Virus record (IMG/VR): IMGVR_UViG_3300031238_000172
Span: 1-38,201 of that record
Length of the DNA stretch: 38,201 bases
Origin: a virus
Reading direction: 5' to 3' (one strand)
A program made the translations under genes and the position numbers. Below are positions 1-38,201 of the stretch, piece after piece. Every line of letters starts with the position of its first letter. Position 1 is the first letter of the stretch. The notes beneath the pieces were generated by a model. That model did no database searches. It was given only the letters and a program-made list of their open reading frames with translations, and was not told where the DNA came from.

Positions 1-1191
1 ATGGCCCACGCAGCATTCAATTGGCAAGACCCCTTTTTGCTGGACGCCCAGCTCAGCGACGACGAGCGCATGGTGCGCGATGCCGCCGCCGCCTATTGCC
101 AGGACAAGCTGGCACCCCGCGTGACCCAGGCGTTTCGTGATGGCACGACCGACCCCGCCATCTTCCGCGAGATGGGCGAGTTGGGCCTGCTCGGCCCCAC
201 AATCCCCGAACAGTACGGCGGCCCCGGCCTGAATTACGTCGCGTATGGTCTGATCGCCCGCGAGGTGGAGCGGGTTGATTCCGGTTACCGCTCCATGATG
301 AGCGTGCAGTCCTCCCTGGTCATGGTGCCGATCTTCGAATTCGGCACCGAAGCGCAGCGGAGTAAATACCTGCCCAAGCTGGCCACCGGTGAATGGATTG
401 GCTGCTTCGGTCTGACCGAGCCCGACCACGGTTCCGACCCCGGCTCCATGGCCACCCGTGCCTACAAGGTGGCCGGCGGCTACAAGCTCACGGGATCCAA
501 AATGTGGATATCCAACAGCCCGATTGCCGACGTGTTTGTCGTCTGGGCTAAGGAAGTGAGTGAGGGCGGCCAAGTCGGCCCGATCCGCGGCTTCGTGCTG
601 GAAAAGGGCATGAAGGGTTTGAGCGCCCCCGCCATCCACGGCAAGGTCGGCCTGCGCGCTTCCATCACCGGCGAGATCGTCATGGACGCCGTGTTCTGCC
701 CCGAAGAAAACGCCTTCCCCGAGGTGCGCGGCCTCAAAGGTCCGTTCACCTGCCTGAACAGTGCCCGCTACGGCATCGCCTGGGGTGCATTGGGTGCCGC
801 CGAAGACTGCTGGCTGCGTGCCCGCCAGTACACCATGGACCGCAAGCAGTTCGGCAAGCCTCTGGCTGCCAACCAGTTGATCCAGAAAAAGCTGGCCGAC
901 ATGCAGACCGAAATCTCCCTGGGCCTGCAGGGCTGCCTGCGGTTGGGGCGGATGAAGGACGAGGGCACGGCGTCGGTGGAAATTACCTCGATCCTGAAGC
1001 GCAACAGCTGTGGCAAGTCACTGGACATTGCCCGGCTGGCGCGGGACATGATGGGGGGCAATGGCATCTCCGATGAGTTCGGGGTGGCGCGGCATTTGGT
1101 CAATCTCGAAGTTGTTAATACGTATGAAGGGACGCATGACATCCATGCGCTGATTCTGGGACGGGCGCAGACGGGGATTGCGGCTTTTTAA
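1..1191 (+). CDS. gcdH: Glutaryl-CoA dehydrogenase (acyl-CoA dehydrogenase family)
   Basis: FAD-dependent enzyme that oxidises and decarboxylates glutaryl-CoA to crotonyl-CoA in lysine/tryptophan/aromatic-acid catabolism (family knowledge). The 396-residue protein has the full length of the family. Visible hallmarks are the substrate-pocket segment [11 protein letters not shown] (R97, S101), the flavin/substrate segment [11 protein letters not shown], and the C-terminal catalytic-base segment [20 protein letters not shown] with E376 at the position of the active-site glutamate of human GCDH. The ATG is the first base of the window, so its promoter is not visible. It is the only clear host gene; the prophage begins shortly after its stop. 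A general acyl-CoA dehydrogenase is the alternative, but the motif set fits GCDH well. Confidence 0.93.
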
Positions 1192-1399
1192 GGTTCTTTG
1201 CCTTAGCAGGCGGCTTCCTCACTTTCCCCACTCTCCTGAAGGGAGTTGAGATATTCAAAGGGGTAGAGGCGCGATAAATCGAGATTTTCGGAAACTTTGG
1301 TCCACGTAGCGGGACAAGTTCACAAAAATCACTTTCTTGTCACGAAAATAGCGGGGCTTGGAGATTTCAGCCCAATTATCGGGAGCCGAAGCGGGCCAA
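1192..1399. other. Host-prophage junction and presumed phage left end
   Basis: No credible gene. The stretch is AT-richer than its flanks and carries short repeats that could be transposase-binding sites: GAGATATTC (1248-1256), GAGATTTTC (1281-1289) and GAGATTTCA (1361-1369), and an imperfect pair, ACTTT..CACG..TAGCGGG, at 1294-1313 and 1331-1355 that differs by a 4-5 base insertion. A small palindrome CGAT-AA-ATCG lies at 1272-1281. Mu-type ends start with TG and carry several transposase sites; TG dinucleotides at 1238 and 1247 are candidates for the terminal base pair but I cannot choose between them. Confidence 0.4.
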
Positions 1400-1690
1400 T
1401 CAGGGAACGAGCGTCCCACAGTCCCGCGAGTATTCCAAGAAGCGCTCCACCTTTGCGACCTTCACATCGATTGCCGCCATATCAGGCGTCGGATCAATAA
1501 CCCCTTCGTCGTTGAGCATCTTCAGAATGGCATAGACGTCGTTCACTTCAACCATGATTCGCTGACGGTTGCTCAGGGACTGGCCAGGCTGGACCTCGTC
1601 AAGGCCGAAGCGCAGCGCCTTGCTGACCCGCCCAACGACTTCCGTGCATTCCTCGGCCAGGATATTGAGGAGGTGTTCGCGGCGGTTCAT
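1400..1690 (-). CDS. MazG-like nucleotide pyrophosphohydrolase
   Basis: 96-residue all-helical protein with the MazG/all-alpha NTP pyrophosphatase metal signature EExxE...ExxD: E13-E14-C-T-E17 and E48-V-N-D51. The gap between halves is 30 residues, slightly longer than the classical 12-28. Proteins of this type hydrolyse (d)NTPs to (d)NMP and pyrophosphate and are common phage accessory genes, where they may alter nucleotide pools or alarmone signalling (family knowledge; the substrate here is unknown). It is the last gene of the leftward late operon, with a 4-bp overlap of its start with the stop of the gpG gene, and lies closest to the phage left end. Neither a head-structure role nor a link to the MuF toxin can be seen. 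Confidence 0.6.
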   Translation of the reverse strand: MNRREHLLNILAEECTEVVGRVSKALRFGLDEVQPGQSLSNRQRIMVEVNDVYAILKMLNDEGVIDPTPDMAAIDVKVAKVERFLEYSRDCGTLVP

Positions 1691-2235
1691 TGCAGCCCTT
1701 CCAGCAAGTAGCCGTTGATCTCGGCCAAGATCAAATCCCGCTCCTGTGGGTAAAGGGTGCCGTCCTGGTAGATCGGGAGATATGGGCGGGCCGGAATATT
1801 CTTTCCGGGGATCATGCTGTTTGCAGCGGTGGTTCCGCCAAACTGGTGCATCGCCGCATACAGCGCAGTGGCCTCGACGGTTAGCGCCGTTGGCGTCGCA
1901 TTTTGGACGATCTGCTGGCGCAGGAATCCAGAGTCGATCAGCGGCTTCTTGCCGGCCAGCGCCCGGGCTCCCCTGGCGTTCAAGCTGCCGTCTTTCTTGC
2001 GGTTGCTCTTGACACCGGCCAAGCGGGTGGCGAGCATTTTCAGCGTGGTGGCGCTGTTGGCCTTCCAGGGCGTGCCGTCCGGTGCTGAACTGGTGTCAAA
2101 CCGATGCTTGGTACGTTCAACTATGCCCTCACCGATGGCGTGGAACACGGGAGCCATGTTGTGCACGCGGGCGGACAACGACTGCAGAGCGGCCCTTGCG
2201 CCCTGGTCGTTCACTTCGACATTGAAAGATGACAT
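1687..2235 (-). CDS. Phage virion morphogenesis protein (Mu gpG-like)
   Basis: 182 residues, matching the gpG/virion-morphogenesis family: an N-terminal helix pair (about residues 10-60), a basic middle, and the typical C-terminal segment HQFGG...IPARPYLP (about residues 130-155) that ends in a short helix. In Mu, gpG is needed for tail completion/head-tail joining; related proteins in siphoviruses act as tail-terminator or head-completion factors. It follows the MuF gene in the leftward late operon after a 104-bp gap (2236-2339) that holds a small hairpin-like GGGT/ACCC pair and an AAGG ribosome site but no gene. The ATG at 2235 is preceded by AAGGTACACC. The position after F matches Mu. Confidence 0.85.
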   Translation of the reverse strand: MSSFNVEVNDQGARAALQSLSARVHNMAPVFHAIGEGIVERTKHRFDTSSAPDGTPWKANSATTLKMLATRLAGVKSNRKKDGSLNARGARALAGKKPLIDSGFLRQQIVQNATPTALTVEATALYAAMHQFGGTTAANSMIPGKNIPARPYLPIYQDGTLYPQERDLILAEINGYLLEGLQ

Positions 2236-2339
2236 GGTGTACCTTTTCCCTTAAAATTTGGGTTCTCGCACCCATCGACTCCCGGGCGTATGAACCGGTT
2301 TCGTTTTGGACGTATAGGTCGGGCGGGCGCGAGTTTTCT

Positions 2340-3548
2340 CTACCGGGCGGTCTTGATCGCCAGTGTCACCAGGGCCAAGGCCCTGTTTTTTTTGCCTGTT
2401 CGCGCCTCAAACACCGCCCGATAGGTCTCCCCAGCAATCACTTTCGTGGCCACCACGCGCTCATGCCCGTTCTCCGGCGTGCCAGGTCGAAGCCGGTCTG
2501 CGTTGTTCAGCACGTCGCCCAGGTTTGCAAAGTCATCGGCAGTCGCCGGTCGCTGGGAACCGCCATCCCATTCATGATGGGTATGAACATGGCGCACCGC
2601 GTCAGCCGGCAGCAGCACCATGTAGCCCTTCACGTCGGCGCCGATCTGCTCATTGACGGCCTGGTAATCCTCAACGAAACCCAGCCATAGCGGATCGGTG
2701 CGTGAACCATCGGCCAACACCTCGCGAACATAGTCCACTGGCGCCGACGAGGCGTTGATGTAGCGGTTCACGTCCACCGTCAGCGCCCGGGTGATCGCAT
2801 CGGGGTAGTTGATCAGCTTGTCCTGCACCATCTGGCGCAGCGGCGTGTCCGTATTGGCACCTGGGGCGTAGTCAAAGCCCTTGTCGATCCCCACCTGGGC
2901 GCCGGTCTTCGGGTCGACCTTGTCCCAGCCCTCGGGCGGCTCGCCGAGGCCGGCCTGGACGCTGGCCAGGCCTTCCTTGCGGCTTACGGAAGTGATGCGG
3001 CATTGGCAACCCCAGCCGTTCGGTGCGAAGTGGGTCTTCCAGAACGGATGCTCGACTGGAAGGGTCACACCATGCCAGGCCAGATGCTCGGCACGCGGGT
3101 GCAACACGCTATCGCTGTGGATGTAGCGCCAGAACGGGTGGAGCTTGACCACCTCCGGGTCAGTCATCTGGCGATATCGCCCTGCCGCGTAGCTGGTGGC
3201 CATGTTCGTCTGAAAAATCACCCGCGTGCGCCATGCCTCGCCGGCCTTGGTGCCTTCACCAGTCCAGCCGGTCCATCCGTGCTTGGACACGATGTCCTTG
3301 AAGTCACGCTGGAAGGCTTTCAGGCCGGCGCCATCAGTGGCACGGTCGATGACTGCCTGGTGTAGATCGGCCAGCAGATCGGCCTTGGCCGCGCCGGCCA
3401 CGATGAAGGCGCGATCGTGCGCACTGCGCTGAATATCATCCCAGCGCTCAGTGGGCAGGCGCAGCTTCTGGCGTAGGAAGTCGATCTGCGCCTGGAACGG
3501 TGTACCGAACCCGACATTCAAACTGCTGGTCTGATCGCTCACGGTCAA
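2340..3548 (-). CDS. MuF-type minor head protein with C-terminal PBECR-like toxin domain
   Basis: 402 residues. Residues about 1-195 are the Mu F/SPP1 gp7-type minor head domain, ending in the diagnostic W..H.....H..G segment and NGWGCQCR (177-184). Residues about 200-285 are a linker. Residues about 285-402 look like a phage Barnase-EndoU-ColicinE5/D-RelE-like (PBECR) nuclease domain: a hydrophobic strand GYMVLLP, histidines H320/H322/H324/H325, P-A-T-x-x-DF, L-x-x-V-L-N-N-A-D, then paired strands near YRAVFEA and a terminal LALVTLAIK. MuF proteins sit at the portal inside the capsid and may be injected with DNA; MuF fusions to polymorphic toxins are known in temperate phages. The toxin assignment rests on pattern memory and could be a non-catalytic relative. 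The start overlaps the stop of the preceding 66-residue gene by 4 bp. Confidence 0.82.
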   Translation of the reverse strand: MTVSDQTSSLNVGFGTPFQAQIDFLRQKLRLPTERWDDIQRSAHDRAFIVAGAAKADLLADLHQAVIDRATDGAGLKAFQRDFKDIVSKHGWTGWTGEGTKAGEAWRTRVIFQTNMATSYAAGRYRQMTDPEVVKLHPFWRYIHSDSVLHPRAEHLAWHGVTLPVEHPFWKTHFAPNGWGCQCRITSVSRKEGLASVQAGLGEPPEGWDKVDPKTGAQVGIDKGFDYAPGANTDTPLRQMVQDKLINYPDAITRALTVDVNRYINASSAPVDYVREVLADGSRTDPLWLGFVEDYQAVNEQIGADVKGYMVLLPADAVRHVHTHHEWDGGSQRPATADDFANLGDVLNNADRLRPGTPENGHERVVATKVIAGETYRAVFEARTGKKNRALALVTLAIKTAR

Positions 3549-3745
3549 ACCTCAGCCCGGGCGGCTTTCCAGCCCGCTAGGAAATCCTCCCATCGCCGCT
3601 GGAGGCCGTCAGAAGCAAATCCGCGCAGTGCACCAGTCCAGTGCTGTTTGAGCGATGTTTTTTGCCACGCGTCGCTAAATTCCTCGTCCTTCTTGATCTT
3701 CTTGACGAAGGCGGCTCGCGCTTCAAGTATCTGCGCGTCAGTCAT
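3545..3745 (-). CDS. Small phage protein between portal and MuF genes
   Basis: 66 residues, helical, rich in Lys, Ala and Trp (FSDAWQKTS, RRWEDFLAGWKAA). I do not recognise a family. It overlaps the portal stop by 8 bp and the MuF start by 4 bp, so it is translationally embedded in the packaging operon and is very likely expressed. Small genes at this position are not part of the Mu core set. A role in head assembly, or as an immunity partner for the neighbouring toxin-like MuF domain, would fit the position, but nothing in the sequence shows either. Confidence 0.7.
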   Translation of the reverse strand: MTDAQILEARAAFVKKIKKDEEFSDAWQKTSLKQHWTGALRGFASDGLQRRWEDFLAGWKAARAEV

Positions 3746-5252
3746 GCTCCGCCTCAGATGCGTCCATACCCTTCAATTCAGCCAGCGCCATGGCGGCGGC
3801 CATCAACTTCACGAGCTGCTCGGTGTCCAGGCCGCCATAGGCCTGTGTGATGGCCTGCTGCAACTGGGTAACGTCCGTCGCGCCATCGACCAGATCCTGC
3901 AGCTTCCCGACCATGGCGGCCCATTCCGGCGCGCTGGATTGCATCAGCTCATCGGTGTCGGCCTTCGTTGGGTCGACGGGGTCGGCGGATGCGCCAGTTG
4001 CAGGCTCAGAAAAGTTGGCGCCCGGGTCGCCCGTGTTGGATTTCCCACCTGGTGGAGCGGATGCAACCTCCCAGTGCTCGCCATACTTGGCCTTCACGCC
4101 TTCGATCGTCATCTTGAAGCCCATGCTCGACACGTTCTTGTCGGTCTCGCTGGCGGCCTTGAGGTCTTCGGCCTTCTTGATGACGCGGTACACGCGGCAA
4201 GGGCTCAGCCCGTTGTAGTCGCAGAACCAAGCCAGCAAGGTGCTGTTGATGGTCTCACTCAACAGGTCGGAGTCGGCCTGCGACAGCTCCACGCGAACAT
4301 CCTCGCGCTCATTGCTGGAGGCCGCCATGGCGCCGCCTCCTTTGCCGCGTGGCGACTGACCCAGCAGCACCTCCATGATCCAGTCATCCATGTACTCACA
4401 CAGCGCCTGCTGGGTGGTAATGGAGCCGGTCAACTTGCTCTCCAGCAGCGCAATGTCCATGCCCTCGGGCGTCATCAAAACGCCGTCGTTATTCATGGCC
4501 TTTAGGGCTTCAAACAGCGTCGACTTCTCCTTTGCACCGGCATTCCGCGGATATTTGCCGTGCGGAGTTGGCGAGCCGAATCTGTCGTTGAGTTTGTTCC
4601 ACGCCACGATGCCCTTGCGCTTGAAGAAAACGGGCCAATACAGCTGCAGACCCAACCCAGTTCCATACGGGTTGTCATCGCGCCGATTCACTCGGTGCAC
4701 CATAAACTTTCGATCCGGTACCGGCTCACCGGTCAGCATGTTGGCGCGGGTCAGCAGATTGAGGGACGGTGGCGTGTTCTCACCCGCCTGAACATACACA
4801 AAGCGCCGTTGGTCGCGCATCAAAATACGGTCTGGAACGATCAGACCGTCCCGAACGGTCCAAACAATCTCGGATGGTACAAACCCGATCAGCAGGGCAT
4901 TGAGCAGCTCCAGGCTCAGCGTGTCGAAGTTCAAGCGCTTGAGCATGCTGGAGACAATCTCCACATCCTTTGCGCCTGCCTCACCAGGCGCCGAGGACTC
5001 CACCTGCCAGGGCTTGCCAATGACGGCCAGGCCACGCTTTTGCATGCCGCTAAAGACCTTTCCATCGCGGATCAGGTCGTGATACAGGGCATAGGCCTGG
5101 CTACCGCCATTGCCGCGTTCCAGCAGCAGAGGGTCATTGGTACGAATAACCCCCATGTAGGCGGTCTCGAACGGATCGCGCAGGCGGCTGGCGAACTCGG
5201 TGTCAAGTTCGGGGGCCATGGTCGGTTTGGGTGTGGTGGACTTGGGGGCCAT
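3738..5252 (-). CDS. Portal protein (DUF935, Mu gp29-like)
   Basis: 504 residues, the normal length for DUF935 portal proteins. It would form the dodecameric ring at the capsid vertex through which DNA is packaged and to which the terminase and tail dock. Typical features are an N-terminal acidic/polar region, YDLMIRDG-like helix (YHDLIRDGKVFSGMQKR), the RMLMRDQRRF-like stretch before residue 160, GLGLQLYWPVFFKRKGIVAWNKLNDRFG (split here as the hallmark stem segment around residues 205-235), and an Ala-rich C-terminal tail. The start codon overlaps the stop of the terminase gene by one base, and the order terminase-portal-F matches Mu. Confidence 0.93.
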   Translation of the reverse strand: MAPKSTTPKPTMAPELDTEFASRLRDPFETAYMGVIRTNDPLLLERGNGGSQAYALYHDLIRDGKVFSGMQKRGLAVIGKPWQVESSAPGEAGAKDVEIVSSMLKRLNFDTLSLELLNALLIGFVPSEIVWTVRDGLIVPDRILMRDQRRFVYVQAGENTPPSLNLLTRANMLTGEPVPDRKFMVHRVNRRDDNPYGTGLGLQLYWPVFFKRKGIVAWNKLNDRFGSPTPHGKYPRNAGAKEKSTLFEALKAMNNDGVLMTPEGMDIALLESKLTGSITTQQALCEYMDDWIMEVLLGQSPRGKGGGAMAASSNEREDVRVELSQADSDLLSETINSTLLAWFCDYNGLSPCRVYRVIKKAEDLKAASETDKNVSSMGFKMTIEGVKAKYGEHWEVASAPPGGKSNTGDPGANFSEPATGASADPVDPTKADTDELMQSSAPEWAAMVGKLQDLVDGATDVTQLQQAITQAYGGLDTEQLVKLMAAAMALAELKGMDASEAEHD

Positions 5253-6664
5253 TACATAAATCCTTGTACGTCATAGCCGCGTGGCATGCCGCTGCTGGTG
5301 AATTCGATAGGGGCCGATGGGTTGGCCGCTGCGTGCTTGGCCAGAGCCAAAGCCCAAAAGTGGTCAGCGTGTCCGTCTTCCGATGACTCGGCAACGAAAC
5401 GCACATTGCCGGCCGCAGTTACAACCTTTTGCACCTTGCGCAGGTCGGCGGTGATCGCTGGGTCATAGGGAATGCGCATGGCCCGGTCTTCCATGTCGCC
5501 GCGTACCGCATAGGCCATGGCTTCCTTCACCTGGGCCGTGAACGTGACTGCCTCCACGCGGTGCTCACCAAATTTGTCCTGGGCGTCATCTGCCCAGCCA
5601 ATGCCCAGGCCAGTGGCATCAATGCAAGTGCGATCGCACAATTCAATCCAAGGCCAAATGATGGCCTCCTGGGCGCTCTTGCGCATGGCGCGCAAGGCTT
5701 CGACGTGCCGGGTGTACAGCACATCGCCAATCTGCTCAAACACCCAAATCACCGTCAAGTCATGCTTGCGACCGATGTCGATCCCACAGAACAACCGGCC
5801 GCCGCCTCGGAGCTTCCAGTCCATGCCGGAGCTGTATTGGCAGGCGTCGATCAGCGCGTATTCCAGGAACTTGGCATCGTCGTCAGCCGGGTTGCACATG
5901 TACTCTTGCTGGAACGACTCTTCATCAGCACAGCCTTTGCGGATGAAGTCAAAGTAGGCGGCCTCGTTCATGGCCTGGCGCTCATCGTCTGCCGGCAGCA
6001 TCTGCTGCAGCTTGAACAGGAAACCTTGGTCCAGCGCGTCCTGCAGCGTCACACGGTGCAAGCTTATTTTCTTGGGGTTGCCCTTCTCACGCGCCTCGCG
6101 CACCAGCTGGTTGAAAAAGTTGTACGACCCCCGGTGCGTGCTGATCACCTCCATGTTTCCGCCCCAGGTAATACCTGGGTAGGCAATGGACCACAGCTTG
6201 CGTGGATCGGGGTGCAGGGCAAATTCGTCCAAGATGCGCCCGCCGCGCTTGCCCGCCTGGGCATCCGGGTTGCTGCTCATGGAGTGGATACGCTTGCCGC
6301 TGGCAAACTCAATCACGTAGGCGCTGATCCGGTCCTTGGGGTCCAGCACAATCTCACCCAGATCCTTGGCGGCCAGATTCATGATGCTCGCCCACATCTT
6401 GCAGTCTTCAATGAACAGGCGTGCCTGCAGGTCATCGCGGCTGCTCACCCACTGGTCGTTGCGGGCACCCTGTGCCGCAGTGCGTTCATCGGCCGCGTAG
6501 GCGGTAGACCAGCTCAGCCCGATCTGGCGCGACTTCTCCATCAGCTTCAGGCGTGAATCGTCCTGTATCCAGCGGCTTTGAAACGGTAGGAAGATACCCT
6601 CCCGGTTTGCCGGGATGATTTGGGCGTTGCCTTTGAATTTCATGGGCTGCCTACGTGATGCCAA
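5252..6664 (-). CDS. Terminase large subunit (Mu gp28-like)
   Basis: 470-residue packaging motor. The N-terminal ATPase half has a Walker A-like KSRQIGLS (44-51) and Walker B RILDEF (143-148, catalytic D146-E147). The C-terminal RNase H-fold nuclease half has the three acidic positions D296 (GIDIGRKHD), D349 (CIDATGLG) and D434 (DGHADHFWALA). It would cut phage-host DNA and pump it into the prohead through the DUF935 portal encoded next. It overlaps the small-terminase gene by 14 bp; a second in-frame ATG at residue 8 (6643) lies just past that stop and is a possible alternative start. All catalytic residues are present, so the protein looks functional. Confidence 0.95.
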   Translation of the reverse strand: MASRRQPMKFKGNAQIIPANREGIFLPFQSRWIQDDSRLKLMEKSRQIGLSWSTAYAADERTAAQGARNDQWVSSRDDLQARLFIEDCKMWASIMNLAAKDLGEIVLDPKDRISAYVIEFASGKRIHSMSSNPDAQAGKRGGRILDEFALHPDPRKLWSIAYPGITWGGNMEVISTHRGSYNFFNQLVREAREKGNPKKISLHRVTLQDALDQGFLFKLQQMLPADDERQAMNEAAYFDFIRKGCADEESFQQEYMCNPADDDAKFLEYALIDACQYSSGMDWKLRGGGRLFCGIDIGRKHDLTVIWVFEQIGDVLYTRHVEALRAMRKSAQEAIIWPWIELCDRTCIDATGLGIGWADDAQDKFGEHRVEAVTFTAQVKEAMAYAVRGDMEDRAMRIPYDPAITADLRKVQKVVTAAGNVRFVAESSEDGHADHFWALALAKHAAANPSAPIEFTSSGMPRGYDVQGFM

Positions 6665-7223
6665 GGGCCTCGCGGATAGCCCTCTTGGTCTCTTCGGTCA
6701 CGCCGCCCTTGCTGCCCATGGCATCCAGCTTGGCGCGCTGCTCTTCCATCAGACGCTTGCGGGTTTCGTCTTCCACCTTCGCCTGGAACTGTTTCAGGTT
6801 CACGCTGGAGCGGGTCAGCGTGGCGATGTTCTTCGCGGCCGACGACAGCATGCCCACGCGCTCGCCCGGGTCCATGTCGGGGTCGTCTGCCTCCTGCAGC
6901 TGCAAGATCGCTTCAAACAGCTCGGTCTGGATCATCGCGGTCAACGCTTCGCTGCGGGCGTCCTGGTCGTCGCCGGCCTGTGCACGGATCAGCTTGGCTG
7001 CCTCGGTGCTGGCCTTGATCGCCGACAGGCGCCGGTCCAGCTTCTGGCCGTAGCGGTGCACGGCAGCGCGGCTCGGCAGCTCGCCCAACTGGGCCTGCTG
7101 CGGGAAGCGATTGCGCAGGTCGCCGATCAGCTCATCAAGTGTCAGGCGGCCCTCGGCCAGCTTGCCCTCGATATAGGCCTTGACGTCTGCAGGCAGGCGC
7201 GAAATGGTGGATTTGCGGCCCAT
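6651..7223 (-). CDS. DUF3486 protein, putative small terminase subunit (Mu gp27-like)
   Basis: 190 residues. The N-terminus (MGRKSTISRLP, then a helix-turn-helix-like segment with IEGKLAEGRLTLDEL) is the DUF3486 signature and would recognise DNA; the rest is long charged helices suitable for oligomerisation (about 60-165), ending near TKRAIREALGI. In Mu, gp27 pairs with gp28 in packaging, and the position directly upstream of the large subunit agrees. The 3-bp gap to the gp26-like gene and 14-bp overlap with the terminase gene show tight coupling. Small-terminase function is inferred from family and position. Confidence 0.88.
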   Translation of the reverse strand: MGRKSTISRLPADVKAYIEGKLAEGRLTLDELIGDLRNRFPQQAQLGELPSRAAVHRYGQKLDRRLSAIKASTEAAKLIRAQAGDDQDARSEALTAMIQTELFEAILQLQEADDPDMDPGERVGMLSSAAKNIATLTRSSVNLKQFQAKVEDETRKRLMEEQRAKLDAMGSKGGVTEETKRAIREALGIT

Positions 7224-7226
7224 GGG

Positions 7227-7541
7227 TTACCAGTACTTTTCCGGGCGTGCAATGCCTGGTTCGCAAGGCACCGTGTACTCGGCAACATCAACGCCGATGC
7301 GCGTCAGCTCGCAATGCCACCGGCCGTTCGGTTGCTTGTCAACCTTCACCAGCTCACGGTCGTGCAGGTAGTCCAACTCGCGGCGCAGCTCCAGCTCCGT
7401 GGCATCGGGATACTCACTGCGGGCGACCGATAGCACCAAGCCTTCATAGGCACCAATTGGGCGGGCATTGTTGAGCGTGAGCAGAATCAGCCAGCGCAGG
7501 CCCTCACGGCGAATGCGGGCATGGTCAATTTGTGGATGCAT
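7227..7541 (-). CDS. Winged-helix phage protein (Mu gp26-like)
   Basis: 104 residues. Residues about 10-75 read as a winged helix: helices with LRWLILLTLNNARP and ELRRELDYLHDRELV, then a wing with VKVDKQPNGRWHCELT. Proteins of this size and shape lie between the DUF2730 and DUF3486 genes in many Mu-like phages (gp26 position); their role is not established and could be packaging-linked DNA binding. It is 14 bp after the DUF2730 gene and 3 bp before DUF3486 in the leftward late operon. Confidence 0.78.
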   Translation of the reverse strand: MHPQIDHARIRREGLRWLILLTLNNARPIGAYEGLVLSVARSEYPDATELELRRELDYLHDRELVKVDKQPNGRWHCELTRIGVDVAEYTVPCEPGIARPEKYW

Positions 7542-7555
7542 GGGTGCCTTCCTGG

Positions 7556-7948
7556 TTAAGAGAGTTTTGCGATGGCCCGAAGCTGGGCGTTTTCCAACTT
7601 GAGGCCCAGCCCATCAATCTTGTTTTCAAGGATGCTCTGGCCGCGTATGTAGTCCTCGCGCCGGACGTAATGGAGTGGGAGGTCCGCCTTGAGGGTGAGC
7701 AGCTCGCGCTCCACACGCTGCCACTGGGCGGCGTCCTGCTTATAGGCAGTGTCCAATGACGACAGCCGCAGATTGATCTGCTCGTAGTGGCCCTTGGCGC
7801 TGGCGTCCAGCGTCTCAAAGCGCGTCTTCAGATCGCTCTTGATGCTGCGCTCAAACAGCACGGCAATGACCTTGATCAGCGTTGCAATACAGCCCAGGAT
7901 TGCAATGGCAATGGCGATCAGGTTGGCAATGTTCAGTTCAATGCTCAT
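7556..7948 (-). CDS. DUF2730 membrane-anchored coiled-coil protein (Mu gp25-like)
   Basis: 130 residues with one N-terminal transmembrane helix (about residues 8-31) followed by a long coiled coil (about 35-130) with regular hydrophobic spacing. This is the DUF2730 pattern, found next to the lysis and small-terminase genes of Mu-like phages; its function is unknown. The start ATG overlaps the stop of Rz by 4 bp (ATGA arrangement). The topology could also suit a lysis accessory role, but no catalytic or holin feature is present. Confidence 0.8.
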   Translation of the reverse strand: MSIELNIANLIAIAIAILGCIATLIKVIAVLFERSIKSDLKTRFETLDASAKGHYEQINLRLSSLDTAYKQDAAQWQRVERELLTLKADLPLHYVRREDYIRGQSILENKIDGLGLKLENAQLRAIAKLS

Positions 7949-8520
7949 GGGGTGCGATCGCCAAGTGCGGGTGAAGTCGGAGCGGGCGGATTCGGATGCC
8001 AGTCAATCAAGGCGTCAAGCCGGCCTCGGCAGACCTCGTACTGCGCTCCTGCATCGATAGACCACCCGGCGATGTCGGCGTCCGAGGCGCTGATGTCTTG
8101 GTCGTCGGGATGGGCGGCAACGGCTGCACCCGCTGCAGGAGTGCTGCTGGAGGCCGAGGACATACCTGCGACGTGGAGCCCTGCGGAGCTGTTGAGCAAG
8201 CGCAGAGCAGGCACGCCAAGACAAGGGCGGCCAGTGGTAGCTTTGGCGATGGCATCGTGTTTCTCCCGAGAAAGTTGGTTGATTTGGTCCTCACGCTGCA
8301 GTAGCGTCTGGGTCAGTTCATCGCCACGGGCGTTGGCCACCTGCAGGCGGTTGATGGCGTCCTCACTGGCGCGCAGTAGTTGTCGAGTGCGATCGCGGTC
8401 AGCCTCGGCCAGTTTGACCAGAAGCGGCGCTTGCGCCGTGTGCCAGACAACACTGCCTGCCGCGACCAGGGCGGCGCCGGCCAGGATCAACTTGGGTAGG
8501 GTTAGGATGGAGCTGCTCAT
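7945..8520 (-). CDS. Rz-like inner-membrane spanin subunit
   Basis: 191 residues. The chosen ATG at 8520 overlaps the endolysin stop (ATGA) and gives MSSSILTLPKL followed by an N-terminal signal-anchor helix (about residues 8-27), then a helical periplasmic domain (about 30-90: EADRDRTRQLLRASEDAINRL) as expected of an i-spanin. The second half is low-complexity and overlaps the nested Rz1 frame, ending in YEVCRGRLDALIDWH, a motif seen at the C-terminus of many phage lysis-region proteins. Together with Rz1 it would span the periplasm and fuse the membranes at the end of lysis. Confidence 0.8.
   Translation of the reverse strand: MSSSILTLPKLILAGAALVAAGSVVWHTAQAPLLVKLAEADRDRTRQLLRASEDAINRLQVANARGDELTQTLLQREDQINQLSREKHDAIAKATTGRPCLGVPALRLLNSSAGLHVAGMSSASSSTPAAGAAVAAHPDDQDISASDADIAGWSIDAGAQYEVCRGRLDALIDWHPNPPAPTSPALGDRTP
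8007..8255 (-). CDS. Rz1-like outer-membrane lipoprotein, nested in Rz
   Basis: 82 residues, read in another frame entirely inside the Rz gene, the classical Rz/Rz1 arrangement. The ATG at 8255 gives a lipoprotein signal peptide (MPSPKLPLAALVLACLLCAC) with the probable lipidated cysteine at the second Cys of the CAC, then a short proline-rich mature part (PRPPAALLQRVQPLPPIP), as in o-spanins. It would reach the outer membrane and pair with Rz. A longer in-frame start at 8294 adds 13 residues before the signal peptide and is less likely. Confidence 0.78.
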   Translation of the reverse strand: MPSPKLPLAALVLACLLCACSTAPQGSTSQVCPRPPAALLQRVQPLPPIPTTKTSAPRTPTSPGGLSMQERSTRSAEAGLTP

Positions 8521-9233
8521 ACGCCGGGCCCCCACGACAGGTAGAGCGGCTGCAGCACTTGGATGATGCGTTTGGGGTAGGCTCGGTTTTCTTTCCAGGC
8601 AGCGGCTGTCCGACCCGCGTTCACCTGGTCCACCGAGCCAAACCACACCAGCGGGTCGAGCCCCTTACCCGACGCCAGTGCCTTGTCGCGGTTCACCCAC
8701 CCAAGGCCACCGTTGTAGGCGGACAGAGCAAAGGCAAAGCGGTTGCGGCCGTCAGCGCCGCGAACACGGTCATGCAGCCACTTGTCGTATCCCACCAAAG
8801 CCTGCAACGCCCAGACCGGATTGCGTGGCTGGCATTGATCGGCTGTCATGTTGTTGAGCTGGCACCACCACGTGGCTGTGGTGGGCATGAACTGCCCCAT
8901 GCCCACTGCACCAACCTGACTCACGGCGGAAGGGTTCCAGCCGCTCTCCTGGTGCACCTGGGCAGCCAGCGCGGCAACTGGGGCATCCAGACCCCATTGG
9001 GAATGGGCGGTGCGTACCAGGTCTGCACGGTAGCGGGCGGCGTTCGATGGCACCTGTTGCGCGCATGCCTGCGAGAAAAATCCACCGAGAAACAGAACTA
9101 TGGTCAGTCCGCCCCAAATGAAGAGCTTGACCGCAATCTCCCGCCAATCAACCGGAGGCAGCACTGCGTTGAAGGTCATGAAAATGACCAGCGCGACAAA
9201 TACCCACTGTGGCCAATGCATCGTGATGGCCAC
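8517..9233 (-). CDS. Lytic transglycosylase endolysin with N-terminal membrane segment
   Basis: 238 residues. The catalytic domain (about 62-238) is an SLT/goose-lysozyme-like transglycosylase: HQESGWNP with catalytic E96, GMGQFMP (111-117) and AYNGG further on; it would cleave the glycan of peptidoglycan during lysis. The first 57 residues hold two hydrophobic helices (about 8-26 and 36-53) and end in QACAQQ, which could be a signal-peptidase site after the ACA. This part resembles the separate small membrane protein found before the endolysin in related prophages, so the gene may be a fusion of the two. The start is 1 bp after the holin stop. Confidence 0.88.
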   Translation of the reverse strand: MAITMHWPQWVFVALVIFMTFNAVLPPVDWREIAVKLFIWGGLTIVLFLGGFFSQACAQQVPSNAARYRADLVRTAHSQWGLDAPVAALAAQVHQESGWNPSAVSQVGAVGMGQFMPTTATWWCQLNNMTADQCQPRNPVWALQALVGYDKWLHDRVRGADGRNRFAFALSAYNGGLGWVNRDKALASGKGLDPLVWFGSVDQVNAGRTAAAWKENRAYPKRIIQVLQPLYLSWGPGV

Positions 9234-9234
9234 G

Positions 9235-9612
9235 TTACGCCCCCAGACCCATGGTCAGCATCGCGCATCCGATGATGACTGCCCTGCGCAGCATGGACAC
9301 GCCGGCCATCAGTAGCATCGTGCGATCCATCACATTGATGCTGGCCTCGTATTCACCCTTCTGCCCCAGCTTGATCGTCTCCTGTTCCACGTCCTCCTGC
9401 AGGAAGCCATCAGGCCGCGCATACGGAAAGATGGACCGGTCCAGCCAGTAACCAACCACGGCCGCAAGCGACACCAGGCTCAACTTGTACAGGCTCACAG
9501 GCAACTGGTGCGGGGCAATTGCCCACACGCAGGCCAGCAGCAACACCGTGATGAGAAACCAGCCGCTGAGGCGCGGCAGGCGCTTATGGAGTGGGGGCTT
9601 TGAAGTGTTCAT
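9235..9612 (-). CDS. Putative holin, first gene of leftward late operon
   Basis: 125 residues with three hydrophobic segments: about 16-35 (GWFLITVLLLACVWAIAP), 41-63 and 99-124. A short basic N-terminus and a polar stretch with EDVEQETIKLGQKGEYEA lie between. Small multi-TM proteins directly before an endolysin are usually holins that time lysis; this shape also resembles putative phage holin families of Burkholderiales phages. No Shine-Dalgarno sequence is present within 20 bases of the ATG, and the Mor-type palindrome ends 35 bp upstream, so the transcript may be leaderless or nearly so. An alternative is a non-holin lysis regulator. Confidence 0.72.
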   Translation of the reverse strand: MNTSKPPLHKRLPRLSGWFLITVLLLACVWAIAPHQLPVSLYKLSLVSLAAVVGYWLDRSIFPYARPDGFLQEDVEQETIKLGQKGEYEASINVMDRTMLLMAGVSMLRRAVIIGCAMLTMGLGA

Positions 9613-9667
9613 GCCGCGACTGTGCCGCGCGCGCGCGAACTACGATAAATGAAGTGCTTCAGTTATT
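9613..9667 (-). promoter_or_regulatory. Leftward late promoter with Mor-type palindrome
   Basis: On the minus strand the palindrome reads AACTGAA-GCAC-TTCATTT (9664 to 9647), with AAT directly before it; one arm position differs from perfect symmetry. The same element, in the same orientation relative to transcription and at the same 35-bp distance from the start codon, precedes the other late operon at 23928-23945. Its centre is 43.5 bp from the A of the ATG at 9612. CACAGT lies where a -10 would fall if transcription began at that A. An alternating CG tract (9626-9637) lies between. Binding by Mor is inferred from context. Confidence 0.65.
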
Positions 9668-9692
9668 AGGCTGGTGCGCAAGCTCCGAAACT

Positions 9693-9721
9693 GGAAGCCT
9701 CCCGCTATGGCGAGGGCTTCC
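9693..9721. repeat. Inverted repeat downstream of the late-promoter palindrome
   Basis: GGAAGCC (9693-9699) and GGCTTCC (9715-9721) form a 7-bp perfect outer stem around a partly complementary interior. There is no T-run on either strand, so it is not a convincing rho-independent terminator. It lies between the leftward late promoter and the rightward accessory genes and could insulate them or structure the leader of the gene at 9758. Confidence 0.45.
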
Positions 9722-9757
9722 GCTGTTAGCCACGGCAAACAATCTGAAAGGTTCACC

Positions 9758-10039
9758 ATGAAAAAATCGTTCCGGGGTTTCCTGAGTCTGGCGTTTGCAT
9801 GTGCCATCGCGGTCGGCAGTTTGCTGGTGTCGTCCGTCGCCCATGTGGCGAAGACGGCCTACGTTACCTGTCGGGCCTTCAAAAACCTGTTGGTTGATGG
9901 CTTCATGGCCATGGCCACCAAGCAGCCTGCCCAGCCTGAAGCCGTTGCCTATGTGCGCGCCAAGGAATTTGTGCTGCGCATTGCCAAGCGCGAGCGCCCG
10001 GTGGTCACCCAGTCCTGGCGCATGTGCCCGAGCACATAG
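9758..10039 (+). CDS. Small protein with N-terminal membrane/signal segment
   Basis: 93 residues, unrecognised. The ATG at 9758 is preceded by GAAAGG at 6-base spacing and opens a basic-hydrophobic stretch (MKKSFRG, then LSLAFACAIAVGSLLVSSVAH to about residue 30), a signal anchor or signal peptide. The remainder is short, basic and ends in a Ser/Thr-rich tail. It is the first of a rightward group of small genes inserted between the two divergent blocks; an in-frame GTG further upstream (9674) would put a hydrophilic leader before the signal and is unlikely. Confidence 0.6.
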   Translation: MKKSFRGFLSLAFACAIAVGSLLVSSVAHVAKTAYVTCRAFKNLLVDGFMAMATKQPAQPEAVAYVRAKEFVLRIAKRERPVVTQSWRMCPST

Positions 10040-10063
10040 CCCATCCCGGTCTTTCTCCTGTCA

Positions 10064-10294
10064 ATGACCGAAGAGCAAATCGCCATGGCGACCGCCTTGA
10101 GTGCGGTCACCTTTGCCCCGGGAATCGGGACCAAGCGATTTGCCAGAAATATGGGGCTCATGGTTGCCAATCAGCCCGACCGTGAACTGACACCAAAACA
10201 GGCTGAGTACTTGCGCACAGCGGTGATCCGCTTCAGACGCCAGATACCGCGTCACGTAGTTGAAACCGCCATACGCCTGAACCCGAGTAATTGA
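10064..10294 (+). CDS. Small conserved-looking phage protein
   Basis: 76 residues, basic, probably helical: TFAPGIGTKRFARNMG in the first half and LTPKQAEYLRTAVIRFRRQIP in the second, a pattern I associate with small phage proteins of unknown function. It starts 24 bp after the previous gene and ends 2 bp before the Gp49-family gene, so the three form a transcription unit. No domain with known activity is visible. Confidence 0.6.
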   Translation: MTEEQIAMATALSAVTFAPGIGTKRFARNMGLMVANQPDRELTPKQAEYLRTAVIRFRRQIPRHVVETAIRLNPSN

Positions 10295-10296
10295 AC

Positions 10297-10665
10297 ATGA
10301 GCACAACAAGCACCCCCTCATCGTCTGACGCCAGCATTGAACAGGAGATCCAGCAGAAGGGCCTCACCGCTCCGCGCGTAACGCCCGACCGAATCGACCT
10401 ACTCATGGAGCGAGTGCAGTTCACGTTCAATACCCTGGGAACCAGTACCTTCTATCATGCGTTTTTGGATGCAGAGTTCTACCTGGCAACCGGTCACTCG
10501 GCCTGCGTATCCAAGGAAAACTTCGATAAAGAACTTGGTCAGAAATTCGCCGTAGACAAGGCGCTCAGCGCCGCACGCGACAAGCTGTGGGAGCTAGAGG
10601 GCTACACGCTGCGTCAGCACCTGGCCGAAGAGTTGAGCCCATTTGATGCCGTTATCGGCATGTAG
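10297..10665 (+). CDS. Gp49-family phage protein
   Basis: 122 residues from the ATG at 10297, which lies just past the preceding stop. The segment VTPDRIDLLMERVQF..., the GHSACVSKENFDKELG core and AARDKLWELEGYTLRQHL are the recurring signature of the phage Gp49/gp66-like family (a small family of unknown function found in many tailed phages). The stop is an amber TAG at 10663-10665, and the same frame remains open for 70 more codons with coding-like composition, so the gene may once have been, or may still be by readthrough, part of a longer protein. Confidence 0.75.
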   Translation: MSTTSTPSSSDASIEQEIQQKGLTAPRVTPDRIDLLMERVQFTFNTLGTSTFYHAFLDAEFYLATGHSACVSKENFDKELGQKFAVDKALSAARDKLWELEGYTLRQHLAEELSPFDAVIGM

Positions 10666-10875
10666 GTTCGCAAGTGGGCGGAAGCACTCAAATCCGCATC
10701 TGTTCGCCTGGATCGTCCGGTCTACTCCTCGGCGTTGATGACCCTCATTGAAATGATGGTCGAGTCCAATGCGGGACAAGTGGATGTGACGCTGGAAGGC
10801 ATCAACTTTTCAGGTGAACCCGTGGGCGATTGGACCGTAAAGATTGAGCGCGTCCACAACGACCTGGAAGGTTGA
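10666..10875 (+). other. In-frame open region after the amber stop of the Gp49-family gene
   Basis: 70 sense codons follow the TAG in exactly the same frame and end at TGA 10873-10875. The encoded sequence looks like real protein (KWAEALKSASVRLDRP, LIEMMVESN, GDWTVKIERVHND). The first in-frame ATG is at 10738 and has no ribosome site; no ATG or GTG lies near the beginning. Possible readings are amber readthrough, a fresh nonsense mutation or assembly error in a 193-residue gene, or a gene that lost its own start. No function is recognised. Confidence 0.5.
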
Positions 10876-10882
10876 CGCGGAT

Positions 10883-10921
10883 AAAAAAGACAGGGCGAAT
10901 GCCCGGGGTGCGTCAACACCC
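10883..10921 (-). terminator. Rho-independent terminator of the leftward immunity operon
   Basis: On the minus strand two small stems occur in series, GGGTG/CACCC (10921-10906) and GGGC-ATTC-GCCC (10904-10893), followed after a few bases by TCTTTTTT (T-run at 10888-10883). This is the usual hairpin plus U-tract layout for leftward transcripts ending after the gene at 10972. It lies in the gap between convergent gene groups, only 7 bases after the rightward TGA at 10875. Confidence 0.6.
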
Positions 10922-10971
10922 TGGTCACCCGCCTCCGCCGTGGTTGAGCACGGCATTGACCGAAGACCGTG

Positions 10972-11199
10972 CTACCTGCCACAGCATGGGCACCCACCCG
11001 GGGCGGGGCCGAAATTTACTGCCGCCTGAGACTTCCTACCAAAATTAGGATCCGAACTCTCGCTGAGTGACTTGTGTAGCAAATCACGCACTTGTGCTGT
11101 CCCGTTGATGAACTTGTTCATCTCAGCCGCAGCGGCCGCTCTTTGGGTGTCGGTTAGCTCAAAAAAACCGTTTAAAACCAACCTTACTTTCGGGTCCAT
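10972..11199 (-). CDS. Small protein with C-terminal CPCC motif
   Basis: 75 residues, unrecognised. Mostly helical (FFELTDTQRAAAAAEMNKFING) with a C-terminal GGCPCCGR that could bind a metal, perhaps by dimerisation since only three cysteines are present. It is the last gene of the leftward operon that starts with the repressor, 12 bp after the SLATT-like gene and before the terminator. Coupling with that zinc-ribbon membrane protein is possible but only positional. Confidence 0.6.
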   Translation of the reverse strand: MDPKVRLVLNGFFELTDTQRAAAAAEMNKFINGTAQVRDLLHKSLSESSDPNFGRKSQAAVNFGPAPGGCPCCGR

Positions 11200-11211
11200 A
11201 CCTGTCCTCCT

Positions 11212-11769
11212 TTAGAAATTTCCACAAATGTCACAACTTGAAGGCTCCATAGACGTCGGTTTGATGCCGCACGTTGCACAGGGCAGCCCCATATGTTGAA
11301 GACTAGCGCGCATAGCGAATCGCTTTTCCTTCGGCGTGATGTGCTGAGCCAGGTCGGCTTGCTCTTGTCGGCCGTCTTCTGCTTCCAGCTCAGCATGCAT
11401 TTGAGGCGAAATATTCGGAGCGCTATTGGCCAGCTTTTCCCAAGAGTTGAAAAGACGAGTATTGGCAAGCATTGCAGACGTGGCATAGGAGTGCTGCTCA
11501 TCCCAGCGTGCTACCAGAGACCAAACTGACATAACCAATTGCACCGTGCCAACGATGCCGGCCAGAGCAAGGATATAGGGGAGTATCTTTGGCATTGTTC
11601 CGAACGACAAAATCAGGCTCCCAACGACAACAGGGACAAGGATCCCGAGGAACGTAATCGCGTTGCGCTTCCATCGAAGTCCGAGTGCACGTTGTTCAAA
11701 AATCCTGTAGGTTCCGTAAGCGTAGAACGCCCGATCTCTGCAGTGCTTGGTTACATCAGTAGTTGCCAT
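11212..11769 (-). CDS. SLATT-like two-TM protein with CxxCx11CxxC zinc ribbon
   Basis: 185 residues from the ATG at 11769, chosen because GGAGG lies 11 bases upstream; a longer frame from 11802 has no such site. An N-terminal helical part (ATTDVTKHCRDRAFYAYGTY) is followed by two transmembrane helices (about residues 36-55 and 60-83), a long cytoplasmic helical region, and a C-terminal zinc ribbon CATC-x11-CDIC. This is the pattern of the 'mobilome CxxCx(11)CxxC' proteins, which I place in the SLATT superfamily of predicted pore-forming effectors of bacterial conflict systems. A protective (superinfection or abortive) role is inference. It sits in the repressor operon, so it is probably made in the lysogen. 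Confidence 0.7.
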   Translation of the reverse strand: MATTDVTKHCRDRAFYAYGTYRIFEQRALGLRWKRNAITFLGILVPVVVGSLILSFGTMPKILPYILALAGIVGTVQLVMSVWSLVARWDEQHSYATSAMLANTRLFNSWEKLANSAPNISPQMHAELEAEDGRQEQADLAQHITPKEKRFAMRASLQHMGLPCATCGIKPTSMEPSSCDICGNF

Positions 11770-12074
11770 GTCGCGCTTTTCCTCCCTGGATTGCGTCTGC
11801 ACTTCATCACATCCAACTTCGTCTTCTTCTTATGTTCGATCACCGTCAACCATTGGAGGTTGGCAGTTGTATCTGGTCCGCCACCACACAGCGGAACGAT
11901 GTGATCCACCTCCCATCCCGGGCAGGCCCCGCGCTTGGCCCCGTTCACTGGGCATGGTTGTGAGCGCTTGAACTCAGCCACGGCCGCTTTGGAGCGCAGG
12001 ATGCGGGCGTCTGCCGGTATCGCTATCGCGACTAGGAAGGCAAGGGCGAGCGCTTCAACGGGCTTCAGGAACAT
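11751..12074 (-). CDS. Exported HNH endonuclease-like protein
   Basis: 107 residues. An N-terminal signal peptide (about residues 1-23, ending ADA) is followed by an HNH/His-Me finger: WEVDHIVPL with the metal-binding D-H, GGGPD, then NLQWLT and HKKKTKLD, plus two cysteines before and one within the core. Related exported HNH proteins are common in prophages of betaproteobacteria; activity against incoming DNA in the periplasm has been suggested for such proteins but is not shown here. The 3' end overlaps the start of the SLATT-like gene by 19 bp, so the two are translationally linked. Confidence 0.75.
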   Translation of the reverse strand: MFLKPVEALALAFLVAIAIPADARILRSKAAVAEFKRSQPCPVNGAKRGACPGWEVDHIVPLCGGGPDTTANLQWLTVIEHKKKTKLDVMKCRRNPGRKSATWQLLM

Positions 12075-12098
12075 GAGAACGCGCCTGGCATAGCTTGA

Positions 12099-12542
12099 CT
12101 ACCGACAAGCTGCGGTAATACCTGCATTGCTCGCTTCCTGCACCTCCGGGTATTTTGAGTCGGTATGAAAGAGCGTCGACGCATTCTGGCTTGCCACAAA
12201 AGGAGTAAACCCTGCATAACCACCGTAGGAGTTCTTGCCGTTGACCTCTCCGCAAACAACCTTTCCCTCTAAATATCGAACGATACGAACGTTGCGAAAC
12301 TTTGCACTGTCCGGGTCTTTCAGGATGGATGCAGTAGCCGTCTTTGCCTTTTCCATTACATCGTCCTCGGTGTTGGACTGCAAATAACTCTTCACGTCCT
12401 GGTAGTAGTCCGCTACTGTATACAACGACGCGTTTCTGAGCCTAACGATGGGGTCGTTGTAATTCTGACCGTTGTACGCGCACCCAGATAAACCGAGACA
12501 CGGCAGAAAAGCTGTAAATAACAGCGTAGTGAACAGTTTCAT
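12099..12542 (-). CDS. Lipoprotein of unknown function
   Basis: 147 residues with a clear lipoprotein signal: MKLFTTLLF... and lipobox LSGC (lipidated C21). The mature part contains AKTATASILKDPDSAKFRNV, VCGEVNGKNSYGGYAGF and FV, a pattern of small conserved lipoproteins of unknown role found in Proteobacteria. A GGGAGG ribosome site precedes the ATG. It is placed in the immunity operon between the two-TM protein and the HNH gene. Outer-membrane lipoproteins made by lysogens often block superinfection; that role is plausible but inferred. Confidence 0.75.
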   Translation of the reverse strand: MKLFTTLLFTAFLPCLGLSGCAYNGQNYNDPIVRLRNASLYTVADYYQDVKSYLQSNTEDDVMEKAKTATASILKDPDSAKFRNVRIVRYLEGKVVCGEVNGKNSYGGYAGFTPFVASQNASTLFHTDSKYPEVQEASNAGITAACR

Positions 12543-12592
12543 TTTGATCCTCCCTAGTAAGAAATTCTTTTCGAAATCTTAGCGGTGTCGAG

Positions 12593-13159
12593 TCATGCTG
12601 CTGCTGGCAAGTCTTGCCCATTTAAACCTGTTACAGCCTCATCCAACACTGCATGCCTGACCCGCGTAGCAATGCGCTGTGGCCAGATGAATGCATAGAA
12701 GAAAAGTGACAGGCCGGCCGCATATGCCACGAGTCCCACCATGAACGCTGCTGATCGCATCACGTGTGTTTGAAAGGCTTGGTCAATGTAGTCTGTCCCA
12801 TACACCCAGAGGCCCATCGAAAGGACTAACCATCCTAGCCAGCCGATCATGAGGTCAAGCCCACGCGAGTGGAACTCGAAGGCATCCGCTTGGCGGTTGT
12901 GCGACATTGCTCCCGAGTTCCAAACCCGCTTGAGTTCACGCACCGTGAAGCCATGGTCGTCCAGCAATGACTCAAGGTCGATCCGAGCCTCTTTGGAGCA
13001 ATAGATGCCCGTTGCCTGATAGAACGCAGCCTGCATCTGCGACTCTGCAAGGCTGGTCAACGTTGGGTCTAAATGCAAGATGAAATTACCGTCCCCTGTT
13101 ACTTGGACCGAACCCTGACCGCTGTTGTGTTGTTGAGGCTTGTTTTCTTCTTCGCTCAC
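12593..13159 (-). CDS. Two-TM membrane protein with N-terminal RHIM-like motif
   Basis: 188 residues, GTG start at 13159 behind GGAAGGGAG. The order is a short polar N-terminus carrying NSGQGSVQVTGDGNFIL (residues 12-28), a soluble helical domain (about 35-110; EARIDLESLLDDHGFTVREL), two transmembrane helices (about 110-128 and 142-165) and a short basic C-terminus. The N-terminal motif closely matches the extreme C-terminus of the repressor encoded immediately upstream (9 identities in 17, rest mostly conservative). It resembles the RHIM-type amyloid core (hQh-G-x-x-N-x-h) with one extra residue. I infer a membrane effector that contacts the repressor by homotypic interaction; no known family is recognised. 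Confidence 0.7.
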   Translation of the reverse strand: MSEEENKPQQHNSGQGSVQVTGDGNFILHLDPTLTSLAESQMQAAFYQATGIYCSKEARIDLESLLDDHGFTVRELKRVWNSGAMSHNRQADAFEFHSRGLDLMIGWLGWLVLSMGLWVYGTDYIDQAFQTHVMRSAAFMVGLVAYAAGLSLFFYAFIWPQRIATRVRHAVLDEAVTGLNGQDLPAAA

Positions 13160-13187
13160 TTATCACTCCCTTCCTTTCATTAAAAAA

Positions 13188-13805
13188 CTACTTTCGCCTG
13201 GGCATTACGAAATTGCCTGTCCCTTTGATTTGCACCGCACCAGGCGCTGAGTTGACCTGGTTGTTGTTGCCCATCGCCGGTGTTTGAGGCACGGGCTGCC
13301 CAGGCAGTCCTGCGGACAGTAGTGCAGCCGTCTGAATCAGATTCGCCTTAGCCTCGCGCGTGCAGCGGCGGTAGGTGTCCAACAGCATTTGCTCGTCTGG
13401 TGGCAGTTCTTTGCGCAATCGCTGAATGGCACTGACAACGACGTCTTGTTTGCCTGCGTTGACGCCCATGGCAATGTCCCGCGCGGCCATGGAGTCCTCT
13501 TCGTCCAAATCCATTTCCGCCACGCGTGTGGCACTGAGCTTGAGCTGCGTAAGCATGGCTCCCACCTGCTCGCCGCCAACGGAATTGAACATCTCACCAG
13601 TGCCAGTTGCCAGCCAGTGCGCATTCAGATTGAGCGTCTGAACCAAGCGGCGGGTTTCGTCGGGATCAAGCTTTTTTACCTTGCCAGACGTAAGGCTTTT
13701 CACTCTGTCCAGCGGGACACCAAGTACGTCGGCGAGGTCTTTTTGCTTGAGGCCGCAAACAGCCATCACCTCCTTCAAAAGTGAAGAAACAGGTGAAATA
13801 TTCAT
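13188..13805 (-). CDS. Prophage repressor, HTH protein with RHIM-like C-terminal tail
   Basis: 205 residues. Residues about 8-60 form an XRE-type helix-turn-helix (LKQKDLADVLGVPLDRVKSL). A helical middle follows (about 75-165), with no LexA/S24 peptidase catalytic residues visible, so RecA-stimulated self-cleavage is not expected. The tail, NSAPGAVQIKGTGNFVM (185-201), matches the N-terminus of the next gene's product. It is transcribed divergently from the early operon, has AAAGGA before its ATG, and an inverted repeat (13795-13810) overlaps its start codon, which suggests autoregulation. The location and HTH make it the lysogeny repressor; the tail's role is unknown. Confidence 0.85.
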   Translation of the reverse strand: MNISPVSSLLKEVMAVCGLKQKDLADVLGVPLDRVKSLTSGKVKKLDPDETRRLVQTLNLNAHWLATGTGEMFNSVGGEQVGAMLTQLKLSATRVAEMDLDEEDSMAARDIAMGVNAGKQDVVVSAIQRLRKELPPDEQMLLDTYRRCTREAKANLIQTAALLSAGLPGQPVPQTPAMGNNNQVNSAPGAVQIKGTGNFVMPRRK

Positions 13806-13839
13806 ATTTCCTTTACAGGTGGAATAATTCCACTACAAT
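13789..13839 (+). promoter_or_regulatory. Early promoter and repressor operators
   Basis: A rightward promoter with -35 TTTACA (13812-13817), 16-bp spacer and -10 TACAAT (13834-13839). The spacer is filled by a perfect palindrome, GTGGAAT-A-ATTCCAC (13819-13833), an obvious operator. A second inverted repeat, GAAATAT-TC-ATATTTC (13795-13810), covers the repressor start codon. Both lie in a direct repeat ACAGGTGRAATA (starting 13789 and 13815, 26 bp apart). Repressor bound at the first would block the early promoter, and at the second would limit its own synthesis. Which protein binds is inferred; the leftward promoter for the repressor was not resolved. Confidence 0.8.
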
Positions 13840-13892
13840 CACACCAACCCAATAAAAACCAATCAATTCGACAGCCGCGACAAGGAGCCGCC

Positions 13893-14084
13893 ATGCAAAT
13901 CGTCATCGATACCCAGCGCGCCAACGACATCAAGCACAAGCTGCGTCAGCGCAACACCACTCTCAAGCAATGGGCAGCAACCCACGGCTACGCCTACTAC
14001 ACCGTCAGCAATGTCATGCGCGGCGTCAACAAGGCCACTTTCGGCGCTGGCCGTGAAGTAGCAGAGAAGCTTCTCGCGCTGTGA
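13893..14084 (+). CDS. Early DNA-binding regulator (BcepMu gp16-like / Ner-like)
   Basis: 63 residues. The helix-turn-helix TLKQWAATHGYAYYTVSNVMRG followed by KATFGAGREVAEKLL matches the small BcepMu gp16-type phage proteins, which occupy the place of Mu Ner as first gene of the early operon. Its likely job is to damp the early and/or repressor promoter after induction. AAGGAG precedes the ATG by 5 bases, and the predicted transcription start lies about 45 bases upstream. Confidence 0.8.
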   Translation: MQIVIDTQRANDIKHKLRQRNTTLKQWAATHGYAYYTVSNVMRGVNKATFGAGREVAEKLLAL

Positions 14085-14150
14085 AACCCACCGACCTAGT
14101 CAAACCCCATTAACACCAAATTAACACTTGGTCCCGTCGATCTTAACCCC

Positions 14151-14477
14151 ATGAAAAACCCAGCCGGCGCCATTCCGCAGCTCACCTTGGCACAGGCCAT
14201 TGAGCGCATCAACCACCTGCGCCCCATCGTCCAGCAGGCGCGAGACGACGCATTCCAAAAGTGCCCACCCGGCCTGACTGGCCTGGCCCAAGACTTGGCT
14301 CTGTACGACGACGGCATATTCAGCGCCGAACAGACCATCAAGTCCATGCGTGAGCGCCTTGGCATCGTGGTCACCCCCGAGTCCTTGGAGTTTGGCCAGT
14401 TACAGGCGGCTCTGTATCAGGGGCACTTCCACGGTAAAGCATTTGAGTCAGAACCTGGAGGGCAACATGGTCAGTAG
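14151..14477 (+). CDS. Early-region hypothetical protein
   Basis: 108 residues, no family recognised. Helical segments (LTLAQAIERINHLRPIVQQARDDAF and IFSAEQTIKSMRERLG) suggest a small DNA- or protein-binding factor. It follows the gp16-like gene by 66 bp in the early operon. Its last 107 bp overlap the 3' end of an oppositely transcribed gene (14371-14835); its own last 30 residues look less constrained. Confidence 0.6.
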   Translation: MKNPAGAIPQLTLAQAIERINHLRPIVQQARDDAFQKCPPGLTGLAQDLALYDDGIFSAEQTIKSMRERLGIVVTPESLEFGQLQAALYQGHFHGKAFESEPGGQHGQ

Positions 14478-14835
14478 CACCCTCCGCGTAAACGCAGGGC
14501 ACGCGCGTTCCGGCAGGCTTGCGCAGCAGGTCGTCGCGGGCCAGCCACCAGCGTACGGCGCAGTGCTTCAGCAGCTCGGCATTGTCCGGCTTGCTCCTGG
14601 CGTTGGCCATCCAGATCACCAGGTTGGCGCCCTGCGCATTCAGCGCATGTCCCAGGTATTGATCAAGATCGCGCTCCAGTGCCTGGTGCACGGCCATGGT
14701 GTGCTCGCGCTTCGTGGTCAGCGCCTCAAAGCCCTGCCACAGCAGATCAGCACCAAAGCGCTGCGTAAAGGACTGGAAGGCAACGCCCAGCGCTTCTGGA
14801 ACCGTCCAGCTCGTGGTTTCAGTGTGGTTTGGCAT
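14371..14835 (-). CDS. Antisense hypothetical gene within the early region
   Basis: 154 residues on the minus strand, from the ATG at 14835 with GGGAG upstream. The sequence looks genuinely coding (VPEALGVAFQSFTQRFGADLLW, LDQYLGHALNAQGANLVIWM, CAVRWWLARDDLL) while the plus strand between 14478 and 14954 offers no convincing gene. No family is recognised. It is divergent from the gene at 14955 and convergent, with a 107-bp overlap, with the gene at 14151. A leftward gene inside an early phage operon is unusual; a lysogen-expressed accessory gene or an antisense regulator are possibilities. Confidence 0.6.
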   Translation of the reverse strand: MPNHTETTSWTVPEALGVAFQSFTQRFGADLLWQGFEALTTKREHTMAVHQALERDLDQYLGHALNAQGANLVIWMANARSKPDNAELLKHCAVRWWLARDDLLRKPAGTRVPCVYAEGATDHVALQVLTQMLYRGSAPDTEPPVTGQTPRTRG

Positions 14836-14954
14836 ATCTGCGGCTCCCTGCTCAACGTGTTGCCCAAACTGTATCTGTCGTGTGTCGGCAGCACCAGTCC
14901 CAATCCGGCTATTTGTTTGGGAACCGTTTCTGCAACTTCCGGGGGGGCCTTCCA

Positions 14955-15425
14955 ATGATCCGTCGCAATTGGAAGCGTTATCAGCCGCCCACTCTGCGTG
15001 ATGCGCTGCAGGGCGACAAGGACTTTGCCCTTGAGCGCCATAACCTGAGCATTGAGCGCATCGCAGAGCGTATGGGCGAGGTCGACCATTGGTCCCTTTA
15101 CAAGTGGATCGCCAACGGCCGCATGCCATTGGTGCTCTTGCCAGCGTACGAACATGCCTGCGGCATTGGTCTGGTGAAGCGCTGGATGGCCGCCAGCGAC
15201 AACAAGCTGTTGGTGGACATGCCAATCGGACGCAAGGCCACCGGCGGCGACATGGTCGAGATCAACTCCGGCTTCGCCAGCGCCTTGCAACTGTTGACCG
15301 ACTTCTACGCAACCAACGGAAGTAACCCAGCCGAGACCTTGGATGCCCTGCGCTTGCACCTGGAGCAGATGGCCTACCACCAACAAAACGTGGCGCAGTT
15401 TGCCACCCCCGAACTGGAGTTTTGA
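14955..15425 (+). CDS. Putative CII-like regulatory protein
   Basis: 156 residues from ATG 14955. The middle (LSIERIAERMGEVDHWSLYKWIANGRMPLVLLPAYEHACG, about residues 31-70) reads as a helix-turn-helix and resembles the phage CII-type regulatory family, with a C-terminal helical part (LDALRLHLEQMAYHQQNVAQF). It would regulate early or lysogenic genes, but the family match is by eye only. It opens an uninterrupted run of overlapping genes to the transposase; a 119-bp intergenic region (14836-14954) separates it from the divergent gene and could hold both promoters. Confidence 0.6.
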   Translation: MIRRNWKRYQPPTLRDALQGDKDFALERHNLSIERIAERMGEVDHWSLYKWIANGRMPLVLLPAYEHACGIGLVKRWMAASDNKLLVDMPIGRKATGGDMVEINSGFASALQLLTDFYATNGSNPAETLDALRLHLEQMAYHQQNVAQFATPELEF

Positions 15426-15427
15426 GA

Positions 15428-15724
15428 ATGGACGAACAACACATTTCCTATGCCCTGGCAAAGCAGGTTCCAGATATGGCACGCGGCTTCACCGTTGGCA
15501 CGGCGTATGGTGACATCGTCATTCCACCGGGCAAGTTGGCGAGGCACCTGCAGGCAAATATGGAGCGTGCTTTGGTGCGCGAACTGGGTCTGGTGGTAGC
15601 ACAACGAACCAAGCGTTTCGCCGTCAAACCCATGACATACGCACAGTACTCTTCGGTGGTGAACGAACTGTTTGGCGGCACCAAAGCAAGCAAGAAAAAA
15701 GCAACCAATGGTGGCGTCGCATGA
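15428..15724 (+). CDS. Early-region hypothetical protein
   Basis: 98 residues from ATG 15428, two bases after the preceding stop, and overlapping the next gene by 4 bp (ATGA). The N-terminal half is polar; the C-terminal end is Lys-rich (KASKKKATNGG). No domain recognised. Its tight spacing to both neighbours supports expression. Confidence 0.65.
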   Translation: MDEQHISYALAKQVPDMARGFTVGTAYGDIVIPPGKLARHLQANMERALVRELGLVVAQRTKRFAVKPMTYAQYSSVVNELFGGTKASKKKATNGGVA

Positions 15725-16041
15725 AGAGCAATCCGACCACCAACTACACCAACGAATCGCAGCAACGGCTGATCAAGCTGGTACTGGTGCTGTTTGGCGA
15801 CGCAGTCAATGGCTATTCACCCAGTGCACTGGCCAAGACCATGGGCTGCTCGGCAGCCATTGTGACCCGCGACATGCACAACCTGGTCAAGGCCGGTGTT
15901 GCCGAGCGCGACGAAGCGACTGGCGCATGCCGACTGACCCCCCGGTTGCCGCAACAGGCAATCAAGGTCTGGACCTCTATTGACCGCGCTGAGCGCCGTC
16001 TTGAGGAGTCCAAACAACGTTTTTCCCGTAACCCCGACTGA
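15721..16041 (+). CDS. Winged-helix early regulator
   Basis: 106 residues. A winged helix-turn-helix of IclR/MarR type is visible (YSPSALAKTMGCSAAIVTRDMHNLVKAGVAERD, about residues 31-65), with an ending typical of small regulators encoded just upstream of BcepMu/B3-type transposase genes. The start and end overlap the neighbouring genes by 4 bp and 1 bp. The target is unknown; regulation of the early operon is likely. Confidence 0.7.
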   Translation: MKSNPTTNYTNESQQRLIKLVLVLFGDAVNGYSPSALAKTMGCSAAIVTRDMHNLVKAGVAERDEATGACRLTPRLPQQAIKVWTSIDRAERRLEESKQRFSRNPD

Positions 16042-17009
16042 TGAAGGCACCTATGACCGCAGGACGCAAACCCAAAAAAGCTGACGTTGTTGATGTGATC
16101 GACCCCAGCCTTGACCAAACCAAGATTTCAGGAGCAATGGTGCAGATGCGCGCCGATGGCATTGCAGAGCGACAGGCACACGAAGCTGGAATATTTGACC
16201 TTGGCCGCCAAGTTGGCGGCATTCAAATGGCCCAAGTAACCCGTCAGTTTTCTGCCGTGGCAGAAATCAAGCTGTTCGCGGAAATCAAAGAATCCAATAA
16301 ATTCAAAGAGTTAGCGATATTGCAGGCCGATGGAACTTCTGCCGTGGCAGAAAACATCGAAGACTTCTGCAGGATGGTCTTTGGCGTTGGCTACAAGGCC
16401 ATGAACGAGGAAAGCCTGACATTGCGGGCACTTGGTGATGGTGCTTACGATGCAGCCAACCGACTCGGCCTCAACCGCAAACAACTTCGCCTGATTCGCA
16501 GTCTCCCCGATGCCCAGCGCACCGCCGTGGCAGAAGCCATCCAGGCGGAAGGCAAGGCGGAAGTGGTAGCCATCATTGAAGACCTGGCCGCGCAACTGGC
16601 GCAGGCCCAGGACGATGCCACCGATGCCAGAGAAGAAGTCAAGGCCAGAGAGGCCGTGATCGCCGACAAAAACGCGGCAGCAGACAAGTTGCGCGCCAAG
16701 CTCAAACGGGTGCAGGCTGCTCCACCTGACGTTGTTCTGGCGGAACTGCATAAAGAGGCAACTGATTTCATGCACGATGCCAACGGCTGTATCCATGGTG
16801 AGCTTCGCCAGGCTCTCATAGCGATCAAGAATCACGATGAGGAAGACCACAGTGTTTTCATGGCAGGACTGGTGGGTCAGATACAGGCAAACCTGAAAGC
16901 CCTGCGCGCCGAGTTCAATTTGCCGGACGTGAGCAGCGCGAAAGACCAGGAGCTGGCCGCCCAGGTGGTCCAGTGGGCACCCAAGAAGGCTGTGGCAACT
17001 GGGAAATGA
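16041..17009 (+). CDS. Coiled-coil protein upstream of transposase
   Basis: 322 residues. Residues about 45-150 are helical with IFDLGRQVGGIQMAQV and ENIEDFCRMVFGVGYKAM; residues about 160-245 form a long coiled coil (AQAQDDATDAREEVKAREAVIADKN); a C-terminal helical domain follows. Proteins of this build precede the transposase in BcepMu-like phages; their function is unknown and may concern transposition or replication. A second ATG lies at residue 5. The gene starts on the TGA of the previous one and ends 3 bp before the transposase. Confidence 0.7.
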   Translation: MKAPMTAGRKPKKADVVDVIDPSLDQTKISGAMVQMRADGIAERQAHEAGIFDLGRQVGGIQMAQVTRQFSAVAEIKLFAEIKESNKFKELAILQADGTSAVAENIEDFCRMVFGVGYKAMNEESLTLRALGDGAYDAANRLGLNRKQLRLIRSLPDAQRTAVAEAIQAEGKAEVVAIIEDLAAQLAQAQDDATDAREEVKAREAVIADKNAAADKLRAKLKRVQAAPPDVVLAELHKEATDFMHDANGCIHGELRQALIAIKNHDEEDHSVFMAGLVGQIQANLKALRAEFNLPDVSSAKDQELAAQVVQWAPKKAVATGK

Positions 17010-17012
17010 AGC

Positions 17013-18803
17013 ATGCCATCCATCAACGCCTCAAGCATTCAACGCCTGGTGCAAGTGGCTCAAGCCACATCTGCCCTGGGGCGTGGCACCAAGGGGGACA
17101 TCGTGAACCAAGCTTGTAAAGAACTGGGCAAGTCGCGTGCCACGGTGTACCGCCAGTTGAAGAAGGTCAGCGTGCGGCCCCAACGCCGCCAGCGCAGCGA
17201 TGCGGGCACGGTCAGCCTGGACAGAAAAGAGGCTGAACTGATCAGCGCCTTGCTGATGGAAAGCCACCGCAAGAATGCCAAGCGACTGCTGAGCATAGGC
17301 CGCGCAGTGCGCTTGCTGCGCACCAGTGGTCAGGTGCGGGCCGAATACATTGATGCAGCCTCCGGCGAGATCAGGCCATTGAGTGACAGCGCCATCAGCC
17401 GTGCCCTGCGCGTGCTGGGCTTGCATCCTGACCAGCTCCTGCAGCCGGCTCCCGCCATTGAATTGCGCAGTCTGCACCCAAACCATGTCTGGCAGATTGA
17501 TGCGTCCCTGTGCGTGCTGTACTACCTGAACGCCCGTACGCCAAATGAGGCGGGCCTGCAGGTGATGCCACGCGAGCAGTTCTACAAGAACAAGCCTGCC
17601 AACCTGAAGCGCATTGAGGCCGACCGTGTGTGGCGCTATGTGGTGACAGACCACAACAGCGGCTCCATCTTCCTGCACTATGTGCTTGGTGCCGAGAGCG
17701 GAATCAACCTGGCGGAAAGCTTCATTGCCGCCATTCAGCAGCGCGATGACGACCCGTTCCACGGCGTTCCGTTGATCTTGATGATGGATATGGGCAGCGC
17801 CAACACCAGCGGCCTGTTCACCAACCTGGCGCGCCGCCTGGATGTGCAAACTATCGCCCACGCGCCCGGCAATGCCCGCGCCACCGGCCAGGTGGAAAAG
17901 ACACAAGACATTGTGGAGCGCTACTTTGAAAGCGCCTTGAAGCTGGTGGCGCCAGTGGGCAGCCTGGAGGAACTGAACGACAACGCACGTTGCTGGTCCC
18001 GCTTCTTCAATGCCACCGAGGTCCACAGCCGCCACGGCCGCACGCGTACCCAGCAGTGGCTCAGCATTCAGGAGGAACAACTGCGGATTGCCCCACCGGT
18101 GGACCTGTGCCAGGACCTGCTCACGCACGAGCCTGAGCTGCGCGTGGTGTCGGACTTCTTGACAGTTTCGTTCAAGAGCCGCGAGGTTGACGTAAGCACC
18201 GTGCCGGGTGTCATGGTGGGTGAAAAACTGAAGGTCACCTACAACCCCTATGACGCCAACTGCGCCTGCATCATCGACATCGATGCAGATGGCCACGAGC
18301 TGCTGCACAGCGTGCCACTGGTGATCCGTGGTGAGGACGGCTTCCGCATCGACGGCGCCGCCGCAGTCATTGGCGAGGACTACAGAAGCTTGCCCGACAC
18401 GCTGGCCGACACCAACCGCAAGCTGGTCAAGCGCATTGCCATGGATGCCAGTACGGACGAGGAAGCCGACGCCAAGCGCCGCGCCAAGACGGTGCCGTTT
18501 GGGGGCCGCATCAAGCCATTCAAGGAAATGCGGGAAACCGTGCTGCCCACCACATTACCCAAGCGGGGAACAGATTTGGTGCCCGCAGTGACCACCAGCA
18601 GCACACCGCTGCCGGTGCGCACCCTGACCCAGTTTGAAGCCGCACAAGCCCTGGTGGCCATGGGCCTGGAACTCAACTCCGAGCTGGTATCCACCCTGCG
18701 CAGCCTGTACCCCGATGGTGTGCCAGAGAACGAGCTGGAGGCCCTGCAGGCCCGCCTGACGGTGCGCACCGGACTGCGTGTTGTTGCTGGGGGTGGGGTA
18801 TGA
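17013..18803 (+). CDS. Transposase A (DDE, Mu A-like)
   Basis: 596 residues. The N-terminal part (about 1-140) has helix-turn-helix segments for end binding (KELGKSRATVYRQLKKV). The integrase core carries the catalytic triad D163 (WQIDAS), D259 (MMDMGSA) and E295 (GQVEKTQ), with the classical 35-residue D-E spacing. A beta-barrel and C-terminal tail (about 400-596) follow; the tail would contact the B protein. It cuts and joins phage ends to target DNA for integration and replicative transposition. The family is that of BcepMu/B3-type TnpA. It overlaps the B gene by 4 bp. Confidence 0.95.
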   Translation: MPSINASSIQRLVQVAQATSALGRGTKGDIVNQACKELGKSRATVYRQLKKVSVRPQRRQRSDAGTVSLDRKEAELISALLMESHRKNAKRLLSIGRAVRLLRTSGQVRAEYIDAASGEIRPLSDSAISRALRVLGLHPDQLLQPAPAIELRSLHPNHVWQIDASLCVLYYLNARTPNEAGLQVMPREQFYKNKPANLKRIEADRVWRYVVTDHNSGSIFLHYVLGAESGINLAESFIAAIQQRDDDPFHGVPLILMMDMGSANTSGLFTNLARRLDVQTIAHAPGNARATGQVEKTQDIVERYFESALKLVAPVGSLEELNDNARCWSRFFNATEVHSRHGRTRTQQWLSIQEEQLRIAPPVDLCQDLLTHEPELRVVSDFLTVSFKSREVDVSTVPGVMVGEKLKVTYNPYDANCACIIDIDADGHELLHSVPLVIRGEDGFRIDGAAAVIGEDYRSLPDTLADTNRKLVKRIAMDASTDEEADAKRRAKTVPFGGRIKPFKEMRETVLPTTLPKRGTDLVPAVTTSSTPLPVRTLTQFEAAQALVAMGLELNSELVSTLRSLYPDGVPENELEALQARLTVRTGLRVVAGGGV

Positions 18804-20098
18804 CCGAAGTACTCGTCGCACGCAAGCTGACCCCAGACGCTGTACGCGTGATCCATGGGATGACGCTCGAAGGTAAGACAAAGAAGGAGATGTCGCGGGC
18901 AACTGGCCTTTCGACCGACACGATCAAACGTCTCCGATCAGGACGGTATCAAAGCATGGACGCGGCAACCCGCGCTGTCTGGCAAGAGTTGTTCGGGCCT
19001 GAAGAGGCCCAGCAAGGGGCTAATCCCCCGGGGGCTGGCGATCAGGGCGACAAGGGTGCAACACCCGGTGCCTCTCGGGTCGATCTACGCCCCAAATCCG
19101 GCTATTTCCCAGTAGCCAAAAAGTTGGCCCCGACGAGTTCGTACCTCGCCGGAGCCGATCCCCAAAGTCCCGTTACTGAAACTGAGAAGGAAGACAACAT
19201 GTTACTGGTTTCCGAAGGCCTCAAGCCCGAGACCCGCAAGCACTTCAAACTGCCCCGCAATCCATTCGTGGATGACATACAAACACCGGCCGATGTCTTC
19301 CAGACCCCCTGCGTGCGCTACGTGCGCGCCGCTTTGATGGACTGTGCCAACCACCATGGCTTCATCGCAGTGGTGGGGGAAAGTGGCGCGGGCAAGAGCA
19401 CGCTGGCCGAAGACCTGCAGGAGCGCATCCGTGCCGAAGGCAAGGACATCCTGATCATCAGGCCCTACGTCCTGGGCATGGAAGGCACTGATGACCGGGG
19501 CAAGACGCTCAAGTCCACGCAGATCGCCGAAGCCATCGGCACCGCACTGGACCCCAACATCGTCCTGCGGCTGTCCAGTGAGGCACGTTTCCGCCAGGTG
19601 CACGAGATGCTCAAGGCCAGCCGCAACGTGGGCCGCCACCATCTGCTGGTGATTGAAGAGGCGCACTGCCTGCCCCTGGCAACGCTCAAGCACTTGAAGC
19701 GCTTCCTGGAGCTGAAAGACGGCATGCAGCGCCTACTCGGCATTGCGCTGATCGGCCAGCCCGAGCTGCGCCAGCGCCTCTCCAGCCAGAATGCCGAGGT
19801 GCGCGAGGTGGCGCAGCGCTGCGAGGTGGTCACCCTGGACCCGCTGGACGCCGAGCTGGAGGGCTACCTGCAGCACAAGTTCTCGCGCTTTGATCTGAAG
19901 CTGGCCGACGTGTTTGAGCCCGATGCGTTCGACGCCATCCGCGCCCGCCTGATTCGCATGCCGCGCGGTGGCAAGCCCACCGATGCCACCAGCGCCTGCT
20001 ACCCCCTGGTGGTCAACAACCTGGTGGCGCGTGCCATGAACGCCGCTGCCCGCGCCGCCTGGCCCAAGGTCACGGCCGACGTTGTTGCGGGGTGCTGA
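18800..20098 (+). CDS. Transposition protein B (AAA+ ATPase, Mu B-like)
   Basis: 432 residues. An N-terminal helix-turn-helix (about 12-50; MSRATGLSTDTIKRLRSG) is followed by a low-complexity linker (66-130) and an ExeA/MuB-type AAA+ domain with Walker A GESGAGKST (193-201) and Walker B HLLVIEEAH (281-289). It binds target DNA, captures it for the transposase and gives target immunity. A second in-frame ATG at residue 134 (19199) has AAGGAAG 6 bases upstream and begins exactly before the ATPase domain, so a shorter product lacking the HTH is possible. The full form is longer than the roughly 310 residues of Mu B because of the linker. Confidence 0.93.
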   Translation: MTEVLVARKLTPDAVRVIHGMTLEGKTKKEMSRATGLSTDTIKRLRSGRYQSMDAATRAVWQELFGPEEAQQGANPPGAGDQGDKGATPGASRVDLRPKSGYFPVAKKLAPTSSYLAGADPQSPVTETEKEDNMLLVSEGLKPETRKHFKLPRNPFVDDIQTPADVFQTPCVRYVRAALMDCANHHGFIAVVGESGAGKSTLAEDLQERIRAEGKDILIIRPYVLGMEGTDDRGKTLKSTQIAEAIGTALDPNIVLRLSSEARFRQVHEMLKASRNVGRHHLLVIEEAHCLPLATLKHLKRFLELKDGMQRLLGIALIGQPELRQRLSSQNAEVREVAQRCEVVTLDPLDAELEGYLQHKFSRFDLKLADVFEPDAFDAIRARLIRMPRGGKPTDATSACYPLVVNNLVARAMNAAARAAWPKVTADVVAGC

Positions 20099-20100
20099 TC

Positions 20101-20247
20101 ATGCGCAGCTATCTGATCCAGATCACCATGGCTGACGGCTTAATCAGCGTGCTCAGAGGCCTGTACGAGGACGGCTTTGACGCAGTGATCAGCGCGATGG
20201 ACACATTCCCGGAGGCCAAACGCATCAGCGCCTGGATTTCACCATGA
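20101..20247 (+). CDS. Small early phage protein
   Basis: 48 residues, starting 2 bp after the B stop and overlapping the next gene by 4 bp (ATGA). The sequence (YLIQITMADGLISVL, DGFDAVISAMDTFPEAKRISAW) reads as a small beta-alpha fold typical of short proteins that follow the B gene in Mu-like phages. Function unknown. Confidence 0.65.
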   Translation: MRSYLIQITMADGLISVLRGLYEDGFDAVISAMDTFPEAKRISAWISP

Positions 20248-20393
20248 GCAAGCGCTACCCCTATGCGCCTGGCGCGGTAGAGCACAGCACCCGCCAGAAC
20301 CTGTTGCGCGACCTGGCGCTGGCTGTTGCCCTGATGGCGGTGTCCGGCCTGCTGGGCTTTGCTGTCGGCATGCTTCGGGGGTGCGCCCAGTGA
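20244..20393 (+). CDS. Small single-TM early protein
   Basis: 49 residues with a basic/polar N-terminus (SKRYPYAPGAVEHSTRQN) and one C-terminal transmembrane helix (LALAVALMAVSGLLGFAVGM). Overlaps the preceding gene by 4 bp and the following GTG start by 4 bp. Function unknown; tight coupling suggests it is real. Confidence 0.62.
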   Translation: MSKRYPYAPGAVEHSTRQNLLRDLALAVALMAVSGLLGFAVGMLRGCAQ

Positions 20394-21022
20394 GCCAGCA
20401 AGACATTGCCTGCCCGGTCTGCGGCACTGAGCTGACGCTGGCGCAACTGTTCAGCAGCGAAGACACCCAGCGTGCCTTCGCGCGGCTGGCCAGCGTCAGC
20501 ATTCCGCTCGGCGCCCGGGTGCTGCAGTACTGCACCCTGTTCGCACCGCCCAAGACCCGCCTGACCGTGCCCAAGCAGGTCAAGCTGATCATGACCTTGC
20601 TGCCGGACCTGGAGCGCCAGGCCATCACGCACAAGGGCCGGGAGTGGACGGTGCCGCTGGCTCTGTGGGCACAAGCCATCGACCAGATGCTGACCGCCCG
20701 CGATATCGGCAAGCTGGACCTGCCCATGAAAGGCCACGGCTACCTGTACTCCATTCTGGTTGGCCTGTCCGACAAGGTGGAGGCCAGAGCCGAGGCCCAG
20801 AGCGAAGCCGCCGCGCGCACCGCCCCCCGCCAAGACACCGTCCAGGTGCGGGGTCAGGCACTGCCCGTCGGCGCCGCCCTGAGCAAGGTGTATGGCGATG
20901 TTGACCCGGCGCTGACCAAGCTGGACCGGGACGATGCCGCCCGGGCGCCCATGCCAGCAGCCCAGCGCCAGCACATCGCGGCCGTCCTGGCCGACGCCAG
21001 GCAGAAAGGCATTACGCCATGA
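20390..21022 (+). CDS. Zinc-ribbon early phage protein
   Basis: 210 residues from a GTG at 20390 that overlaps the upstream TGA. An N-terminal CPVC (about residues 8-11) and a later lone cysteine suggest a partial metal site; the middle is helical with basic patches (AITHKGREWTVPLALWAQAIDQ) and resembles a small DNA-binding or DnaT-like domain, while the C-terminus has an Ala/Arg-rich tail. A protein of this type recurs in the early operon of related prophages; function unknown. Confidence 0.65.
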   Translation: MSQQDIACPVCGTELTLAQLFSSEDTQRAFARLASVSIPLGARVLQYCTLFAPPKTRLTVPKQVKLIMTLLPDLERQAITHKGREWTVPLALWAQAIDQMLTARDIGKLDLPMKGHGYLYSILVGLSDKVEARAEAQSEAAARTAPRQDTVQVRGQALPVGAALSKVYGDVDPALTKLDRDDAARAPMPAAQRQHIAAVLADARQKGITP

Positions 21023-21354
21023 AACGCGCGCGCATTGAGACCGACGCTGGCACCGAGATCCAGTGCGCCAAGTGCAAGGACTTCTGGCCGGAAGACCCGG
21101 AGTTCTATTTCTTCACGCCCAAGAAGGGCTACCACTCCTGGTGCAAGGCCTGCTACCGCGCAGACCCCAAGGTCTTGGCCAAGGTGCAGCGCGGCCTGAA
21201 CAAGGCAGCCGCCCAACGCAACACAACCCGCAACACCCCATCCACTTCTACTGAAGGAATCACCAATGAACGCAACTGCAAACACTATCCCTCCTGGCTA
21301 CTGGCAGGATGCCACGGGCAACCTGGTGCCAGTCGCCAAGATCAAGGACATTGA
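21019..21354 (+). CDS. Small zinc-finger protein overlapping DUF3164 gene
   Basis: 111 residues. Residues 16-48 form a two-CxxC zinc ribbon (CAKCKDFW...SWCKACYR), a design typical of small phage nucleic-acid-binding proteins. The start overlaps the previous gene by 4 bp. The last about 30 residues run 89 bp into the DUF3164 gene in another frame and look unconstrained, so the functional protein is probably the first 80 residues. Confidence 0.68.
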   Translation: MKRARIETDAGTEIQCAKCKDFWPEDPEFYFFTPKKGYHSWCKACYRADPKVLAKVQRGLNKAAAQRNTTRNTPSTSTEGITNERNCKHYPSWLLAGCHGQPGASRQDQGH

Positions 21355-21889
21355 CAAGGACCGCAGCAGGACAGTCACCGAGCTGTGCGAGCAGGCCAAA
21401 ACGGAGAGCGCCCGACTGCTGGGCTTCAAGGTCACCTCTATGCAGGCCGTCAATGACTTCGTGGCTCGCAGCCTGGCCGAATATGAGGTGAAGCACGGCG
21501 GTGCCAAGGGCAACGTGACGCTGGTCTCCTTTGATGGTCGCTACAAGGTGATTCGCCAAGTGCAGCCCACCATCGTCTTTGATGAACGGCTGCAGGCCGC
21601 CAAGGCACTGATCGACGAATGCATCCAGAGCTGGAGCAAGGGCTCCAACGCCAACATCAAGGTGCTGGTGAATGATGCCTTTCAGGTCGACGCCGCAGGC
21701 AAGATCAGCACTGGCCGCGTGCTGGGCCTGCGCCGTTTGGAGATCACCGACGAGAAATGGCTGCGGGCAATGCAGGCGATCGGCGACAGCATGCGCGTGT
21801 CCAGCACCAAGCCATACATCCGGTTCTACGAGCGCGACGATGCCACGGGCGACTATGTATCCATCAACCTCGACGTGGCGGCAGCATGA
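21266..21889 (+). CDS. DUF3164 phage protein
   Basis: 207 residues. The start PPGYWQDATGNLVPVAKIKDID, the central SFDGRYKV and the end ...GDYVSINLDVAAA are characteristic of DUF3164, a protein of unknown function found in the early operon of nearly all Mu-like phages, next to the Gam position. GAAGGA precedes the ATG. The stop overlaps the next ATG by 3 bp. A role in DNA replication or recombination is plausible from location only. Confidence 0.88.
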   Translation: MNATANTIPPGYWQDATGNLVPVAKIKDIDKDRSRTVTELCEQAKTESARLLGFKVTSMQAVNDFVARSLAEYEVKHGGAKGNVTLVSFDGRYKVIRQVQPTIVFDERLQAAKALIDECIQSWSKGSNANIKVLVNDAFQVDAAGKISTGRVLGLRRLEITDEKWLRAMQAIGDSMRVSSTKPYIRFYERDDATGDYVSINLDVAAA

Positions 21890-22575
21890 GCACCAATGCC
21901 GCTCCAATCGATGATTCGGGTGACTTTACCCATGTATTCACTTCTGCCGCGACTACTGCCGCACCGGAAGGTATCGGCGCCAATTCGGTGTTCGCGCTGG
22001 GCAGCAAGCCCGCTGACAGCAAGCCGCAACGCAAGGTCAGGGCCTCCCCCCAGCGTGAGCGCCTGATCAAGACGCTGGAAGCATGCGGTGAGCTGAACAC
22101 CGACGGCATCTCCGAGGCCATGGGCATTACCGTCCAGGCTGCTGCGGACTTGGCGTGGAAGACGGCTAAAGCGGAACTGATCGCCTACAGCGAGCGTGAT
22201 GGTCGCAAGTTCTACCGGGCACGCACTCTCGCGGCAATCGGATTCCAGACATGGTTGGAGAAGAAGGGCAGTACACAAGCGGGGCCAATCACAAGCGCCA
22301 AACCCCGGCGTGGTGTGGCCTCACTGCCGGCAGCAAAAGTGGCAGAAGTCAAGTCGACAGCCAATTCTCTTCAGCACGGTGGCCAGCACTACAAGGGTCT
22401 GACCATTGAGCCATGGGACTACATCGCCGCCAACAAGATCGGCTTCCTGGAAGGGAATGCCATCAAGTATCTGACACGCTGGAAGGAAAAGAACGGCGTC
22501 GAAGACCTTTACAAGGCCCTGCACTACGTTCAGAAAGCCATTGAAGTAAACACCAACGGGGAGACAGTGAAATGA
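21886..22575 (+). CDS. Winged-helix plus DUF3310 protein
   Basis: 229 residues from ATG 21886. A disordered N-terminus (1-45) leads to a winged-helix segment (about 48-105; RERLIKTLEACGELNTDGISEAMGITVQ). The C-terminus (about 160-225) is DUF3310, with HYKGLTIEPWDYIAANK, GNAIKYLTRWKEKNG and YKALHYVQKAIE; DUF3310 domains are frequent in phage nucleotide-kinase-like proteins. The combination of DNA-binding-like and DUF3310 parts in one chain is notable. It overlaps both neighbours by 4 bp. Confidence 0.75.
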   Translation: MSTNAAPIDDSGDFTHVFTSAATTAAPEGIGANSVFALGSKPADSKPQRKVRASPQRERLIKTLEACGELNTDGISEAMGITVQAAADLAWKTAKAELIAYSERDGRKFYRARTLAAIGFQTWLEKKGSTQAGPITSAKPRRGVASLPAAKVAEVKSTANSLQHGGQHYKGLTIEPWDYIAANKIGFLEGNAIKYLTRWKEKNGVEDLYKALHYVQKAIEVNTNGETVK

Positions 22576-22742
22576 TCAGCTTGGAGCAACTCGCAAAGCA
22601 GGCCTATCTGGCCTTCCAGGAGGAATTCCGTAACGCCACCGGTGTGACCACCGTTGCGTGGGAGTCCATGTCCAGCCACATGAAGGCCAGCTGGATCGCA
22701 GCGGCCAAGCAATGCCAGGAAACTCTGGCAACGGTGCACTGA
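22572..22742 (+). CDS. Small early phage protein
   Basis: 56 residues, ATGA overlap with the DUF3310 gene. Helical (LEQLAKQAYLAFQEEF), with a central WESMSSHMKASWIAAAKQC that resembles small conserved phage proteins of unknown function. It is too short for the usual gene cut-offs but the overlaps support it. Confidence 0.62.
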   Translation: MISLEQLAKQAYLAFQEEFRNATGVTTVAWESMSSHMKASWIAAAKQCQETLATVH

Positions 22743-22745
22743 GCC

Positions 22746-22970
22746 ATGGCACGCCCCTGCAAGCTTCAGATCAACACCAAGGGCGCCTGGCGCGATGTGC
22801 TGTCCTTTGACATGGACAAGGTCGACGTCGAGGCGCTGCAGGCCGCAGCCGCCAACCTGGTCGTCATTGCCGACCCTGGCGGCAAGGCCGGCTTGCGCAT
22901 ATCCATCGCCGATGCGCACCAGACACCTCTGATCCGCTGGGATGCCGTGAAGGGCTGGGTGGACGCATGA
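22746..22970 (+). CDS. Small early phage protein
   Basis: 74 residues with a beta-rich start (CKLQINTKGAWRDVLSFDMDKV) and an aromatic end (PLIRWDAVKGWVDA). Small proteins of this shape immediately precede GemA in Mu-like phages; function unknown. It overlaps the gemA start by 4 bp. Confidence 0.65.
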   Translation: MARPCKLQINTKGAWRDVLSFDMDKVDVEALQAAAANLVVIADPGGKAGLRISIADAHQTPLIRWDAVKGWVDA

Positions 22971-23449
22971 GCAAGAACTACCTGGCTGCGATCCACATCG
23001 CCTTCAAGGCACTGGGCATCAGCAAGGAAGACGCCTGTGCGCTCAAGCAGTCGGTCACCGGCAAGGAAAGCGCTGCCGATATGACGGATCAGCAGCGCAA
23101 GCGGCTGCTGGCACGCCTGGCAGAGCTGCAGGCCGATGCAGCCACGGCCAAGGGCGAAAAGCCCGCATACACGCCCAAACGCCAGCCTGCAGCACATGTG
23201 GCCGCCGCCGACCTGGACGACCGCTGGGCCAAGGCGCGGGCACTGTGGGGGGCGCTGGCCGCAGCCGGCCATGTGCATACCGACACGGATGCGGCGTTGA
23301 CGGCGTATGTAAAGCGCCAGACCCATATGGACCACTGGCGCTTCCTGAACGGTCACCAGGTCAACAGTGTGATTGAGGCGCTCAAGCGCTGGTGCCGTCG
23401 AGTGGGTGTTCCCACGGAGCCTATCCGCCAGGAGGCCCAGCATGGATAG
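22967..23449 (+). CDS. GemA-like regulatory protein (DUF1018)
   Basis: 160 residues. The N-terminus (AAIHIAFKALGISKEDACALKQSVTGKESAADMT) and the C-terminal LNGHQVNSVIEALKRWCRR match the GemA/Mu gp16 family (DUF1018), which in Mu modulates host gene expression and DNA topology early in infection. The region between (50-100) is an Ala/Lys-rich linker. It lies at the usual place directly before mor and overlaps that gene by 8 bp. Confidence 0.87.
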   Translation: MSKNYLAAIHIAFKALGISKEDACALKQSVTGKESAADMTDQQRKRLLARLAELQADAATAKGEKPAYTPKRQPAAHVAAADLDDRWAKARALWGALAAAGHVHTDTDAALTAYVKRQTHMDHWRFLNGHQVNSVIEALKRWCRRVGVPTEPIRQEAQHG

Positions 23450-23903
23450 TGGAGCGCAATTCGACCGCTTGATGGAGCCGCATGCCATGGCCGAGCGGCC
23501 AGACGTGAGCGACCTCGACGCGGAAGAAATTGCGCCCCTGGAGCGCTTGTTTGATCCGCTGATGCCCGACACCTGGCGCGACTTTGCGCTCAGCCATTAC
23601 CTGACCCTGAAGGCCCTGTTCACCGGGCGCTACGGCGACGATGATCTGGCATCCCTATCCCTGGAGCTGACGAAAGGCATAGCGGCCGATCTGGGCGGCA
23701 CACAGCCCTATATTCAGGCCGGCCGCGAGCTGCTGGCCAGCGCGCGTGCCAGGCGCGTCATTGAGCTGCGCAACCAGGGCAAAAGCTACCAGGAAGTGGC
23801 CATGCTGTGTGGCAAGATAACGGAGCGCCACGTGCGCCAGATTGAGGCCGCCTGGATACGCGAGCAGCGCGCTCTGCGCCAGGGACAACTCGACCTGTCA
23901 TAG
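23442..23903 (+). CDS. Mor-type middle/late transcription activator
   Basis: 153 residues. The start at 23442 is set by GGAGG (23431-23435) 6 bases upstream. The N-terminal acidic part (20-50) and the dimerisation helices (55-95) are followed by a C-terminal helix-turn-helix (about 110-150: ARRVIELRNQGKSYQEVAMLCGKITERHVRQI), the Mor/C family pattern. Mor dimers bind dyad sites next to a weak -10 and recruit RNA polymerase. Two matching palindromes, at 9647-9664 and 23928-23945, are the obvious targets. No separate C gene is seen, so this protein probably activates both late operons directly. Confidence 0.88.
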   Translation: MDSGAQFDRLMEPHAMAERPDVSDLDAEEIAPLERLFDPLMPDTWRDFALSHYLTLKALFTGRYGDDDLASLSLELTKGIAADLGGTQPYIQAGRELLASARARRVIELRNQGKSYQEVAMLCGKITERHVRQIEAAWIREQRALRQGQLDLS

Positions 23904-23924
23904 CCGTCGTCCACCGCGACGGTG

Positions 23925-23980
23925 AATAACTGAAACGCTTCAGTTACTCCCATGGAGGCTATCGCAAGAAACTTGCGACA
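23925..23980 (+). promoter_or_regulatory. Rightward late promoter with Mor-type palindrome
   Basis: A perfect palindrome AACTGAA-ACGC-TTCAGTT occupies 23928-23945, preceded by AAT. It begins 24 bases after the mor stop and ends 35 bp before the ATG at 23980. Its centre (23936.5) is 43.5 bp from that A. Mu Mor is remembered to bind a dyad centred near -43.5, which would put the transcript start on or very near the start codon; GAAACT (23968-23973) would then be the -10. The site and spacing repeat at the leftward late operon. Confidence 0.72.
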
Positions 23981-23982
23981 TG
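23954..23982 (+). promoter_or_regulatory. Hairpin between Shine-Dalgarno and start codon
   Basis: GGAGG (23954-23958) lies 21 bases before the ATG at 23980, too far for normal use. Between them CGCAAG-AAA-CTTGCG (23963-23977) forms a perfect 6-bp stem with a 3-base loop. If folded it would bring GGAGG to an effective 6-base spacing, as known for a few phage genes. This works only if transcription starts upstream of 23954, so it competes with the leaderless reading of the same promoter. Confidence 0.5.
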
Positions 23983-24975
23983 GCCTCAAAAGACCCCTCC
24001 GCAACGCTCACCAGTCTGCCCTCGCAGATTGAGATTTTCCGCGCCGGCCGCCACATTGATGACGCTGGCAACGTCCACAACTTCAGCGAAGCGGATGTGG
24101 CCGGGATCGTCGCTGGCTATGACCCCAGCGTGCGTGAGGCACCACTGACCATTGGTCACCCTGCAGGCGATCTTCCTGCCTACGGCTGGGTCAAGGGCTT
24201 GGTGGTCAACGCTGACGGCAAGCTGGCCATGGACACGCACCAGGTGCAGCCGCAGTTCGCCGAGATGGTCGACCGCAAGATGTTCAAGAAGCGGTCTTCG
24301 GCCTTTTACCGCCCCACGCATCCAAACAACCCCACGCCAGGCAAATGGTATTTGCGCCATGTCGCATTCCTGGGCGCGCAGCCGCCCGCCATTGCCGGCC
24401 TGGCCGATTTCGCCGAGGCAGACAGCGCCGATACGGTGAATTTTTCCGAACCACTTTTTAACCAGGAGCAACTCCGTATGAGCAAAGAACTGCAAGACCA
24501 ATTGGTCGCTTCCCAAGCGCAAGCCGCTGCGGCTGATGCTGCGCGCACCAAAGCCGAGTCCGAAGCCGCTGATGCCCGCGCGCAATTGGCCCAGTTTGCC
24601 GAGGCCGCCAAGCGCGATCGCATTGCCGGCTTCACCAATTTCTGCGAGCAGCAGATCAAGGCCGGCACGCTGTTGCCCAAGGAAAAAGAAGCCGCCGTGG
24701 CCCTGATGTCCAGCCTGCACGATGCCAAGGAAGTGAGCTTTTCCGAAGGCGGTGCAACCAAGACCGTGTCCGCCGTGGACTTTGTCAAAGACCTGATCCA
24801 GCGCGCCAAGCCCACAGTGCAATTTGGCGAGCACGCCGCTGGCGGCGGAGATACCGGCATGGCCACCAAGGACATGAGCGATGCCGACGTGGACAAGCTG
24901 GCCAAGGCCCATGCCGCCAAGCACAACGTCAGCTACGCCGAAGCGGTGGGCGCCGTCACTGCCTTTACGAGCTGA
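23980..24975 (+). CDS. Prohead protease with fused scaffold (Mu gpI-like)
   Basis: 331 residues. Residues about 1-155 are the Mu I-type protease domain: EIFRAGRHIDDAGN, the catalytic-region ITIGHP-type segment (TIGHPAGDLPAYGWV), KKRSSAFYR and LRHVAFLGAQPP. Residues about 165-331 are the scaffold part, with a long Ala-rich coiled coil (SQAQAAAADAARTKAESEAADARAQLA) and a helical C-terminus. The protease would cleave scaffold and itself during head maturation. It is the first gene of the rightward late operon; its unusual start is described separately. Confidence 0.9.
   Translation: MASKDPSATLTSLPSQIEIFRAGRHIDDAGNVHNFSEADVAGIVAGYDPSVREAPLTIGHPAGDLPAYGWVKGLVVNADGKLAMDTHQVQPQFAEMVDRKMFKKRSSAFYRPTHPNNPTPGKWYLRHVAFLGAQPPAIAGLADFAEADSADTVNFSEPLFNQEQLRMSKELQDQLVASQAQAAAADAARTKAESEAADARAQLAQFAEAAKRDRIAGFTNFCEQQIKAGTLLPKEKEAAVALMSSLHDAKEVSFSEGGATKTVSAVDFVKDLIQRAKPTVQFGEHAAGGGDTGMATKDMSDADVDKLAKAHAAKHNVSYAEAVGAVTAFTS
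24478..24975 (+). CDS. Nested scaffold protein from internal start (Mu Z-like)
   Basis: 165 residues, same frame and stop as the protease gene. The internal ATG at 24478 has AGGAG about 9 bases upstream and begins right before the coiled coil (SKELQDQLVASQAQ). In Mu and many other phages the scaffold is made from such an internal start inside the protease gene, giving excess scaffold over protease. The internal initiation is inferred from the ribosome site and domain boundary. Confidence 0.7.
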   Translation: MSKELQDQLVASQAQAAAADAARTKAESEAADARAQLAQFAEAAKRDRIAGFTNFCEQQIKAGTLLPKEKEAAVALMSSLHDAKEVSFSEGGATKTVSAVDFVKDLIQRAKPTVQFGEHAAGGGDTGMATKDMSDADVDKLAKAHAAKHNVSYAEAVGAVTAFTS

Positions 24976-25031
24976 TCCAGTCCAGAAGCTGATCGCTCCC
25001 CTTAACCCCACCACCTGAAGGACTTACCACC

Positions 25032-25991
25032 ATGATGACCGCCGCAGAGATTCGTCTGAAGCAAAACCCTATCCTCACCAGTTTGCTGCTCGGCCTCGGC
25101 CAAGGCACCATGGTGGCCGAGAAGCTGTTCCCCCGGTTGCCGCAAGCACTCAGCTCAGTGGCCTTGGCCCAGTTGGGCAATGAGCGCCTGAAGCGCTACA
25201 ACCTGCGCCGTGCGCCTGGTGCGCCGACCAAACGCGTCGACATCAAGTACGACGGCAAGATCTACAGCGTTGCCCAGTACGCGGTGGAAGTTCCCATCCC
25301 GCGTGAGCTGATCCGTGAGGCCGACGAGAGCCGTAAGCTCAACGTGTCCAACCACCTGGACATCTCCCAGATCGCCATGGCAACCGCCAATGACATCCTG
25401 GGTCTGGACTACGAGCTGGAAGTGGCCGGCCTGGCTACCACCGTTGGCACCTATGCCGCTGGCCATGTCGTGGCACTGGCTGGTGCGACCAAGTGGAGTG
25501 CCGCCACCGGCACGCCCGTGACCGACATCCGCGCAGCCGCCAACACGATCCGCAAGAAGATCGGCAAGCGGCCCAACCGGCTGACCCTGTCGCCCGACGC
25601 CAAGCTGGCGCTGGAGACCAATGCCGAAGTCAAGACCTACCTGCCGGCGACTCAGCAAGGTGTGGCCACGTTGGATCAATTGGCCAAGATTCTCGAAGTT
25701 GACGAAGTGGTATGCGGCGATGCCGTATGGGTGGACAACACCGATACCGGCCAGGACGTGTGGGGCAACAACGCCGTGCTGGCCTATGTGCCCAAGATTG
25801 GCGGCGCAGGTAACACCATCAGCCTGGCTGAGCCTGGCTTTGGCTTCACCAACGTGATCGACGGACACCCGTTCGCCGAGACACCGTACTACGACAACGG
25901 CCTGAAGAGCTGGGTGTATGGCGCCACCTATGAGCGCCTGCCCAACGTGGCCTACAACACGGCCGCCTTCCTGTTCACCAACCCGAAATAA
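25032..25991 (+). CDS. Major capsid protein
   Basis: 319 residues, the expected gene after protease/scaffold. Features include the N-terminal IRLKQNPILTSLLLGLGQG, RVDIKYDGKIYSVAQYAVEVPIPRELI (the E-loop/P-domain-like region), the domain with IRKKIGKRPNRLTLSPDAKLAL and an end with SWVYGATYERL. It resembles major head subunits of B3-type phages and gp13-like capsid proteins. Two adjacent ATGs occur at the start, with GAAGGAC upstream. A strong GC hairpin follows the gene. Confidence 0.88.
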   Translation: MMTAAEIRLKQNPILTSLLLGLGQGTMVAEKLFPRLPQALSSVALAQLGNERLKRYNLRRAPGAPTKRVDIKYDGKIYSVAQYAVEVPIPRELIREADESRKLNVSNHLDISQIAMATANDILGLDYELEVAGLATTVGTYAAGHVVALAGATKWSAATGTPVTDIRAAANTIRKKIGKRPNRLTLSPDAKLALETNAEVKTYLPATQQGVATLDQLAKILEVDEVVCGDAVWVDNTDTGQDVWGNNAVLAYVPKIGGAGNTISLAEPGFGFTNVIDGHPFAETPYYDNGLKSWVYGATYERLPNVAYNTAAFLFTNPK

Positions 25992-26010
25992 CCCCCCTGA
26001 GCGAGTAGAC

Positions 26011-26032
26011 CCCCGGGGCGTTGGCCCCGGGG
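26011..26032 (+). terminator. GC-rich hairpin after the capsid gene
   Basis: CCCCGGGGC (26011-26019) and GCCCCGGGG (26024-26032) form a perfect 9-bp stem with GTTG loop, immediately after the capsid stop. There is no U-tract, so it is probably not a full terminator; it may stabilise the capsid mRNA end or reduce read-through into the less-needed downstream head genes. Confidence 0.6.
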
Positions 26033-26064
26033 CACTTACCCCGGACATTTGAAGGAAAGAGAAC

Positions 26065-26343
26065 ATGCCCAAATTCATTGCCAAGGTCACCGTGGTCATC
26101 ATGGTCGAAGGCGTACGCACCGAGATTCAGCCTGGCCAGGAAGTGCCCGAGCTGAGCGACCACGACGCCCGGGAACTCAAGGCCTGCGGTGCCATTGAAG
26201 ACCCCGATGAGACCGCCGCCCAGGAGAAAGGGGACGCCCGCGACAAGGCCAAGGCGGCTCGTGCCTTTGAGGCTGAGCGCAAGGCCGTGCAAGCGGCAAC
26301 CCAGTCCACGGCGGCACCCGTCAAGACCGGCGGCAAGAAGTAA
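26065..26343 (+). CDS. Small head-operon protein (gp35-like position)
   Basis: 92 residues. A beta-rich N-terminus (FIAKVTVVIMVEGVRTEIQPGQEVPELS) carries a motif DHDARELKACGAI like that of small proteins encoded between capsid and gp36 in Mu-like phages, followed by an Ala/Lys-rich helical tail. Likely a minor head or head-associated protein. GAAGGAAAGAG precedes the ATG. Confidence 0.7.
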   Translation: MPKFIAKVTVVIMVEGVRTEIQPGQEVPELSDHDARELKACGAIEDPDETAAQEKGDARDKAKAARAFEAERKAVQAATQSTAAPVKTGGKK

Positions 26344-26382
26344 CCACCCCGTTCATCCACCCCCCAATAGCAGGAGCCTTTC

Positions 26383-26763
26383 ATGCCCTCTCAAAACAAT
26401 TCTGGTCTGCAGTATCACAAAGAAGATGCGGTCACCGTGGTGGCCACCGCTGCTTTGGCTGCTAACCGCATCATTGCCTATGACGGTGCCTATTCCACAG
26501 CGGCCGGAGGCGTGCACGACGCGCAAGGCGTATCTGAAACCGCCGCCGCAGTGGGCGATGCCTTGTGCGTGGTGACCGAGTACTCGTTCCCGGTGGAATG
26601 CAGTGAAGCGGTCGCATTTGGTGACTACATCAAGCCCGCCATAGACGGCACCGGCCGTGGCGCCGTAGGCAGCCTGGCTGACCACTGTGGCCGCGCCCTG
26701 GGCGCCACCTCGGCGGCTGGCCAGTTGTTTGAGATGCAGATCGTCAAGCACTCGCACGCTTGA
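26383..26763 (+). CDS. Capsid decoration-like protein (DUF2190 type)
   Basis: 126 residues, beta-rich and compact (AVTVVATAALAANRIIAYDG, VGDALCVVTEYSFPVE, GDYIKPAIDGTGRGAVGS), the pattern of capsid-cement/DUF2190 proteins that trimerise on the head surface. Position after the capsid gene is typical. AGGAG lies before the ATG. The decoration role is inferred from fold-like pattern and position. Confidence 0.72.
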   Translation: MPSQNNSGLQYHKEDAVTVVATAALAANRIIAYDGAYSTAAGGVHDAQGVSETAAAVGDALCVVTEYSFPVECSEAVAFGDYIKPAIDGTGRGAVGSLADHCGRALGATSAAGQLFEMQIVKHSHA

Positions 26764-26787
26764 TGAACCTGACCGGACGCTGATCCC

Positions 26788-27207
26788 ATGACGTACGCCA
26801 CCCAGGCAGACCTGATCGACCGCTTCGGCGAGTCAGAGCTGGCCCAGCTCACTGACCGTGTGAATGGTTCGACCATCGACACGGCTGCGCTGAGCCGCGC
26901 TCTGGCTGATGCCGATGCGGAGATCAACGGCTACCTGGCGGGGCGCTACGCACTGCCCTTGTCCACCACGCCTCCGATGCTCGTGCGCATGGCATCAGAT
27001 ATCGCCCGCTACAGCCTTTATGGCTCCGGAACACCGGACGTAGTCCGTCAGCGCTACGAGGACGTGGTGAGCCTGCTCAAGCGCTTGGCAGACGGCCAGG
27101 TAAAGCTGGACGCGCAGGAGACGGCAGCAGTGTCTGGCATTGACGTGGCATACCACTCGTTCACGCCGCGTGCGATCACTGACGACACCTTGCGGGGCTT
27201 CGCATGA
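26788..27207 (+). CDS. Head-completion protein gp36-like (DUF1320)
   Basis: 139 residues. MTYATQADLIDRFGESELAQLTDR, INGYLAGRYALPL and MASDIARYSLY are the DUF1320/Mu gp36 signature. This helical head-tail connector forms the adaptor ring under the portal. It overlaps the next gene by 4 bp. Confidence 0.9.
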   Translation: MTYATQADLIDRFGESELAQLTDRVNGSTIDTAALSRALADADAEINGYLAGRYALPLSTTPPMLVRMASDIARYSLYGSGTPDVVRQRYEDVVSLLKRLADGQVKLDAQETAAVSGIDVAYHSFTPRAITDDTLRGFA

Positions 27208-27635
27208 TCAACCCCGGCACCCTGGTTACCCGCCTCAAGGCCGAGCTGACCGGACTCAAGTTCGTTGGCGCAGCGGCCGAGTTTGACGCCGCTATCGACG
27301 GCAACCCGTCAACACCCAGCGCATACGTGATCCCCATGGCTGATGACGCCACTTCGGACATCGACACGCTCAGTTCCATCGAACAGGAAATCAGCCAGGT
27401 GTTTGCCGTGGTGCATGTGGTCAGCAACCGCGTTGACGCCAAGGGCGCCGCCGCTTTGAACGACCTGACCCAACTGCGCAACCGGCTGTTCACCGCGCTG
27501 ATTGGCTGGGTGCCGGAAGCGGCCACCGGTGAGCCGATGCGCTTTCGCTCTGGACGGCTGTTGCGCCTGGATGACAACGGCCGCCTGTGGTGGATCGACC
27601 AATTCGTTTTGAACAACTCTTACTGGAGCAACTGA
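27204..27635 (+). CDS. Head-tail connector gp37-like (DUF1834)
   Basis: 143 residues. The central SSIEQEISQVFAVVHVVSN and GWVPEAATGEPMRFRSGRLLRLDDNGRLWW are typical of DUF1834/Mu gp37, a tail-completion or connector protein. Start ATGA overlap with gp36; the next gene begins 1 bp after the stop. Complete and in the normal position. Confidence 0.88.
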   Translation: MINPGTLVTRLKAELTGLKFVGAAAEFDAAIDGNPSTPSAYVIPMADDATSDIDTLSSIEQEISQVFAVVHVVSNRVDAKGAAALNDLTQLRNRLFTALIGWVPEAATGEPMRFRSGRLLRLDDNGRLWWIDQFVLNNSYWSN

Positions 27636-27636
27636 C

Positions 27637-27891
27637 ATGGCACCAAAGCCCTCTACCCAACCCGCCGACACCACGGCAACGTCTGGGAATGCCACGGCAA
27701 GCGGAGAAATCGCCCCTGTGGCCGCTTCTGCCGTACTGCCCGCCGCTACCCCCGCACGGACCCCTGAAATGGTGCCTGTGCCAGGTGGCGGCCAATGGGC
27801 CTGGAACGCTGACAAGCTGGACTGGGAAGACAAGAACCCCAAGCCAGCTACGCCGGCCGATCCACTTACAGCCCAGGCGCAAACGGCCTAA
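27637..27891 (+). CDS. Small proline/alanine-rich phage protein
   Basis: 84 residues, mostly low-complexity Ala/Pro/Thr, with a short ordered stretch (MVPVPGGGQWAWNADKLDWED, about residues 45-65). Small proteins of this kind precede the tail-tube gene in related phages. Function unknown; it starts 1 bp after gp37. Confidence 0.62.
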   Translation: MAPKPSTQPADTTATSGNATASGEIAPVAASAVLPAATPARTPEMVPVPGGGQWAWNADKLDWEDKNPKPATPADPLTAQAQTA

Positions 27892-27939
27892 GCGCCCTCG
27901 CTAAAGCATTTCCAACAGACCAGCACGGAGCCATTCACC

Positions 27940-28908
27940 ATGTCCACCCGCTTTATCAAAAAGACCGTCATTCTTGCCGCACTGGAGGCCACAGTCGGTA
28001 TCGATGCCGTCCCCACCGGAGCCCTCAACGCCCTGAAGGTGTTTGACATGTCCATCACTCCGGTGGAGGCCAAGGAAATCAAGATCGAATATGTCACGGC
28101 ATGGTTGGGCTCCAGCGAAACCTTGGTGGGCGCAATCTTCTCCAAGTGCAGTTTTTCCGTGTCACTTTCGGGATCGGGTGATGCAGCCGTTGCGCCTGCC
28201 TGGGCTCCGCTGCTGCTGGCCTGCGGGTTCTCGGAGTTGACGGGGTTGACCATGCCGGCGCGTATTGAGTACCTGCCGGCGACCGATGCCTTGAAATCAC
28301 TATCGATCTATTGGTATGACGATGGTGTCCTGCACAAGATGCTGGGCTCTTTTGGGAGCGTCGAGCTGTCCGCCATGGTCGGGGCGGCGCCCAAGCTCAA
28401 GTTTGACTTCACCGGCATCCCCGTTCCTGCTACAGCCGCAGCGAATGCAACCGGTGTGCTGACCGCCTGGAAGCCGCCAGTACCCATCCGCAAACAGAAC
28501 GTTGTGGACATCAAGCTGGGCGTGGCATACGCCGCCGGGGCGTTGACGGGCGGAACACCCTACAACACCACGGGCCTGACATTGAGCAGCGGCAACAAGG
28601 TCGACGCGGACGAATTCTTGTCGGGCGACGAAGTTGGCATCAGCGACCGGGAGATCACCGGCTCTACCAGTATCAAGGTGTCGGCCGCCGAAGAGGTTGC
28701 CCTTCTTGACATGGTCGGAGCCGGAACGATTCAGACCATGGGTTTTGAGATTGGTAAGACCGCTGGCAACCGAATCATACTTTTTGCCCCAGCGCACCGG
28801 TTCAAGAGCCACAAGAAGGCAGAAAAAAATGGCAAGCGTCTGGCCGAAATGGGGTTCAAGTTGAACCCTGTGAACGGCAATGACGAGCTGCGCCTCGTCT
28901 GCCTGTAA
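27940..28908 (+). CDS. Phage tail tube protein
   Basis: 322 residues. Begins with the tail-tube-like RFIKKTVILAALEATVGIDAVP, then KIEYVTAWLGSS, LACGFSE, YDDGVLHKMLGSFGSVELS and a later domain with TSIKVSAAEEVALLD; this is the pattern of siphovirus tail-tube proteins of B3-like transposable phages. A tube gene with no sheath gene beside it points to a long non-contractile tail. It sits two genes before the frameshifted chaperone. Confidence 0.8.
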   Translation: MSTRFIKKTVILAALEATVGIDAVPTGALNALKVFDMSITPVEAKEIKIEYVTAWLGSSETLVGAIFSKCSFSVSLSGSGDAAVAPAWAPLLLACGFSELTGLTMPARIEYLPATDALKSLSIYWYDDGVLHKMLGSFGSVELSAMVGAAPKLKFDFTGIPVPATAAANATGVLTAWKPPVPIRKQNVVDIKLGVAYAAGALTGGTPYNTTGLTLSSGNKVDADEFLSGDEVGISDREITGSTSIKVSAAEEVALLDMVGAGTIQTMGFEIGKTAGNRIILFAPAHRFKSHKKAEKNGKRLAEMGFKLNPVNGNDELRLVCL

Positions 28909-28949
28909 CTGACCCAGTTCAATCACCAAGCCAACACATCAATACCACC

Positions 28950-29303
28950 ATGTCCCAATTCACCCTATCCATTGACGAAAACCCCGAGATCGAAGTGCCT
29001 GTCAACTTCACGCTCAAACAAGGCGGCGTTGACAAGAAGCACGCTTTCACGATCCTGGCGACTCGCATTTCGCCCGAGGAACAGGACGAGCATATGAAGG
29101 CGGTCGAGTTCAACTACCGCCAAGGGCTGTTGTCCATGGGTGTGATTACCGGTTGGAAGAATCAGCGCCTTGTCTTGGATGCGGACAAGAAGCCGGCCGA
29201 GTTCAGTCCAGAAGCACTGGACTGCATGCTGGGCGCACCCGGCGTGGCTGGGGCGATCTACATCTCCTACGTGAAGGAGTCCAACGCCAAGCTAAAAAAC
29301 TGA
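28950..29303 (+). CDS. Tail assembly chaperone, short (G-like) product
   Basis: 117 residues ending at TGA 29301-29303. Beta-rich N-terminus (QFTLSIDENPEIEVPVNFTLKQGG) and helical end (FSPEALDCMLGAPGVAGAIYISYVKE), matching tail chaperone N-terminal products. The slippery heptamer A-AAA-AAC (29294-29300) touches the stop codon. Most ribosomes would stop here and give the short form; a fraction shift to make the long form. It binds tape measure and tube protein during tail assembly (family knowledge). Confidence 0.85.
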   Translation: MSQFTLSIDENPEIEVPVNFTLKQGGVDKKHAFTILATRISPEEQDEHMKAVEFNYRQGLLSMGVITGWKNQRLVLDADKKPAEFSPEALDCMLGAPGVAGAIYISYVKESNAKLKN

Positions 29304-29686
29304 GACAGGTCGCGCGCCTTCAGGCGCTCGGCCTGCTGAAAAGTAGGGACGACGAGGCGGACGAGTCGACCGATTCATTTGATTCAGCCGCCGCAGCGCA
29401 TGGGCTGCAAATATGCGATGAGGACGAGGACGTCGAAATGGAGCAGGAGGAGAAGTTTTACCTCTGGCCATGCAATCTTCCGACGTTCAACCTCTGGCAG
29501 CGGATTCAGACGCAATGGCGTGTTAGCGGATTGGGTGAACGCAGCGGCCTGGACTATGACAGTGTGATCAGCTACATGCGCAAGGTGGCCCGCATCAAGA
29601 ACAAGGAATTTCAGGAAATGTTCTCAGGTCTGCAGGCTATGGAATCCGCCACACTTATGGCCCTCGCCGAAAAGAGGCCTGACTGA
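28950..29686 (+). CDS. Tail assembly chaperone, -1 frameshift (GT-like) product
   Basis: 245 residues predicted: 117 codons in the first frame, then a -1 shift at A-AAA-AAC so that the base at 29300 is read twice, and 128 codons in the new frame to TGA 29684-29686. The extension contains acidic DDEADESTDSFDS and a DUF1799-like part (LWPCNLPTFNLWQRIQTQWRV, KNKEFQEMFSGLQAM). No good start codon exists at the head of this second frame, which supports frameshifting. The tape-measure ATG overlaps its stop (ATGA). Confidence 0.82.
29294..29300 (+). promoter_or_regulatory. Programmed -1 ribosomal frameshift site
   Basis: A-AAA-AAC lies in the correct zero frame (codons CTA AAA AAC) immediately before TGA 29301-29303. 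The X-XXY-YYZ pattern is a standard -1 slippery site, and shifting joins exactly the two chaperone frames. Frameshifting at this place is conserved across tailed phages including Mu. Any downstream stimulatory structure was not resolved. Confidence 0.83.
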
Positions 29687-32600
29687 TGGCAAACGAAGTC
29701 AAATTCACGTTGGCGATGGATGGCGGGCAGGTGGTGTCCGCAACCATTGATGGAATCACGCATCGCTTCAATGCAATGGGTGATGGAGCCAAAGGCGCTG
29801 GCGACAAGGCAGCCAGCGGCGTCGACGCCATTCGCCAGAAGCTGGAGCAGATGCAGTCCACGGCAGTGGCCGTGGCCCAAACGCTGGCTGGCGTGTTCGT
29901 GGTGGACAAGATCATCGGCATGGCCAAGGAAATGGCCATGCTCAACGCCCGCTATGAGACGCTGGGCGTGGCCATGCGGGTGGTGGGCCAGAACGCTGGC
30001 TATACCGGCGCACAGATGGACATGGCGGCATCTGGCATGCAGGCCATGGGTATCAGCATGGTGGAGTCGCGCCAGCAGGCCATGCGCCTGGTGCAAGCCC
30101 ATATTGACCTAGCCAACGCACAGAAGCTGGCGCGCATTGCCCAGGATGCTGCCGTGATCGGCAACATGAATTCAAGCGATGCGTTTGCCGCCATGATCCA
30201 CGGCATCAGCACCGGACAGACCGACGTGCTGCGCACCATTGGACTGAACGTGAGCATGGAGCAGTCGTACAAGGCCATGGCCGACACGCTGCATAAGCAT
30301 GTCGATGCTCTAACACAGAACGAGCGTACCCAAGGCGTGCTGAACTCGGTCATGAAAGCGGGCGCCGACATTGCGGGCACGTATGAAGCCGCCATGGACA
30401 CGGCCGGCAAGCAACTCAACAGCATGAAGCGCTACACCGAAGACCTGAAGACGGTTCAGGGCGAGGTCTTCAATGAAGTGTTGACCGTTGCGGTAATGGC
30501 CTATACCAGCCATCTGAAGGAGTCCAATGCCGAGGCGCGGGCGCTTGCTGCCAATGGCGAACTCAAGGCCTGGGGCATGGAGTTGGCACAGGTGTTCGTG
30601 GGCGTGGCCAACGCGGTCGACAACATGCTGACCGGCGTGAAGATGGTGGGCAACTGGGCAGCGCAGCGAAGCGTGGCCGGAGACATCACTGAAGAGTACC
30701 AACGGAAACTGGATAAGCTGGGCAATGCCCCCGATGTCTGGAAACAGCGCGGCGAGTTGGTTGCTAAGCGCGATGCTGAGATCAAGGCATCACTGGCATT
30801 GCTGGATGAGGCAAACGTCGAGCTTGGTGCGCGGGCTGATCGGTTTCAAAAGGCCTTTGATGCCAGGCAGCAGGCCATGGCAGACACGGCCGCCAAGGGT
30901 GCAGCAGCAGTCGCTGACAAGCTCAAGCAGACCCAAGACGCAATCATCAATTACACACAGATGCTGGAGACCGGGCAAATCACACAAGCCCAGTACCTGA
31001 AGGGGGTAGCGCTCATTCAACAAGCTATGAATGGCGATAACCACAAGTTCGGAGACACCACACCAGCGCCCAAAGCGCAAGCGCTGACCGAGTATGAACG
31101 CCTTATCAAAAGCATCAAAGAAAAGATCGCTACCAACAAGCTCGACCTGGACACGCAGGCGGCACTGACAGCCGGTGAAAAAGATCGGGCAAAAATTCAG
31201 GCGGATCTGGCCGACAAAACACTGAAGTTGACTGGCGAGCAGAAGAAGAAAGTAATGGCACTGCTGGATGAGCAGGTTTCCGGAGAGAAAGCACTTGAAG
31301 CCGACAAAGCTGCGACCAAGCAACTGATCGCCGACGCCGCAGCCCGCCAGGCCGCACGCACCAAGGAATACGATGGCATCAATGCTTACATTGAGGCCCA
31401 GACCGAGGGGTACAACAAGGCGGTGCAGGCATCCAAGGCCGCTCTGAAAGCCGCCCAGGAGCAGTTTGATCAATACGGCAAAAGTAAGAGCCAGATTGCT
31501 GAAGTAACTTTGCTGACACTGCAGTCCGCACAGGCAAAGGTACGTGAAGGCTCGGAAGGCTACGAGTCTCTGCAAAAGCAGATCGACAGCCAGCGCCAAC
31601 TGATCCAGGTACTCAGAAATACCGAGGGGCTGGAAGCCCAGAAGGACATGTGGGTCTCCATCGAAGGTGCCGCACACACTACCTTCACCAACATCCTGCA
31701 GGGTGGCAATGATTTAGCAATCCGCCTGCGTGAGTCTCTGAAGGCTGGTTTCTTCGACTGGCTGTACCAGATGACGCTCAAGCGTTGGCTCTTCAGCGCG
31801 TCGACGTCCTTGAGCGGCAGCGCGGTGGCCAACGCGGCCATGCCTGGTATGGCCAGCAACGCGGCATCCCTGTACAGCGTGGGGTCCAGCGTGGCGACGG
31901 TGGGCGGTCAATACCTCTCCGGGACCATGTCCGGTGCAAATGCAGCCGGAACTATTGCGGCCAATGCAACGGGCACGGGTATCGATGGACTGCTGGCCAC
32001 CAATGGTGCATTTGGTACCGCCGCAGGATCTGGAGCTGCGGCTGCAACTGCAGGGGCTGAAGCCGGCGCCGCAGCCGCAACGGCCGGGGCCGAGGCCGGC
32101 GCCAGCGGCGTGTTGGCTGCCATACCAGGTTGGGGCTGGGCGGCGCTGGGTACGGTTGCACTGCTGGGGATTTTTGGCGGCGACAAGGGATGGATGAGGT
32201 CCACCGGTGAATCGACCATGCAGTTTGACCAGGCCGGCAACACGACAAGCGCCACGCCACACCGTTACACCGACGTGGACAACTCGGGTGCGGATCAGGC
32301 CGTAAAGGCCATGAATCGCTCCTACATGGACACTGCCAAGAGCCTGGGCATCGGGACCGTGGCCACCGAGTTCGGCTTTGGTGGCTCTACCAACAGTGAC
32401 GGCCTCAACCGGTATCGGACCGGCTTGAACATTGGCGGCAAGAACGTGTACGACAGCGGCGAGCAGCATGCTGACCCAGGTGCCGTGCAGCTCGCAGCCA
32501 GCCAGGCCGTGCTGACGGCCCTGCAGTCGTCGGAGCTGCCCAAGTGGATGCAGGGCGTGTTTGACGGCATCGACGCATCCAAGCTCGACCAGAACGGTGT

Positions 32601-34281
32601 GAATGCCGCCATCAAGTCGGCACAAGACTTGAAGAGCGCGTATGAGGTGTTGGGCGCTGTGCCAGGACTCAATTTGACCGGCCTCAGCTACCAGACATTG
32701 AACGGGGTCAAGGATGCCTTTGGTGGCGTCGACAAGATGAATCAGGCGGTTTCGGCCTACGTCGCGTCCATGTACAGCGATTCCGAAAAGGCCGCCCATG
32801 CAAACGACGCGCTTACCTCCAGCTGGTCCAAGCTGGAGCCCGAGTTGGCCAAGCTTGGGCACTCCATCCCTACGACCGAGGCCGAATTCAAGGCCCTGGT
32901 GTCCAGCATCGATGTGACAACCGTGAGCGGCCAGAACCTGCTTGCATCCGTACTGGCCCTGGCCCCCGCATTTGACGCCTCGGCACAGGCCGCCCGCGCC
33001 GCTGCCAGCAACATGCTGTCGGCGATCCAGAACTGGGGTACCTCGTCAGACGTGCGCGCGTTTCAGGCGCAAATGCTGCAGAAGAACCTGGCCGACTCGG
33101 GTCTGAGCCTGAGCATGGATCAGATCATGGGCGCCACGCAAAAGAGCGCGCTGGAATACTACAACTCGTTGGACCCCAATTCGGCCGCGGCCCAGGCGCT
33201 GCTGAAGTACCAGCAGGACATTTTTACCTTCGTAGGGGGCAAGAGTGCCTCTAGCAATGAAGGGGCTTCCAAATCGGCCGCTTCAGGTGGTGGCAGCAGT
33301 GGGTCCAGTGCTGCCGGCGGTGGTTCCGGTAGTAGTGGGTCAACGGCAACTGACAGCGCTCTGTCTTCCTGGCAGCGCGCCACCGATTCCATCGTGCAGA
33401 CCATGAAGGATCTGCGTCAAACCCTGATCGAATCCAGCCCGAGCAGCTTCGCCCAGTTGCAGGCGCAGTTCGCCACGGATGTTGCCTCTTCCGAGGCAGG
33501 AAGTTTGACCGCGTACCAGGGTCTCCCTGATCTGGCCAAGAAGCTTGTGGACGCCCAGAAGGCACAGAGCGGATCAGCACTGGAGCAGTCCATGTTCGCG
33601 GCAAACGTGCTGGCTACGCTTGGAAGAGTGAGCGCATCGGTTAGCGCAGCATCAAGTAAGCCGGCCGTGAGCGCAGCGGCGATCAGCCAGTCCGCTGCCG
33701 GTGGCAGTACTAACGTGATGTACGAGGACAAGACTCTTGCATGGCTCGCCTCGCAGAACTTCAGCGGTCAGGCTGCCAATGGCTACGATGGCTATGAGTA
33801 TGCCAACGGGGCGTGGCAACCCATTGGGATGCCGCAAAACGGCTCCATGATGCCGGACGGGCAGCACACAGTTGATCGCAACCCAGAAACGGGTGCGATG
33901 CAGCTCAAGAATCTCGATGGATCATGGGTTCCCTACGTCCCGAAGTTCGCGGGCGGTGGCTCCCATGCAGGCGGCTGGGCCATGGTCGGCGAGGAAGGCC
34001 CCGAGCTGGCCTACCTGCCACCTGCGCGCATCTACACAGCGCCACAGACGCGCTCCATGTTGTCGAATGCTGGTGGCAGTGGTGGAGACGGCGAAATCCT
34101 GACGGAGCTGCGCTCCCACGCGGATCGCCTGGATGCCATAGAGGCCAATACCGAGGCTACTGCCATCTATGGCGCTGCCGTGGCACGGATGCTGTCGCGA
34201 GTTATTCCCGATGATGAGGATGCGATCGCGGTCAAGTTGGTTATGACCAAGGGCGAGTTCGTTCCAGTGAGGGCCGTATGA
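29686..34281 (+). CDS. Tail tape measure protein
   Basis: 1531 residues, the largest gene. The N-terminus (KFTLAMDGGQVVSATIDGIT..., helical to about 300) and the long coiled-coil middle (about 340-660) are typical. A hydrophobic Ala/Gly-rich region (about 690-840) could insert in membrane during DNA entry, and GWAMVGEEGPELAYLP near residue 1440 is a motif common in tape measures. Ser/Gly-rich linker at about 1190-1220. It sets tail length and is threaded through the tube; at roughly 0.15 nm per residue the tail would be about 230 nm. It overlaps both neighbouring genes by 1-4 bp. Confidence 0.93.
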   Translation: MANEVKFTLAMDGGQVVSATIDGITHRFNAMGDGAKGAGDKAASGVDAIRQKLEQMQSTAVAVAQTLAGVFVVDKIIGMAKEMAMLNARYETLGVAMRVVGQNAGYTGAQMDMAASGMQAMGISMVESRQQAMRLVQAHIDLANAQKLARIAQDAAVIGNMNSSDAFAAMIHGISTGQTDVLRTIGLNVSMEQSYKAMADTLHKHVDALTQNERTQGVLNSVMKAGADIAGTYEAAMDTAGKQLNSMKRYTEDLKTVQGEVFNEVLTVAVMAYTSHLKESNAEARALAANGELKAWGMELAQVFVGVANAVDNMLTGVKMVGNWAAQRSVAGDITEEYQRKLDKLGNAPDVWKQRGELVAKRDAEIKASLALLDEANVELGARADRFQKAFDARQQAMADTAAKGAAAVADKLKQTQDAIINYTQMLETGQITQAQYLKGVALIQQAMNGDNHKFGDTTPAPKAQALTEYERLIKSIKEKIATNKLDLDTQAALTAGEKDRAKIQADLADKTLKLTGEQKKKVMALLDEQVSGEKALEADKAATKQLIADAAARQAARTKEYDGINAYIEAQTEGYNKAVQASKAALKAAQEQFDQYGKSKSQIAEVTLLTLQSAQAKVREGSEGYESLQKQIDSQRQLIQVLRNTEGLEAQKDMWVSIEGAAHTTFTNILQGGNDLAIRLRESLKAGFFDWLYQMTLKRWLFSASTSLSGSAVANAAMPGMASNAASLYSVGSSVATVGGQYLSGTMSGANAAGTIAANATGTGIDGLLATNGAFGTAAGSGAAAATAGAEAGAAAATAGAEAGASGVLAAIPGWGWAALGTVALLGIFGGDKGWMRSTGESTMQFDQAGNTTSATPHRYTDVDNSGADQAVKAMNRSYMDTAKSLGIGTVATEFGFGGSTNSDGLNRYRTGLNIGGKNVYDSGEQHADPGAVQLAASQAVLTALQSSELPKWMQGVFDGIDASKLDQNGVNAAIKSAQDLKSAYEVLGAVPGLNLTGLSYQTLNGVKDAFGGVDKMNQAVSAYVASMYSDSEKAAHANDALTSSWSKLEPELAKLGHSIPTTEAEFKALVSSIDVTTVSGQNLLASVLALAPAFDASAQAARAAASNMLSAIQNWGTSSDVRAFQAQMLQKNLADSGLSLSMDQIMGATQKSALEYYNSLDPNSAAAQALLKYQQDIFTFVGGKSASSNEGASKSAASGGGSSGSSAAGGGSGSSGSTATDSALSSWQRATDSIVQTMKDLRQTLIESSPSSFAQLQAQFATDVASSEAGSLTAYQGLPDLAKKLVDAQKAQSGSALEQSMFAANVLATLGRVSASVSAASSKPAVSAAAISQSAAGGSTNVMYEDKTLAWLASQNFSGQAANGYDGYEYANGAWQPIGMPQNGSMMPDGQHTVDRNPETGAMQLKNLDGSWVPYVPKFAGGGSHAGGWAMVGEEGPELAYLPPARIYTAPQTRSMLSNAGGSGGDGEILTELRSHADRLDAIEANTEATAIYGAAVARMLSRVIPDDEDAIAVKLVMTKGEFVPVRAV

Positions 34282-35351
34282 CCAAAGATGCAGGGTTTCG
34301 CATCGTCAAACCGCACGCTTTCACGGACGCCATCCTATCCAGCATTTCCGTGTTTGAAGTGGCGCCAGCCGCTTACGCGCCAGCAACGCCCTATGCACTT
34401 GGCGCTTTCGCGTCAGTTGCCGGAGCCTTGGGCCTGATCACGGTTTTCAAGAGCAAGCAGGCTGCCAACTCGGGGCATGATCCTGCCACTTCTCCCACCT
34501 GGTGGGAGGCGGTTTGCACGCTGTACCAGGCCTACTCATCTTCGGTGCCCTATGCCTTGAATGAAATGGTTCAGGACAACACCACGCATCTGGTCTACAA
34601 GTCTGCAGTAGCGGCGAACCAGGGCAACGCGCTCTTAGACTCGACCAAGTGGTCAGTGGTAGGTGCGACCAACGCACGCGCTGCGTTTGATGACGTAGTG
34701 GGGACGGCAACAAGTGGGGCATCGCCGCTGACCACCGTGTTTAGGCCGGGTAGCACCGATGGTCTCATCTTGATGGATGCGGTGGCGCGCACCGGTAGCG
34801 TGGTGATGCGTGACTACCCCGGCGGCACGGTGGTCTTCAACCGGTCTCTGGACTTCGACGCCACCCGCATCGAATCGGTGTACGACTGGTTTTTTTCCGA
34901 GCCGGAATTTCTCACCGGCGTGATGCTGACGGACCTGCCGGCCCAGTACCCCTCCTGCGAGCTGACCGTGACGCTGAACACTACGAGCGGTGATGCCGCA
35001 GCCGGCGTGATCAAGCCAGGGCGCGTCACCGAGCTGGGCCAGACCCGCCTGGGGGCCAAAGTGGGTATCCAGAGCCGAACCAAGCTCAATGAAAACGACT
35101 ACGGCGACCTGGTCATCGTGCGCCGGCCCAGCAGCAAGAAGGGCAGTTTTACCGTAACCACGGACAAGAGCCGATTCAATTACATCTACCGCGCGCTGCG
35201 GGCGCTCGACGGCATTCTGTGTGCCTACATTCCGACCGGTGTTGAAGACCTAGGAGAGGCGGCCATGTACGGCCTGTTTAGTGATTTCTACATCGTCATC
35301 GAGCAAAAGAAAAAGCATGTCTGCTCGCTCGAAATCAAAGGAGGTATCTGA
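34278..35351 (+). CDS. Distal tail protein with carbohydrate-binding-like segment
   Basis: 357 residues, unrecognised as a whole. Residues about 85-135 (YALNEMVQDNTTHLVYKSAVAANQGN...TKWSVVG) look like a CBM5/12-type carbohydrate-binding module. The later part is beta-rich (LILMDAVARTGSVVMRDYPGG, NDYGDLVIVRRPSSKKGSFTV). Its place directly after the tape measure is that of the distal tail/hub protein, and a carbohydrate module there would suit host-surface recognition. It overlaps the tape measure by 4 bp and the next gene by 1 bp. Confidence 0.7.
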   Translation: MTKDAGFRIVKPHAFTDAILSSISVFEVAPAAYAPATPYALGAFASVAGALGLITVFKSKQAANSGHDPATSPTWWEAVCTLYQAYSSSVPYALNEMVQDNTTHLVYKSAVAANQGNALLDSTKWSVVGATNARAAFDDVVGTATSGASPLTTVFRPGSTDGLILMDAVARTGSVVMRDYPGGTVVFNRSLDFDATRIESVYDWFFSEPEFLTGVMLTDLPAQYPSCELTVTLNTTSGDAAAGVIKPGRVTELGQTRLGAKVGIQSRTKLNENDYGDLVIVRRPSSKKGSFTVTTDKSRFNYIYRALRALDGILCAYIPTGVEDLGEAAMYGLFSDFYIVIEQKKKHVCSLEIKGGI

Positions 35352-36586
35352 TGCCACCCATCACACCACTACGCACCCTGGATCGAACTGCCTCGACCTT
35401 CAAAGCGGACTGTGACGTCTTCTTTGGCAGCGAAATGCACACGTTCAGTGTGGAGGCTGAGGCGGCGCGCCTAGAGGTCATAGCCAAGGAAGCTAGCGCG
35501 GTCGCTGCGGCCGGGACTGCTACTACCAAGGCGGATCTAGCTATCGCCGCTGCAGGTGCAGCAATCAATGCGCCCAACACCAGCGCCACCAGCACCACGT
35601 CCATGACGAACGGAACGGTCTCCCAGGCATTCACGTTGGTGGAGACTGGCAAAGCGTTTGCTGTCGGCCAGTGGGTCACGCGGACAGATACCGGAGCGCC
35701 CACGACAAATTGGTCGGCGGGTGTCATTACGGCTTTTAACGCAAGTACCGGAGCGATTACGGTTAACTTCACAGTAGCCGTGGGGTCTGGCACCAGCATC
35801 ACCTGGGGCGTGTCTGCGTCCTCTCCGGTGCAGGCCAAGGATGTACCGAATGGTGTTCCCGGTTTGACCTCGTACAAGATCAACATGGTCAACGTAGCGG
35901 GAACCTATACCAGCTACCAGACCAACACCAATACGGCCAGCCGCACCTACACCTGGCAGGACCGCGATGGTACGGTTGCGGACCTGAATGGAATGCAGGT
36001 GTTCAGCGGTGCGCAGCGCGGATTGCCCTATGCGTTGACAGACGCGGCAACCATTGCGCTGGACCTGTCATTGGGTAACACCTATGAGGTGACCTTGGGC
36101 GGAAACCGCACACTGGCGGTACCAATCAATGGCGCGGCTGGTCAACAGGGCATCATTGACATTTACCAAGACAACACGGGATCGCGCACGCTGGCATTGT
36201 CGTGGTTCTGGTCATGGTTCGGTGGTTCGATTGGCCAGTTGTCTACGTCCGCGTATGCGCATGACGTTGCGGCCTACGCGATTCACGCATTCAAGAGTGC
36301 CACGGCGACAATGACCATTGCCACACCATGCGTGGTTACGGTGCCTTCCCATGGGCTCAAGTCGGGCCACAAATGCCAGATGACGACGACTGGTGCGCTG
36401 CCTACCGGCTTGGCGGCATCCACAACGTATTGGGTGCATGTGATTGACGCCAACACGTTCCACCTGTCTACATCACTAGTCAACTGCAGGGCGGGTACCT
36501 ACATCGCTACCAGCGGTTCGCAATCGGGCGTGCATTCGTTCATTGGCGGCAAGGGTACGCTTTCCTACGGGAAGGACTCGCAATGA
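35351..36586 (+). CDS. Tail fibre-like protein
   Basis: 411 residues. A helical Ala-rich stretch (40-75) leads to beta-rich Thr/Ser/Gly repeats (about 80-200), then a central VTLGGNRTLAVPINGAAGQQGIIDIYQDNTGSRTL segment that is typical of phage tail fibres and a C-terminal part with VTVPSHGLKSGHKCQMTTTG, like receptor-binding fibre domains. Two aromatic clusters (WFWSWFGG) stand out. It overlaps both neighbours by 1-4 bp. Receptor binding is inferred. Confidence 0.72.
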   Translation: MPPITPLRTLDRTASTFKADCDVFFGSEMHTFSVEAEAARLEVIAKEASAVAAAGTATTKADLAIAAAGAAINAPNTSATSTTSMTNGTVSQAFTLVETGKAFAVGQWVTRTDTGAPTTNWSAGVITAFNASTGAITVNFTVAVGSGTSITWGVSASSPVQAKDVPNGVPGLTSYKINMVNVAGTYTSYQTNTNTASRTYTWQDRDGTVADLNGMQVFSGAQRGLPYALTDAATIALDLSLGNTYEVTLGGNRTLAVPINGAAGQQGIIDIYQDNTGSRTLALSWFWSWFGGSIGQLSTSAYAHDVAAYAIHAFKSATATMTIATPCVVTVPSHGLKSGHKCQMTTTGALPTGLAASTTYWVHVIDANTFHLSTSLVNCRAGTYIATSGSQSGVHSFIGGKGTLSYGKDSQ

Positions 36587-37437
36587 GCGTCATTGGTCGT
36601 GCTGCGCCATTTCTTGTTGGGGGAAAGTCAATCCTTTTGATTGACGCGCTGATCGTTGCTGGCGGGGGTTCTGGTGGATCGGGGTTTGACGGCGGCGGTG
36701 GGGGTTGTGGTGGGGTAAAGCCACTCACTGCATACCAACCGTCTGGACCGACTATCACAGGGACGGTTGGCGACGGCGGTGCTAGCCCCGGAGCCGTTAC
36801 ATCCGTTGGCAATAACGGTGGCAATTCATCGCTCGACGGAAACACCGCAATAGGTGGTGGGGGCGGCGCTTCCCCTTTGACTGTCGGTAATTCTGGAGGT
36901 TCTGGCGGAGGAGGCGCGGGGGATGTGTCTAATAGCCGTCCCGGTGGTTCCGCAACAGCTGGTCAAGGGAATGTTGGCGGAAATGGCTCAGCCAATTGGA
37001 CTGGCGGTGGAGGGGGTGGCGCTGGCGGCCCTGGTGGAACGTATTCAAGCCCCATCTGTGGCCCTGGCGGACCCGGTATTTCTTCTTCAATCACCGGGTC
37101 GCCTCAAAATTATGGCGGCGGCGGCGGCGGTGGCGCAGGGGACGGCTCATCGACCAAAGGCCCAGGTGGCCTTGGTGGTGGCGGTGCAGGCGCTGACGAA
37201 TTTGGATCGCCAACTCCGACGGCAGGGTCTCCTAACACAGGCGGCGGTGGCGGCGGCGCAGGCAATAGCGTGACTGTGACGGCTGGCGCCCCTGGCGGCT
37301 CCGGCATCGTTGTCGTTCGCTACCCCAATACCTACCCGGCTGCATCCGCGACAACAGGTTCTCCAACCTATTCCAACACGGGCGGATACCACATCTACCA
37401 ATTCAAGACGGTTGGACCGTTCTCCATCACTTTCTAA
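36583..37437 (+). CDS. Glycine-rich tail adhesin-like protein
   Basis: 284 residues, over a third glycine. After a short start (SVIGRAAPFLVGGKSILLIDALIVAGGG) the chain is dominated by GGGGG blocks with interspersed Ala/Ser, and closes with a normal beta-rich end (GSGIVVVRYPNTYP and YHIYQFKTVG). Gly-rich polyglycine proteins, including T-even-type gp38 adhesins, form polyglycine sandwiches at fibre tips and bind the receptor. This is a strong candidate for the host-range determinant. It overlaps the fibre gene by 4 bp. Confidence 0.75.
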   Translation: MSVIGRAAPFLVGGKSILLIDALIVAGGGSGGSGFDGGGGGCGGVKPLTAYQPSGPTITGTVGDGGASPGAVTSVGNNGGNSSLDGNTAIGGGGGASPLTVGNSGGSGGGGAGDVSNSRPGGSATAGQGNVGGNGSANWTGGGGGGAGGPGGTYSSPICGPGGPGISSSITGSPQNYGGGGGGGAGDGSSTKGPGGLGGGGAGADEFGSPTPTAGSPNTGGGGGGAGNSVTVTAGAPGGSGIVVVRYPNTYPAASATTGSPTYSNTGGYHIYQFKTVGPFSITF

Positions 37438-37449
37438 AGGAACTTTCCC

Positions 37450-37854
37450 ATGTGGATCAATGAAAAAGGCGAGCGGGTTGTGGACAGCGACGCCTACATC
37501 GCGCCCGATGGCACTCAATACCCCGCCAACCGCCCAAAGTCCGAGATTCCGGGCCTGACGCAAGTCGCTGACCCGGCACCAGTCCCTCCGACACCGGCTG
37601 AAATCTCTGCGGCAATGGATAAGCTGTTCGACACAACAGCGCAAGCCAAGCACTACGACAGCCGCATCACTTGCGCTATGCGGGCTGGCTACCCCGGCCC
37701 GTTCCACGCAGAGGGTGTTGCGTTCGCCACTTGGATGGATTCGCAGAACGCAAAGGCATACGCCATGCTGGCCGAAGTGCAGGCCGGTACACGCGAGATG
37801 CCTGCGACGGTGGATGCCGCGCTGGCACTCCTTGACCCCATGGTGTGGCCGTGA
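37450..37854 (+). CDS. Small tail-region protein (putative fibre assembly factor)
   Basis: 134 residues. Begins MWINEKGERVVDSDAYIAPDG, followed by a proline linker and a helical C-terminus (AEISAAMDKLFDTTAQAKHYDSRIT, GVAFATWMDSQNAKAYAMLAEV) that resembles phage tail-assembly/DUF4376-type proteins. Such proteins lie after fibre or adhesin genes and probably help their folding. AAGGAACTTTCCC precedes the ATG. Confidence 0.65.
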   Translation: MWINEKGERVVDSDAYIAPDGTQYPANRPKSEIPGLTQVADPAPVPPTPAEISAAMDKLFDTTAQAKHYDSRITCAMRAGYPGPFHAEGVAFATWMDSQNAKAYAMLAEVQAGTREMPATVDAALALLDPMVWP

Positions 37855-38201
37855 CCAGCGCTGCAATCATCGTCGGCGTACTGGCCTTGAGCCTGTGGCT
37901 GCTGTGGATTTTCTTCCTGGCTGTCATGAACCTCAAGCGGGCCAAGGAAGCCGGGAAGCTCACACGCGCAGCCCTGATCTTTGGCACCCCGGCGCTGTGG
38001 ATCGGCTACCTGCTGGACGCCTTTGTCAACGCAACGCTGATGACCATCCTCCTGCTGGAGATGCCGCGCTGGCCGCACGAAACGCTGGTCACTGACCGGC
38101 TGATCCGGCACCACAAGGAAAGCCAAGGATGGCGGCTCAAGGTGGTGCTGTGGTTTGAGCCGCTGCTCGACCCCTACGACCCGAGCGGAGACCATATTTA
38201 G
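37851..38201 (+). CDS. Small two-TM phage protein at the end of the window
   Basis: 116 residues from a GTG (37851) that overlaps the upstream TGA; a GTG two codons earlier is also possible. Two transmembrane helices (about 4-26 and 41-65) are followed by a cytoplasmic part with VTDRLIRHHKESQGWRLKVVLWFEPLLDPYDPSGDHI, an ending I associate with small proteins at the tail end of many betaproteobacterial prophages. Function unknown. It ends at the last base of the window, so later tail genes and the phage right end may follow. Confidence 0.7.
   Translation: MTSAAIIVGVLALSLWLLWIFFLAVMNLKRAKEAGKLTRAALIFGTPALWIGYLLDAFVNATLMTILLLEMPRWPHETLVTDRLIRHHKESQGWRLKVVLWFEPLLDPYDPSGDHI

Follow-up and report, generated by a model that had tools for sequence, protein, structure and literature searches.

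The stretch of DNA that we analyzed, referred to here as the window, is a 38.2-kb (38,201-nt) virus record of a Mu-like transposable phage. Its Mu-type transposase (17013–18803, plus strand; rve/HTH matches) is 48–51% identical to the transposases of B3/BcepMu-like phages and belongs to the context of the carrier phage, outside the module described below. A 205-amino-acid prophage repressor is encoded at 13188–13805 on the minus strand, an open reading frame (ORF) with HTH matches in Pfam and matches to repressor families in PHROGs (E 4e-7). This protein is composed of an N-terminal XRE-type HTH, a helical middle (DEQMLLDTYRRC...), and a motif-bearing C-terminal tail, and Pfam searches found no peptidase or LexA-type C-terminal domain in it. 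With its N-terminal HTH and its orientation divergent from the early genes, it has the features of a small XRE-type phage repressor. The early gene that faces it (13893–14084, plus strand) encodes an HTH DNA-binding protein (phrog_925, E 7e-13), and this divergent arrangement marks the immunity or switch region. The window repressor is 66–67% identical to the repressor of a second locus, L023, and 37–41% identical to the repressors of phiSHP3 and Bhz63.

The next gene on the same strand encodes what we call the partner, a protein of 188 amino acids with a GTG start (12593–13159, minus strand) that consists of an N-terminal motif, a short helical domain, and two transmembrane (TM) segments. The intergenic stretch is only 28 nt long (13160–13187, minus strand), with a Shine-Dalgarno-like AGGAAGGGAG read directly ahead of the partner GTG, and the corresponding gap at locus L025 resembles it in a TAGTTTTTTAA...GGGGAGTGGGA stretch. 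Since a promoter scan revealed no promoter-like site between the two genes, they probably form a single operon. TM counts throughout this work come from a simple hydropathy scan, which by the Kyte-Doolittle scale places the two segments of the window partner at residues 101–119 (12803–12859, minus strand) and 140–158 (12686–12742, minus strand), in agreement with an initial annotation of this DNA that had called the protein two-TM. An AF2 model of low overall confidence (pLDDT 61) shows helices across residues 32–81 and a hairpin of helices at 87–119 and 126–179; it also puts short strands at residues 18–20 and 26–28, where the pLDDT is below 50 and the strands do not count as evidence.

No family matched the window partner above curated cut-offs in Pfam, PHROGs, PADLOC, and further profile searches. 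A Pfam match of its TM region to TMEM128 (E 0.0025, below the cut-off) was taken to reflect hydrophobicity only. Neither tblastn searches of phages and plasmids nor close-relative scans of the genome and viral contigs yielded a convincing relative, so this two-TM body is rare. Comparison with the two-TM bodies of loci L025 and L028 gave BLOSUM45 p values of 0.004–0.014 for two of the comparisons, while the one between the window and L028 was not significant; homology among the three is suggestive only, and the motif-exchange argument made below does not lean on it. Directly after the partner lies a lipoprotein-like gene (12099–12542, minus strand) belonging to phrog_2320, a family of unknown function (E 9e-24). 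It is followed by a gene for an HNH endonuclease-like protein whose N-terminus is signal-like (11751–12074, minus strand; phrog_333/589), situated between the partner region and a gene for a two-TM "mobilome CxxCx(11)CxxC" protein further downstream of the repressor on the same strand (11212–11802, minus strand; TIGR04402, E 7e-63).

The two proteins have a short motif in common. The class-1 tail motif NSAPGAVQIKGTGNFVM occupies repressor residues 185–201 (13203–13253, minus strand), and the class-1 partner motif NSGQGSVQVTGDGNFIL occupies partner residues 12–28 (13076–13126, minus strand). The initial annotation had drawn attention to this likeness, and its coordinates, frames, and residues for both segments are correct by the ORFs and by direct reading. 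In a local alignment, QVNSAPGAVQIKGTGNFVM of the repressor tail and QHNSGQGSVQVTGDGNFIL of the partner (residues 10–28) have 10 identities over 19 amino acids, with a score of 57 (z 9.6, p 0.001) that none of 1000 shuffles reached. As an empirical null, we scored the tail of each gene product against the start of the one encoded next on the same strand, across the window and the fetched loci. A score of at least 38, the level of even the weaker module pairs, was obtained for 13 of 958 unlisted adjacent pairs, and 12 of these 13 turned out on inspection to be further module members. That leaves one in 946 unrelated pairs (0.1%), which scores 42 and lies elsewhere in the window; none attains 57, and the reported match is real and well beyond chance.

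It had also been claimed that the codons of the conserved residues differ and that the likeness is held at the level of the peptide. The second half of this claim stands: over 20 motif pairs, the same codon was used at 73 of 204 identical residues, compared with 80.8 expected from local codon usage. The first half was slightly overstated, as the window pair uses the same codon at 6 of its 10 identical residues (4.4 expected). Because there is no excess of shared codons, the motifs are not recent DNA copies, and their likeness is kept by selection on the peptides. Within one repressor-partner pair, motif identity is as high as 80%.

The initial annotation had suggested that the pairing, if meaningful, should be seen again in other prophages, rather than the motif occurring only here or unpaired. 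We sought homologues by repressor sequence only, regardless of whether a second copy of the motif was nearby, and every homologue with a C-terminal motif is followed by a gene whose N-terminus bears the cognate motif. At least four motif classes were distinguished. Class 1 is found in the window and at L023 (GAIQVRGSGNTV / GAVQIHGNHNTV), and class 2, which is RHIM-like, at L013, L014, and L024 (e.g., GDNAIQIGSVTGKARI / GDGAIQVGKVGGNVTI). Class 3 is represented by L017 (VSGFGNRVAGNDYHE / VGGSNNRVAGNDFYE) and also by L032, L038, and L043; at the last two loci the partners are short and were located by reading frames for the motif. Class 4 comprises two loci only, L028 (RNFLGVAVGKV / HSWIGIAIGKI) and a weak one, L025. 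Matching is class-specific, the matrix of scores for all tails against all partners being block-diagonal, and own-pair scores reach p 0.001 (z 5.8–10.4) for 10 of the 11 repressors that bear a tail. The remaining locus, L025, gives p 0.057 for its own pair, and its tail scores 45 against the partner of L028. In this tail (L025, 3–581), NSGQGAVQIKG belongs to class 1 and the SFLGLAIGKA that comes after it to class 4, as if the tail had been caught mid-change from one class to another.

Repressor homologues that lack the tail served as controls. In eight of them (phiSHP3 and others), the repressor has no match to the next gene (p 0.18–0.83), and the same holds for P. aeruginosa phage H71 and for KP12, whose repressors are also tail-less. 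With the window excluded, the association between tail and matching partner is perfect across 10 tail-bearing and 8 tail-less homologues (one-sided Fisher p ~2e-5, calculated by hand).

Scans of viral contigs at the DNA level extended these results. All 13 places where two class-3 motifs lie 42–70 bases apart correspond to a repressor and its next gene. Searching for one class-3 motif on its own makes no assumption about pairing; among the matches listed, a second copy is present in 81 of 92 distinct neighborhoods, four lie at contig ends, and seven are unpaired. Among the unpaired neighborhoods, L106 has a degenerate partner, L117 and L172 each have an orphan partner that bears this motif, and the proteins at L125 and L155 probably match by chance. 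At L106 and L043, a degenerate or truncated partner sits beside an intact tailed repressor, and at L117 and L172 the partner is without a cognate tail; a phage can thus lose the partner yet keep the repressor. Searched as a strict DNA pattern in viral contigs, the window motif gave six matches, all of them single-gene and due to chance, and it was because this motif is too variable for such a pattern that the pairing was found through repressor homology. A two-copy class-1 scan gave seven matches, one of which (L062) is a two-gene arrangement with a distant relative of the L023 repressor (37% identical), the tail GAVQVVGSGNTV, and a partner with GAIQIHGNHNTV; the transposase of its carrier is 68% identical to that of the window. 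Together, these data establish a recurrent, motif-matched repressor-partner module in temperate phages. The core idea of the initial annotation, a repressor and a neighbor with a common short motif that is conserved as a peptide and recurs in other prophages, is strongly supported, and the outcome named as its refutation, a motif confined to the window or lacking a pair, did not occur; its interpretation as a whole is partly supported.

When the motifs are removed, the partners of 58 pairs fall into ten body families, mostly with one or two TM segments and in one case soluble. The repressors of these pairs all link to one another through the HTH and helical middle; they are 126–208 amino acids long, and those scanned have no peptidase domain and no ATPase match. 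The commonest body, P0 (phrog_5825; 34 members), has a Flk-like domain and, in most cases, a single TM segment at the C-terminus. Its dN/dS of about 0.1 indicates strong purifying selection, and it shows a weak similarity to phrog_245, "anti-repressor Ant" (E 1.9e-5). P0 partners such as those at L055 (8602–9231) and L067 (2921–3571) resemble Flk, a flagellar regulator, over its N-terminal half (E 2e-15), so that a phage family and a host regulator have this domain in common. The 11 members of P1 combine a CxxC...CxxC arrangement with one to three predicted TM segments. P2 (L013, L014, L023, L024, L062) has no predicted TM segment, and its AF2 model shows a confident three-helix domain whose fold has no counterpart in the PDB at E<0.001. 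A relationship between this soluble domain and that of P0 was rejected (hhalign E 0.004, but 8.5% probability). In the soluble partners of L023 (5651–6061) and L062 (5632–6009), a His-rich linker (HHTHQHSHTHQH...) that may bind metal separates the motif from the domain. P3 has two members, and six bodies are singletons, the two-TM body of the window among them.

Both motifs and bodies have been exchanged in this set. P2 bodies carry class-1 motifs at L023 and L062 and class-2 motifs at L013, L014, and L024, the repressor tail matching its own partner each time, which shows that the motif was exchanged in both genes while the body was kept. The reverse is seen between the window and L023, whose repressors are 67% identical and of the same motif class and whose partner bodies are unrelated: the body was exchanged and the motif kept. 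A functional contact predicts such coordinated exchange. Among close relatives, the partner can diverge much faster than the repressor while the motif stays, with identities of 54% vs 90% for L048/L057 and 50% vs 80% for L013/L024.

Several known systems bear a resemblance to this module. Bacterial amyloid signaling sequences (BASS 1-10) occur in two-gene NLR/Bell clusters (Dyrka et al. 2020, as described in PMC7889193 and PMC8086366). In those pairs, as in the module, adjacent genes carry one short motif at the C-terminus of one product and the N-terminus of the other, there are several motif families, and the partner domains are interchangeable. Unlike NLRs, the repressors of the module are phage DNA-binding HTH proteins with no match to an NB-ARC/NACHT ATPase, and whereas the NLR/Bell pairs are found in filamentous actinobacteria and cyanobacteria, the module is found in Mu-like and P2-like prophages, and its motifs are candidates for amyloid formation. 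No Bell, TIR, or CHAT domain was matched in the partners by Pfam or PADLOC (a set without a Bell profile), and several partners have two TM helices instead. The module lacks an NLR, and no Pfam model recognizes its motifs, so that it is not a member of the BASS/NLR family; the principle is similar, and NLR-effector amyloid-motif pairs are its nearest known counterpart. At the level of the motif, class 1 (hQhxGxGN-hh) and class 2 (AIQhGxVxG) have the hQh-G core and the hydrophobic-turn-hydrophobic layout of RHIM, the fungal PP motif, and BASS3. The RHIM consensus (hQhGxxNxh) differs in that class 1 has one residue extra, the spacing offset that the initial annotation had pointed out, whereas class 2 is without the conserved N and classes 3 and 4 are not RHIM-like. 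The motif does not qualify as a RHIM: besides the extra residue, neither window peptide matches any Pfam model, including the amyloid-signaling ones, at E values up to 10, and the window partner motif matches no PDB chain.

Phage and mobile-element operons offer a second set of comparisons, alike in position and possible role but without homology to the module. The RexB protein of lambda is a membrane protein. In B. subtilis phages and ICEBs1, the repressor ImmR is followed by a co-transcribed conditional anti-repressor, ImmA, an M78 metalloprotease. The order of a repressor and then a downstream gene is the same in the module, but no M78 metalloprotease was found in the window partner, in the other partners, or in 14 carrier records. 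In the lysogenic operons of lambda (cI-rexA-rexB) and 434 (cI-hex), the repressor gene is immediately followed by genes for modulators of the switch or of exclusion (PMC11077077, PMC3564112), and the partner of the module likewise lies directly downstream of the repressor on the same strand. In contrast to the module, Rex is not reported to have a motif that matches CI, and the window proteins have no Pfam match to RexA or RexB. We found no published description of the module in the open-access literature.

We propose a two-gene lysogeny module in which the partner docks on the repressor and controls it, as a conditional anti-repressor, and regard this reading as having about an even chance of being correct. 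A small XRE-type repressor without the usual C-terminal sensor domain would carry a short beta-prone docking motif at its end instead, and the downstream gene would supply a partner with the cognate motif first and an interchangeable body, usually membrane-anchored, last. The partner would probably be recruited through contact between motifs, for which homotypic cross-beta stacking of the amyloid-signaling kind is the likeliest form, and would then most likely hold or co-assemble the repressor at the membrane, lowering operator occupancy under some condition. It is highly probable that the motifs mediate contact between the two proteins. We lean modestly toward a contact that is homotypic, cross-beta, and amyloid-like, because motifs are near-identical within a pair and a single architecture makes use of several motif classes that are unrelated. 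The direction of control, from partner to repressor or from repressor to partner, seems to us evenly balanced. We prefer the former since repressors without the usual sensor domain would gain one through a docked partner, and since the commonest body is weakly similar to an anti-repressor and most partners could hold a repressor at the membrane. The position of the partner gene directly after the repressor gene and the short repressors, peptidase-free among those scanned, also speak for control of the repressor. Against it, a repressor and an anti-repressor in one operon need a signal that holds the partner inactive, the anti-repressor similarity is weak, the role of Flk has no obvious bearing on lysogeny, and the body of the window partner itself shows no anti-repressor similarity. 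Membrane sequestration cannot be universal, because P2 partners have no predicted TM segment. A further version, in which tail and partner motif co-polymerize and prion-like templating sets repressor activity or cell fate, is offered tentatively and seems on the doubtful side; if it were true, prophages residing in the same cell would be insulated by their different motif classes.

The reading of the initial annotation, which we consider unlikely and rank second after control of the repressor by the partner, makes the repressor the sensor and the partner the effector. In the form considered here, superinfection or damage would change the repressor, for instance by titrating or freeing it, its tails would nucleate the partner motifs, and the membrane or soluble partner body would kill the cell or block the incoming phage, in the way of an amyloid NLR-effector pair or of lambda Rex (abortive infection or superinfection exclusion). 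The layout mirrors that of NLR/Bell gene pairs (PMC7889193), and the position is that of lambda rexAB after cI (PMC11077077), with a RexAB-type prophage defense system also reported in P. putida (PMC12894663). A single adaptor with many interchangeable bodies is suggestive of effector swapping, and the faster divergence of partner bodies than of repressors at L048/L057 and L013/L024 is in keeping with it. However, the partners have no PADLOC match except marginal Cas10 ones, Pfam and PADLOC (with no Bell profile in the set) found no Bell, TIR, or CHAT domain, one family is a soluble, small three-helix domain, and the commonest body is anti-repressor-like rather than toxin-like. It is more improbable still that the motif is merely the repressor's oligomerization device and the partner a passive co-assembler or membrane tether that stabilizes a lysogenic complex with no switch. 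Such a tail could replace the C-terminal domain that makes CI cooperative, which these repressors lack, and tail and partner motif are alike enough for a homotypic contact, but tail-less homologues with the same body (phiSHP3, H71) exist and presumably repress, and the upkeep of ten different partner bodies would be left unexplained.

The nature of the contact can be questioned apart from its purpose. Docking of a short linear motif might involve neither a polymer nor templating and proceed instead by dimer exchange or beta-strand addition, an arrangement compatible with the other readings and one that we take as a serious possibility, if short of probable. The motifs match no amyloid-motif model in Pfam, and the polar, charged class 3 (GNRVAGRDYYE) does not resemble a classic RHIM; yet the near-identity of motifs within a pair suggests homotypic stacking over a ligand-receptor fit, and the use of several unrelated classes within a single architecture has been described for amyloid signaling motifs (PMC7889193, PMC8086366). 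As the motifs are short and Gly/Asn-rich, chance, low complexity, or DNA duplication could also be suspected as the source of the match, but we give this practically no credence: it is ruled out by the null pairs, by codon figures that show no excess, by class-matched recurrence, and by the absence of the motifs in tail-less controls.

The repressor and partner of many temperate phages thus probably dock through a common peptide, in a manner resembling the switches of amyloid type that operate in immune cell death. Whether bacteria have signaling amyloids in NLR-independent pathways is a question raised by a 2021 review of the field (PMC7889193), and the module is a large and easily tested candidate for one, at the core of the lysis-lysogeny decision. 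It would let small repressors without a LexA-type domain receive or relay a signal, and it could account for a set of uncharacterized but conserved membrane proteins, phrog_5825 among them. The separate motif classes would also provide a natural set of orthogonal peptide pairs.

Of 20 carriers tested, 13 encode a window-type transposase and are therefore Mu-like. Five carriers with P0-type partners (L047, L049, L055, L058, and L085) do not have it, and a P2-like phage of the Peduoviridae, Escherichia phage 520873, has the module with a partner that is frameshifted in that record. The window repressor family was present in one of 399 sampled Burkholderiales genomes, and the paired class-3 pattern in none of 369 genomes of the class. 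The module region was found in 517 of 5,426 complete E. coli genomes (about 10%), where the intact pair is annotated as a "helix-turn-helix domain-containing protein" (WP_000786769.1) and a "membrane protein" (WP_000290352.1).
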